Shown here in pieces: positions 1-64,000 of a DNA stretch of 64,000 bases. The number at the start of each line of letters is the position of its first letter. The stretch's first letter is position 1. Source of the stretch: Bryoerythrophyllum caledonicum (lineage: Eukaryota; Streptophyta; Bryopsida; Pottiales; Pottiaceae); the NCBI GenBank assembly GCA_963971425.1, contig OZ020515.1, forward strand, positions 8,200,291 through 8,264,290, read 5' to 3'. The notes beneath the pieces are model-generated. The model had not been told where the DNA came from. It was given only the letters and a program-made list of their open reading frames with translations, and ran no database searches. The translations under genes were made by a program, and so were the position numbers.

Positions 1-2239
1 CACGACCTCCAGCATGAGCACGCCGAAGCTGTAGACGTCGGTTTCTTTCGAGGCTTTGCCAGTGTAGGGCATTTCCGGCGCCATGTACCCCAGCGTGCCG
101 GCCATGAGCGTCGTCTTCTCCATCTTGTGGTGGTCGATGAGGCGCGCAAGCCCGAAGTCGCCGAGGTGCGCGTTGAACTCGGCGTCCAGGAGCACGTTGC
201 TGGACTTGATGTCGCGGTGGAGCACGCACTGCTGCCAGTCCTCATGGAGATACGCGAGCGCCGCGGCGACGCCGGTTAGGATCGAGTACCGGAGGCTCCA
301 CGAGAGCAGGTCTGTCCCAGCGCCCTGGCGCCTCCGGCTCGCCTCGCTGCGGTGCCTGTTGTAGAGCCAATGGTCCAGGCTGCCGTTCGGCATGTAGTCG
401 TAGACGAGCAGGAATTTCTCGTCCACTATGCACCAGCCCTTGAGCTGCACCAGGTTGCGGTGCCGGATCTGGCTGATGCTCGACGCCTCGGCGAGGAACC
501 CCTGTTCGCCCCCGCGCTGCGACTCGTGCCGGATGCGCTTCACGGCCACCACCGTGCCCGTGGGCTTCAGCGTGCCCCGGTACACGGACCCCATCCCGCC
601 GCGCCCGATCATCTCGCTCTGGCTGAACCCCTTGGTCGCCGCGCTCAGCTCCCGCAGCGTGTACTTCCGCGGGCACATGAGATGGTCGGCAAATTTCGGC
701 TGCAGCAGCTTCATCCGCCGCCACTTCCACCACCAAAGCCCCGCCATCGCCGCGCACACCAGCGCCACCGCCCCGGTCACCAAAGCCCCCGCGAGCACCG
801 AAGCCCTATTATGCGCGCGCGGCGATTCCAGCGGCGACGTCAACACCTTCAGATACGCCGAATGGTTCCCGTCGTCCTGCGGAAATCCGCCGTTGAAGAG
901 CGGCTCGCCCTTGATGAAGCAGCGCGCGTCGCGACGCCAGAACACCGCGCCCGCGCACCGGCAATCGTTCAAACAAAGCTCCTTGCACCCCTGCTCCGTG
1001 GTGTTCACGAAGGGATACAACCGGCTGGCGAACGGGAAATCATGCTCCCCGACCTTCAACATCGACAGCTTCGTCGTGTTCGCGGCACACACGCCGGCAG
1101 GAATCTCATTCTTGCGGCGGCATCCTTTCAGGACGTCGTTTTTGTCGATGAAGGTGAATCCGTCCGGGCACGAGCATGTGCTGAGGTACGCCGGCGACGA
1201 GGGCGCCTCGCTGCAGACGCCGTAGGGGCCACACTTCCCGAACACGGAGCACACCGGCTTCACCCAGCTGCCCTCCACGTCCCACGCCGTAGAGGTCCCC
1301 AGCGTCCAACTGTACAACCGCAGGCCGCCGTCGCGGTCGAGCGTCATACGCCGCAGCGGCCCTTGCGTGTGCACCGTGCTGCTCATCACGAGCTCCGCGC
1401 CGACGTACACGCTGCCATTGACGGCGTCAAGGCGGAGGGCCTCGGACGCGGGGTAGTCGACCTTGTAAGGGTAGACGATGGTGCCATTCGCGAACGTGAC
1501 ACTCTTGTCTGACCAGGAGGATTGGTTCCATGCGGAGATGCTCCTCCCGTTCCAGTAGAGCGTCAGGAAGAGCGTCCCGTTGATCGGCAGCCACCCGCAG
1601 AAGTAGTGCCCGGCCGCCCAATCCTCCGCGCCGCGCCACGCCGCGAGCGGCCAGCTCGAGGCCGCGCGGAGCGCCTGCCCCGGGAGCAGCGTGTCAGTGG
1701 GCGTGTCGAAACTCTGCCACACAACGGCGCCGGTCACGTCGCGCAGGACCAGGTTGCCGTCGCCCTGCAGCTCCAGCACTTCACCCGCCTGCAATCACAC
1801 GATCACCATCTCCATCAATGCACAGACGACAAGGGACGATATGCAGCTCGACATGAGATTGGTAATTGCTTACGAGATGGTTTCCCGAGCTCCAAACCGA
1901 GTTCCTCCCCGTCCCATCAAAGAGGCGCAGCACGCCGTCCGGTGCGAGCTGCACGAAGGCCGCGTCGCCCAGCTTGAGCTCGCGCTGCGGCATCCAAACC
2001 ACGGTGCGGTACCCGAGCTGCGCGTACCAGATCCCGAATCCGAAGTACCCGCCCCCGCTCGTCGACGAGAAGAAGCCCAGCGCGAACACGCCGTTCGACG
2101 ACACCAACCCCCCCGCGGAGCTTGTGATGACGCCCGACAGCGGCAGCCGATCAGCGCCCTCGACGATCGCCACCGCGAGCAGCAGCGTCGTCACCCGGGC
2201 GAGAAACCCGACATGATGGCTCGTCATGCCGACTCGCAT
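1..2239 (-). CDS. G-type lectin S-receptor-like serine/threonine kinase (C-terminus off the left edge)
   Basis: Plasma-membrane receptor kinase, read from two exons: 2239-1874 and 1788-1, separated by an 85-bp GT-AG intron with phase preserved. 718 residues are visible. Order: signal peptide (about residues 1-29, ending VEGA), B-lectin mannose-binding domain split by the intron, an S-locus/EGF-like Cys cluster (C-x5-CGPYGVC region, near + position 1230), a PAN/apple-type Cys segment (near 990), one transmembrane helix around residues 452-474 followed by basic residues, then a protein kinase with VAVK lysine near residue 539, HRDIKSSN with the catalytic Asp near 648, DFG, and GTLGYMAPE. The kinase is an RD type and breaks off after the alpha-F region (DVYSFGVLMLEVV). 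I start at the ATG at 2239; ATGs at 2287 and 2227 are in frame, and 2227 also gives a good signal peptide. Ligand unknown. Codons are strongly GC-rich, unlike the flanking DNA. Confidence 0.93.
1789..1873 (-). other. Intron of the lectin receptor kinase
   Basis: On the minus strand it starts GTAAGC and ends TTGCAG. It falls inside the B-lectin domain, between SSGNHL and AGEVLELQ, in phase 0. Joining the exons restores the usual lectin order leading to the VVWQSFD segment. Most S-receptor kinases of flowering plants lack an intron here or place introns in the kinase part; that comparison is from general knowledge. Confidence 0.85.
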
Positions 2240-3300
2240 CCCGGCGCCCCTGACGCGCACACAAAACCACTCTCCCCACTCTCCCACCAGCTCCCTGTTA
2301 CCACTCCTTTCACCATTTTTTACTAGTTATCACTATCTAACACATCCCAGCTCCTCTACAGTGCCCCCCCCCCATCTCCCCGCGAAAGAAAACACCAAAT
2401 CTCTGCCCAAGAAGCCTCAATCACACACTTCGCTCAGCTCAATCCAAAGAAAAAACCTCGACTCCCAAGTGCAGATTCTCGCGTCAGAGAGCGTTCGTCC
2501 TGCATCACAAGTCGTGTCTCGTCCATAACCGCGTGTTGACAACTAGTCCAATCACGACGTCACCGGCTAGATAGCTACAGTGATCAGCCTTTGACCTGCC
2601 ACACCCTGTCGGTGACCTCCACCTGTACGATCGACTAGCGCTGCATGCAATAACGATGCGCTTGCCGTCACGCCAAAACTAGTAGCCACTCAACTGCTCG
2701 CAATATCAATTCAATACCTCCCAAACCGACAAACCACAACACGAAAGACGTCAGATGAATCTATTCTAGCTGCTTCCACCAAACATCAATCGATCACCCA
2801 CGTCCCACTTGTACTCCATTCACTGTACCAACTAACAACTCTTCAGCTAAGTCCAAAGCTGACGAGTCGGGTGATCGATCAGGAGAGGAAGAGGAGAGGA
2901 GCCACGTTACCGACTAAAACGCTCAGGACAACAATAGAAACGAGTCAACGATCGACGACAAGCGCGAGCTAGTACAGCTGCAATATATATCCGAACATGG
3001 AAAGCTGATCGATCCGAACAACGTGACTTCGGGAGGTGGGGCATGATTGCAGGTGGAATCTGTTGGTTAGGTGCGACGTTCGATTTGGGGCGCAACCGCG
3101 CGCGGGTCTCCGGCGCACCACGTATTTCCGCATCAGCCCTGCGCACACAAGCGCCTCGCTTGGCCCCTATTTCGTTGAATATTACGAGGGGCCAGCTGGG
3201 AGCCAGTGAGGAGCGCGCGCGCGCGGAACCGGTGCACACGACGACTCTGCGCGCCATTGTGAACATTGTGGATGAGAGTCTCCCTTAATTCTGTTGCAGC
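2240..3300. promoter_or_regulatory. Upstream region of the lectin receptor kinase
   Basis: No convincing gene. The first 250 bases upstream of the start are pyrimidine-rich on the plus strand, as expected for a 5' leader. Short open frames at 2907-3266 (-) and 3043-3288 (+) overlap each other and lack domains, and I do not call them. Specific promoter elements cannot be assigned by eye. Confidence 0.4.
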
Positions 3301-3307
3301 CGTCTTC

Positions 3308-4068
3308 CAACGTCAGAAGGTGTCACTGGTGGCCATAGTATTCTACATGTATGCTGTCGTTTTTCAAAATGAGAAGGTTGAAAAGGTTCAGACGTTGAAA
3401 TAGCCTTTGAAATGACAGATGTTAGTTGAAGAATCTTGAGTCCGAAGGTGTATTAAGTCTTGCCAAACTTTAGTAGTGCATTATTTGTTTTGAGGAGAGT
3501 AAAATGTGTGCCTATATACACAATTCCCGATGGACGTTTAAGGGTTAACCCTTAGCCCTTTGACGCGGATGAGCTTTTTTTGGCCTCTGAGAATGTACGT
3601 GTGTTCTAGATCGTGCGGAACGACATATACGCACTGGGTACATTTCGGCAGGAAAATCACTTCATGGATATCATTGTAGCTCGCCGATGCTTGCACTGAT
3701 TACTGTGGTGATGGTCTCAATAGATGCCCATTTTCCTTCCTGGTCCTCGTAAGTCAATGTGGTATGTTTTGTCCTTTGAGGTGGCGTGTAGAGCTTGCTA
3801 CATAGGTTCTTGTGTCAAAATGATCCATATATGGTTGTTCAGCTTTAAGGGGTTAAACAACACATTTGAACAATATATATGGTTATGTATTTAACTCTGT
3901 GGAATAAAAATAATGCTTTAAATTTTAGCAAGACTTACACCTTTGGATTGAAGATTCTTCAACTATCATCTTTCGTTTAGAGGTCATTTCAATTGATTGG
4001 GACCTTATCATATTCAAATACAACACCATACATGTAGAATATTGTGACTTCACTGGGCTTTGACCGTA
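3308..4068. repeat. Foldback structure: two copies of a 200-230 bp dispersed repeat, head to head
   Basis: The left arm (3308-3550) and right arm (about 3843-4068) are diverged reverse complements of one dispersed repeat. Shared landmarks are TACATGTA near the outer ends, AGATGTTAGTTGAAGAATCTT and its complement in the middle, and a TTAAGGGTTAA-like string at the inner ends. The spacer (about 290 bp) has no ORF. A transcript through it could form a long imperfect hairpin. Two independent insertions in opposite orientation would give the same picture. Confidence 0.7.
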
Positions 4069-5394
4069 ATCATTTATTATAAGAGATAATTGGTTCTTTG
4101 TTAGAAAATCTTCTCTACACAAGTTAGGCCATTTGATGTTTAATGATAGAAAATTATAAAAACCATTTAAATCACCCCCAAATGTAAATCCCAGTAGGAT
4201 AAATAATCTGAAAGAAAAAAGTGCATGATGATATCGTCCATTGATAAAAAAAATGAAGCATGAAGGATTTTTATTTGTAATTCAATATGTGGATGCTTAA
4301 GTATTTGCGGATTGAAATCTAGACTCAAAATTAACAAGTGTTTGAAGGCAATTGTATTGATGTCGGGAGCAACTTATTTCCTCAATTGATTGAGCTTGAA
4401 AGATATACACAAGTCTAATTGTGACTTATCACTCAACAACTTCAATATTTTGACATTAGAATATTAATTCTTATGTTGTATTGCTATTTGATCTAAATTT
4501 GCTTATAAAATAGTCCTAGAACTTACCAAAACAATGTAGAAGTTCACTATTTTGGAGTACATGTTAAACAAACTAAAAGTCAACTAGCAAAACTAAGGAT
4601 GGCATAGAATTCAACTTATAAGGAGCCTCAATTCCTACAAACATTGAAGTTAACTTCAGAAATTAAACAAAGTTAAACACATATTATTATAATTTCCCCA
4701 CAAATTATTTGAGGTCCACCTCTTTGAAGTGGGCAAGACAATAATTCCAAAGTGCTCCAAAACATGCAAAACGTGCGTTCCACCTCATTTTATTCTGCAT
4801 GGTCTTTAGACTTGAGAAACCTTGTGCTCAATTGACTTGGTGAATGCTTGAATCAATAACCACTATCATATCACAGGTATGTATAGTTCATTTAAATGAA
4901 AATTGACCAAGACAGCCTTTGGTGATGCGGCGTATACATCTTTTTGTGTGCTACATTTCTGCGTATATGCCCACTACATGCCAAAAAGTGTGCAAACGAC
5001 TAGAAACTGGTCACTTGTCCTAACCCAGTAACCTCAAGGGCGTGGGAGTATCTACAAGAGTGATAGATTATGCAGAACACCATCTCCCCAGGAAATACAT
5101 TCCATCGTGACTCCACTTCACAGAAATCACTCTAGTTTGCCAATGCCTACATCGACTGGCCAAAAGCTAACAACTTGTCCCAAAGTATGTTCTGAAGACC
5201 GCGACAACAAGGGCCAATTGTGGAAAAGGTCAGAAAAAACCAATAGCACCAAAATCAACCCTCCCATGGCCGACATTAAAGGTGGAGAGGACATGTTCAA
5301 ACCTCAAATTCACTCACCATCTTGACCATGCTATGACCAAGCTTTTGTTTGCCCACGAATTTTCCCAAGCATATCATCACTTAAAATTGATATA
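4069..5394. other. AT-rich intergenic DNA without recognised genes
   Basis: Only short open frames (for example 5107-5325 +) with no motif. I see nothing else supportable here; it is probably old repeat DNA between the kinase promoter and the 3' end of the CRAL-TRIO gene. Confidence 0.5.
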
Positions 5395-5605
5395 GAATCA
5401 ACCCTTAAACATCAGTTGGGAACCATAGACACGTATTCTACTCTCCAGAATACAAAAAATGTACTAAAGTTCAGCAAGACTTACACCTTTGGATTGAAGA
5501 TTCTTCAACTAACATCTCTCATTTGGAGATGATTTCAATCAATGTGAACCTTACAATGTTCAAAAACGACACCATACTTCAGTGACAGTCAGTAAGAAGC
5601 ACCAA
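5395..5605 (-). repeat. Dispersed repeat, same family as 3308-4068
   Basis: Contains the family core (CTTACACCTTTGGATTGAAG, then CTTCAACTAACATCTCTCAT) and the trailing CGACACCATAC motif. It opens with CCCTTAAACATCAG, which resembles the outer end of the copy at 47878. The call rests on shared strings over about 200 bp. There is no coding capacity. Confidence 0.75.
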
Positions 5606-5769
5606 AGCCCAAAGCTTGTCAAACTGGAAGCAAGGAGGTAAATTCCCATCGAAAGGGTGTAAGAAAGTTCAACCCTCGCTCTTGAACTGTGACTAAGTGT
5701 AGTGTACAGGAAGAAAGAATGGATGATGAAGCAGGGACTCAGCTAGTAGTACTAAAATTCCCTAAGAGA

Positions 5770-6110
5770 AATCAGGGAGCTAGTACTGAAGTATTCCCTC
5801 AAAGTCTTGATGAGTTTCAGATGATGAATCAGGGAGCTAGTACTGAAGTAGTCCCTCAAAGTCTTGATGAGTTTCAGATGATGAATCAGGGAGCTAGTAC
5901 TGAAGTATTCCCCAAAGTCTTGATGAGTTTCAGATGATGAATCAGGCAGCTAGAACTGAAGTATTCCCTCAAAGTCTTGATGAGTTTCAGATGATGAATC
6001 AGGGAGCTAGTACTGAAGTTTTCTCAAAGTATGAATCAGGGAGCTAGAACTAAAATCCCCTCGGACAAGTGGTCATGAGTTTTGAAGAATTCGGACGATG
6101 AATCAGGGAG
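5770..6110 (+). repeat. 57-bp minisatellite with a coding-like unit, downstream of the CRAL-TRIO gene
   Basis: Units start near 5770, 5827, 5884, 5940, 5997 and 6033, with a last trace at 6098. Full units are 57 bp, one is 56 bp and the later ones are shortened. In one plus-strand frame (from 5689) each unit reads NQGASTEVFPQSLDEFQMM, 19 residues. The base missing from the third unit breaks this frame, and the ORF stops at 5937. The array runs up to the stop codon of the minus-strand CRAL-TRIO gene (6117), so it probably lies in or near that gene's 3' UTR. Confidence 0.9.
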
Positions 6111-6116
6111 ATGGCC

Positions 6117-8043
6117 TCACAGACTATTCATGTGTTTCAAGTCTCTAGATATGATGGTGGCCAGCCCGCCGAGAGGGGGTTTCATCATGGCTCTGTATGC
6201 AGTCTCGTCGTAGGAGGCTTCAAGGAAGGGCAAGTAAGGTCGGAACGTACCGATGCCGCTGCGGAGAGTTGGTGGATGGACATGGGGATCAGGGTCGACG
6301 TCGCTTCGTTTCGAGGATTGGAAGAGCGAGACGAAACCGCTGAACGAGGACGTCTTGCTGCGGCGGGTTCGCGCGGGGGTGGACTCGGGAATGACCTCCA
6401 CGACGTCCTGGTCAGCCTTCCGGAAGCTGGAGAATTCCTCCTCCAGGGGAGAAGGGGAGGGACACGAGTCGGAGAGCGAGGAGAACGAGAAGGAGCGCGT
6501 CCTCATGCTGCCTGCAAGCTCCGGTCCCGCCGACGAGTCGAGCTTCTTCTCGGGACTCACGTCAAAGATCGGCTCCAGAAATGAGTAGTCCGCTGGCACT
6601 GCATGACGTGGAGAAAGTGGGTCAGCGCGCCGCCGAGCCAAACGGAAAGTAGGCAGGTTAGAGATAAGGACTTGGGTACAGTGTGACCTGCTTTGGAGCG
6701 GAGGCTGCTGGCGATCGCGGGTTTGAAATCCTCGGCGGAGTAGCTGGTGGAGCGCCGCCGCGAGGTTCTCGCGAAAGGGGACAAGAGGGGCAGGCTCCGA
6801 CTTGACGCGTGCTGCTGCGGCTTCGGAATCGCCCGGTAGTCCCGCGAGTACGCGAAGCTCAGCTTGCCCTTCGTCGAGGGATCGACGAAAGTGCAAACGC
6901 CCTGTGGTTCATCCATCCCGTGATCATGTCAGCTGGCGATGTCACTACAACCACGTCTGATTCTTGGAGCCTCTGGGATGTGTTGTTCGTACCTTCCAAA
7001 CGTAATAGAACATGGACGACGCGTCCACGATGAAGGCCGTCGCCAGCCTCTCTGGGTAATGATCCGCCAGGACCTTGAGTGTGGTGAGGATGCCGCTTGT
7101 CGACGGAGCGCTCATCTTTGAGTAACCTGTAGCGCACAACGTGGGTCGCGTTGGTAATATACTCGACGTGCAAGAATAGATGACGACGAGAATGCAGACA
7201 TGCTCTACAACGTACCTCCAGCATCGAGAATGAGGATCCATTGGTCCACTCCTGGAGGCATGGATGCCACCGCGACCTCCATTGTGAATATTACGAAACG
7301 AAGATGCCTGTCAATCGTTGAATCTTGGGTAAGTAGGAATTCATACCTCTTCCAGCAGCAACTACAATCAAGAGCATGATGAAGCAGAACACTTACTGTT
7401 TGTGACTGTGATTGAGGATGTACTCTGGCTTCTTCTTTATAACCTGCACAAACCATGTCCATCAAAATCTGAACATGTCCGAATTAGCAGTTAAAAGTGA
7501 AGGAGAGCAGTAGTACCAAGACAGGTCGCCCTTTGGCATCATGCCCTGCAACATACGCGGCGCCTGCCGCGAGCTCCGCTGGAAATTCGTCCGCAATCAA
7601 GTACCCTGAAAACCAAAACAAAGAAATATTGAGCTTCGAGGTGTGACAAAGAGAGCCTGAAATCATTCCTACAACTCTAGTAGTGAGGCAGCTAGCTACC
7701 CATGTTGATTTTCTCGCGCCAGGTTAGGGTCGCCCTCAGCATCTTCGCCGCCTTCCGAACGTTATTCCCTCGAGCTCTCAAGTAACGCGTCACACACGCA
7801 TCGTCGCAAAACTCAAGCTGCAAACAAACCATCTCGCAAATTATAACAACAAACCTCACCTCAATCGCAAAGAAAACTCGCCCCACAACCCATTGAAGTT
7901 TTTCAGAGACGTGCCTGTTTTTTGGTGAGAACGCCCTCTTTCTGCACGAAGCGCAGGACGCCCCTGATCATCTCACTGAAGCTGGCTTCCGGCTCCACCT
8001 TCACCGCCATCGCGTACGCCATGATGCTGGGGTTGCGCTCCAT
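6117..8043 (-). CDS. CRAL-TRIO (Sec14-like) phospholipid-transfer family protein
   Basis: Probable cytosolic lipid-binding/transfer protein of the plant Sec14-like family, 447 residues in 8 exons: 8043-7915, 7817-7700, 7605-7517, 7443-7397, 7346-7216, 7126-6993, 6901-6688, 6598-6117. All joins keep phase. Exons 1-2 give the CRAL-TRIO N-terminal helices ([18 protein letters not shown], then [13 protein letters not shown]). Exons 3-7 give the lipid-binding fold: [41 protein letters not shown] and [10 protein letters not shown]. The last about 160 residues are Ser/Arg-rich low complexity with an acidic patch, probably disordered and a phosphorylation target. Intron 1 has an apparent GC-AG border (CAG then GCACGT); using the nearest GT puts a stop in frame. 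Exact lipid ligand unknown. Confidence 0.9.
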
Positions 8044-8753
8044 TCTCGACAGTCAACCCACAGCCCTCAACACGCAACTCACGTCCTGCATCGTTTCTGG
8101 CGTCACCAGGCTCACAATGTCGTAAACCCTCAAACGCTCTGTGGCGATGCATCCACAAACGCGCGATGAGGTTGATGTGTGCGAGGAGGAGGAGGAGGAT
8201 GATGCCCGTCACGGTTCGAGGGCGGTGAAACCGGATCCCCGACATGGTGGGCACGAGTAAATTGTCTGGCATGTGCCTGGCCCCGCATCCAGGATGCGGA
8301 ATCGTGGCGCCGCTCCGGGCTTTCCTCCTCCCTGTTTGCTAATTCGGGCCCTGCCAGTGCCCTACTTGCTCCTTGGTCTCCCAATCACATCTTCCCCCAA
8401 GATTTTTGAAGGCGTCGGGAGTGGATAGGTCACCCCTTCGCTGATGTGCCCGGATCTGGCCAGAGCCCATACTTCAACGAGCTGCTCGGGGATGGGCGCA
8501 CATCTCAAAGCGGGAAGCTCCTTGCAAACGAGGCCGTAAACTATCTCACTCCGATAAATGTGAACCATCATGGGCCCTCCCCGCTTGATTTTCACATCAG
8601 GATTCTCGATTCGGTCGGCAATTCCTGTAACCCAAGCAAGACACTTATCACCGACGCCCCGCAACTCCCGTTCGCTTCAACCTCGTCGATTGTGCATCTC
8701 GATTCCTTCTGAAGGTTGTCAGTACGTTTCGAGAGCCGTTCGTAGATGTCTAG
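8044..8753. other. Spacer between divergent genes, with a possible exon remnant on the minus strand
   Basis: This 710-bp space separates the CRAL-TRIO start (minus) from the short TIR gene (plus), so it may hold a shared promoter. Within it, minus strand 8631-8362 reads about 89 residues after a plausible acceptor (GGTTACAG), with a natural-looking composition (VTYPLPTPSKILGED near the end) and a TAG stop. There is no ATG at its beginning and I recognise no domain. It could be the last exon of a small or decayed gene. Confidence 0.3.
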
Positions 8754-9320
8754 ATGGAGTGCGAGATGGGTTCATTGCGGGCGCGCGCCGTCTTCGTGAA
8801 CGCCGCCGAGGGGGACAGGGAGTTCGCGGAGCGGTTGTGCGCAGACTTGGAGCGAGCGGGCCTCTCGCCGTTCCTCAACAGGAAGACTGAGTGTGCGCTC
8901 GCGGTCGTGGTGGTGTCAGAGGAGTATCTCACCCGGAGCAGCATCATGGCTGAGCTCCATGGCTTCAGCGCGGTTCTCCCGCTCTTCTGGGGCTTGTCGC
9001 GTGAGGAGTTCCGGAATCTGCAGCGGCCTGAAGATACTTCGGAAGGTGTGGAGTACGTGAAGGCGCTCGGGGAAGCACGTTACAGACACGAAGTCGTTGC
9101 CGCAGCGTGCAGAAAGCTCCATTTGCAACAGGAGATTGATGTGGAGAATGGTGAAGGTGGAACTCGACCAAAGGGTCGGTGCTATTATCTTCGTTTGGTG
9201 TTCGTAATGCCGGTGGTGGTTGTAAGCGTCATTTGTGTGGGATCTATCCGGTACTCTGCTTTCTTCTGTGAACAGGGTTATCCGTCTCCTTATGGAATAA
9301 TATTCCCAACAATGACCTAG
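8754..9320 (+). CDS. Minimal TIR-like domain protein with C-terminal transmembrane segment
   Basis: 188 residues, single exon, ATG at 8754. Residues 9-90 look like a TIR domain: RAVFVNAAEGDREFAERLCADL (strand A and helix A), GLSPFLNRKT (strand B), ALAVVVVSEEYLTRSS (strand D and following loop), AELHGF, then AVLPLFWGLS (strand E). The AEL glutamate sits where the NADase glutamate lies in other TIR domains. Compared with the TIR of the NLR at 42382, about 16 residues between strand B and the VVxSEEY strand are absent. Residues about 145-167 form one hydrophobic helix (VMPVVVVSVICVGSIRY). No NB-ARC follows. It may be a real TIR-only membrane protein or a fragment of a lost NLR. GC-rich codons and an intact frame favour a gene. 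Confidence 0.65.
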   Translation: MECEMGSLRARAVFVNAAEGDREFAERLCADLERAGLSPFLNRKTECALAVVVVSEEYLTRSSIMAELHGFSAVLPLFWGLSREEFRNLQRPEDTSEGVEYVKALGEARYRHEVVAAACRKLHLQQEIDVENGEGGTRPKGRCYYLRLVFVMPVVVVSVICVGSIRYSAFFCEQGYPSPYGIIFPTMT

Positions 9321-10854
<1,534 letters not shown>

Positions 10855-11015
10855 TATTAAAGTTTGGCAAGACTTACACCTTTGGATTGAAGATTTTTCA
10901 ACTAACATCTCTCATTTGGAGGTCATTTCAATCAATCTCAACCTCATCATGTTCAAATACAATACCATACATGTAAGTGGATATTGTGGCCACCAATGAG
11001 GCGTTTTGATGTTTA
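10855..11015 (-). repeat. Dispersed repeat, same family as 3308-4068
   Basis: Carries the family core CTTACACCTTTGGATTGAAG, then ATCTCTCATTTGGAGGTCAT and ACCATACATGTA. It is truncated or diverged beyond the TACATGTA end. Very similar in the core to the copies at 5395 and 47878. Confidence 0.8.
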
Positions 11016-11289
11016 AAGGATAAATCTATCTGATTTAAAGAATTTCAAATTTAAAGTGTTGAAGACCACCCTCATTTATACTGTTGTAAGTTAATTTCTA
11101 AATAAAGATGCAAAATTCAGTCGAGGTCATACTCTGCTATAAATGTAATGTTTGTATTTACTAATGTGTTAAGGACATTTTTCCTAAGCAAACTATAGTC
11201 CACTACATGTACTATTTACTACAATCTGTTGTTTGTAAAAAAAATTCAATCTCTTTACATTGTTGATTTTAGGCTTCTATGAGTTAGAC

Positions 11290-11745
11290 TTGGTTTTGCT
11301 AGTCATTAGAGTTTTCCTGAAAGTTTGATATTAAGAGGGTGGCCACCTTGTGTCGGCCAAAAAGACCCGTTGTAGCACCTTTTGAGGACCTTGTGTCCTT
11401 TTCTATTTACAAAAGTAAGGTGAGATTTAGAAACGGAAATATTTAGAGGGTGAGAAACTTCACCCTCAATATTTCATGGACCATAGGCTCGCATTCCTTG
11501 AATACCGCATGCTACGGTTAGTTTCGGCAGGCAAGTGCCGAAGCATTTATTTATTTTTGTCACATTGATTCGACACAATGGATATCACATAGGTATTGCA
11601 CTAGTATCACCTAGATCTTGCACGAGTGTCACCTTGGTATTACATAGGTATCGCCTAGCCAAACCTCTTAAAATTTCCAAAATTTTGGACAAGTCCCCAT
11701 TTTGAATTAATTATGTACGAAACTAACCATAGCGTAGGGTAGCAC
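11290..11745 (+). repeat. Two-module dispersed repeat, partner of 28830-29330 in swapped order
   Basis: Module 1 (about 11305-11500) has CCTTGTGTCGGCCAAAAAGA and GGGTGAGAAACTTCACCCTC. Module 2 (about 11560-11740) has a string of TATCACATAGGTATT-like units and CCAAAATTTTGGACAA. Both modules recur at 28830-29330, but there module 2 comes first. No coding capacity. Confidence 0.7.
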
Positions 11746-12179
11746 TATAGTGTTACATAGCTCCACTTAGGCTCCTAAACCTAGGATCCATGTGCACATG
11801 TGCATGATTTCTACTTCCCCACATAGCCTCCTCCATTCAAGACTAGAACCTAAATCCGGCCAAACCATCATCTGGTCACCCAACCTTTTTGCATCCTAAA
11901 TTTCTGGAGGCCACATTTAGACCAACTAATATAACAAAGAATGCAAGATCTAATTCAAGGTCATCATGCTAGGTACTTTCACAAAAACTCTATTGTATAT
12001 CCATATAAGGTAAACCTCCTCCATAACCAACACACTAAGCAATATGCAGAGAACAAATAATGATACTTTTATTTTTCAATCATAGCCATTAGAATTATAT
12101 TTTCATACCGAGTGATTCCATATATATTATTATATTGTAAATCAGTTAAGAATTTCTTGAGTATGTTGCCATGTTTAAA

Positions 12180-12560
12180 CAGTGGCCACCAACGGTACCC
12201 TAATATTCACCAACCAAAAGTAAGGGATCTCAACCAATAGCAAACCTCTATTTGGAGCTGAATGGGTGGTAATGGGATAGAAGTGGGTTGGATATACTCC
12301 AATTTTATAAGTGTCAGTTATGGATTTTGGTTACATATGATTGCCGAGAAAAGACCTACAGGTAACGCTCTGAAGGTAGACAGCAACAGTAAAACAGATG
12401 TCTTCCAAACTAGAAAAGAGTGCACAAACCTCACCAAAAATTGGAATTTTTTACACCTATTGCAGATTTCTGGTCCTAAAAACGACCATCAGTGCCCGAC
12501 CAGCCAAAAAAGAGACCCCACAACCTACCGTGGGAAAAAACCAGCAGAATTCTGAAAAGA
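12180..12560. repeat. Diverged inverted partner of 24230-24600
   Basis: The string AAACCTCTATTTGGAGCTGA with the following TGGGTGGTAATGGG and GGGTTGGATAT matches the reverse complement of about 24500-24550. Neighbouring parts are related less clearly. Probably two old copies of one element. Confidence 0.5.
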
Positions 12561-12793
12561 ACTTAACATAAATACTACACTGCAGAATTACATAATCTGA
12601 ACCCCAGCAGAATAAAGAATCAAATAAATGGAAAAGCGAAATGAGCCCAGTAGGTAGTACTTGCAGCTGTTTACACAGCTAGGGCTCCTGTAGCAATGCC
12701 ACCAAGGCTGGCTGCATCTTCAGAATATTATCACATCTTCGAATTGCAACTAAATCAGAAGAGCAGTGGGCCACCTACCTACCCGGAAGGTGA

Positions 12794-14547
12794 TTATTGT
12801 GTTTTCCTGGAATCTTCTGATTGGAAGTCCGAAACCTTGCTCTTCTTCACCAACATCTCTGTTCTGTAGGTTGCATCGTCCTTGATGAAGCTCCACCACA
12901 GGTACGTGATAGGAAGAGTGGCAGCGTGCCACATGGCGTGGGCGTCAAAAATGCCCCACAGCGGTGGGAAATCAAAGACTTCCAAGAGCATTGCGAAGGC
13001 AGCTCCAAAAACCACGGTCCACAGTTTAAAACGAGCTGGGTGTTTGGTAACAAAACCCCACGTTGCCCATATCAAAAGCTGGGCTACGCCTATCACCACG
13101 CAGACGATCATATTCAAACCTGCAGTCATAACAGGACTGGTCAGGTATCCATGCAGCGCTACACGGAAAAGAATAACACCGCTTATTGAATGCAGCTTAC
13201 CATAGTCAAATTTGTAGAGATTGAGGTACAAAATATGCGTGGAGATAAAGGCGATTATAGGAGCTGCCACCATCACTCGGGGCGCCTCGGTGCGCAGGTT
13301 TCCAGTCCGGATGATGGCCAGCATCAACGAGTAACCAATCAGAGCAATAGCTGATGAATAGTCCAGCATCTCAGTGAATGTCATGTCTCTGCAATACACA
13401 AATATGTGAAATTAGAACTCATCCCCCCCACCTCACTGACGTTCACGAAGGAGCCTAGAAACCAGTAACTACTGGTGATCCGCGACAACTAACTATACCA
13501 TGCGACCACAGCCCCGTCACTAATTTAATCGCTCAGAATCCTTAAAGCAATATGTTGTGGAAAGATGCAGAAACGAGAAATCACCTTGAGTGGAAGACAG
13601 TGCTCCATATCCAGCTGTTCATCGACAGAAGGCCATACATGGTCCAGAGTCCAACATATTCGTAATAAGGACCCTTGGCACGAGAAGGAAGCTTGTAGTA
13701 CATGAGCACCAGAAACGAGGAGAATCCTTGGAAGTGAACCAGCAGGTTCAACACAGAGAAGGTCACAGAGGCTGGCTCCTAAATGCATCATCACACAACA
13801 AGTCGTCACTCACAAATTACTAATCACAACTACATTGCCTCCACATGTATTTGTAAGCACACCTGCAGGCTGAAGATTCGGACGAACGGCCATTTTCCGT
13901 GATACTTGACGGGCTCCTCTGGACCTGCTTCACGAGCAAGCTCCTCGCGGAGCATGCACTGGTAGCGGCACTCACTGATGCAGTCCCACTTCTTCCATCG
14001 CAGGTACAGTGGCTCCTCCAGGAACTTTTCATGAGGAGAATTGAGTGCCTTCTTAGGCAGAATGTTGCCCTCCAAATCCATGTTCACGGGGAAGTGGCAG
14101 CTGTTGTAGCACTGCCCGTCCACACATCCTGTCTGCTCACAGCCTTTAACACATCCCCTGCAGCGTGTCCACCACGTCAACAATCTCTCCAGTACTGCAA
14201 ACGCATAACTAAACCATACTACTCCGAATTAACACCAAAGAAAAATAAAAAACAAGAGCATAGCCCCTGCGAACCGACGATTCTTTCACGCTCTCAACTA
14301 CACAACTAAACCGTGCAATTCTAACCTACATTGCCAAAACCTAAACTCCGACCGCATCACCACACCTCCGCCTCTTAAACCTCAGAATTTAAACCACAGA
14401 CTTCCATCTCCTCACAACAACAAAAAACAAGAACCGAACCAAAAGGAAGCACCTGTAACCAGGCCGCTCGTCGCCTACGCTCCCCTCGCAGACCAGCACC
14501 AGAGACGCCACCAGCACCACCAGCAGGAGGCTCCGCGGAAGCCTCAT
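12794..14547 (-). CDS. PGAP3/Per1-like GPI-anchor lipid remodelling protein
   Basis: Predicted multi-pass ER/Golgi protein of the Per1/PGAP3 family, part of the CREST superfamily, which removes an acyl chain from GPI anchors (family knowledge). Four exons: 14547-14453, 14157-13863, 13778-13585, 13388-12794; phases fit and the product is 392 residues. Visible: signal peptide (LLLVVLVASLVLVC), a lumenal Cys-rich region (CVKGCEQTGC, CYNSC, WDCISECRYQCM), then about seven hydrophobic helices. The two His-containing family signatures are present: FHSRDMTFTEMLDY across the exon 3/4 join, and DAHAMWHA near the C terminus. The C-terminal tail is short and basic, with KKSK. Length fits the family. The 5' side abuts a minisatellite (14811-15417). 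Confidence 0.93.
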
Positions 14548-14810
14548 CGCCTGCGATCAGCCGCACATTCACGATCGAAACCCTAACCCCCTATTAAAAC
14601 CTGCTCACACAACCTTAAACCCAAAAATGGGAGCGGCAATACTCACCGTGAGATGGCGCCGAGTCGCGGAATGCGTGTGCGGGCTCGGTCTCGGGCGCTC
14701 GCTCGCGCTCCGGCTCGCGCTCTGCCGCTGTCTGTATTCGGTGTCTGTCTGTCTGTATCTGTGCGTGCACTGGACTTGTCGCTATCGAGTGATCGTCTCT
14801 CCATTTCGAG

Positions 14811-15417
14811 GGAACACGGGGAGCGGACATTGTACGGAACACCGGGAGGGAACATTGTAGGGAACATTTGGAGGGAACATTGTAGCCTAGGGAGCTTTGC
14901 TTTCTACCGAAACCAGACACAACGTACTTTTCTCCATACATATCCATTGTGAAGAATTCATTTCCATAAACATAGAATTGTACATCCTTTTAGGCAATAG
15001 GATGGCATCCCGGTTGTTCAGTAGTGGCAATATGGCAATATAGCAACGCCCATCAATGCAGTTTTGGCGACAGAAAATCATAATTTTCCCACTTTTTTGG
15101 AGGATATTTGTTTTTTGGGGAAAAAATTGCCAATTTGGCTCCAGATCGATAAAAAGTAAGGCCTAATTGTAGCGAACATTTGGAGGGAACATTTGGAGGG
15201 AACATATGGAAGGAACATTGGGACGAAACATTGTAGGGAACATTTTGGAAGGAACATTTGGAAGGAACACAGGGAGGGAACATTGTAGCGAACATTTGGA
15301 GGGAACATTTGGAAGGAACATTGGGATGAAACATTTTGGAAGGAACATTTGGAAGGAACACATGGAGGGAACATTATAGGGAACAGAGAGAGGGAACATT
15401 GTAGGGAATACAGGGAG
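14811..15417. repeat. 13-14 bp minisatellite (GGAACATTTGGAG type), two blocks
   Basis: Block 1 is at 14811-14885 and block 2 at 15174-15417, with about 290 bp of unrelated sequence between. The unit is roughly GGAACATTTGGAG with variants (GTAGG, GGGAC, ACAGG). Block 2 also shows a higher-order period near 115 bp: the order beginning at 15171 repeats from about 15287. Minus-strand ORFs here (for example 15053-15361, reading MFPPNVPSK-like repeats) are by-products of the repeat. It lies upstream of the PGAP3-like gene. Confidence 0.9.
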
Positions 15418-15499
15418 GGGAAGAAGCAGATAAGTGCGATGGCCTCTTTGAAGCAAGTGGCAGACACACGGCCTCCGGTGAGCGGTCATGGCTCATTTT

Positions 15500-17520
15500 T
15501 TAACTCTTAATCGCTACTTATATGGTGCGTTGGGGGAGGTTGTGGCAGCAGTTGCCACTTGTACTCAGACTACCGCGCATGTGGTGGCACCTTCATCCAT
15601 TGTGTCGAGTAGTAGCAGTCGTCCACACCACACAAGTTCGCCAAACGACATTGGATAAAGCCGGCTACCTCTTTCTTTCTGCATCACGAATGCAGCCACT
15701 TCTAGTCGTTTTCACTTAGCCTTTGGTTCCATTGGTTTCTTCCAATCATGGAGATGCCGCACACACCTTGCCGTATATGGTGTTACAATTGTCGGTGTTT
15801 GCCAATGTGGACTTTCTCACACCGGATTTTCAACCATCCGGTGTATTCTACTTGGCTGGTAGAGTGCTGGAGGGCAAGGTGCCCATGCCATCGTTGCAGG
15901 TGTCGCAGGTAGTGACGGCTCTACCCACCGAGAAGCTTTAGTGGCAATGCGGGCCAAGTTGGCCGCAGAGGCTATTTCCGTATTTGTGGCCCATGCCACA
16001 TCAATATCTACAAAGGGCCCTTCGAAAATCAGTCATTGATCTTTTGAGTGGCTTATTTATTAAACGTTGTGGCCCGGTCGGCTGGATAGCGACGCACTGT
16101 GCGTCCAGGGGTGGTACGTTTGGTGAATGACGACGAAGTCATGGCGGTTGGCCGTACACTTCATCCACTCGGTTTTGGTGTGGATAACTAGATGGAAGAG
16201 GCTTGGATTAGGCTTGGGTGGTCTGTCGGTGATGACAGAAAGGAGCTTATTCCAGTTGTCTTTGCAGCTAGCACGATGACTTCCTCTATGGATGCTATGT
16301 TTAAGTGCAGTGCCTTGGCATCCGATTTGCCATGTGGTTTGACGCTTGTGGAGGAGACATATGCTTTTATGTTAGAGGTAGCGGAATCACTAGAGCACTT
16401 ACCACCACAAATCCCTACTCATCATTGCAAGGATTCGCTTCCGTCATAGGGACTCAATTACAGCTCACTCGTCGCAGTGAAGATATTGTGGACGCTTTTG
16501 ATGCTCCACATCTCTTAGTGGACTCTTCCACTCCGTTGTTGGCTCATACTATTCAGTGGCGACCACCGGATGATGATATTACCCTCGGTGAGCTATTTGC
16601 AGGTATTAATACGGGACTCACGGTTGTGTTAAAAGCCATGCTCAAGGTACGGCAATACATCCACATAGATACTGGCTTTGCAGCCAACCGTGCCGCTCAC
16701 CATTACATTCAGCATCTTATAGCGTTGTATATGGAGCAGTTACCGACTTCTACTATCCGAGGGTGTTTTGGCAAGTCGCTACGTGGTGTGACGTTGATTA
16801 GTATGGATGGTCTGTGCTAGTTAGGTCACATGGACTTGATGATTGTTGGATGGCCTTGCCATGGCCATTCACAAGCGGGTAGTGGACGCCGCTTGGATGA
16901 TCTACGGCTGGGTCTCTTTGCGAATTTGATCAAGCTCATTTAGTGGCGGATTACCCACCAATTGATGCTATCGGGGTACATTTTTGAGAATGTACCTCCA
17001 ATGAGTGATATATGGACAAAGGTGCGTGACGACAAGGCATACATCCATCACTTATTTGGTCCTCCTACATTTGTAAATGACGCGGCATTGGGCTCTTACG
17101 CCCATCGGCCACATTGGATTTTGACTAATGCAGCAACATCGGCGACGCTCACCTTTGCGCTGGCTTAAGTGCAACGGCCTGTGTGCCGTGTGGTTGATCA
17201 CATCTTGGACAACCTCGTGTTTCACGGAGGTGACCAAGGATAATGAGCCACCATTGGCCGCGGTGAACTGCGTTGGCTTCACACATGAGGCATTTTCCAC
17301 ATTTTTGTGCTACATGGGGTCCTTTGCCTTAGGGACACGCGGTTCGGTCATGGTTTGGGATTCTACTTCCCAAACTTAGAAGTAGCCTTCTGCCAATGAG
17401 AGGGGGCACGCAATGGGCTTTCTGACAACCACCTCCCTTACACCGGATCTCTTTGAGGGTATCAAAACCTATTTTCCACCTTGGAAGTCACTTAGAGTAA
17501 TGAAAGCTTCAGTGGGATAG
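15500..17520 (+). mobile_element. Decayed transposable-element ORF carrying a C5-cytosine DNA methyltransferase domain
   Basis: A broken coding stretch. One frame (15723 onward, again 16305-17168) can be followed across stops. C5-methyltransferase motifs appear in order: motif I as GELFAGINTG (about 16588), motif IV as GWPCHGHSQAG with the catalytic Cys (PC at 16854-16859) and the following G-x3-LDDLRLGLF, motif VI as FENV (about 16980), and a later R/H-rich YAHRPHW segment. After a frameshift near 17235 the tail resumes as MGSFALGTRGSVMVWDS and ERGHAMGF, resembling motif IX. Stops at 15939, 16818, 16941 and 17377 are TAG; a TAA lies at 17166. The domain is fused to unknown upstream sequence, so I call it an element protein, not a host methyltransferase. 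No LTRs were identified by eye. Confidence 0.7.
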
Positions 17521-17959
17521 TTTTGTTCATTTTTAATTAGTTAGCTTTTGTTTCTTATATTTTTATTAGTTTTATCGATTGGCCATGATAGCCAATTCCT
17601 TAAACAATAAAAGTGTTAAGGAAAGATTAAGGAATAATTGGATTAGGGAGAAGGAAAAGGTGTTTTTAAACATTTGATTAAAACAAGTTAGGGTTACGGA
17701 TATCTAAATCCAGACACGGCTCTAAGGGATCTTTCGGGAACTAAGGAAAAATACTAGTCATCCGGCAACCGGGGAAAAATAATAGTCATCTGATGACTAT
17801 TATATTTGTGTTTTGAGTGGATAAGTTCAGAAGGAGCGATTATCGAGGGCCGCGATTGTAGTAGCAACCGTGTAAGGATTGGGGTTAGGGCTCCATTAGG
17901 GTAAGGATTTGGCTGCAAAACGGTAGAGGTCATATGCAAGTGCTGTATCTAGGCGGCTG

Positions 17960-19640
17960 AGAAAGATGGTCAAGGCATCAAACAGCCGATGGATGAAGGA
18001 GCTTCCGATCAACCTTCGAAATGTGGTACCAGGGGTACCGGAGGGCGTGAACGACAAGAAAGCCCTCAACGCGGATCTAAAGCGGATGAGTTGCTTTGGG
18101 CTGAGAGAGCGGCGATGGGGGTTTGGAGACAAAATCATAGTGCGAGTTGATCGTAAGGCGCTCCAACAAATGGGACAACATGCTATGGGCGGATCCGGAT
18201 TAGTAGGCAGGCGTGCTTTGTAGAGAGATCTACGACTTTCCGGCCAAGGGTGAAGGTACGTGCTCGCGGAGGGAGTCCTTTGTAGGAGGGAAGTTTGCGA
18301 AGAAGGCTGACCCTAAGAACGGATTCACGGTAGTGAATTGTATAGATCCGAGAATTAGGAGAGTGATGGAGTTTATAGTGCCATTTTTGTATCTAGAAAG
18401 GCATGCCAAGACAATGACCATGTTGGCTAATACAATTTGGAGGTCTTATTCCGGAAAGCGGCTAGTAGCATAGGGTGAGGTAATCCGGGAGGATGTCGGA
18501 AAGTTAGTAGCCGAAGTTGGAAGAACAAGGCCTTCTCCTATTTCTCCATTTTATTATCACTTGTATAAGTGTCATGGGCGACTGAGGGACAACAAGGAAA
18601 CGATGTATGAGACCGCCAAGGTACTAGCAAGTCTCGAGTAGGTGGACGTAGTAGAACCGGATGAGGAGAAAATGCCAGATCCGGAACAAGAATTGGACCA
18701 ATCGGATGAGGATGAGGAACCGGTGACAAGCAGCGGGAAAAAATGGAGGAAACAGACCGAGAGGTTTGAGACAACACCATCCATACGTCAAAGAAAGAAC
18801 AACATGACAAATGCAGAACGATAGTAGGAAGACGGGTTTGCTACCGTGTCGTTTGGAATTGAAAGAGCCAAAGAAGGTTACGAGTGGATGGAGACTATCC
18901 TCAGCCGGGCGTGCAAGTTAGCGGGCAACGTAACTCTGGAAGAGTTGTGCGAGTAGTTGGAAAGGAATCTCCAACCCCGCAATGTAGGGGAACTAGAAGA
19001 CAAGTTGATCGTTCTCGAGAACCGGAATGCCAAAGTGAAGAAGGTGGTGATGGAGAAAGAAGAGGAGGCCAACCTTCCAGCGGCAAGGGCGAACAAGTCA
19101 GCCCTAGCCTTGACAAACGTAATGGAATTTGTGGTACATCCAGGAGATGTGCTAGTGAAGGCGAAGTTTCTTGACGCCAGACTAATTAAGGTACTAGAGC
19201 TATTTGGTTTGGTAGTGAGGAAGTTCGTTTGGGGGATGGTGGAGTTCAAGCCAAGATGGAGAAGGTTTTGGAGGAGTGTCGGAAGATCAACGAAAGGATT
19301 TACCGGGTCACAGAGAAAGGGAAGCCGAAGGCAACCTCGGAAGACCGACCCGAAGACACGCTTCCGGAATTAGTAGAAGAGGCAGAACTAGAACAAGAAG
19401 TGGAATACCAAAATCCGGGTATGGCTCGGGGTACAAGTGGAGGACGGATTCCAAAAGAGAAAACGCAGGAGAGAGGTAAGGAAAAGGGGATTGTTACAGC
19501 AGAAGGTGCGACCCCGAATTCTGGAACCTCTGAACACCGGTCTACTCCTAGAACCGGGAGGGGATTGGCGTCCATAAGAAAGACAAGGTCATCTTTGAGG
19601 GCAACATCGTTAAAGATTGAGGAGAAGACTCATGTGAGGT
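17960..19640 (+). mobile_element. Decayed gag-like or structural ORF of a transposable element
   Basis: Long coding-like stretch in shifting frames: 17966-18223, then 18213-19220 in another frame with stops at 18471, 18639, 18822, 18825 and 18954, all TAG, then 19229-19744. It begins MVKASNSRWMKELP and contains basic and acidic charged segments (EPDEEKMPDPEQELDQSDED), a region likely to form a coiled coil (LEERNAKVKKVV-like, about 18990-19060), and a Ser/Thr/Arg-rich tail. No catalytic domain is visible. Position and decay suggest it belongs with the methyltransferase-bearing element upstream or to a related insertion. That link is inference. Confidence 0.5.
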
Positions 19641-19744
19641 GCCAAACATTTATTTTTCTTAAGATATTCAAATTCAGAAAGTCCATAGGCGCTGGATTGA
19701 TGAAGATTGATTTATTTTCATTTTCCACCAAATTTTTTACCTAA

Positions 19745-20667
19745 AATTTTTACATGGAGTTTTTTTTAACCAAATTCTTTTATGTGAAAGTTATAGTTTA
19801 ACTTTTTATGTAAGTTCTTTAACCTGAATTTTTTTACCTGAAATTTTTAAGTGCTGTAAATTTTTTTTGGTGTAATGAACATTTTGGCCATTTTCTCGAT
19901 GTTTTCTTTATCAAATAAATGTTCTTACTTTGGTTCCATAATTGCAGAAAGTAAGAGAGATTTTTAAAAAAAACAAGGACCTTTAAGTGGTAAAAATGGA
20001 CTTGGGTATTGCCAAATAATTTGGGTGACCACCTGTTGGGCTTTTATACTACAAAGACTCAAACTCCACAAATGGCATACTATAATGTTTCATTTCAACT
20101 TCAAAACTCAACCTCTTGGCATAGTTTGGTCTTTGATGGAGTTCGGTCCTTGGTACTAGTGTAAAACACCCTTTAGACTTGCATTAAACTAGATACAATG
20201 AGCTCCCTTCACAACAATCTTGTTGGTTCTGTCTGTTATGTGTAGAGGCTTCTATAATGGGCGGTTGTTGTAAAGGAAAGGGTGGGTTGTGAAGGTTGTA
20301 ATGTGGGAGTATTGGATGAACGGTGATGACTTTTTCAATTTGGTGGGAGTGATGACAACTTGGAAGTGCACAAAAAACAAGGTCTACGGAAGGGATTTGA
20401 CGATGAATGAGGATGTATTAGCAAATGGCTGTTAGCGAGCAGAAATTTGTTCTTGACCCAAGCCGCCTCTTATAATGAGAGTGTTATTATGCCAAATGCT
20501 TTTTAAAAGGGAGCTTACTGGTTTTTTAGTGTGTGACCCATAAAAAGATAAATAAAGTTAAAGTTAAAGTTAAAGCACACGAAAAGGAACCACGATCATC
20601 ATCGTCGTCTCGCGACATCGAGAAAAGCAACAGCACTCGCGATGCGCGTCAGTCGAAACCATGAGCG
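19745..20667. other. AT-rich spacer upstream of RPP30
   Basis: Low-complexity T-rich strings at 19740-19880 (repeated AATTTTTTACC-like units) and a TTAAAG tandem repeat at about 20555-20574. No gene seen. The last 90 bases should hold the RPP30 5' UTR and promoter. Confidence 0.5.
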
Positions 20668-22976
20668 ATGGTGTTCCACGACTTGAGCCTCGCGGCGAGC
20701 GACGCCACCGCGCGCCGGGAGCTCGTCTCCACAGCCCTGCAACTGGGCTACACCTCCCTGGCGGCCGATCGACCGCACACGGGCGCCATCGCCGATGGTG
20801 ACCGCTGCGCCCTGAAGCCCCTGGAGGTCGCCTCCATCCTCGCTTCGGCGCCGGGGTCCGCCGAGTCCGTGCGGTTCCACCAGAAGCTCCTTGGCGTGGC
20901 GCCGGGCGAGGGGGAGGGGGCGTTCCGGCAGTACAGCCGGATCACGGTGGTGCTGGACGACGCGGGGCAGGCTGGCGCGTTGAACTCCGGGAACCAGGTG
21001 CTGCGGACGTATGATGTTGTCGCGGTGCGGCCGACGAATCAGCGCGCGTTTGAGCAGGCGTGTAAGATCGCGGAGGTAATTTTGATTCAACGTGTGTACC
21101 GGAATAGGAAGATTCGCTAGTTCTGCACGTAATTGGAAGGAAACATGAGGTTCAGGGTTTTCAGGGTTTAGGAGCTGTTTACGTTATTCTCTGGTGTATT
21201 GCTTTGGATTCGTCGAAGCAGCAGGCATCTGTGACAATGGAGCTACTTGGATGCGAGTAATTGGAATAGAAGACGAGGTTTTAGGGTTTTAGGGTTTAGA
21301 ATCTATTTCCTTGCCCTTGGTTATTGTTTTGGACTCGTAGAAGTTTCTTGTTCAACGTTTTCACGGGGATAGGACGTCAATGGAGCCTAGTTCTGCACGG
21401 AAGTGGAAGAAAACATGAGGTTCAGGGTTTAAGGGTTTAGGTTCTACCTTTCAGGGTTTTGACAAGGTCCTAATTTTGGAGTTTTTCTTGGTGAGATTTC
21501 TTCTTGGGAGGTGTGACAGAGCAATTTCTCAACGAGTGAATCAGGACGCTGGTGGATGAAGGATCTGGGTTTAGGGTTTAGGGTAATATGGAGGAATGCT
21601 TATGCTGATATACCGCATGTTGGATGGATAAATGCAGGTGGATCTTATTTCGTTGGATATGTTCAAGCGATTGCCCTTCCGGATGAAGGCTTCCATGGTC
21701 AAATTGGCCCTGCAGGTAAGCCTCCTTTAAAATTGACGTCCAAGCCTCCGTCATTTGCAAAAGGGAGTTTCAGGTTTTTGAACCGCGGAAACACGCAACT
21801 AACTTTTTATGTTATTCTTGTCGTTAAGAATGCCAATTGTGTTACCAATTGTGCACCTATCTAGAAATGACATTGTGAATGGTTTTGCAGAGGGGTCTGT
21901 TTTTTGAGATTTCGTATGGACGTGCTCTGTTTGACGCCAGGGCTCGAAAGGAGCTGTTCGCAAACGGCCAGGTAAATCATCGTCGTTCCCATGAACCTTC
22001 TGTGGCTGAAAACAGTCTGTTGGTTGTTTTTCTCTTCACAGAACTTTTCATTGGCCTTTGTCACAGACTTGATTGATGGTTGGACCTGGAATTATTGATG
22101 GCGTGAGCAGGTATTGCAAACAGTGACGAAAGGTCATGGAATAGTTATAAGCAGCGGCGCGTCTCAAGGCGTGGAGCTTCGAGGGCCCAACGACGTCGCC
22201 AACATGGCTACACTCTTTGGTCTCTCTGTGGAGAGTGCCAAAGCTGCCATCACCAAAAATTGCGAGTAAGTGTATCTCCCATACCAAATTGGATAAGTAG
22301 TAGAAGCTAATCAAATGTGAGGTCACCATTTCTCCATGTCTCTGTTAGGTGGTGGTATTATCCTGCAACTGGAGCCTGTTTGTAGCAAAGACAGGGACAC
22401 CAATCATTGCTCATTGCGCCGCCTACACTAATGGATTCTGCAGGGCGAATGCTTTTACCAAGTGTGTCCACATGTGTTCTTGGTAAAAACATTCATCATA
22501 CTTAAAAAGAGTCGTGTCGTGCATCCCTTGTCACTTCTCCATGGTATGGAAACTGTGTATCTTTCCTGGCACCGCCAAGATCATGTAGTGAACATCTTTC
22601 TGCTCTTATTATTGTTTTCAGGTCAGTCATCCTCCACGGCGTAGCCCGCAAGAAGGCGTACAAAGCAGCCATAATTGTGGAGCGTGTGCCTGCAGTATCA
22701 CAGGACTTTCTCTTCGCCGTGCCCAATGTTTGGGACCCTCTCTCCGTGGGCACCGCCAAGGGCGCCTCTGTGAAGCTCGGCCCACTCCTAGATACCAGCA
22801 GTAAAAATGAGGATGCCAAGAAGAAACTAAGCCCTGGTGGTGGCCAAGAAGAGACGTTTATTCCTATGGTTAATTTGACTAGTGAATGGACCGAGGTGGG
22901 TAAGCGCGGTAAGAAGTCCAAGGAGAAGCGACCTCAGGTGATTCCAGACTCGAAGAAGAAGCGGAAGGTCAGTTGA
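20668..22976 (+). CDS. RPP30: RNase P/MRP protein subunit RPP30 (POP/RPP1 family)
   Basis: Nuclear RNase P and RNase MRP protein subunit, acting in tRNA 5' maturation and rRNA processing (family knowledge). Five exons: 20668-21075, 21638-21715, 21891-21971, 22111-22265, 22622-22976; all joins keep phase, 358 residues. The RPP30 PHP-like fold is recognisable in order: FHDLSL start, LGYTSLA, RQYSRITVVLDD, YDVVAVRPTNQRAFEQAC, VDLISLDMFKRLPFRMK, GLFFEISYGRALFD, GHGIVISSGASQGVELRGP and DVANMATLFGLS, then KNCESVILHGVARKKAYKAAI. The C-terminal about 90 residues are charged and end in KKKRKVS, a likely monopartite nuclear localisation signal. Longer than the human protein (268 residues) because of that tail. 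Intron 1 holds telomere-like repeats. Confidence 0.95.
21119..21440 (+). repeat. About three tandem 130-bp units with telomere-like strings, in RPP30 intron 1
   Basis: Units begin near 21119, 21250 and 21390. Each has AGTTCTGCACGTAATTGGAA or a diverged form, then GAGGTTCAGGGTTT or GAGGTTTTAGGGTTT and further TTTAGGG-type strings. Another GGGTTTAGGGTTTAGGG run lies at 21566-21582. The array is transcribed but spliced out. Confidence 0.8.
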
Positions 22977-24758
22977 GGCTGCTCTCTTCTCTCCATTTTG
23001 TTGCATTTTTTTGAGGCTGCATATTCAGGCGCTGTGAAGAAGCGTTGTGTACTATATTTTTTAGTTTGAGATTAGGTGCCCAATTCTGTTTTTGAGAGCA
23101 GGAATCAGAACTCCCATGAGAAGCAAAAGATCTTAAGTGGAAAGCTACACCGATCATTGTATTTACTTTGATATTGACAATCAGTCTAACATCTTACCAT
23201 GGATTAAGAAACTACTTTCGGTGATATGAAGTGAAAATCCAATGTCATGAAATCTACAATTTGTTTCAACGAATTCGTCTGGGACTTTGTTCTAATTTCA
23301 AGAATTATACTAAGTTTTGTTTGTTGTTAGTTTGAGTTGAATTTTGTTGTTAGTTCGAAGCAAGTTTGTGGTCTGCTTGATAGACTCTTTTGAATGAAAG
23401 CAAGGGTTTCTATTTGGTTGGTTGAGTTTCTAAACGCCATTATGGTTTATTGGTGATTAATTGGTTGTTTTGTTAAACTCGTTGTATAGATATGACTTTA
23501 GTTGAAGATAGATGTCATAATTTTATTTTATTTTAAATTGAGGAAAATTTAAGGAACGAGACATGGAAAATGGAGTACATGGAGAAAGACTCGATCTTAA
23601 AGAGAAAAGGAAGTGGGTACACCAAAAACTCAAATCAGTTTACATTGACTTTCTATTCATTCAAGGTTATTCAATGCCATTTAACCATTTGGAGTTATAG
23701 AAAAGCTAGGAATACAACACAAAATACATTGAAGACACTGAAATACAATGAATACCATGCCACATACTATGTTGGATTTCATACACATGCAAAATGATTT
23801 TGGTCTTGAATTTTGATTGAAATTTGTCATTAAGAGATTCTTCATTATTTTGTGATTGTTGATCTCTCTCAAGTTGCATACAAAACTTCTGTCTTAATTT
23901 GGAACATTTTTACATTCAAAAAAGTAGTCTAAAGACTTAAAAATCATCAATAATCATGTATAGATGTTTTCGATTATATGTCAATGTGATGCTATCAACC
24001 TAGTGCACATGTGAACCTCTTTTATTCAAAGTACAAAAATTCTTGCAAGAATCTATTGATGAATATAAGAGTATACTCTCCAAAATCCACTATTTTCAAT
24101 AGCAATATACGATAACACTATAATCTATTCCATCAGCTGTTGGATGTTGTACAAATCTTCCTCAAAGTTCAGGCCATAGTTTAAGTTCAATTCCATAAGG
24201 TTACATACTAAAATTTGGCATTAAATTTCCATCAAAGTTGGTTCAAAGAAAAAACCATCTCATATCTAGGATTTGCATAAATGTGAAGTGGGCACCAAAG
24301 GGTTAAATGGAAATTTACTTGAAGCATATCTTCAAGTCCTACAATGTCATTACCATCGTCACTAACCACCACAATTAAAAAAATCAACTTGAGTAGTAAA
24401 CCTCGAGCCTTGGACAGAAAAAAAAAAAAAAAAAAAGGTAAAACGACACAACCAGAACCTTCTTGGTGACTAACCAAAATCCATGATCCCTGTAAAATTG
24501 GGGCATATCCAACCCACTTACCACCCATTCAACTCCAAATAGAGGTTTGCTATTAGTCAAAGACCCCTTAGTTTTGGTCGGCGCATTTGAGGGTACGGCG
24601 GCTAAACAATTTGAAAATTCACAACAAATTCATATTTCATCCAAAAAATGTAAAATCACTTGGGTTGAAATTTCAAATCTATTGGCCATCACTGAAAAAT
24701 ATGACTCCCTCCATACAAGCACATTGCTGCACTTGTCGGTTATTGGGGGTTTACCTTA
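22977..24758. other. AT-rich intergenic DNA between RPP30 and the GT31 gene
   Basis: No supportable gene. Features seen: a poly-A run at about 24419-24437 (poly-T on the other strand), and 24230-24600, which is the diverged inverted partner of 12180-12560. Short ORFs are AT-driven and without motifs. Confidence 0.5.
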
Positions 24759-25132
24759 GTAGATAGCCGGGGCCATAAGACCGTGCGACGGAGGGATCCC
24801 TAGACCGTGGGGGCCTAAGACCGTGGTCCCGGAGAGGGACCTCCGACCGTGGGAGAGGGACCGAGACGCGCAAGAGCGGAGGCGCCGCGACGTGCGCGGG
24901 GCGATGGCGGGCCCTGCGGCGCGCGAGTCATGGAGCCGCGACGACGACGACGACGACGATTTCGAACTCACAACTCCAGCGCTGACCCTCCCCCACCCGA
25001 TCATGATGCACCACGCCCGCCGCGCCTCCTCCTGCCTCATCGCGCATCCATCGCCCTACTAACTAGTCCCATCATCATGCCTGGCTCGCCACGAACTCTC
25101 CCAAGATCTGTCCAGCGCCTCCGTGAGAGCGC

Positions 25133-27928
25133 ATGATGAGGTCCAAGAACAGCGCCGCGATGAAGAAGGACAGCATGACCAGCCTCCTTCTGCTCATGGC
25201 CTCGCTCTTCGCCTGCCTCTACATTGCCGGCAGGTCCGCTCCAAATCTTCACGACCGATCGGTAGCGATGGATGCGTGTTTGGGTTTTTGCTGATTTGAG
25301 TTTAATTCGCTTGAACGTGAGGGTTTCGTGAAGAATTTGATCTAGATCTAGTCGCTGCGTTGACGGTTTTTGTGGTGTTGGGCTTTTAGGTTGTGGCAGG
25401 ATGCTGAAATCCGACGCCAGCTGATGAGTACCGACCCGAATGTCAGCATTCAGGTGCCGTTTTCTTGTTAGGGTTTCGTGGATATGTCGAAAAAAGAAGC
25501 TTAAGAACAAGACTAAGCCAATGAAGGTTCTGATGGAGCCTGTATTTTTTCACAGGAAGTAACGTTTTGTGTCCACTATCTGTTTGCAGGCAAAAGACGC
25601 TCTTTCGGTGGATGAGACACTGAGGTTGATAGATTGCAAGTAAGAGTGACCCTTGTCCTGAGGTTGATAGTACGAGTTTTTCTTGTTCGGGTTTACGTGG
25701 TCAGTCGGGAACCATATGTACAGCCACATATTTTACTCTGTAGAATACAAAAATGTATGATAGTTTAGCAAGCACCTTACACCTTTGGATTGAAGATTCT
25801 TCACCTAACATCTTTCATTTGGAGGTCTGAACCTTATCATGTTCAAATACGACACCATACATGTAGAATACTGTGACCTTCTGACGTTTAAGGGGTCAAG
25901 CTTTAGAGGAACTGTAGAAGCAGTGGTGCTGATTCATGTGGAGATGTTGTGCTGTTGAACCTGGATTGTGTTTGCAGAGAGCAACAGAAGAAACTGGTAG
26001 ATGCGGAGCTGGAGGTAGCTGCTGCGAGGAGCCAGGGCTATGTGCCTTCTTCTAACAGAACCGGTCACAGGACTCTTGTTGTTGGCATCTTCACTAATTT
26101 TGGTGGCCAGACCCGCCGCGCGGCTTCTCGCAAGAATTGGGTACCTACTGGTACATCCACGTTTCTTTCTTCCTTCGACTTTGTTCTATGATCTCACCTT
26201 GTTTGAGATCCTCCTACTGTTGTCTCCTTTCTAACTTTACTTGTGGTGGCCACAGGTGCTGCGTTGAAGCAACTTGAAAGTGACAAAGGTATCATCATTC
26301 GATACGTTATTGGACGCAGGTTTGTTTCTGTATTATTATTTGTCTATCATTAAAAAAGAATCCTCCCCACAATGCATCCCTTTCAACATGTCGTCTTTGA
26401 TCTCCTTTATGCAATTTTTGGTATGTCAAGGTAGTTGTTTGCTTTCTATTGTATGCGTATCGAGCTCAGATTGTGAGTTTGAGTTGGATACAGTTCAAAC
26501 AGAGGAGATATGTTGGACCGGCAAATTGATCAGGAAAACAGCGAAACAAATGACTTTTTAATTCTGGTACTTGACTGTCTATTCGTATCTGTATGAATTG
26601 TTCTTGTTGTTTTCCTCTTTCCAGCTGCGGGAATACGTTTCCCAGCTGTTGCCGACTTCAGTTTTTTATGGTGGTGCATTGATCTCTACAGGACGATCAC
26701 GTTGAGAGTGACGACGACTTGACTCAGAAAACCAGGCTTTTCTTCAGCAAAGCAGTCAATGCCTGGGACGCAGATTTTTACGTGAAGATGGATGATAACG
26801 TTGGATTGAATCTAGGTGAGGCAAATTTCCACCTTCACATAAATGCATTCACATTGTGGTCCGAACATAATGTCACAGTACTTGTGGCCTTCATTCAGTT
26901 GCAGGTTTCGGATTGCATGCTCTTAAAGTTGATGAACGTATGATGTGGCTATGGAGCAGATATGGTAACTACCATGCTTTCAAGTCACCGAGACAAGCCC
27001 AGAGTGTACGTGGGGTGCATGAAATCTGGAGTGGTCGTAAGTGACCCGTAAGTATCACAACGCCCAGTGTTTTTTGAGAGTTCACGAGTGTTACTGAGTT
27101 TCATCACCAGCAAGTGTCACCTATTGCAATTCGTTATACTCAAGAGTAGATAGGCGTTCAGAATTCTTATCTTGACCCGAAATTCTTTCTGAGTTGAGAG
27201 AACTCTTGTTTTGCAGGAACGCGCAATGGTATGAGCCTGACTGGTGGAAATTTGGAGAACAGAAGTCAGAGTAAGTTGCACATTATTCGCAGATTCAACT
27301 CTCATGTAGTGTACACCATAACCCTGATGTTTTGTAAGCTTCGATGTTCTTACTTCCGATATGTATCATGAAAGAGAACTATTTTCTAAAGCATGTTTTC
27401 GGGCAGGTATCATCGGCATGCTGCTGGACAAGTTTATGGTCTTTCAAGAGCGTTGGCACAGTATATTTCTATTAACAGGTGGGTAACAATACTCTTTATT
27501 TGGTTTGAAACCTCTTACTTCTGCTGACTTCTCTGATTTCCTTGCATGCAGTGTCTTTCTCAAGGATTACAAAAATGAAGACGTCGCAGTTGGAGCTTGG
27601 ATGCTTGGCTTAGGTGTAGAGCACGTCAATGACCGGAACCTCTGCTGTGCTTTTAATACAGGTATTTGTCTCACCTACTTTTTGTAATCAATTTCTGGCT
27701 CCTTACTATTATGTAACAATTAAGAATTAGAGCAAAAAGACCGTAGTTATTAGAGTTATTTGTTAAGTCACTTAAAGTTCCAATAGAATACGTCGTGTTT
27801 GATTTTAATACTACTCTTTCCTCACTCTCACTATCAATGGAAGAGGTCAAAACTCATGGTGTCTTTCCAAAAATCAATTCATTAAAGTTTGGTTAATGTT
27901 TGCAGGTGGCGTTTGTTGGACCCAGTAA
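25133..27928 (+). CDS. GT31 family (beta-1,3-galactosyltransferase-like) glycosyltransferase
   Basis: Predicted type II Golgi glycosyltransferase, 328 residues, 12 exons: 25133-25233, 25390-25453, 25590-25639, 25978-26150, 26256-26319, 26503-26566, 26692-26815, 26960-27047, 27217-27270, 27407-27478, 27552-27661, 27906-27928; every join keeps phase. Short basic N-terminus, membrane anchor about residues 16-34, a stem, then the catalytic domain: LVVGIFTNFGGQTRRAASRKNWV, IIIRYVIGR, DMLDRQIDQENSETNDFLIL, then DFYVKMDDNVGLNL, PRVYVGCMKSG, YHRHAAGQVYGLSRALAQYI, NEDVAVGAWMLGLGVEHV. Related plant enzymes have DDD where this one has D206-D207-N208. The protein also ends shortly after NLCCAFNT with GGVCWTQ, without the usual Cys-rich tail. 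Activity is therefore uncertain. An ATG directly follows the first one. Confidence 0.85.
25690..25908 (-). repeat. Dispersed repeat copy inside GT31 intron 3
   Basis: Same family as 3308-4068: TTTTACTCTGTAGAATACAA, then CTTACACCTTTGGATTGAAG, ACCATACATGTAGAATACTG and CTTCTGACGTTTAAGGGG. It has both end regions and is among the most complete copies. The intron (25640-25977) is little more than this element plus splice sites, so the insertion probably enlarged a short intron. Confidence 0.8.
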
Positions 27929-28829
27929 TGGAGAGCTGTACTATGAAAATGTTGACTGGTTTGCATTCCAACTTTGGCTCTAACCTATGGTAAATCTCTC
28001 ACAATTGTAAAGGTTATTCGAAGCTTCACTTCACCTGTGGTTGTGTACAATTGAGCTGTTTTCTTGGTCGGCCATAGCCACCTATCGTCCTTAAAGGTTT
28101 ATCGTCCTTAAAGGGTTAAATAGGTTGTCAGAAGGAAAGGGTAGAGTGGGTTGTGATTCTTTAAGGTTGGGGAGATTATTTTTGGGCGGTCAAGGCTTCA
28201 CTCTCTGTACAGTTTGTACTATTATAAGGGCAATTTTGGTCTAGTTACTCGTTCGTCTCCTTATTTATCACTTCTTATGCAATGGTTTGTAGAGGACGTT
28301 TTAGAATGTTGGTAGTGTTTTGTCTTTCATTTTATGCAATTTCATTTTTATCATTATGGCATTTTAAGGGTTTGTTGCAATTGTTTGTTGCAATTGTTTG
28401 TTTTCAGAAGTATATGTATGATAAGTTTCTTGGACCATAAAGGGTTGCTTGTGCTCTACAAGACTTGTTATGTTTTTGTACTACTAATGCTAAAACTATG
28501 TATGATTAAAGAGGCAATTTACAAGCAACTAAAACTTCTTTGTGATGATGCAATTATTATAAAAAAAAAATTCATGTGATTTACTGTAGTCCAGACATTC
28601 TTATTTTTGAAAATAAAAGTAACAGTTAATGAAATTTCAAAAATTCAACTCATAAGTCTTAGCCTCATAATATGACCTTTAAGACTGTATACTATGATTG
28701 TCCAAACCTTCCAAGTTCTGTTTTTTACTAATTGAGAATCATTTTTTTCTTTGGCCTTACCCAGTACGAGCTGAAGTTCCTCCACAGTACTGTACTTAGT
28801 GGCTGCTTTCAACACCTTGAAAGAAATAT
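27929..28829. other. Region 3' of the GT31 gene
   Basis: Directly after the stop, another frame stays open (VAFVGPSNGELYYENVDWF), which could be an alternative 3' end from a different splice choice. I cannot tell. At 28065-28122 lies CCTTAAAGGGTTAA with a CGGCCATAGCCACC string, one end of the TTAACCC-type MITE family. Beyond that, AT-rich DNA with a short GCAATTGTTTGTT duplication at 28376. Confidence 0.4.
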
Positions 28830-29335
28830 TTTTCTTTGACACAATGATTCGGATATAGTGGGTGTCACCTAAGTATTACTTGGGTATCACCTATGCATTA
28901 CGGGGGTAGCACCTTGACATTATATAGATAATCACCTGACCAAAGCTTTATATTTTCCAAAATTTTGGACAACTTTCCATTTTGAATCAATTATGTACAA
29001 AAGCGACCACGTTATAGGGTACTCCAAGTCAATAAAGGATTTTCTTCCATGTCTTTCATATCAAGTAATTATGTTCATGCAATCTCGGTTACAATCATAA
29101 GGTATAAAGTATAAAATGATACAAGGGATTACTTTTGAGATAATTCAACTACAAATTAGAGTTTTCTTGAAAGTCTGAATTTTAGGGTGCTTTAGGACCT
29201 TGTGTCAGCCAAAAAGATCCTAAACCACCCTTTTAGGATCATGTGTCCTTTTCTAATTGCAAAAGCAAAGTGAGATGTGTAAATGGAGATACTTGCGGGG
29301 TGAGAAATCTCATCCTGCGTATTTCTTGGGCCAAG
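28830..29335 (+). repeat. Two-module dispersed repeat, modules swapped relative to 11290-11745
   Basis: Module 2 (TATCACCTATGCATTAC-type units, CCAAAATTTTGGACAA) is at 28835-29020; module 1 (CCTTGTGTCAGCCAAAAAGA, GGGTGAGAAATCTCATCCTG) at 29155-29335. Diverged from the other copy, but order and landmarks are clear. Confidence 0.7.
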
Positions 29336-29508
29336 TGAATGGAACAATCTGAAATGGCAAGACCTTCAATTGTGTCTTCAACATTAGTAATTTCTTTCCA
29401 ACAATAGTAAGTTCAATTTTGTAGAAGCTGGTCCTATGGTTGCTGGGTCATAATTTCATGTATTGTGTCAGGAAAACTCAAAAGTAATATGAGAAGTTGA
29501 TGCTCTTA

Positions 29509-29892
29509 GAGCATCTCCACCGGGGCATAGGGCCCTGGCAGAAATGTCGTTATTCTGTGTGACACAACGTGAAAGGTCACACCGCGGGGCATGGGCCGGC
29601 GTCCCGGCCAACCGGGCTAGCGGGGCCGGTTCTTCTAAACGAAATATTTCCAGAAAGTAAAGGGTCGCACCATAATTCCCCGCTTGAGGTGTCCAATCAC
29701 TCCATGCCACGTGGCAATTTTTAATGATTTTTTTAATAAAAATATAATTTAATTGAATTGAATTTTTTTTTTGGCGGAGTGGCCAATTTGGGGACGGGTG
29801 CGAGGGGAAGATGTAACTCCCCTCCGTCCCCTCAAACTTTGGCACCTCTCCCCCCTCGTGTGGGAAATTCCCCGTCACGGGTGGAGATGCTC
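29509..29892. mobile_element. MITE with GAGCATCTCCACC terminal repeats and TTA target duplication
   Basis: 384 bp. Left end GAGCATCTCCACCGGGGC, right end GGGTGGAGATGCTC. It is flanked by TTA at 29506-29508 and 29893-29895. A 3-bp TTA duplication and such ends fit the PIF/Harbinger (Tourist-like) type. No transposase inside. Interior partly GC-rich. Confidence 0.85.
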
Positions 29893-30270
29893 TTAGTAAT
29901 CAAAATAGTAAATTTAGTCACCAAACAATAATTGAAACAATTGACATGCTTCGTTGATAAGGGGATATGACAAATTTTTGCTGAATTATTCACTTCCACC
30001 TGGCCTTTAGTTTGACCCTTGCCTTTCAGTTCATCAGGTTATTTAGGGGATATAGCATGGTAGTCTGGATGAGTATGTTGAGTACTTTCAGTATAACTCT
30101 ATTCTAGTAGTGGAACTAATAGTATGAGGAGTTGATCTTAAATGTCACCCTCAACATTATGATATTATGATATTATAATTTTATTAGGATAGAACCAGGA
30201 CCATGTATAAAAGGTGAATGGACTTAGAAGGGGTGTGGGAAACTACCAGTCAATTCTTTGAGAATTTGGA

Positions 30271-30643
30271 GTACGGTAGGTGAACCTCTAGTTCAGCACC
30301 TCCATGGCGAATAATTGATTAAAGTGAGAAAAGGCATTCGGCATCCAAAATAAAAATAAATTAATTTTCCGCAAGAAATCACATATTACTATACTTAGCA
30401 CATTTGACAACCATGGGGATTGAACCCCACAACCTTGGGGTTCTTAATCAAAGCTTCCATGCATACACAACCTTGAAGGGAGGCTTTTCCAAGCCCCACT
30501 CCCCTTTGGTGTCTTTCAATGTGGCAGAATCAATAAATATATAGTTTCTCTAGTTTCGGCAGTTTCGTTAAATATTTTTCCACTTAATTTGGCAAGCATT
30601 TTTCTAATTAATAAACGCCGAACTAGAGGTTCACCTACGGTAC
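30271..30643. mobile_element. 373-bp element with 24-bp terminal inverted repeats
   Basis: Left end GTACGGTAGGTGAACCTCT (30271 on) and right end AGAGGTTCACCTACGGTAC (to 30643) are inverted with one mismatch over 24 bp. The interior resembles 30700-30975 as a direct, diverged duplicate (AACCATGGGGATTGAACCCC against GACCATGGGGTTTGAATTCC). No ORF; likely a non-autonomous DNA transposon. Confidence 0.75.
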
Positions 30644-30975
30644 TATGGAAGAATTTTAGTTTTTGTTGGGTAGTAGGGCCGAAGAACATTGATTGCCATC
30701 ATTACTAAAGCTTACCGATAGAGTCGGCATCTCCATGCCAAATAATGAATCAATCTAGGAAAAGGTTGTTTGCCCCTTCAAAAAAACAATAAAGCATGGA
30801 AAAAGGGTGTTTAGTTGTCCAAAAACAATAAAGCAATTTTTGGCAAGATATCAAACTACTACAAATAGCATATTTTGATGACCATGGGGTTTGAATTCCA
30901 GAAATTAGGGTTTCAAATTGAGATCTCCGTGCATGTACTTCCAAAATACGAAGGCTTTTTCCAACCCCACTCCCC

Positions 30976-31110
30976 ATTAACCCTTAAAGGCTAGGGGCTA
31001 GCTGTGGTTGATGGAAAAATGTACAAGTGTAGTAGATGATATTCTTCAAAATTAATAATGTTCATATATTCAACCATCAGCCATAGCCATCTCGGCCTTA
31101 AAGGATTAAT
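30976..31110. mobile_element. Short MITE with TTAACCCTTAAAGG ends
   Basis: About 134 bp. Left end ATTAACCCTTAAAGGCTAGG with GGGCTAGCTGTGGTTGAT; right end AACCATCAGCCATAGCC with GGCCTTAAAGGATTAAT. The ends are inverted copies. Belongs with 48105-48318 and 51328-51632 by end sequence. Confidence 0.65.
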
Positions 31111-33170
31111 GTCACTAGTAGTCGCAGATTTTAGCATTTTCAGTCAACGAATTCCCAATATATTTGGCTAGCCTTTCTTGAATTAATTAAAGTCAAACTT
31201 GACAGTAGGCTCCGGTACTCATGCATGTCATTGGTGTAAAAAAAGAATTCATGAGATTTTTTCAAACTCTATTTTTCTTCCATATTTAAATCTCATCCTC
31301 TCTTTATTTTTTCTTTCCTTTCATTGGAAGGACTTCCAAGAAACTTCTAATATTGTAGTAAAGGGTTCTACCTCCACCCAAAAGTAGATAAATATGCACT
31401 ATGCAAAGGATCTAAGCCCTTCCAAAAAAAACCAAAAAAAGTACAATATTCAATTATAAAGGGTTTTACTTCTTTTTTTTCCAAAATAGGAAAATGTGCA
31501 TGAACAACCCAAATCGGGAGTTAAAAGAAAAGAAGGAAAATACTAGAGTTTTGTGAAAGTAAAGGATCTTTCACCACAAATCTTAGGGTCTTATGTTAGT
31601 AACTGGGACCACATGCACATGGTGACTTGGCTTGGAAAAGGTGTGGGGGAACCTCCAGTCAACCTTTTGGGAACTAGGGGTGCTACGGGGGAGCTTTAGC
31701 TTGCATGGGGTAGGACCCAAGAGCATTGATTGTTGTGCATATGATTGGTGCAAAAAAAGGCAGTATGAAAATTTTGGACGTCTATTCTCAAGCACAATTT
31801 TTTTTTGGTGCACTTTCAAGAAAACTCAAATGAAATGCTGGAGCGATCCAAAGCTACAACCAATATTTTCAAATTCATGTGTTTGGACAACTAAATTCAT
31901 GTGTTCAAATGTATCCATTGTATACATATAGTCACCTGTACTAATACACATCGTTGCCTACGGTCCATTTATTGGTGGTTGCACCTTCTTTCTACCTCAC
32001 TCCATCATGTCTTCAGTCGTATCCGGAATACAAAGTAAACTCATCCCTCCCATAAGTTATACCTCTACTAAGTTAAAATGCCACTAACTTATAATCTTAG
32101 CTAACTATAACCTCAACTAAGTTCTAACTACACTAAAATTGAGAATTAGTGTTAAGCACAACAAATGATCTAAAATGTTAATAAGTTTTTACTTGTGATG
32201 AATGTTTTTACCAATGATGTTTACAATGATTCCCCTCGTTGAATAGTATCAATAGTTATGCTCATAGTAAAAACCTTCATCTAAAGTAAAAACTTATAGC
32301 ATTTACAAATTAATTAGTGTGGTTATACTAATTCTCAATTTTAGTGTAGTGCTACCATGTGACTAGGGCTGATGTTGTTGTTTTATGTTTTTGAAACCAA
32401 CCAATTACTGTATCACTATATCACTCAACAATGCTACTATTCCTTCACATGTCACAATTCAATTACAATAGTGCCACAATCCCCACATATGGTGCCATCT
32501 TCCTTTCCAGACTATTTTGAATGGTTTTCAAACACTTTTTGAGCTTTTCAACCATCCAACTTGCCTACGAACACGGTACAAGAGGGCCAACTCAAGTCCC
32601 CATGGTCATATGACATTTCCACATGCCATCTGACGTGGCGCTTGATGCTAGGCCAATTCTAGGAAATGACAGGAGGTGGATGGAGATGAAATTGTACCGA
32701 AGCTACCAAGTCCTCTACTAAAGCCACCACTAACTGAGTTCTTACCACCTCCATCCACCAGCGCTAGATTTGGCTATAACTTATGGGAGGGATGAGTGTA
32801 CAAATTAATTTATATCCGGAGTAATCGGTATTCGATAGCCTTGGAAATCATTGAAGATGAAAAGAAAAGAAAAGCAATCTCAACAAAACCCGAAACAATC
32901 CGACAACATCGAGCTAAAGAAAGGCAACCAACTAAAGAAAAATCATAGAGCATGGTCCGAATCCGAAACGTGCCACAGAAGTCGCACCCACATCCGTCGT
33001 CAAAGTCAAGCTCGTCGCCGAAGTACACGATCAGCATTCAAGGCATTCGTCACCCTGATACCCGGTCGATACTATCACAATACCCGGCAGATACTAACAC
33101 AATAACCTGTTGATACCACGGCAATACCATGGCAGATAAGGTATCAACAAGAGAATTTTACAGTAGGTTC
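31111..33170. other. Repeat-rich intergenic DNA
   Basis: Contains the MITE at 32128-32349 and old repeat fragments; 31200-31260 and 31735-31800 share a CATTGGTGTAAAAAAAG-type motif. At 33050-33130 short GATACC/AATACC repeats occur. No gene that I can support. Confidence 0.4.
32128..32349. mobile_element. 222-bp MITE with CTACACTAAAATTGAG ends
   Basis: Left CTACACTAAAATTGAGAATT, right AATTCTCAATTTTAGTGTAG, an almost perfect inverted pair. A related copy lies at 38143-38363, with similar interior landmarks (AAGTTTTTACTTGTGATGAA against AAGTTTTTTCTCTTGATGAA). No coding capacity. Confidence 0.8.
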
Positions 33171-34246
33171 TATTTGTTTATGTCTGCTCGCTCAGCTGAT
33201 CGACGTGCTGCGCGTGCCTTCCGACGCTGGTTCTTCGTCCGCAGATAAGTCAGCTCATGACTCGGTGCGCTCACTGATCGATGCCGTCCCCGCGATTTTC
33301 CACCGCGATCGATTGAGTGATTTTCTAGCTAGTAATGTTTTCTGGTCAACTGCAGGCTCTCGTGACGTGATTTAAGCCGGTGAACTCGAGTCGTGTCGCA
33401 GTTGCAGGTCATCGCCGAGCTTGGAAGTCTCCGTCTGCAGGATCTCGATCACAGCGGGTACGGTTTCTATCTTCGCTTTCACCTCTCGTTAACGTGAAGT
33501 TCTGAGCTGCTAGAGTGTGGGCGACGTTCTAAATGTCAGCTCGCGTTGGCGTCCATAGCCACCACCGTCGTGTTTTCTTCTCGGATCTGTACGGTACTCG
33601 CGCGTCACCTTCTGGGTTGTGTGTACGGTGACTGTTGTTGCGGTGGTTGGAGTCCATTTCGGGAAGCTTGCAGTTGGAGCAGGGTTGATTAGAAGCTGAT
33701 CAAGTGATTAGTTCGGTGTGGGAGGGTTGTACGTCGCACTAGTGGAGTAGAGTAACACTATCTGATTTGCGAGGCAGCTGATGTGGTGAGTTCTAGTCGT
33801 GTGTCGGATTCTAGCTTGGCCGAGTCTGTGAAGGTCGAGGATGTGAAACTTGGATGCACTTTACTGAAGACGTTGTAATCTGGGTGCCGCCATTCGATTT
33901 GAGCCTGTGATTCGGGATGGTTGATTGGCACCGACTGGTTAGTTGAGTGCAACGGATTGCGACTAGCTCCTCTTCAGCGAAATTGCGTGAATCACGAGCT
34001 GGCTGATGATGCTCTGGAGGCTAGTCTGAGTGGATGTGGAGCTTGGCCGTGTCTGATCAAGCCGCTTTGTGTGAAGCTCGGCCTGTGTATGAACTTAATT
34101 TGTGGAGTGAATGTGAATCTCGATGGATGTTGTGAAGCTCGCTTGTTCGAGTGAATGTGAAGCTTGGTGGAGTATTTGAAGCGTGCTTGTGTCTGTGAGT
34201 TCCTAAACCTGCAGTGTTCTCGCTGTGCCAGTGCGGATCAGGCGCG
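33171..34246 (+). promoter_or_regulatory. GC-moderate leader and promoter region of the chitinase gene
   Basis: Base composition rises here relative to the AT-rich DNA before it. No coding domain. Short reiterations of GTGAATGTGAA and TGTGAAGCTCG occur at 34060-34190. It may include non-coding exons of the chitinase transcript; transcript data would decide. Confidence 0.35.
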
Positions 34247-35694
34247 ATGGCGGGGAGAATGCGACTATTCGCGTTGCTGGTCCTGGTGTTCCTCTCCTTG
34301 TGCTTCCGCCACGCCACAGCCCAGTGCAGCGCGGCCAACCCCTGCGCTGACAACCTCTGCTGCAGCCAGTACAACTACTGCGGCAGCGACGACGCCTACT
34401 GCCTCATCGGGGAGGGCTGCCAGGCCGGGCCCTGCCGCGCCGAGCCCACCCCGCCGCCCCCGCCCGCGCCGCCCTCGCCGCCCAGCCCACCTNNNNNNNN
34501 NNNNNNNNNNNNNNNNNNNNNNNNNNNNNNNNNNNNNNNNNNNNNNNNNNNNNNNNNNNNNNNNNNNNNNNNNNNNNNNNNNNNNNNNNNNNNNNNNNNN
34601 NNNNNNNNNNNNNNNNNNNNNNNNNNNNNNNNNNNNNNNNNNNNNNNNNNNNNNNNNNNNNNNNNNNNNNNNNNNNNNNNNNNNNNNNNNNNCAGCGTGT
34701 CCCCCACGCCCTCTAGCGGCGCGGGGAAACTCCTCACGCGCAGCCTCTTCGAGAAGCTCTACCCGAACTACAACCAGTCGTTCTACTCGTACGATGCCCT
34801 CATCGTCGCCGCGCGTGCCTTCCCCAAGTTCCTCAACCAGGGCTGTCCCGAAGACCGCCTCCGCGAGCTCGCCGCGTTCAGCGCCCACGTCCAGCAGGAA
34901 ACTGCCGGTGCGTGGTCCCCCTCAAATTCTTCCTTAACTGTTTCCTCAATCCTTTCTCAATGTTATCACAACGACTCCTCACAGTTTCTTCCATTTACTC
35001 TCAACTTCTTTTTCAAAACTTTCCTGTTACCTCAATGTTGCATATTTCATACGATGGCCTAGTGTGTTGATTGCGAAGTAAGGTCATCGTTGGACTGATT
35101 TTGTACAACGTTTGCAGGGTTGATTTATGTGGAGGAGATCTCGAAGTCGAGTGTGTACTGTGATGATACATCAACGCGGTACCCATGTGAACCATATCAG
35201 AAGTATTTCGGACGCGGCCCTCTTCAGCTCACATGGTATGTAACACTCTTAAAGAATGTCACAGATTGACAACCGTATAGTCATGTCACAGTTCCCATCA
35301 CATGATTCCCTACTGCAGGAATTTCAACTACGGTCCCTGCGGCGAGGCGCTAGGAATCGACATCCTGAAGCGCCCGTTCCTCGTCTCCTTCGACCCCGTG
35401 CTGGCCTTCAAGGCGTCCCTGTGGTTCTGGAACACCGCCCGCGAGGGCGGCATCCCCTCGATCCACGACGTGATCATCGGCAAGCACAAGCTCACGGCGG
35501 CCGACAAGGCGGCCAACCGCAAGAACGGCTTCGGGTACACCATCAACATCATCAACGGCGGCATCGAGTGCGGCAAGGGCACCGCCACCACGCAGGCGGC
35601 CAACCGCGTCAAGTACTTCGAGGAGTTTTGCAAGACGCTCGGTGTGTCGCCGGGCAAGAATCTCGACTGCACTAATCAAAAGTCTTTCGTTTAG
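34247..35694 (+). CDS. GH19 chitinase with N-terminal hevein (CBM18) domain, interrupted by an assembly gap
   Basis: Secreted defence-type endochitinase. Three exons: 34247-34907 (with 200 N), 35118-35235, 35319-35694; phases fit. Signal peptide about residues 1-25, then a hevein chitin-binding domain with its Cys pattern (CSAANPCADNLCCSQYNYCG, then CQAGPC). A Pro-rich linker ([15 protein letters not shown]) runs into the gap. The GH19 domain follows: LFEKLYPNYNQSFYSYDALI, FSAHVQQETAG with the first catalytic Glu region, YVEEISKSSVYC with the second acidic region, YFGRGPLQLTWNFNYGPCG, FWNTAREGGIPSIHDVI and NIINGGIECGKG. The EEI-YC arrangement resembles the shorter-loop GH19 enzymes rather than typical class I ones. 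The true linker length is unknown. Start chosen at 34247 because it begins the signal peptide. Confidence 0.93.
34493..34692. other. Assembly gap, 200 N
   Basis: Exactly 200 N between CCCAGCCCACCT and CAGCGTGTCCCC, within the Pro/Ser linker of the chitinase. The round number suggests a placeholder. The frame happens to be kept across it, so that carries no weight. Confidence 1.
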
Positions 35695-35937
35695 ATGTCA
35701 CTACACCCTTCTCTCCAGATAGCGATGGTGGTGTTTACTCTGAACTAGAGATAATAAACAATGTAGACAGTTTTCTTAACTGGTAACGTGTTATGAGATC
35801 GTGGGGAAAGAGACCAAAAATTAATAATAATAAATCAGATTTTTTTCTGTAACATCTTATGGAAGAAGGGTATCACAACTGCAAAAGATCATGGGAAATG
35901 ACCCTTACAAACGGTTGGCTGTTACCATAACAGCTAC

Positions 35938-36560
35938 ACTAAGGGCCGCTTCACACCGGACCGAGTCTAGAGTCTGTCTGTCAAAATTTCTGCCCAAATT
36001 ATGGCGAGAGTCTAAACTTTTAGATTAAAAAAAAAACATTAAAATACATATATTGCAGCCTTTGGACGGCTGTGTTGTGAAGCCCCAAAGTCCAAGTCCA
36101 AAGTCTAGACCCCATATCATTTTGCCAAAAAAAAATCAGCAAAACAATTTGGCCTCTTTCATTTAACAGTCCGGATCTTGTCAAGTTTAGATTCTTTTGT
36201 TGAAAAAATCGACGGACTCTCAAAGGAAGTTTGGATCGACTAAAAACGGTGACCCAAGTTTTGCTCAAGAGTCCATTGCCTTGGCGCCAAAACTCTCCAA
36301 ATGTACTGCCATGTAGGTACATTAGAAGACGACGGCCTTTGGACTTTAGCCTTTTGGGCCGCTTCACACTTGGTGGCCAAGTTGAGTGGCCGTGGATTTC
36401 CACCAATGAGATTGTTAGAATGGGACTTTGGGCCGCGGACTGGCCGCGGACAAGGGGCAATAACAGCTTGTATACTTGCTCAAATGTCAATTGTGAGGAC
36501 ATTTTTGACATCCTCGTGAAACGTAGATGTCCCAAATGTCCTCAAACCTAAGATTTGAGC
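35938..36560 (+). repeat. Dispersed repeat with GGGCCGCTTCACAC ends, inverted partner at 58590-59285
   Basis: Opens AAGGGCCGCTTCACACCGGA. Inside are GAAGCCCCAAAGTCCAAGTC, CCATATCATTTTGCC, GGTGACCCAAGTTTT and CTTTTGGGCCGCTTCACACT. The reverse complements occur in the same order reversed at 58590-59285 (AAACTTGGGTCGCTCATTTT, CATAATGATATGAGG, GACTTGGCCTTTGGGGCTTC). Confidence 0.75.
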
Positions 36561-36850
36561 AAGAACTCTGTACGGTATGTCCGCTCAAAGGTGAGGGGGT
36601 ATGCGGAATGGCTTTGGACTGCCCACGGACTGCCCGTGGACAAGAGGCCATACGAGCTTGAATACCGGCTCAAATGTCAATTGTGAGGACATTTTTGACA
36701 TCCTTGTGTAGCGTAGATGTCCGAAATGTCCTCAAACATAAGATTTGAGCAAGAACTCCATGCGTTATGTCTGCTCAAATGTGAGGGGGTACACGGAATG
36801 GCTACGGATTGCCCGCAGATTGGTCGTAGATAGCCCACGGACTGGCGGCG
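36464..36850 (+). repeat. About 193-bp tandem duplication followed by GACTGCCCGCGG reiterations
   Basis: Two copies of CTCAAATGTCAATTGTGAGG, ACATTTTTGACATCC, GAGCAAGAACTC and TATGCGGAATGGCT-type sequence start near 36464 and 36657. A third, partial copy is at 58595-58715. After the second copy, 36800-36945 has repeated GACTGCCC/GGCGGAC strings. Confidence 0.8.
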
Positions 36851-38142
36851 GACAAGGCGCGGGCTGCCCGCGGACTAGTAGCAGACTCGTTCCGGACTGC
36901 CCCCAGACTGACTGCAGACGGGATGCGGACTGCCCTCGAATTAGAGATGAGGGGAATTTTGAGTTAATTCACTAAGGTAAAATGATGGTATACACATAGG
37001 ATATCACTGCCATCTAGGATAGCCACATTGGATTTCATTGCCATGTAGGACGGCCACGTCTGCGCCGAGGTAACTAATGTAAACTACATAGGGGTAAAGT
37101 CCGTCTTTGACCCTACATTGACTTTATTGTGTCCTGACGAGAGTGTCCGTCACGACACGATGCATCATGACGACACGTCACTGTCAGAATGTCACGATAG
37201 ACAACCCTGTCTGTGGCCCGTTGGGGACAACGGGCACCGACTAGTCTACATATAAAAATGTTGTGCAAAGTGATTGGGAGCTATCACAAGCCATCTGCTC
37301 CATATTAGCGTTCTTTTTGATGACAGGTTTGTTACAATCATGCCACATCTAAACAAGAGTTCACTATCATTTCCAAGCATTGGGGTCCTAGTACTTTTGC
37401 ACCAAGCCATAGCCATGCATTAAGCACCTAAAAGTTCGCACTTGGAGCCGGGACCTCGAATTTATCAAACATGGCCATAACGTCATGCTCGAACTTCTCA
37501 AACACGGCCTTAACATCAGGCGATTTCACTGACCCTTTGATAGTGGGTGCTGTCACAAACTACCTCCATGTTATTTGTAAAAATTCCTTCCCACCCACCT
37601 ACAACCTCTAGCATCAACCATCAGTAGTTCTCAAGACGATCACAGACACTCAGCATGCGCTGCAATTGTTTGCACTGTTGCTGAAGCATATGGTGCATTC
37701 AACATTTATAAAAAAAAAAAAAAACAACGCAGTCGCACCAAAGCGGTCTTCCTCCGTGAATATGCGCCGGATAGGTGAGAGTGCGGCGGCTAGGAGGGAG
37801 GGACCGTCGTTGGGGAGAACGCGAGTTTCGAGTCTTAAACCTTGGTAGGGCACGAAAGAATGCCATGTGGTCTTCCGAGCAGGTGACTCGCAAGGGAGGG
37901 GACTTTGGACTCTGCTAGGGCCGGTCGGAGCGAGGGCTGCCCAAAGGCTCCCAATGAACGCTTGATGGAACAAAATACTGCAATCCACTGACAAGGCGTA
38001 GTGCAATGGCGCAACTATATAACCCTTAATCTTTTGGAGTTGAGTATGCAAGGATTGAGTAGATGAAGCCGGGACGGTCCTTTTTTCTTTCTTTTCACTT
38101 CTTCTTCTCCTCTAATAATATACAGTGTAATTTCTTTTCATG

Positions 38143-38363
38143 CTACACTAAAGATGATATTTAGTTTTAACCACACTAATTTGTTTAAAAGTGCTATAAG
38201 TTTTTTCTCTTGATGAATATTATAACCAACTATGTTAACAATGATTACTCTCTTTAGATACTATTGATAATTGTGCCCTCGGTAAAAATCTTCTTCAAAA
38301 GTGAAAAGTTATTGCATTACAAAAAACATTAGTGTGGTTACACGAAATATCATCATAAGTGTA
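38143..38363. mobile_element. MITE related to 32128-32349
   Basis: Left CTACACTAAAGATGATATTT, right AAATATCATCATAAGTGTAC, inverted. The interior shares TGTTAACAATGATTAC and GGTAAAAATCTTC with the other copy. Confidence 0.7.
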
Positions 38364-40514
38364 CCTAGAAATTTCATTTTACCCTTATAGTTCCTTGACA
38401 AACTCACACCAAAAACACTATAAAACGACCTCTCTATGATGCAACGTTGCAAGATTGATTGAAACGACATTTTAATATTTTCAACCGTAGGATCTTCAAT
38501 TTAACTACTACAAGATGACACTCAAAAAATTTCATATACTTTGACCGCATGGATTGTAAGATACATGCATTTGGAAAGTGCAGTGTGGTTTTTTCTTCCT
38601 TGCGCGGACAGGGTCAGCGTACTTTGAAAGTGCACCGTAAGTGAAATCTGCTGCAATACTTCTGAGGATGACATAATTCGGCTACCCTCGCACTCCAAAC
38701 GCTGCACAAGAACAGCGATGAAAGGACCTTGTAAGGGTCTGTACAAGGATCTCATGAGGCGAGCGTCCGGGTTAGTTCGCATTCGATAAACATGAAGTTG
38801 ATTTGTAAGACACAGTGCATGAAACATGCGCTAGTGTGTCACAATAACTTCACATTGCCAATGACTTCTAAACCAGAAATTATTGATGCAGTACGCGGTC
38901 CGCAATGGCAGATTCCAAGACTACCAATTCAGCATGCAGCTCATTTAACGTCAAAAAGGGAATCTACAACCAGAAGACGTTGCAGCAGAGCTGCACTAGT
39001 TTCCACCTCGACAGGATCACATATGCACACACGGAACTGCCCCTTAGGATAAATTGATGCGGACGTCTTAGAAAGATGTACATGATCTTGTAGATGCTGT
39101 CCATAAACAAGATTGCCATCCACTCGTTATTCGAGAGCCACAAACACAACAACTAACGTCTCCTTCACGTCAAGACTCTGGCTATCGACATGGATCCATG
39201 AGCACCTTATCAAACAACTGCCACAAATACATCGAAAAACCATACATTACCAACCACTCTTACACATCAATATTCCAGCCATAACCATAGATTCCTGAGT
39301 AGCCTGCTGATCACCAGCCAGACACATCGAAACATATCAACAACCACTCGGACTCCACATCGAGACTCCAAACAAGATCCCGAATTTGTACCTTAATGCA
39401 CTTAAGCTAAACAGCAGATCAGTTGAACATGAGGAAAAATCCCTATTCACCTCCGACCTAGTAAACATAACACCTGTGAAGCGTTGAAAAATAAGTGGCG
39501 GTGAGGTCGAGGCGAGCTACGAAAATGAAGTTATTTCCTAAAAACGGGGACGTTTTGAGTTTCAATTGAGTCCCAAGATCTCGAATGTAGGCATGATTTT
39601 AAGCGCTCCATTTTTGCATTGTAGGTACGGATGCTGTGAATTGGATGAGAAACCATTCCTTGACCTGATTGTTTGGAGATGCTGATGTCACACATCTTAG
39701 ATTACGAGCTCTCTGATGGCTCAATTGCAAACTCGGTGTCCATATATTCATTTCAGGGGATAATCACACATGGTCGTTCAACCCTCTTTGGGTCTTGAAT
39801 TGCAAGCTGTTGCGAAGCTACCAGAACGCAATGCTTTTTGACTCATGGGTCCTTTGCATGTGACTTGGATCGGAACTACAGGAATTCCGCAAGAGGATTT
39901 ATCCAGAAGCAGAGGGAGAGAACGCAAAGTCCAAAGTGCGTATGGTGGGGTTGTATGGGGTGGGTGGTGTGGGCAAAACGGCTCTGTGCAAGGTTCTCCA
40001 CTATGAGCTTTCACCAGAGTTTCGTGACAAAGTGTGTCCTGTTGATTTGGGGAGAATGAGCACAGAGGAGGTTTACAGGAAAGTGGCACGCCGGTTTACA
40101 GGACTGGAGACTCAAGAGTTGGAGGATCTGAAGAATGAGCCAGACCGTGATAAGGTAAGCTTCGAACTTCAATGAATGGGAGATCTGAAAACCTGGGAAT
40201 TATATAGTACTGAAGCTGTTATTGGATGCTTACAGTATGCTTGCGATGGTCGCTTATTCTGAATGATGGTGTAGTGAGAAAGGTGCTAGAATTCTGCATG
40301 ATTCCCAAGAGTGCAGTCACAGGGAGACGGAGACGCCTGACCCTCCTGCTTCAAGTTTTTAGCAAAAATGAACAACCCTTAAATTTTCTTGACAAGCTGT
40401 TGAGAACGGGGTTATTCTTACATCCTCAAATCCTTACTGGGTATAAAATTGCAATGTAAATTTGTTGAATGTTATGACGATCTTAACCTGTCGTGTGCAT
40501 AGTTACAACCAAAA

Positions 40515-41125
40515 CACTAAAATTTATGTTTAGTGTAGTATACACTAAATGCGAACTCATACACCAATTGCAAACGAGGCATTTAGTGTAGTGACAAAAT
40601 CCTACACTAAATGCGAACTCATACACCAATTGCAAACGAGGCATTTAGTGTAGTGACAAAATCCTACACTAAATGCCAACTACTACACTATTTGTCAGTT
40701 GTAGTAAAGATTTCAACATTATTTTTTTCACTTGTGCACATTTAGGGTATCAATAGTAGAAGTATAAAAAAGGTCCAGTAGTCGAGGGCTGTCAGAGTAT
40801 CTTATCAGCAGCTTTCAATTGGCCACAACTCATTCATTATAAACCTGAATTGGACATATGAGGTGTTTTTTGGCATCTACAGAAAATTTAGATGCTAAAA
40901 AACACCTCATTTGCCCAATTTGGACAAGTTTTGAATGAGTTATGACCATTTGAAAGTTGCAAATGAAGCGAAGCATGGGTTGGAATGATTGGGGGATTGA
41001 TTGGGGTTTGAGTGAAGGTTACATTAATGACATTGGTAGCAAACACCAATTGTCAACTTCTTTACAAATAGTGTACTAGGGTAAGCACACTATTCGTACC
41101 ACTACACTAAACATAAATTTTAGTG
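40515..41125. mobile_element. 611-bp non-autonomous element with 25-bp CACTAAAATTTATG terminal repeats
   Basis: Left CACTAAAATTTATGTTTAG, right CTAAACATAAATTTTAGTG; 25 bp, perfectly inverted. The full NLR copy has no insert at the matching site (about 44627). Inside, a 62-bp unit (ACACTAAATGCGAACTCATA start) is tandem about 2.3 times at 40545-40680. Related sequences occur at 59278-59760 and 52515-52600. The target duplication is unclear. Confidence 0.88.
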
Positions 41126-41274
41126 TAGTGGTGCCGAGAGTAGCTATCGGAAGTGGGATAAAGTTGTGTAATAGAGGGCTTAGAATGATATCATGTTCAC
41201 ATTGGACGTTTATGGCCCGTTTGGGAGACTGCAGTACATATGCATTTTTGAGACAAATGAGGTGTTATTGGTTA

Positions 41275-41610
41275 GAGCATGGCCACCCCTACCCGCTCCG
41301 TGCTACGGTGGTGTGGACTTATTTGTGATATGCAGGGTGAGAACTCAAGAGGAAGCCCCACCGGCTCACAGTTGAGTCGTATGCCCAGAAGAATCCTATT
41401 GGCTGCACCACCTAAGATGCGAGAATATAGAATGTTTGCAAAGAATGCAAACAATCATTGGACACCAGGTTACAACCACCGGGCCCGCTGCTCAAACATC
41501 AACGGAGTGTGCGGGAAAAGGGTGGCAGGCCGCCCCGTGGCTGGGCCCCGCCACTATTCAATGCAAATGCATTGAATGCCCACCGGGTTTGAGCACCGGT
41601 GGCCATGCTC
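41275..41610. mobile_element. 336-bp MITE with GAGCATGGCCACC terminal repeats
   Basis: Left GAGCATGGCCACC, right GGTGGCCATGCTC. It is flanked by TTA (41272) and TAA (41611). The homologous empty site in the full gene reads ATTGGTTAGGTTG (44769 on). Ends and 3-bp target fit the same Harbinger-like type as 29509-29892. Interior contains CACCGGGTTTGAGCACCGG. Confidence 0.88.
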
Positions 41611-41671
41611 TAAGGTTGTGGCTTCGATATCATCTGATGCAGTTTATTTTGAATGCAGTTTGTAGGGCATG

Positions 41672-42381
41672 CGTCATTTGTAGGGCATGCGTCATGGAAG
41701 CGTCCTGCAACCCCCGACGACGCGCTTGTTCCATAGTGGCCTTGGGTGTCGGTGGTTGCTTGCTTTTCTTCCACCCGCCCGTTGCGTGCCACCGCACTTG
41801 CAGCGTGCTGCTGGCTTGCGAGCTTCTGTGTGGTACGGCCTCGCTTTGAATCTCTTTTGGACGTACCCCATTGCGCTTCTTCTGTATTAGGATTGCTCAG
41901 TGTCAGGTCGTGTTGCAGCTTTCGTGTTTCTGTGGCCCAACCATGTATAACGGCGACCGGGATTGGCTTGTATATCCTGCCCATATTGAAACGAGGACCT
42001 AACGTTGCGGTTGGCGTGCAGCGCGATAAGGCATCCCGGATTCCGAGACTGATCACACGACGGAGGAAAGGCTTAGGCCAGCTATGGCCTGGTTCTCTAC
42101 CCTTCACGGCCTTTCTTCCGGGCGTGGTGCAGCCCAAGAGTTTTATGCGGGTTTATCCTGATCTAATACTCCCGACAGTCCTTCTGTGATCTGCTGCTGT
42201 TCGGATTCTGGTCAGCCCTGAGTGATTAGGGGTGGGACACTTTCAGCTGGCTCGTTGCCTCCCGCGGCCCTTCTTTCCATTTTCCGGCTATTGTACACCT
42301 TGTGACGCTATTGTTTTGAGGTCTGTTTTTGTGAGTGTCGCTTCAATTGAGGTGGCAAGGCTAGCTAGCTCATTCTCGAAG
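41672..42381 (+). promoter_or_regulatory. Upstream region of the TIR-NLR
   Basis: Lies between the end of the broken copy and the ATG at 42382. It starts with an 18-bp direct duplication (TTTGTAGGGCATGCGTCA, 41660-41695). GC is moderate. No domain in the ORFs. It presumably holds promoter and 5' UTR of the full gene. Confidence 0.45.
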
Positions 42382-45300
42382 ATGGCGTCCGGAATTTCCT
42401 CTGAGCGAGGTCACTGTAAGCATACTGACGTAGAGACGAAGGAGGTGTGCGAATGTACGAAGTTCAAGGATTCTTTGGAATCGGAAGACAGGGTCCTCTG
42501 TGGACGTTGCGGGCATCATGCATCTTTTCATTTACCAGGCGATGCTGTAAAATCTGAGCCCGGCAGATGTTTGGCGAAATCAGACTCTGTATGTGAAGAT
42601 GGGTGTCAAGAATTCTTTCCACCTCATGAATGTTCTCTACTGTCGAAGAATTGTGGAGGTTGTGGGTGTCATAGATATGACCATCTATCGGAAGGTGTGA
42701 AATCGGAGAGTGGGTCGACAGGCGACGGAAGCAGCGCTGCAGACAGGTAAATGGTGGCTAGTTGCTCCGTTTGTGCATATAGACAGGGACGTGCATTATA
42801 GGTACGGATGCTGTGAATCGGATGGAAAACATTCCTTGACCTGGTTGTTTGGAGATGCAGCTCATGTCACAGCGTAGATTACGAACTCCCTGATGGCTCA
42901 ATTGCAAAGTCGGTGTGGATGTATCCATTTCAGGGGATATTCTTACATGGTCGTTCTAGGGCATGATCGTACAATGCTGTGGCTTATATCGTTATCAAGT
43001 AACATATATTGTCAGAGCGGCATGTTAGAATACATTTGCATGTGTTTTGTGCTCTCTGTTTGATCTTCTTTCTTGTTTTTGTTTTGATCTTCTTTCTTGT
43101 TTTTGAGCACGGGCAGGGATGTCGGTTTCGCTCCTAAGCACAAGATTTTTCTTAGCTTCAGTGGAGCACAGAGGCGCTTCGCGATAAAGCTACGTGACAA
43201 ATTGTGGTCCGGTGACCGGTACCCATTCTATGACCGACATCGGAGCTGCTTACCCCTTGGAGAGAACGCTCCGAACCTGATGTGGAAAGCCATCGAGCAA
43301 TGTCGTGTTGGTGTGGTGATCCTCTCTGAGGAGTACTTCACAAGGACGAAATGGCCGATGTTGGAGTTCGTGGCAATGACGAGGGAATTGAAGAGGAATG
43401 CGAATCCCATCAAAATCATTCCTGTGTTCCTAGGCATAACCCACAATGATTGCCGTGATCCAGCGAAGCACAAAGAGTGGTTGAAGATTTGGGAGAAGTG
43501 GGCGAGTGCCGAAAGCAACCGCGTATACAAGATTGATGTTGGTGAATGGGTTGAGTCGGTGCAAGAGTTCTTTGATAAACCTGTACAGCGTTTGGAACTG
43601 AGATCAAAAGGGCAGCAAGGCGTTCTTCGTGAAGAGATTGTGGATGCGATCCGCAAAGAGGTTCGTCCAGAGTTCGTGTTCTCCTGTGGTGATGTACAAG
43701 GACAAAAGAGGTTGTATGAGGTGAGAAAATTTGTGGTGGACGATTATGTTCATAACCACGATGAGACTGTTAGAAATCCATGATCGGGGTGGGAGCATGG
43801 TTCTGAGAGATTACATGGTGTCCTATAAGTCTCCGGGACCGTTGTTCTGAGCGTTTGGTCGAGGATTTTGGGACTTAGCATAATGTGAATTTGTGGGTTT
43901 TAACCCTCTCTGGGTCTTGCATTCCAAGTTGTTGAGAAGCTACCAAAACACAATGCTATTTTCACTCATGGGTCCTCTGCATGTGACTTGGATTGGAACT
44001 TCAGGAATTCCGCAAGAGGATTTTTCCAGAGGCAGAGGGAGAGGAAGCAAAATCCAAAGTGCGTGTGGTGGGGTTGTACGGAGTGGGTGGTGTGGGCAAA
44101 ACGACTCTGTGCAAGGTTCTCCACTATGAGCTTTCACCGGAGTTTCGTGACAAAGTGTGTCATGTTAATTTGGGGGAAATGAGCGCAGCGGAGGTCTACA
44201 GGAAAGTGACACGCCGGTTTGTAGAACTGGAGGCTCAAGAGTTGGAGGATCTGAAGAATGAGGTGGACGCTGATAGGGTAAGCTTGGAACTTGAATGAGA
44301 GGGAGTTTAAAAACCTGGGAATGATGTAGTACTGAAGGTGTTATAGGAGCTTATGATTGCGATGGTCGGTTTTCCTGAATGATGGTGTAGTGAGGAAGGT
44401 CCCAGAATTCTTCATGATCGGCCACAGTGCAGTCACAGGGCGACGGGGAGGCCGAACTCCCTGCGTAAGAATGGGAGCGGGTATGATGAACCCTTGAACT
44501 TCCTTGAAAAACAGTTGAGGACGGGGTTATTCATACATCCACGAAACTTGACTGGGTTTAAAAATGCAATGTCAATTTGTTGAATGTTATGACGTTCTTA
44601 TCCTGTCGTGTGCAAACATGCAACCAATAGTGGTGCCGAGAGTAGCTATCGGAAGTGGGATAAAGTTGTGCGATAGAGGGCTTAGACTGATGTCATGTTC
44701 TCATTGGACGTTTATGGCCGGTTTGGGAGACTGCAGTACATATGCATTTTTGAGACAAATGAGGTGTTATTGGTTAGGTTGTAGCTTCCATATCATCTGA
44801 TGCAGTTTATTTTGAATGCAGTTTGTAGGGCTCTTGAACAGTGACAAGCTGGGGAAAAGAGTCTTCTTGGCTATTGACGATGTGACTACTGATCCTGAGA
44901 AGCAGGCGCTGTGTTTGGAGCTAAAGAATGTCGAATGGCGTGATGGAAGTGTGGTGTTGATCACATCACGGTCTCAGGGTGTATTGAATGGTATTGGGAT
45001 AGACGGGAGCCAGTGCTTCAGAATGCTTGATCTGGAGGAAGGGGAAGCTAGGGCTCTGTTCCTGAAAAGTGTTCGATTCTGCAACTCAAATGTCAATGTC
45101 AACAAGGAACTTCTTGACCAGTGCTTGGAGAGGTGTAACTTCTCTAAAGGTAATGGCAAAAGTAACTGCCATTGGCACCCATTGGCATTGAAAGTGCTTG
45201 GCAGTCAGTTGATTGTTAATTATGGTTACGATCCCGATCGTTGGAAGCGGCAGTTGAAATCGATCGACACATTCAACGCATCACACAGTAGAAGTGACAA

Positions 45301-46641
45301 GCATCCAGTGTTTTCTATTTTGCGAAGCAGTTTCGACGCTTTGAAGGATGATGAGAAGCTGTTGTTCATGGATGTTGCTCTTTACAAGCATAAACCGACA
45401 TTATGGCAGTTGCCGATGACTTATATGAAGATTCTAGCACGTCGTTTATTTTTTTTTCCGTCTGTAATGAATCCGTATAAGCGTGGTGTTCCGTTGTTCC
45501 AATGGCTTTGCGTGGTGCACGACAAAGAAAACAACGAACTGAAAGACATGGTACAGCTCACTCAGCCGCTATATTGGTTTTGTATTTGAGTTGTTTTTTG
45601 GTGAGAAATTTCACTGGACTAAAGTGAACGTGTGTGCATTGAGTGTATTATTTTGAATTTTAGGCGTTGAAGACGTAAACAGGAACAATTCGTGGACATG
45701 GCAATCTGATATTAGAGTTCGTGTTTGATTTCTGTTTTCCATCGCAGTTGGAGAGTCTAAAGAGGAAATCGGTTCTGGAGACCATCAAATTCGAATGTGG
45801 AGGGCACATGCATGATCTGTGGGTTGAGTTTGCTCGCGAGGAAAGCAGAGAAGTGAATATCGCAAGGATATATGAGACACCCTTAAAACTGTCGAAAGGG
45901 GACGATGTTCGGAGCATGCGTCTGGAGATTCAAGAAGCGGAGCCACTGAAGAACGTGGATTTGAATGGATTTCCAAGGCTTTCAGTGTTGGAAGTGATCA
46001 GTTTTAGGTCGAACATGAAGTTGAATGTGTCTAAGCTCAGCCTGCTGAAGAGTTTGGAAGTTACTGATTATGGAAACGACGGGGTCGACATCGAGGGACT
46101 TGGTGCTCTTGAGAGCCTTGCTTTTCTGAGAATCTGGGGTATCCGCAACTCCGCATGGCTTCAGGAGATAAAGGATTTGACAAATCTTCAGATTCTACAC
46201 TTGGTGGATTTCCTCGGTTACAAATTGCCAGATTTGAGAAAGTTGACGAAGTTACGGGTTCTGAATTTACTAGGGTCACATAACTTGGACAGTGTCGAGT
46301 TGAGAAACCTTCCCAATTTGAGGGTCTTGGATGTGGGTTTCGGATGGCAGCTTCGGAGATTGGATCTCTCTGAGTGCAAGTCGCTGACGATGGTGTCTCT
46401 TGCACGCAACTATTTACTACAGGAACTCCGTGTGTCATCCTGTCCGAAGCTTTATGGGTTGCGTGGGCTTAATAAGTTGGAGGAGTTGACGGTGTTGCAC
46501 ATTACTGATTGCCCCTGTACTGAACGCCTGCCAAGTTTCAAGAAACTCAAGAAAGTGGAGGATTTGGACATCGATGGATGCAAGTCGATGGAGGATTTGT
46601 TTAAGAAGACTCGGAAGAGGAAATGGCCTTTTGATACCTGA
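42382..46641 (+). CDS. TIR-NB-ARC-LRR immune receptor with N-terminal tandem Cys/His modules
   Basis: Intracellular NLR, 954 residues, 5 exons: 42382-42746, 43117-43720, 44005-44277, 44822-45550, 45748-46641; all phases agree. Residues 11-102 hold two similar Cys/His modules: C23-x-C25-x2-F28...C40-x2-C43-G-H-H...H50, and C71-x3-C75-x2-F78...C91-x2-C94-G-C-H97...H101, a pattern that should bind zinc and resembles the CGCH part of ZF-HD fingers. The TIR domain (about 127-280) has IFLSFSG, VGVVILSEEYFTR and MLEFVAM with the likely NADase Glu. NB-ARC: P-loop GVGGVGKTT (349-357), kinase-2 VFLAIDDV (428-435), RNBS-B VVLITSRS (458-465), HPLAL for GLPL (533-537), MHD (678-680). LRRs run from about 715 to 930. 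The Cys/His N-terminus is not standard in TNLs. Confidence 0.9.
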
Positions 46642-47874
46642 GATCTGGAAGGGTGAGAAAGAAGTGGAGTGGGAAATGGCTTATAGATTATATATGTCAG
46701 TACTAGAGTAATGACAAGTTGTCCCAGGGGCAATCCAAAGGTAGGTAATCATTTGTAAATGCTTACCCGTTTCGTATCCATCATTTATTTAAGATACACA
46801 CTACAATTTTCCATGGGATTTTTGACATCATTTGCAGGCACTCACGTATAGGTCAAACTCTCAGTGCTATCCGGATTTCAGTCGTGCCTTTGATCCGAGG
46901 CACAAATGAGTCACTGGTTTGAGATTACTAGACCATCTACAAGCTCTTACTTATTAGTGAAGGCTGGTTCTTGAAGAGCTTCGTTATCAGTAAATTTACA
47001 TGAATTTCCAAATTTCTTTTCATGGTCTCTCTCAATTTACCAAATATCCCAAACTTGTTTAATAAGATTATAAAGAACAACATGTTATTTTAAAACCCTA
47101 ATGAGCCAAAGTCTCAAGGTGTGCTTTCACAACTCTTGGGTTGGTTGCAATTTATACCTCCAATTCTTGATATTTTGTATGGAGATGCAGAAGGTAAGAG
47201 CTATGTGGAAATATAATTGGACCTGTAATGAAAAAGTTACGCCGTCTTAATCCTTTATTGCCGAAGTGGTTCCTTCCTAATCAATTTGGTGCTTTTGGGA
47301 TCACAACTCTTTCTGTGAACTTGGTTACATGCACTTTTTTCCTTGGCTTGAACAAAGCTAGCAATAGTTCATGTGCTTTAAATGAAACTATTCTTGGATG
47401 CATTGGTGCAAGCACCGGAGAGCTACAATGATTTTTGTGAATTAGGTCAATAGTGAAGTGTATCTTCTTTGTAGATTTTAGTGTGCATTGGTGGTTTGTG
47501 GTGCATGCCGAAGTTTGAACTCAAGGTATCCTCTAATAGGATGGCATTCCGATGTTGTCTTGCTACTCTTTGGAGTGGATAGTATTTTTGTGGGGAGGTC
47601 CATCAACATTTTTTGTTGTTTAACTTGTTGATGTGGTTGTTGGAGTGAGTAGCGTGGTTGCTCGCAACTAAACCTCTATGGTCGTCTAATAATGGTTAGC
47701 AAGATTACTAACCATAATCGGGGCGTTTTCTTGCCACCTCTAGCACATCACTATATATATTTACCTTATTCGTCCTTTGTAATAAAAAAAACCCTATATT
47801 TGTGTCAAAAAATAACAAACAAATAGTGGGTTGACTAATTACAATTATACATTTGCAATAACTCCTTTCAAGCA
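46642..47874. other. AT-rich DNA downstream of the NLR
   Basis: 3' UTR of the NLR, then no recognised gene. The ORF at 47228-47431 has no motif. Confidence 0.4.
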
Positions 47875-47877
47875 TTA

Positions 47878-48110
47878 ACCCTTAAACATCAGAAGGTGCC
47901 ACTATTGGCAACAATATTCTACATGTATGGTGTGGTAGTTGAACATGATAAGGTAGAGATATTGAAATGACCTCCAAATGAAAGATGTTAGTTGAAGAAT
48001 CTTCAATCCAAAGGTGTAAGTTTTACTAAAATCTAATACATTTTTTGTATCCTACAAAGTGAAATATGTGCTTGTATATTCGGTTCCTAATTGACATTAA
48101 CCCCTAAAGG
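47878..48110 (+). repeat. Dispersed repeat, same family as 3308-4068, nearly complete
   Basis: Runs from TTAACCCTTAAACATCAG to GACATTAACCCCTAAAGG. It contains TATTCTACATGTATGG, TTGAAGAATCTTCAATCC and AAAGGTGTAAG. It gives the best view of both ends of the family: about 230 bp, with ends that are weak inverted copies of each other. Confidence 0.8.
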
Positions 48111-48318
48111 ACTAGAGTCTCCTTCAAGGGGATTCCTTGATTTTTGGGCTGGTTCCTAAAATTCGAGAAAAAACAATTTTTTCTGAAATTTTTATTCTAG
48201 ATTGCCTTTGATAACAGCTTCGTGGACATATTTTTATTTTATTTTTTGGATTTGTGGTTTGAAAGTTAGTACCACTTATAGTTTTTGAGGGACATTGTCA
48301 AGGAACTTTAGGGGTTAA
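48105..48318. mobile_element. MITE with TTAACCCCTAAAGG ends, abutting the preceding repeat
   Basis: Left TTAACCCCTAAAGGACTAG, right GGAACTTTAGGGGTTAA, inverted. About 214 bp, no ORF. It shares its left end with the right end of the 47878 copy, which suggests one inserted at the other's terminus or that the two families use related ends. Confidence 0.7.
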
Positions 48319-51300
48319 AGTGGTCAAAAATGAAGTTGAAGGATTTTATGTATACTTTTCAATAATGGTAGATGATATTGGGTACTGTACATGTGTTGAA
48401 AGGAGTTATTCAAAGATCTGTTGAAAAACAAAGCCCAAGTGCGGACATGTGTCAACCCATTTCACAAGAAAAGAGTGAAATATTGGGCATGAGTGGCAAC
48501 TTTCTAACATCCATCACTTTCGAACAAACAAATATTAAATTTGCCTCCTTTCTTTCAATATTTTTGAAGTCCATCTAAATCCTGACAACAGATGAAATTG
48601 GCAAGAAACAAATCCTGATTTTTGTATACAATGCCATTTAAAGTGAGGTTGTGACATTGGTTGACAAGGTGAGAAAGCTATTACTCATTTTGGAGGTTCT
48701 ATTTCTCTAATTTCATAGAAATTTTACACTGTAGAAGGTTTTTTGTTTCAAAAATCTCAAATGAATTTCGATTATTTACTTATATACAAAATTCCACAAT
48801 CAACAAAGGGGCATAACGAATACTTGGATGTGCCCATCCTTGACAAATCAACCACTTGATTCCTTAACACTGGAGATCTTCACATGCCATGGAAGAATCC
48901 ACAAGTGTGATTGATCATGCACAAAAGCTCGTAGATAATGACCAAGGAATGGCTAAATCTGTCATTGGAGGAAGGAGGGGGGCTAAATCCAAATCTTAAA
49001 TGTGACGACTATATTTTGGAGTGTCGGATTGGTGCGGACACAGGTTTCAACAATCTGGTCAGCCTTGCATCCGCTTCATCGCCGCGTTCCTCATTGTACC
49101 GTACGGCGAGGATGCTTTTAAGCTTCTCCTCCCACTTTGCCAAAACATTACCTCTATACCAAATAAGCTCTTTGAAGCCCAAAATATATCGTGAAGAGTT
49201 TCTAGTGGCCTAAATACTTCCAATATTCTCAAGAGATTCTTTATTTGTGTTGATCAACAAGGCCAATAATAATCTTCTTCTTTCATCAAGAATATGGTAT
49301 ATACTTGTAGCTCGGGCATGGGTTTATGAAACTTGCTTGAAGTAGTATAGATCTTGGGCAAAAAACAGCCCTTTTAGGAATTAGAGAAATGGTGTTGTCT
49401 ACCTTTGAGCATTTATAGAAGAAGCATAGAAACTAGCATTAGGAAAATTGAACATAGCTTTCAGCACGTTCACACTCTCTACCAATGCATACAAACTATA
49501 TGAACCAATTACAAGTGAATCTATGTGAAGTGGGTACTAAATCATACATGATATTAAAATTGTCTAGACTTAGTAATTTCTTGGAATTTGGAGGAACTTC
49601 TAAACTAGTGTTTTTACACGGCTATCTCCATCCACAATTCATAATTAAGCTCTTTTCATCCATTTCTAGTGTATTAAAGGCTTTTCAATGTCCAATGGAG
49701 ATTTTAAAAATAATAGAGACTTCACCCGCAAGTTGGGCATGGATGCATGAAACTTACTCAATGTGAAAGAGATATTGAGCATTTTTTTTTCTTAGGGATT
49801 AGACTAACAAGAATAGTGTCTACTACCTTATTGCAATTAATATGGAGCACTACAAACTCTAAAAGGACAATTGTCTCCTTGTTACTTAAATCTAAATTTG
49901 GATGGAGTCCTAAAACTCAAATGAGATTGTAATATTTTTTTGATTGAATGGGCAAACTTTTATTAGCTTCTTTATTGATATGGTTCTTTTTAGATAGAAA
50001 TTTGACTTACAATTCAAAAGTTACAAAGAATTTAATTAAAATGTAACAAATTGTGCAACAAAGCTTTAAATTAATGTGCATTCAACACATACTAGAGTTT
50101 TAGCCCAAATTTACCCTCAGTGAAAAGATAATGTAGTTCTTTGCACCTACGAAGAAATTTTGTCAGTTTTTTAAACAAGAGAAGGATATGCTCTATGCAA
50201 ATTTGTTGGTCTAATGTTGATTTTTGGCACAAAGTTGCATTGTAGGAGTTTTAAGGACATCTTTTGACCTACTTCTACGTCTAAAATTATGGTATGTGAT
50301 GCATATATTTGCCACATAAGGTTGTCAAAGTCTAATGAAGTTGTTTAGTATGAAACACCATATTCATTACAATGAGAGATTATGAGGCTCCCAATTTAAT
50401 ACGTGTCTTGCTCTCAAGCTACGATGGTTATCTAAAATGTATCCACTATAAAGATGTGGCCCACAATTTAGATTGGGTTGAGCTAAAATGTACACCACCA
50501 AAATCATGGAATTTTCCCAATATAACATATATGGTGTTATGACCTTAACAAGGTATATGTCTCACTTCAAGGCTAGTATTTTCAATATGTGGTCAATTTT
50601 ACCATGCACTTTCATACAATCCTACTTCAAGATCCTATGGATACATAAGTGAAGGCGTGCATTTTCTTTTCATATTGTGTTGGTTGCACTGAAAACGGCA
50701 GTTTTCAATGATTTTGCATGTGATACTATCAAAGAAGTTTAAGCATAGAATGTCATCAAAGACCTAAAAGTCGTTGACCCTAAGTATAGATTGAACAAAA
50801 TATTGAACTTTAATGAACTTTGGAGTAAGAAAAAATGTTACATCATTTGGTGTAAGATTTTCCAACCTCTTACCCGGGTTGCCATTTGTTGATATTTACC
50901 TCAATGTATAACACACACAAAACTTCAACTTATTTACAAGTAGAGTGAACTACATTGTGAGGTAAGTAACCGTCAAGTGTGCAGCCTCAACTGACACCAT
51001 ACACACACCCCTTAGAGAAGTCGTATGTAAGTATAGCATTGGTGGATGGAGGTGGGAAAAATTTAGTAGGGATTAAAACTTGACAAAGACTATATGTCAA
51101 GAGACGATATATCCAACATAGGTTACAAGTTAGACAAGATTACATGTTAACACATGTAACAAGCAAGTAGAAGTTATAAGTTAAAAGAGATAGTTTACAA
51201 ATTAGCTAATTATAACTTATCTTAGAGATGAATGTAGTTAGTGTAAGAACTCGGCAATCGTGGACCCTATGTTGTAACGACACAATTTAGACAAGAGCGC

Positions 51301-51327
51301 CTCCATCTAAACCTATTTAGTGGGTTA
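48319..51327. other. Long AT-rich gene-free stretch
   Basis: About 3 kb at low GC. ORFs at 48938-49213, 49485-49766 and 49747-49932 lie in the same general direction and may be remains of one old element, but I recognise no domain. Confidence 0.4.
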
Positions 51328-51632
51328 ATTAATGCTTAAAGGCCTGAGCCTTTTTTTGTACAGGAATATTCTAGGAGTGTACTAGATCATGAAGAGCATT
51401 ATCTCCAGAGTGGGTACATTTCATCGTAAATCTACTCCACAGAAATGAGGCTAACCGCCGATTCTCAAGGCCGATTTGCACGCAAATGGTCTCATTAGAA
51501 TCTTTGTAATATGTCTCACATCCGTCGTGAACAGAATTTTTGACCATGTTTCCTTAATTCATTGATAAGGTGTGATTTATCCCACCCTCCCTCTGAGGCC
51601 ACATTTGAGCCTTCCCGGCCTTAAAGGGTTAA
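51328..51632. mobile_element. 305-bp MITE with TTAATGCTTAAAGGCC ends
   Basis: Left TTAATGCTTAAAGGCCTGAG, right GGCCTTAAAGGGTTAA, inverted. The interior AGAGTGGGTACATTTC and TACTCCACAG strings also occur in the spacer of 3308-4068 or near 5080-5110 in diverged form. Non-coding. Confidence 0.65.
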
Positions 51633-53434
51633 TGATCTACGGTGCTCATTAATCACCCATGTCATGCTAATTGATTAGACAATATCCTCTTTACCACCTT
51701 CGTGGTGATTGAGCTTACTACCTAACATGTGCAACAAAGCAAAGTCCACACAACAAACCCTTTAGGCCCGCTCAGTTGCATTTTTCACAAAGTCAAAAAC
51801 CTACATGCCACATGTGCAACCTACATTTGAAAATTTTGACCCATAAAGGACCAATTGTACATGGGATTTACAGGAATTTATCACTTCAAGTGCAATTATC
51901 TTTTAACCCGTACAGACAAATTTCTCAAATTTATTATCACATCATCGCATACAAGTTGAGAAGAAGATCCTACTATTACATTTTCAACAAGTTCATCTTG
52001 GCGATTTTCAATCAATGGAATAGAAATGCCTCTAAAATGCCTTGGTCCTTTGGGAGTTGAATCTGTAGGAAAGGTTCATGCTTGCCCCCCACTTCCAAAC
52101 AAACATTTGAATATTATATCTATAATTGCATTGGGATATTACATAGTGTCTATCCTCGAAAGGGGGAAGTAGTCTGAGCTTACTAATTCCCTGCCCGGTG
52201 GGCATGGTCTTAGTAGTCGAACGAACAGACACTTTATTCACGTCGGCCTCCGCTGGAGACCGACGTTCTTCTTCTTCTGCATTGGGATAAATAGGAGTTT
52301 TGAGGACAAATCGAAAATTGAAAAAAATGAGAGTTTTGCATATGAATATCAACAATGCCCTGTAACATTCAACAATGCCACAAATGAAACAATGGATCAG
52401 AGTACTCTCTCGCTCGCAGTCCAGAAACAACTTATTTACACAGTAATTGAGTCGTTATGACCAAATAATTCATCAATGTTTGTGACCATTGTGAAAGCCC
52501 AAAGATGCTACTACTCCAACAACTACACTAAACATCGCATTTAGTGTAGTCACACAAATAGTGTAATTACCCTACTACACTATTTGCGAACTTGTTCACA
52601 ACTAGTGTTAGCGGCCAACATCATTAATGATGCCTCAATAAACCGCCTACTAGCTGTCATGTATTTATTGTCTATGTTGACTTTTCTTATTTCTCACCTC
52701 TCCCTACCCCCAATCAATCGCCTACCGGCCGTCATGCCTTAATTTTCTTCATTGAAATCCTACCTATAATTCCATCCCTTTCTTGAACTCTCACCTTATT
52801 TGTTCACGGAAGGTATACTGAAGTTGAAAATTTCTGGTGTCGGGTTTCTGGAGTTTGGGATTTGGGATACGAGTTTGTGGGGTTTCGGGAATTTTGGGGT
52901 TTCAGGAGTTTTAGGTGGCGAGGACGTTCTGGTTAAGGGTTCCGAGCGAAATCTGTTTGTGACTTTCTACACCGGAGAGAGGGGGGGGAGGGGGTGGGGC
53001 TTATACCCCGACTTGCGGGGGAGCTGGCCGTGGTGGTCTCGCAAACCTTATGGGATGCATTTGGACGTTGCTAACACACTCGGTGTCCACGGGCTTGGGG
53101 CGACCTAAACTCCAGCGGCGAGCTGGACTTGGCTACGAGCTAGACTTCTAGTGCGATTGCCCGTGCGAGCTGCACTTCCAGTGAGATTTCCCATGCGAGT
53201 TGCCCACGAGTGACACCACGCCGCTACCATAGGGTCGGGGGTCCCAGAAGACCACCTACACTAGGGGGGGGGGGGGGCTTATACCTCACATGTCGGGGTC
53301 AGGGGTGCCAGCAGTCGCAAACCTAATGGGTTTGAACAATACCACGAATCCACTCACCGCGACACCACGGTCAACAGCTCCGCGGCCCCCACCAGAAACA
53401 CCAAAAGTGACCGCGTGACCTCAAACCTCTCACC
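51633..53434. other. Intergenic DNA with G-rich direct duplicates
   Basis: 52515-52600 carries a fragment of the CACTAAA-type element. At 52980-53055 and 53260-53335 two diverged copies of a G-run followed by GGGGCTTATACC and TCGCAAACCTTATGGG or TCGCAAACCTAATGGG occur, about 280 bp apart. Runs of 9-16 G could form G-quadruplexes or be sequencing-sensitive. Confidence 0.5.
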
Positions 53435-53777
53435 ATGGACCAACCTGACGACGCCACTGCACAACCGCCCCTAGGTATGAAATTCATCTACGAAGTTCAT
53501 CTATTTGCAGAAGTTGAGTAGAAATCACAGATGTAACTCCCGTTACGTCTGCGCAGGGACGCAATCATCCACTCCCACCCCGCGTCGAGCGGTTCAGGAA
53601 GTTGCCACCATCCAAACACGACGGACCGTGGTGGCGTGGATGGTGGAGGACCACGCGCTCCATGGCACTTCTGGACTCACCACCCGCGCCATCACAGCTT
53701 TTCCAGAGCATTTCCGCGGCCAACATCGAACCAACCTTGTCCGCGCTGAATTAGGGAGGTGGAGGAAGAAGGGTTGA
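53435..53777 (+). CDS. Small two-exon protein resembling a transposase DNA-binding N-terminus
   Basis: ATG at 53435; exons 53435-53474 and 53557-53777 joined over an 82-bp GT-AG intron, 86 residues. The joined reading starts MDQPDDATAQPPLGTQSSTP and continues RRAVQEVATIQTRRTVVAWM, VEDHALHGTSGLTTRAITAF, PEHFRGQHRTNLVRAELGRW, RKKG. This looks like a helical DNA-binding module (two helices, Trp and basic end) of the kind found at the start of some plant transposase-like proteins. Family is from memory of style, not a match. It lies 670 bp upstream of the pogo-like element, outside its TIR. It could be a relic. Confidence 0.4.
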
Positions 53778-54444
53778 TGTGTTGGGACTCCAAAGAGCTT
53801 CCATATGGAACCAAATGCTACATGAAAAGACAAATTGGATATCCATGCAAACTATTAATGCCAAAGATGGATCTTACATGATTCATATGGGTAAAACGGA
53901 GCTTCATAAAGACTAATGATTGCAAGGATTTCACAAATTATCTTTGGAAGGTTGTACCAACCATAAAGTTGTTTCAAACTAATTGGTTGGTAGAACTAAA
54001 TTTGAATGCCATATGGATATTTTAAAAAACATACTTCATAGCAGAACCCTACCGTGAAACACTAGAGTCAATGATTGAGCGTTTAACCATTTTAAACAAA
54101 AAATAAAACACCAAGCTATTATCTAAGAATAAAAACACATGAAAAGAATAGAGCAAGGAGGATTTCAATAAGGATGAAATTTTGAAAAGAGATACTTGTT
54201 TATTCAAAAAACAAAATCATGAAGTCTAAGTTGAAATATTCATATCCACAAAGAAATGAATTTAAGAAAAAAAAAACAAGAAAAGAAAGATATTGAGAAA
54301 GAAATAACAAAAGAGAGAGGGGTAGGAAGATGGAGAGCAAACAAGGAGGGAAAGGGAGTGGAAGGAGGGGGGGAAGGAGAGGGAGACGGAGTAGGAGGGA
54401 AGGAGAGGGCAAGAGAGGATGTGGCAGTGAGAGGGAATAAGATA
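53778..54444. other. AT-rich spacer with a purine-rich tract
   Basis: 54256-54440 is strongly purine-rich on the plus strand (GA and GGA runs). Open frames on both strands here are compositional. No gene. Confidence 0.5.
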
Positions 54445-57400
54445 GCAGCACCTTAAGGTGCCAACGATCCAATCCTGCCAGCTACATTTGGCCCGGGAAC
54501 AGGCTAGAAGTGAACCCTGAATTGCCAAGAACTTGGATGAGACTGATTTTGTCATTTACAGTGGTAGTTTAGGAAATACATAGTGGCGGCGTTCATTTCA
54601 TATTGTTGTCTTATGAGGTGCATGTCAGTACACATTCTCCAATATTCTTAGTTAATTCATGCAACTCACTTAGCCACCATCCCCTAATATTTCATTTAAT
54701 TCTATAAACGACGGTAGCTAGATTTGCAAAATCTCATGAGCAAAGATGAGGAAAATTCATGGCAGTTTATGTGAAGTTGGTTGGCGTGATTTAGAAGTGG
54801 AGAGGGTTGGTAAACTGTGATGACACTGATCAGCTTATGATCTGATCGTAATTACTGCATGGTTCACAGCTTGTCTACTTTCAACCACGTATTTGAATCG
54901 GCAACCCCTCGTAGCTTCAACATCTCTCCGACGTTTGAAGATGATTTCAGAGCTTGTGAGCTGATTTTGTGAGTTGATTTCAGAGGTTGTGAGCTAATTT
55001 CGTGAAGCTGATTTCAGAGGTTTGGAGCTGATTTCGTGAGCTAGTTTCATGAGGTGATTTTGTGAGCTGATTTTGTCAAGTTCACAGAGCAACGTGAGGT
55101 GATTTCGTGAGCTAGTTTCATGAGATGATTTCGTGAGCTGATTTCCTTAGGTTCATAGAGTGACGTCAGGTGATTTCGTGAGGTTCACAGAGCAACGTCA
55201 GGTTTAGAGTGCCGTGACGAGGACCTCGCTGAGGTTTGTGAAAATTCTGCATTGTTGCGTGAGCATGGTAAGCATGCATAATGGAGACATTCATGAGGAT
55301 GAAGACGGCACATGGGAGTGGCATGATCGAAGGAACCGTCAACTGTCAGGCACAAACAACGACTCCGATTACCAATCTGAGGGCAGCGACCATGAGGTGG
55401 ATTTCATGAGACGAGGTGCTTTGAATGGTGGAGGGGGTGGGACGTTTACTCTACATGGTGGTCAGAGTTTCAGCGTAGGCGTCTATGAGACTGAGATGCT
55501 CTTCCCGCAGAGTGTAAGTCGGCGTACACTTCACCAACGGTCCCTTCCGAATGTGGCTGTTGAATCTGGGGTAGGTGCTAAAGGTGCGGGCCGGTGTAGT
55601 GTGAGGTTGCAGAGCTTGAGGCAAGAAGCACCGCAACCTGCTGCTCCCGGCGACCTTAGTCATGGTGCTGACGGCACTAATGCAGCCTACGGTGGTGGGC
55701 AACGGACACGCGCTCCTCGACGAAGAGGGGTCCACCTTCCTTTGAATGGGAACTGGACCAATGCATAGCTCCACGCAGCCTTGGCTGCACACGAGCGGGG
55801 CATGTTCGTGAACGGTGCTGCTATTGCCTATGACATTCCGAGGAGCTCTCTGCGTGCTCATTTGATAGGAACAACACTATCTAGGAAGCGAGGCGCGGCA
55901 CCTATATTAACAACACATGAAGAACAATAGTTGGTGGACTACGTGATTAGCATTCAAGATCTAGGCTTCCCAGTGAGTATTTTGGAGTTAAAATTGAAGG
56001 TGGCTCTTATCACGCAAGGTAGAGACACGCCATTCACAAATGGTATACCTGGACCAGGTTGGTTACATTGGTTTTGGAGGAGGCACCCAGAGCTGTCACT
56101 GCGCCTTGCTCAAGGCCTGGACAGCAATCGAGCAAGGAGTCTATGTGCAGCCAATGTCAGCACCTTCTACGAGAACTTGGGAGCCTTGTATGAGGAGCAT
56201 CAGTACCCTCCATCGCATATCTGGAACTGCGATGAGTCTGGAGTGCAGGCTGGTTGGAATGGGGGTGCGTACGTATTGGCCAAGACTGGATGCCGCAGCG
56301 TGCACCAAGTCATTCCAGATGAACGTGAGTGGCTCACCGTATTAACCTGCATCAATGCTGCTGGTCAGAGCATTCCTAGCTTCTATATTTTCCGTGGCAA
56401 GCCCTTCCGGAGGAATTATATTCAGCATTGCGAAGAAGGTTCAACTATGGCTATGTCAAATAAGGCATGGATGACTGCGTTCCTTTTCTCTGCATGGATT
56501 GATCATTTCATACAAGCATTACAAAACAATACTGAGATATCCATTTCCTCACCTCACCTTTCATTATGGACGGACATAGCTCGCATATTACTCTGGATGT
56601 TGTTCGCAGGGCACGAGCAGTTGGCCTTCACCTCTTCACCTTGCCATCTCACTGCAGCCATGCCATGCAACCACTTGATGTATCAGTATTCAAACCATTC
56701 AAGGCAGCTTTTCGTTCATACAGAGATGTGTGGACACTAAACAACAAAGGTATTGGTGTCCGAAAAGAGATGTTGGCCTCATGGGTGTCGAAGGCGTTGC
56801 GAAGGGCATTGACAACGGAGAATATCATGGTTGGATTCCACACAACGGGCATATACCCACTGAACAGCGAGGCAATGGCCTCGAAAATGGGACCTGCATG
56901 TGCGTACAATGGCCTGGGCAACAACGGAGAGGGCTCCAACATACATGTCGACGAGGTGTTGCTCTCCCCCATAGACAACATGTCGATTCAGGAGGTTCTC
57001 GAAGAGCCTGAATATGTCCCTACCGAAGGGAATCACTACTTCGTGGAGGTGGCAGAGTCCGACTCAGAGGAAGGGGCCGGGCAAAGGCGCAGCTCAGAGG
57101 CTAGCCGAGGAAAAGAGCGAAGTAGTCAATCAAGCTAGGAAAGTGTTGAAGGTGTCAACGATGTACCTGGCATTGGTCAATTTCTAGTGCTCCCAACGAT
57201 TCCAATTCGCAGCTCCAATCGTACAACATAGACGCCCTTGATTGACTATACAAAGTCGATAATGTTGACTTCAGACAACTACTTGTTGTCCATGGAACAG
57301 TTGGCAGCAAAACACGAGGGAGCTGCGAAAGCAAAAGAATCGCGCAAATTAGATGCGCAAGCAAGAAAGAAAAGGCGCGACAAAGAGAAGGTCCAACACG

Positions 57401-58287
57401 TTGCAAAGAAGAAGCAAAGAGATGAGGAGAGGGCCGCGAAAGCAAGGGAGGCAGCTTACTAGGAGGACGTTGCAGCTCGCGGTTGGGGCAATGATTTGCA
57501 AGCAAGACTCAAATTTGGCGTGCTTCCTCCGCCAAGCTCCTACTTTGGGGTCTACTGCTGAAGCGTGCCATCTTGGTGCGTGAACAACCAACGACGCCGC
57601 AAAATCCTCTTGAACAAAGCGAGAGCGGCAGCAGCAGCTTCTCGATCTCAAATTCAACATTGATAGGGGTGCTCACAAGCCATGGCCAGATTTGAGTCGC
57701 AAGAGATGACCGTTGGGTCAAGCTACAGTGGTGCTCAAGGCCGTTGAATCCTCTATCGCAGGAACTTTGCAGCGTAGGTGACGGAAAGCTGGTGATGGAC
57801 GGGGTACATGCACAGCTCACCTTCTCCACTGGCAGTGGTAGGATTAGAGACTGTGTGTGCTTTATTTGGGGTGTGACGTGGTTGGACTTGGTTCACATGT
57901 CGATCAGACTTGGTTAGCTACATGGCCAGTTTTGGAGAAAGTGTTTTGGTAATTTACCAAAATTGTACTCTTTCTTAAATGTGCACATGCACTCCACTCA
58001 AGTGAATATGAACACCAGTTTCCAATGTATTTGTAGGCTATTCAAAGCATGACTTTGGTTGTTACACAGTTGAAGTGTTGTCTCTTTTGGAAAAATCTAG
58101 GGCTACTTGTAGGTGTCTACAGCACCTTCACTTCAAAAATTTGTAGAAAATTCATCTTACATCAAAAAATTCTCATTTCAGTGGCATACATCTCCTCCCA
58201 GATTTGCTAACCATCTTGCCATTTCACTCAGCATAGTAGGCACACCGAGGAGGCTGAACCCCTTATTCTGGCACCTTAAGGTGTTGC
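54445..58287 (+). mobile_element. Complete pogo-like (Tc1/mariner superfamily) DNA transposon, inactivated
   Basis: 3843 bp. Terminal inverted repeats of 19 bp: GCAGCACCTTAAGGTGCCA at 54445-54463, and at 58269-58287 the reverse complement with one mismatch. Both sides are bordered by TA (54443-54444 and 58288-58289), the target site of this superfamily. Each TIR contains the palindrome CACCTTAAGGTG. The transposase ORF inside runs from left to right (55265-57561). Between the left TIR and the ORF, 54935-55200 has reiterated GATTTCGTGAGCT-type units, possible transposase-binding subterminal repeats. Confidence 0.9.
55265..57561 (+). pseudogene. Pogo-like DDE transposase, broken by one frameshift and five TAG codons
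   Basis: Frame 1 runs from the ATG at 55265 to about 56560, frame 2 from about 56563 to the TGA at 57559. An acidic N-terminal region precedes a HTH (AIAYDIPRSSLRAHLIG, about 55830-55880) and a CENP-B-like second DNA-binding stretch (GPGWLHWFWRRHPELSLRLA). The DDE_1 catalytic domain has IWNCDESGVQAG for the first Asp, MDGHSSH for the second (56566) and MQPLDVSVFKPFK for the third. A one-base loss just before the second Asp breaks the frame. In-frame stops at 55766, 55928, 57136, 57229 and 57460 are all TAG. The C-terminal region is Lys/Arg-rich coiled coil (KAKESRKLDAQARKKRRDK). This is a dead copy; I do not reconstruct it. Confidence 0.88.
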
Positions 58288-58589
58288 TACCTTAAGAGAA
58301 GGAGGAGTGAGGAAGAGGGAGAAGGTCTCAAAGTTGGATAGATAGTGGAAGTAAGGTGGGAGAATATGGCCACATTTAGGAAGCTCTAGCAACCTCACAT
58401 TTTATTCAAATGATATAAAGAAAGACGTTCTTAACATCCCTATTAAATGTTGATGCCAAAAGTGTTTTCACAAGAAACAATGAAGGAATAATTATTCCGC
58501 CACAACCTCCAAAATAGAAGGAGTTGGATGGGGTCCGACAGAGTTGTGGACAACGAGTCTAGCTATTACAACCCTGATACTCAAATCAA

Positions 58590-59285
58590 ACTACACTTTC
58601 AAGGACAATTTTGACATTCCTGTGAAATGCAGATGTCCAAAATGTCCTCAAACATAAGATTTGACCAAGAACTCCGTGCGCTATGTCCGCTCAACGATGA
58701 GGGAGTACGCGGAATGGCTGTGGACTGGCCTTCACACTTGTGCCCAAACTCCAAAGGCCGTCGTCCTACATGGCAACACTTTTGGGCTATTTTGGCGCCA
58801 AAGCGATGGCCTCTCATTGGAAAACTTGGGTCGCTCATTTTAGTCGACCCAAACTACAATCAAGAGTCCGTCGAATTTTGGATAAAATAATCAAAAACTC
58901 ACAAGATTTGGACCGTTATATGAAAGAGGCCGAATTTTTTGGCTGATTCTTTTTTGTTGATTCTTATTGGCTAATTTTTTTCGGCTGATTTTTTTTTGGC
59001 ATAATGATATGAGGTTTGGACTTTGGACTTGGCCTTTGGGGCTTCACACCACGACCAGCCAAACCTTCAATCTACATTATTTAATGTATTTTTTGGCAAA
59101 AAAGTTTGACCTCTTGCCATAGTTTGGCCACTCATTTTGACGGACGGTCATTCGACTTAGACATAGTGTGAAGCGGCCCTTAGTGTGAAGGCCTAGAGGT
59201 CGGGCTTTGGCCATTCAAGCAATCTCATAGGTGAAAACGGATGGACTCTCAACCTTGGATTTGGTGTGCAGCGGCCCTAAACATC
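58590..59285 (-). repeat. Inverted partner of the repeat at 35938-36560
   Basis: Shares in reverse the landmarks listed for 35938-36560, plus the TGTCCAAAATGTCCTCAAAC block that also flanks that copy. Ends with GTGTGAAGCGGCCCTTA at 59163 and GCAGCGGCCCTAA at 59267. Non-coding. Confidence 0.7.
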
Positions 59286-59760
59286 GCATTTAGTGTATTG
59301 CACACAAAATACAAGCCAATACACTAAATGTAAAGATTACAATTAGTGCAGTGACACAACAATACACTAAATCTGAAATAGTACACTATATGCAAAGTCC
59401 AGTAAAGATTTGAAGGATATTTTTCTTACATGTGCACATTCAATGTATGGAAAGCGTGCTATTGTAAACTCCCAAGTATCTTATCTAGAACTTCTGGAGG
59501 CCGTATCTCACTCATAACATCTCCAAATTAGGCACATGAGGTGTTTTTTGACATCTACATTTTCTGTAGATGTCAGAAAGCAACTCATATGTTTGATTTG
59601 GACAGAATTGGAGTAAGTTATGGTCATTCAAAGATTCTACTTGTAAATAGACTTGGGAATAAAGAGGAGTCAACAGGGAGAATAAAGCCTTTGATAGCTG
59701 GTAGATGATTGATTGAGGGTTTCATAAATGACACTTTCATGAAATTTGCAGGTTATCTGG
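59278..59760. repeat. Copy of the CACTAAA-type element family (compare 40515-41125)
   Basis: AAACATCGCATTTAGTGTA, GCACATGAGGTGTTTTTTG, CATCTACATTTTCTGTAGAT and ATTTGGACAGAATTGGAG match, with divergence, sequences around 40640-41040. Adjacent to the repeat at 58590-59285. Terminal repeats are not clear. Confidence 0.65.
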
Positions 59761-60176
59761 TCTGCTCACCTGTCACATGAAAGCTGAAACAACTTATGAT
59801 GCTAGAGTTGGGTGAGTTACCAGACTCGCTCATGAGTACCAGTTTTACACAATCCAATTTCTTATCCGATTTGTACTTATTCAATGTCTACAAAAAACCT
59901 TCACAACTTCCACATCAACCTTCACAACATAGTGAAATATTTGCAGGAGAACACTTCAAGCGCAAGGAGTCACCCAATATTTCGTCCACGCCATCCAAAA
60001 TATCACCAAAAAGACTCGAGAATTACTACAATAAAAGGGCAGAAAACGATGAACCTGGCCTCACAATCGAATCGAGAAGCAAACACTTGATCATAGTTGG
60101 TCATACATTTCCAATATGAACCTCACATGCACTTGGAGATCATCATCGAAAAGATGTGGGAAAAAGAACCTGAGGT
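59761..60176. other. Spacer 3' of the maturase gene
   Basis: ORF 59796-60119 (+) is AT-rich with no motif. I see nothing supportable. Confidence 0.4.
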
Positions 60177-62646
60177 CTAGGACTCTCGGAGGTGAACTCT
60201 TCTGGGGCCATGCTTGGCCTCGCTTGGGAGCACTTGGAGGCGGCGCGACCGGAGGATATCATTCACAGAATTGAGCTGCACATTGAGCAAGAACTTCTTG
60301 CGCATGCGCGCGATGTAAGGGGAGCTGGGAAACTCCACCACCACGCCACCCTTCCTGTTAACAATTCTGGGCCCGCGCGAGAACTCGGAGATGATCTTCT
60401 TTGCAGAGCAGCTGTGCTTGCCTGCGAGGGTAAAGAGCGCGGCCCATCGCACCTGGTAATCCACCAGCCTGCGCACCTTCTGGAAGTTGTCGCAGCACCT
60501 GTAGTAGCTCAGGAGGCACGTGCCGAGCGCGGCGAAGTAGGACACAATGGCCTCATCAGAGGAGCTTAGCATGGAGGTCAGCACAGTCGGCATCGCTTTT
60601 CCGGGCTGGAGAATTCCCTTCACGCGCAGCTTCTCCGTGAGGATCTCCATCGGCGCGAGCAGCTGGAGGGGAGTGATGCGGGTTGGCGGTGGTCGCGGGC
60701 GCATCCGCTCGATGGCTTTCGCCTTCTTCTCGAAGGTGGTCTCGTCGTGGATATACTGCTCCATGAGCCGCGTGAGGCGCTGGTGCGCGCGGAGGATGGG
60801 CTCCGGGACGCCCGTGCTCGCGGCGTCGAAGAACACGTCTTCGTCGTGCAGACTCGGGATCGCGTCCCGTCCTCGCTCCATCTGGTCGAGGGCGAACTTG
60901 CTGGCAAGGCCTTGCGCCGTCTTGTGCATGGCTTGCTTGGCGAACTCCCACGACTGGAGCTCCCGCTTGGTGCGCTTCAGCCCGAACGCCCACGACTGGA
61001 GCGACAAGGCGCGCAGCTCGCCGTGCCAGGCGCGTGCGCGTGCCTTGGCCATCTGCTGTGCGCGGATCTTGGCGCGCCGGCGCGTCTCTACTTCCCGGGA
61101 GAATCGCCGGCGCGTCTTGCTCTCGAGCAGCCCCGCGATCCGCGTTCCGAGGAACACCACGGACGCGCCGCTCGGGATGTGGGCGTCCGCGGAGAGGCCG
61201 ACCTCTAAGTGGAGCTCGGTCCGGAGGAAGCGGGCAATCCGCGATTTCACGTTCTGCACGTCTTCTCTTGAGCCGCGCAGGCCCAGCAGAAACTCCTTCC
61301 CGTGGCGCATGTAGTGCAATCCCACGCGTGAGTCGGTCTGCGGATCCGGTGCAGCGCGGGCGGTGCCTGCGGATTCCATCTTGATGGAACACCTTGGCAG
61401 CAGCAAAGAGTTTGGTCCAACACGCAGGAGGTGGTACCTTCCCTCCTTGAAGTAGAACACGTACTTGGGTGCACCGCCGCCACCGCCACCGACCAGAATC
61501 CTGACATGTGGGAGTGTGGTGAGAGAGGTTGCTCGGATGCTCGTTCGCGAGCAAGGGTGGCGCGTGTATACATACTGCCTGGCAACTCTGTCCACAGATC
61601 CTCGTCGTCCTGGCCCTGTGAAGCATTATCAAAATCATAACCAAATTACTACGATTCTTCTTCATGAAGAAAAGAAATAGATATGTGTCAATGAAGGAAT
61701 GAGCATGGCCCATCAGGAAAGGAACTGATCACAGTGGTTCCTACAACCCACGAGGCTCCCCTAGCATTGGTTCTGGGCCTGATGAGCTCCAGAGTTGGAA
61801 ATCAAAAAAGTATCACATACCTCGATAGAATGACCTGACGTTGTTGTCTTCCCCCTCTGCTGCTTCGCCGGAAGAAGGGCGAACATCGCTAACTGAGCCA
61901 CTAGACTGTTCTGTACAAAAAACATGTTCAGCAAGAGTCAGAATTCTTAACAAAAAATATCTTATGCAATTCGCCCATGAATACAAGTGTCAAACTGATC
62001 CTTGTCGGAAAAAATTATTAGGTTGTCCTGCTACTCTAGAACCATCCCCTCCACTGATGATTTTAACCCAGGTTTGTTTGTGCTCCGACCATGAAAGCAA
62101 AAAGATCGTAGTATTAGGAGGCGATGCAGCGAAAGGAAATCGTTGCACAAAAACCCACACCATTCACCTCCTTCCCAATCTAAAAGCAGAGAACCCTAAA
62201 CCCTGAAATCTTCTAAACCTAAACCCAAACTCCGCCTCGGAAGCAACAGGCCCAACTGCCGTTCACATTCTCAAAAACCACACCATTCACCATTGGAAAC
62301 CTCCTAATCAGTTTAGAAGCAAAAAACCCTAAACCCTGACATCTGCCAACCTTTACTCAGATTCCGCAGGATGGTCAGAAGAAACAGGCCCAAACTCTCA
62401 CTCACATTCGCTTGGTGAGAAAGAGGAAGCGCATTCACAAAAAGATGCACAAAACACAATCCATACCTCCTGCGCTCCGGAAGCAAACGAGCGCGGAGAC
62501 AGGGAATCCGCAACTGGCCGGGTTGCGAGATGCGCGTGGTCGTCATCCAGGCTGAACCTCCTCATCAAGCCCCAATTCTCCCTCCTCACAGCTGCGCCGA
62601 CCGCCGCCCGGCCAGCTCTCGCCACCGCCATGGCGACCATTACCAT
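60177..62646 (-). CDS. Nuclear-encoded group II intron maturase-like protein (organellar splicing factor)
   Basis: Probably a mitochondrial (possibly plastid) intron-splicing factor of the nMAT type. Exons: 62646-62467, 61905-61821, 61615-60177; phases agree, 567 residues. Exon 1 is rich in Ala, Arg and Ser with few acidic residues (VAMAVARAGRAAVGAAVRRE), a typical targeting peptide. Exon 3 holds the remains of a reverse-transcriptase domain, HYMRHGKEFLLGLRGSREDV, where active enzymes have a YADD-type motif (here HGKE), followed by LHLEV and VVFLGTRI. The maturase X domain lies near the C-terminus: LTSMLSSSDEAIVSYFAALG, CLLSYYRCCDNFQKVRRLVD, YQVRWAALFTLAGKHSCSAK. Exon 2 could instead begin at 61910, but only 61905 keeps the frame. 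The long Arg-rich central part is unusual. Confidence 0.82.
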
Positions 62647-63376
62647 AAACCCTGGTCGTGATACTCGAGGGTTCAGGGTTCCATGCTCCTAGCGTGTTAA
62701 GCTCCTGAAATAGAAACAGCTTCCTTACATATGGCCGGGTGTGAATGGGGAGTGTTCAAGTCATGCTTGGAGCAGGTTGCGCCAATGGCAGAGTCGTTGG
62801 ACATGGATGTTGATGACCTAGATCAGTGGCATCCATTTCACGTTCATAGGTACGAAAACCGGTACGAAACGGAGGGTTTTACTGTTAATCAGAGGTATCC
62901 GTTTCACGTTCCTCTTAGTCAGAATCAATGAAACAAATCGGCACCTTCATTATGTCATCGAGCTAGATCCTGTTAACGCAAACGCACATGGAGAGCACGA
63001 AGACGAGTCACTGTGTTTGCTTCGAGTCACCTGCAGCATGATTCAAGTGATGTCAACCTCCACCTCGAAAGCGGTTCACAGACGCATCTAGACACGTGAA
63101 AAGATCAATCCACCGCTCACTTGTGCTCGAGTAATAAGAAGATGAGCAATTCTGACTCAAGAATACGCTACGGCAGCAAACGCACATGGAGAACATGGTT
63201 ACGAATCTGTTTGTAACATCAGGAATCACACACACCTGCAACGTGATCCAAGTGATGTATTGAAAGGTAACATCAGGAATCACAGGAGCATCTAAACATG
63301 TGGAAAGTTTTCCACCACACTTATGCCCCCTCAAGGACACACGCTACAGTCACGGTATTCAAGAACTTAGTTTCCG
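62647..63376. other. Spacer between maturase and FKBP genes
   Basis: 62731-62931 (+) encodes 66 residues with a small internal repeat (WHPFHVHRYENRYETE against QRYPFHVP) and no domain. 63000-63300 has diverged direct repeats (ACGCAAACGCACATGGAGA, then GCAAACGCACATGGAGAAC; CATCAGGAATCACA twice). No supportable gene. Confidence 0.4.
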
Positions 63377-63782
63377 TCAAGAGGGAGCAATGGAAGCTTT
63401 CTGAAGCTCCACAACGTACTCCAGCGTGGCATTCCCGGGGATTTTGATCCCAGAGCTCAACGTCGTCCCGGCCTCCCCAAATCCAAGCGCCGCAGGCACC
63501 GTGACGCGCCTCATTCCGCCGACTCTCGTGGACCGCAGCACGTACTCCACGCCGTCGCACATGCCCCCGGACAACGGCCGGGCTCCGAAGATGAAGGCCA
63601 CCGGGCGCTTCTTGCCTTGCGAGCCCGTGGTGTCGATGAAGATCTCGCCTGTGCTGCTCACTCGGCCTGTGAGGTTAATCACCACCAGGTCTCCGCGCTG
63701 CGGACTCGAGCCTCCTCCCTCTCGGAGCTCCGTGTAACGAAGGCCGTTGGGGAGCGTCACTTCCTTCAAGTCCTCCACATCT
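63377..63782 (-). CDS. FKBP-type peptidyl-prolyl isomerase, probably thylakoid-lumen type (last exon only)
   Basis: The exon begins at 63782 after a TGACAG acceptor and ends at the TGA at 63377; upstream exons lie beyond 63782 or off the window. About 135 residues: VTLPNGLRYTELREGGG, GDLVVINLTGRV, GEIFIDTTG, PVAFIFGARPLSGGMCDGVE, YVLRSTRVGGMRRVTVPAAL, GFGEAG and LEYVVELQKASIAP. The order matches plant lumenal FKBPs of the FKBP17 kind (from memory). Several active-site aromatic residues of FKBP12 are replaced, as is usual for lumenal members. Whether it isomerises proline is open. Confidence 0.88.
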
Positions 63783-64000
63783 CTGTCATATCAGTACATT
63801 CATAACTTACATCATGGAATCCCATCGCCTACTCCAAAAGCAAGAAGAAAACTGTAAAACATGGAAAATGAAAGCTAGTCACGGCATTCCCATCCATCGA
63901 GCATCCCATGTTTCTTAAATCCGAACTGAAACCCTAATGAACCCACATAGCCTGAGATGCATTAGTGGGTGTCAAAAGGTTTAGGATTTAGGGTTTCATA

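Follow-up and report, generated by a model that had tools for sequence, protein, structure and literature searches.

Gene structure

What are two Cys/His modules doing ahead of the TIR domain of an NLR-type receptor, and do they belong to that receptor at all? The locus lies in the window, the whole 64,000-nucleotide stretch of Bryoerythrophyllum caledonicum DNA that was analysed. Judged from its sequence, the window gene is a TIR-NB-ARC-LRR receptor (TNL) whose exon 1 encodes two divergent modules of the ZF-HD dimerisation type (Table 1). Five exons join in a single frame into a predicted protein of 954 residues (joined translation). TIR, NB-ARC and LRR follow in TNL order, and the P-loop, kinase-2, MHD and TIR glutamate motifs are all present. 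Exon 3 on its own is slightly below the NB-ARC cut-off of 23.5 bits.

The ATG at 42382 is the earliest of its open frame. The donor of intron 1 (CAG/gtaaat at 42746) and its acceptor (gggcag/GG at 43117) both look near consensus, and the phase 2 junction joins AG and G into an arginine codon. From the upstream stop to the TIR domain the TIR exon has no in-frame methionine, so that an upstream coding exon is required. The in-frame fusion of exon 1 to the TIR exon is thus nearly certain, and the earlier note's proposal that exon 1 splices in phase into the TIR exon is borne out by the splice sites, the shared phase and the five-exon frame. Read unspliced, exon 1 would give a product of 122 residues (MASG...AADR) with a stop at the donor. 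Pfam finds no homeodomain behind the finger, as a ZHD protein would have; exon 1 leads into the TIR domain.

Table 1. Exons, first intron and modules of the window gene
Feature	Position	Strand	Description
Exon 1	42382..42746	+	Start ATG, two ZF-HD-like Cys/His modules, short Ser/Gly-rich linker; phase 2 end
Module 1	42415..42531	+	Residues 12-50; C-x-H ... C-x-C ... C-x2-C-x-H-H-x3-H
Module 2	42568..42684	+	Residues 63-101; C ... EDGCQEF ... C-x2-C-G-C-H-x3-H; ZF-HD_dimer 22.2 bits
Intron 1	42747..43116	+	Phase 2; TAA directly at donor if read unspliced
Exon 2	43117..43720	+	TIR domain, conserved Glu in KWPMLEF; TIR_2 E 3e-13, TIR E 4.5e-10
Exon 3	44005..44277	+	NB-ARC part 1, P-loop GVGGVGKT; NB-ARC 23.4 bits
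Exon 4	44822..45550	+	NB-ARC part 2, kinase-2 FLAIDDV; NB-ARC E 1.4e-7
Exon 5	45748..46641	+	MHD motif and LRRs, stop; LRR_14 E 2.2e-10

A gene family with the same layout

The same genome holds 14 further matches to exon 1 at E<=0.001, and TIR, NB-ARC and LRR follow in the same order in every one of them. Both modules are present in 13 of these copies, while one is cut down; three additional copies are degraded. The layout is thus found at 15 loci on five contigs, some of them damaged. They form two subfamilies whose exon 1 sequences are 45-54% identical to each other, and the window gene belongs to subfamily 1. The acceptor AG/GG before the TIR domain has the same phase 2 at 15 of 15 loci, and a phase 2 donor fits it at 14; the exception is L018, with an interrupted exon 1 and no donor at the expected place. 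The P-loop and the glutamate in its W-P-M-L-E context occur at all 15 loci. Kinase-2 and MHD are recognized by pattern only in the window gene, L009 and L010. At the place of MHD, IHD stands in nine subfamily-2 copies and AHD in L022 (L014 and L018 left out). GLPL is matched by pattern at 0 of 15 loci, and the window gene reads HPLALKV there by eye. Five copies seem damaged, namely L009 (TIR frame break), L014, L016, L018 and L022; in L012 no stops are seen, yet the last histidine of module 2 is lost.

Because so many gene copies share this layout, we read it from these sequences as a real receptor variant and not a quirk of one gene. Several homologues with the same fusion had been named as what would support a new NLR class, and 14 other loci of this genome carry it. 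The fusion does belong to a gene family, but the term new class is too strong: among the matches listed, ZF-linked loci number 17 within 150 scored rows of 250 TIR candidates, and wheat offers a precedent in the part of the source seen (PMC7422411).

The family also bears on two other readings, exon 1 as a MIF-like gene of its own and an intron-retained tandem-finger microprotein of 122 residues as the real product. A stop directly follows the donor-spanning codon in the window gene, L009 and L010, and in L010 and L020 a methionine lies upstream of the acceptor in an open stretch, so that a start inside the intron is thinkable. However, none of the 15 loci has a methionine between acceptor and TIR domain, 13 of them have none all the way back to the upstream stop, and the two subfamilies agree in order, strand and junction phase. 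In subfamily 2 the open frame continues past the donor, by varying lengths. We hold a separate gene to be very improbable on these grounds. Transcripts starting at exon 2, or an exon 1 belonging to another gene, had been named as what would speak against the fusion, and the sequences favour neither. A MIF-like exon-1 product could still be a by-product.

The modules and the ZF-HD dimerisation domain

Module 1 has the core CECTKF...CGRCGHHASFH (42448-42531) and module 2 the core CEDGCQEFF...CGGCGCHRYDH (42592-42684). Both fit, at the expected place, the Cys/His pattern given in the earlier note; only 3 of 14 sequences retain the first cysteine that it assigned to module 2, C71, and the conserved cysteines there are C63 and C75. 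Over the first 106 residues of the window protein, 14 of 20 Cys/His positions are invariant in 14 sequences, compared with 24 of 86 other residues (Fisher p = 0.0006). Neither the strict nor the loose regular expression for the modules finds another match in the six frames of the window, and none of eight shuffles that left every Cys and His in place matched ZF-HD_dimer; we therefore reject chance clustering of Cys and His. Three of these shuffles matched some Pfam family at E<=10, one giving cEGF at 0.0036 and FXa_inhibition at 0.0076, so an E-value near 1e-3 alone would carry little weight.

The CGCH core had been said to recall ZF-HD fingers, and Pfam agrees: all 14 members match PF04770 at E<=1, with a best E-value of 3.9e-7. 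In the genome search nine paralogous exon 1s exceed the Pfam cut-off of 27 bits (27.1-34.7 bits), L020, L019 and L010 are listed below it, and the window gene and L009 are absent from the listing. The window modules themselves stay under that cut-off, at 21.5, 22.2 and 21.1 bits, and module 1 alone has no match in Pfam. Profile comparison with hhalign, run without an unrelated control and on shallow profiles (11 of 14 members for module 1, 13 of 14 for module 2, three ZHDs, two sequences for the L034/L044 type), gives a probability of 96.1 for module 2 against the three ZHDs of the same genome and only 69.3 for module 1, so the likeness holds for module 2 and more weakly for module 1. In the same comparisons module 1 finds its best match among the profiles tried in the L034/L044 type (95.3), followed by module 2 (92.8), and scores 0.8 against a MIF-like finger.

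The three ZHDs share the Cys/His series C,H,C,C,C,C,H,H. Module 2 keeps seven of the eight and lacks the NH histidine. Module 1 has Cys or His at all eight positions, but with C-x-H in place of C-x3-H and, at the sixth, histidine for the third cysteine of the core. Identity of the modules to the ZHDs is 22-40%. What is shared with the ZHD/MIF finger is the Cys/His order, the DGCxEF and C-x2-C-x-C-H-x3-H cores and the Pfam and profile matches; what differs is that two modules stand in tandem, with no homeodomain, fused to a TNL. MIFs also do without a homeodomain, according to the part of PMC5585987 consulted. Taken together, these sequence comparisons make ZF-HD homology highly probable for module 2 and fairly probable for module 1. 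An integrated domain is recognised by an in-frame fusion of a domain foreign to canonical NLRs and by free-standing relatives of that domain at other places in the genome. Both features are found here, the relatives being the three ZHDs and the MIF-like and single-module genes.

Structural searches add little. The model of exon 1, built with no alignment, is too poor for use (mean pLDDT 42.3, pTM 0.27). P0001 and the exon-1 profile A2 have no useful match in the PDB (best 0.33 and 0.13, respectively) and no relatives among viral contigs. A ZHD finger from the same genome likewise finds no PDB sequence at E<=1.

Selection on the modules and their possible role

In a comparison of ten subfamily-2 genes, the modules have a dN/dS of 0.29 (5-95% range 0.17-0.47), the linker that follows them 0.62 (0.41-0.95) and the TIR domain 0.23 (0.16-0.35). 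Constraint on the modules of subfamily 2 is about equal to that on the TIR domain, and purifying selection of this kind indicates that the modules do a job. Changes in subfamily 1 are few and mainly non-synonymous (2 versus 17, summed over three pairs), and no constraint is therefore demonstrable for the close copies of the window gene itself.

One such job would be to aid oligomerisation, the main rival to a bait function. ZF-HD-type pairing between receptors, or between the ZF-bearing TNLs, would keep TIR domains close and lower the threshold for their assembly. PF04770 is named for dimerisation, the modules directly precede the TIR domain, two are present per chain, and in subfamily 2 they are constrained much as the TIR domain is. 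However, most TIR rows listed have no adjoining exon-1 match, and at the low identity to ZHDs a ZHD-like pairing may be lost. We consider this role somewhat unlikely. A link to transcription, in which the receptor would bind ZHD or MIF proteins of the plant itself and, once activated, influence them in the nucleus, appears a little less likely still. The genome does contain ZHDs, and a KLDL-type basic motif (KKRKLDL type), which may be a nuclear signal, stands behind the modules in 11 of 11 subfamily-2 exon 1s. Against this, subfamily 1, including the window gene, is without that linker, which moreover evolves more quickly than the modules do.

The likeliest role for the pair is that of an integrated bait or decoy for factors binding to ZHD/MIF-type proteins, a mechanism that the sequences make plausible though not quite probable. 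Both modules would fold around zinc and together offer a surface for protein docking, similar to the finger of ZHD and MIF proteins. This surface would be bound by a pathogen factor, or by a host partner of the ZHD/MIF type with which such a factor interferes. Binding to the modules would release the NB-ARC switch, the released receptor would oligomerise through NB-ARC and TIR, and the TIR domain, with its catalytic glutamate kept, would make the signal. A literature search of titles and abstract starts found no effectors aimed at ZHD proteins. As a whole, the account of a tandem ZF-HD front end that works as a docking module, probably as bait, is our best explanation and has about even chances of being right.

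Origin of the fusion

In a tree built from 35 TIR exons, 13 with and 22 without the ZF exon (L009, L018 and the three degraded copies omitted), the ZF-bearing TIRs fall into two groups that are joined in 0% of 200 bootstrap trees, but the AU test does not reject a single ZF-TIR clade (p = 0.16). The fusion may have been gained once and then lost in some genes, gained twice, or spread by exon transfer. Absence of the ZF exon from the 22 TIRs was judged from two BLAST searches and, in seven upstream stretches of 2.1-3.2 kb, from the open frames (at least 55 residues, or shorter with Cys/His cores); a very diverged exon may escape both. One of these stretches, that of L055, is a broken, rearranged TIR region.

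It is also conceivable, though rather improbable, that this TNL lineage has an exchangeable first exon at a conserved phase 2 intron, either the ZF-HD pair or, as in the best-scoring non-ZF TNL, an acidic exon of unrelated sequence that begins with a myristoylation-like motif. The ZF version would then plug directly into the ZHD/MIF pairing network, and a retained intron 1 may give a MIF-like tandem-finger microprotein. Swapping of first exons would be a possible way for TNLs to change their front end.

Relation to known receptors

The idea is the same as in the WRKY, HMA and BED fusions of NLRs. The zf-BED NLRs also have a zinc finger as integrated domain but of another family, and in the part seen of a survey of 305 angiosperms zf-BED is, among the most frequent domains, exclusive to CNLs (PMC12787737). 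Closer is the ZF-HD protein dimerization region listed among the integrated domains of wheat NLRs (PMC7422411); as far as that source was seen, it is likewise fused to an NLR, but as one of many listed domains, whereas here an N-terminal tandem pair precedes the TIR domain at 15 loci. In the sections consulted of a study of non-flowering plants (PMC11218826), mosses have an expansion of TIR-NLRs, zinc fingers are among the integrated domains, and a kinase, hydrolase or Cbl-N can be the N-terminal domain itself; in the present genes the TIR domain is retained and the modules are added before it. The term ZF-HD is absent from the main text of that study. In the literature searched, supplements aside, which included parts of PMC7145615 and PMC4759884, we found no description of ZF-HD modules ahead of a TIR domain. 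As far as searched, a tandem N-terminal ZF-HD pair before the TIR domain, kept as a gene family, is new.

With this family, the N-terminal layouts known for NLRs of non-flowering plants gain a tandem ZF-HD-type front end. ZHD/MIF proteins become possible pathogen targets, an idea that is directly testable with these genes, and the free-standing ZF-HD-type proteins of the genome may be the hosts that the modules mimic.

Structure of the window gene

The five exons of the receptor gene, with consensus donors and acceptors throughout, join into 954 residues in one frame. Pfam matches of the protein include TIR_2 (E 3e-13) and LRR_14 (E 2.2e-10). The two Cys/His modules that an earlier note had read in exon 1 are present, and they are the sole sites in the window fitting the Cys/His patterns tried. 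Read without splicing, exon 1 runs into a stop where intron 1 has its donor (AG|G TAA, window positions 42744-42750), as in the homologous loci L009 and L010; the unspliced product would be a tandem-finger protein of 122 amino acids.

Features of the window
Feature	Position	Strand	Remark
Window gene	42382-46641	+	five exons
Exon 1	42382-42746	+	two Cys/His modules
Exon 2	43117-43720	+	window gene
Exon 3	44005-44277	+	NB-ARC 23.4 bits for this exon alone, just below Pfam cut-off
Exon 4	44822-45550	+	NB-ARC E 1.4e-7 (Pfam)
Exon 5	45748-46641	+	window gene
Partial receptor copy	39615-41668		intron 1 and first NB-ARC exon matched (82% identical protein); no match to exon 1, TIR, LRRs, or second NB-ARC exon past its first bases
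Open frame	8754-9320		TIR_2 match below threshold (24.8 of 28 bits), without ZF modules
Per1-like protein	12794-13411
Chitin-binding and chitinase class I matches	34199-34894		open frame interrupted by run of N
Tc5-like transposase DNA-binding and DDE domains	55931-56740
Type II intron maturase domain	60177-61625

Exon 1 as part of the receptor across the genome

Used as query against the genome (G000, 437 Mb, 894 contigs), exon 1 gives 15 matches at E ≤ 0.001 including that of the window, on contigs C2, C3, C4, C6 and C9. In all 14 other loci, TIR, NB-ARC and LRR matches follow exon 1 in that order on the same strand. The loci form subfamily 1 (window gene, L009, L010 and the shortened L022) and subfamily 2 (L011-L021). 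Both modules are kept in 13 of the 14; the exception is L022, where the end of exon 1 alone remains; set against the window sequence, a deletion appears to have removed its start together with module 1 and a large part of module 2. The TIR Glu in its conserved context and the P-loop are found in all 15 loci. Since none of the 15 has a Met between acceptor and TIR, an upstream coding exon is needed; 13 are free of Met back to the upstream stop, and L010 and L020 have one Met before the acceptor. A phase-2 donor stands at the expected place in 14 of 15 loci, as CAG|gtaaat in three subfamily-1 copies, CAG|gtcagt in L022, and CAG|gtttgt or CAG|gtatgt in subfamily 2. L018 has no phase-2 donor there, and the other part of its exon 1 is found some 0.6 kb downstream, as if an insertion had split the exon. 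With exon 1 of L013 as query at E ≤ 10, three more, degraded copies are found (C6:12956093, C9:8150604-8151076 and C6:8102792), two of them with a TIR match containing stops just downstream.

The assembly also holds two plastid psaB genes (L080 on C821 and L079 on C894), with an identity of 97.5% between the proteins and 90.8% between the DNA sequences; a second plant may be mixed into the assembly. The best PDB matches of psaB from C894 are the group 7ksq/6l35/8htu (1666.3 bits, followed by 1633 and 1599), and psaB from C821 matches this group too; these are Physcomitrium entries, which makes a moss the likely source.

Kinship of the modules with ZF-HD fingers

Window exon 1 matches ZF-HD_dimer (PF04770) at 21.5 bits (E 2.9e-4), below the 27-bit Pfam cut-off. 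Module 2 alone gives 22.2 bits and module 1 alone has no Pfam match. None of eight shuffles with every Cys and His fixed matches ZF-HD_dimer, and all 14 two-module members match it at E ≤ 1 (best 3.9e-7). Of the 29 places that a genome search with this family gives at E ≤ 10, nine that pass the cut-off and three that fall short of it are exon 1s of TNL loci, and L023-L025 are full ZF-HD fingers at 95-112 bits. By eye, these three appear to end in a ZHD homeodomain; ZF-HD_dimer is the sole listing for L025 in a Pfam scan at E ≤ 0.1.

In comparisons of shallow profiles, where E-values and probabilities refer to single comparisons, the ZHDs score 96.1 with module 2 (E 3.5e-9) and 69.3 with module 1 (E 4.3e-5), and the modules score 92.8 with each other. 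The single-module type (L034 and L044) scores 95.3 with module 1 and 95.1 with module 2, and the MIF-like L027 scores 0.8 with module 1. From the Pfam matches and these comparisons, module 2 is judged to be kin of the ZF-HD finger and module 1 is probably so, the L027 comparison lowering the odds for module 1 slightly. Unlike ZHD fingers, module 2 lacks the NH His; in module 1 the first spacing is shorter and His replaces the core's third Cys. A ZHD finger of this genome has no match among PDB sequences at E ≤ 1, and an AlphaFold2 model of exon 1, built without an alignment, is not usable.

The genes L034 and L044 each have one ZF-HD-like module, and both share a further Cys/His stretch. At E ≤ 0.1, Pfam lists ZF-HD_dimer in both and, within that module of L044, a weakly matching zinc ribbon; it lists nothing for the further stretch. 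L027, L028 and L029 (C6:9.39-9.72 Mb) are MIF-like: each of these three genes matches ZF-HD at 37-39 bits, has a tail rich in Cys and Pro, and shows no homeodomain in its open frame.

Conservation and selection

Subfamily 2 is 52-54% identical to the window in the module regions, 45-48% over whole exon 1 and 40-42% in the TIR where matched in one piece. Fourteen of the 20 Cys/His of window residues 1-106 are invariant across 14 sequences and two more are kept in 13; H11, C71, H82 and C84 are common to three. The two exceptions point in different directions: L016 has lost C40 and has stops in its LRR exon too, whereas L012 has lost H101 and shows no stop where matched. Behind the modules, all 11 subfamily-2 linkers carry a basic KKRKLDL-type motif in several variants, which resembles a nuclear signal.

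For ten subfamily-2 genes (L018 excluded, damaged L014 and L016 included; 5-95% of 200 bootstraps), dN/dS is 0.29 (0.17-0.47) for the modules, 0.62 (0.41-0.95) for the linker behind them and 0.23 (0.16-0.35) for the TIR. A first calculation gave 0.30 (11 genes), 0.62 and 0.29. In the modules of the three subfamily-1 copies, the sum over pairs is 2 synonymous against 17 non-synonymous changes, and NB-ARC part 1 (1.16) and LRR (1.13) both exceed 1. These changes are too few and too recent to demonstrate constraint, and may stem from selection that is relaxed or positive.

TIR setting and origin of the fusion

The TIR exon as query gives at least 150 scored matches of 250 candidates, of which 18 rows, or 17 loci, are ZF-linked. 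Among the matches listed, TIRs that lack a ZF exon score best on C10 (47%), and these have a putative first exon of a different type (L052, reverse strand, nt 1484), acidic and starting MGNAVSG, which ends in a phase-2 donor fitting the same junction. This single case, itself a gene prediction, suggests that first exons may have been exchanged between TNLs. The TIR tree is compatible with a single or a double origin of the ZF fusion. L009 and L010 start MGSGIS and the window gene MASGIS; we take MGSGIS and the putative MGNAVS start of L052 to resemble an N-myristoylation motif.

Proposed role of the modules

Integrated domains of wheat NLRs include a ZF-HD protein dimerization region (PMC7422411), and those of non-flowering plants include zinc fingers (PMC11218826). 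A tandem ZF-HD pair before the TIR, kept as a gene family, was not found in the portions of the literature searched. As far as these go, that family is new and a ZF-HD region in NLRs is already known.

The layout, homology and subfamily-2 constraint of the ZF-TNLs are established here. The modules would bind zinc and could form a docking surface or act as bait. As rival readings, they would serve oligomerisation, or the receptor would have a ZHD-linked nuclear role. We favour bait, because the genome encodes free-standing proteins that the modules resemble, and because an exon of this type is missing next to the majority of scored TIR genes.
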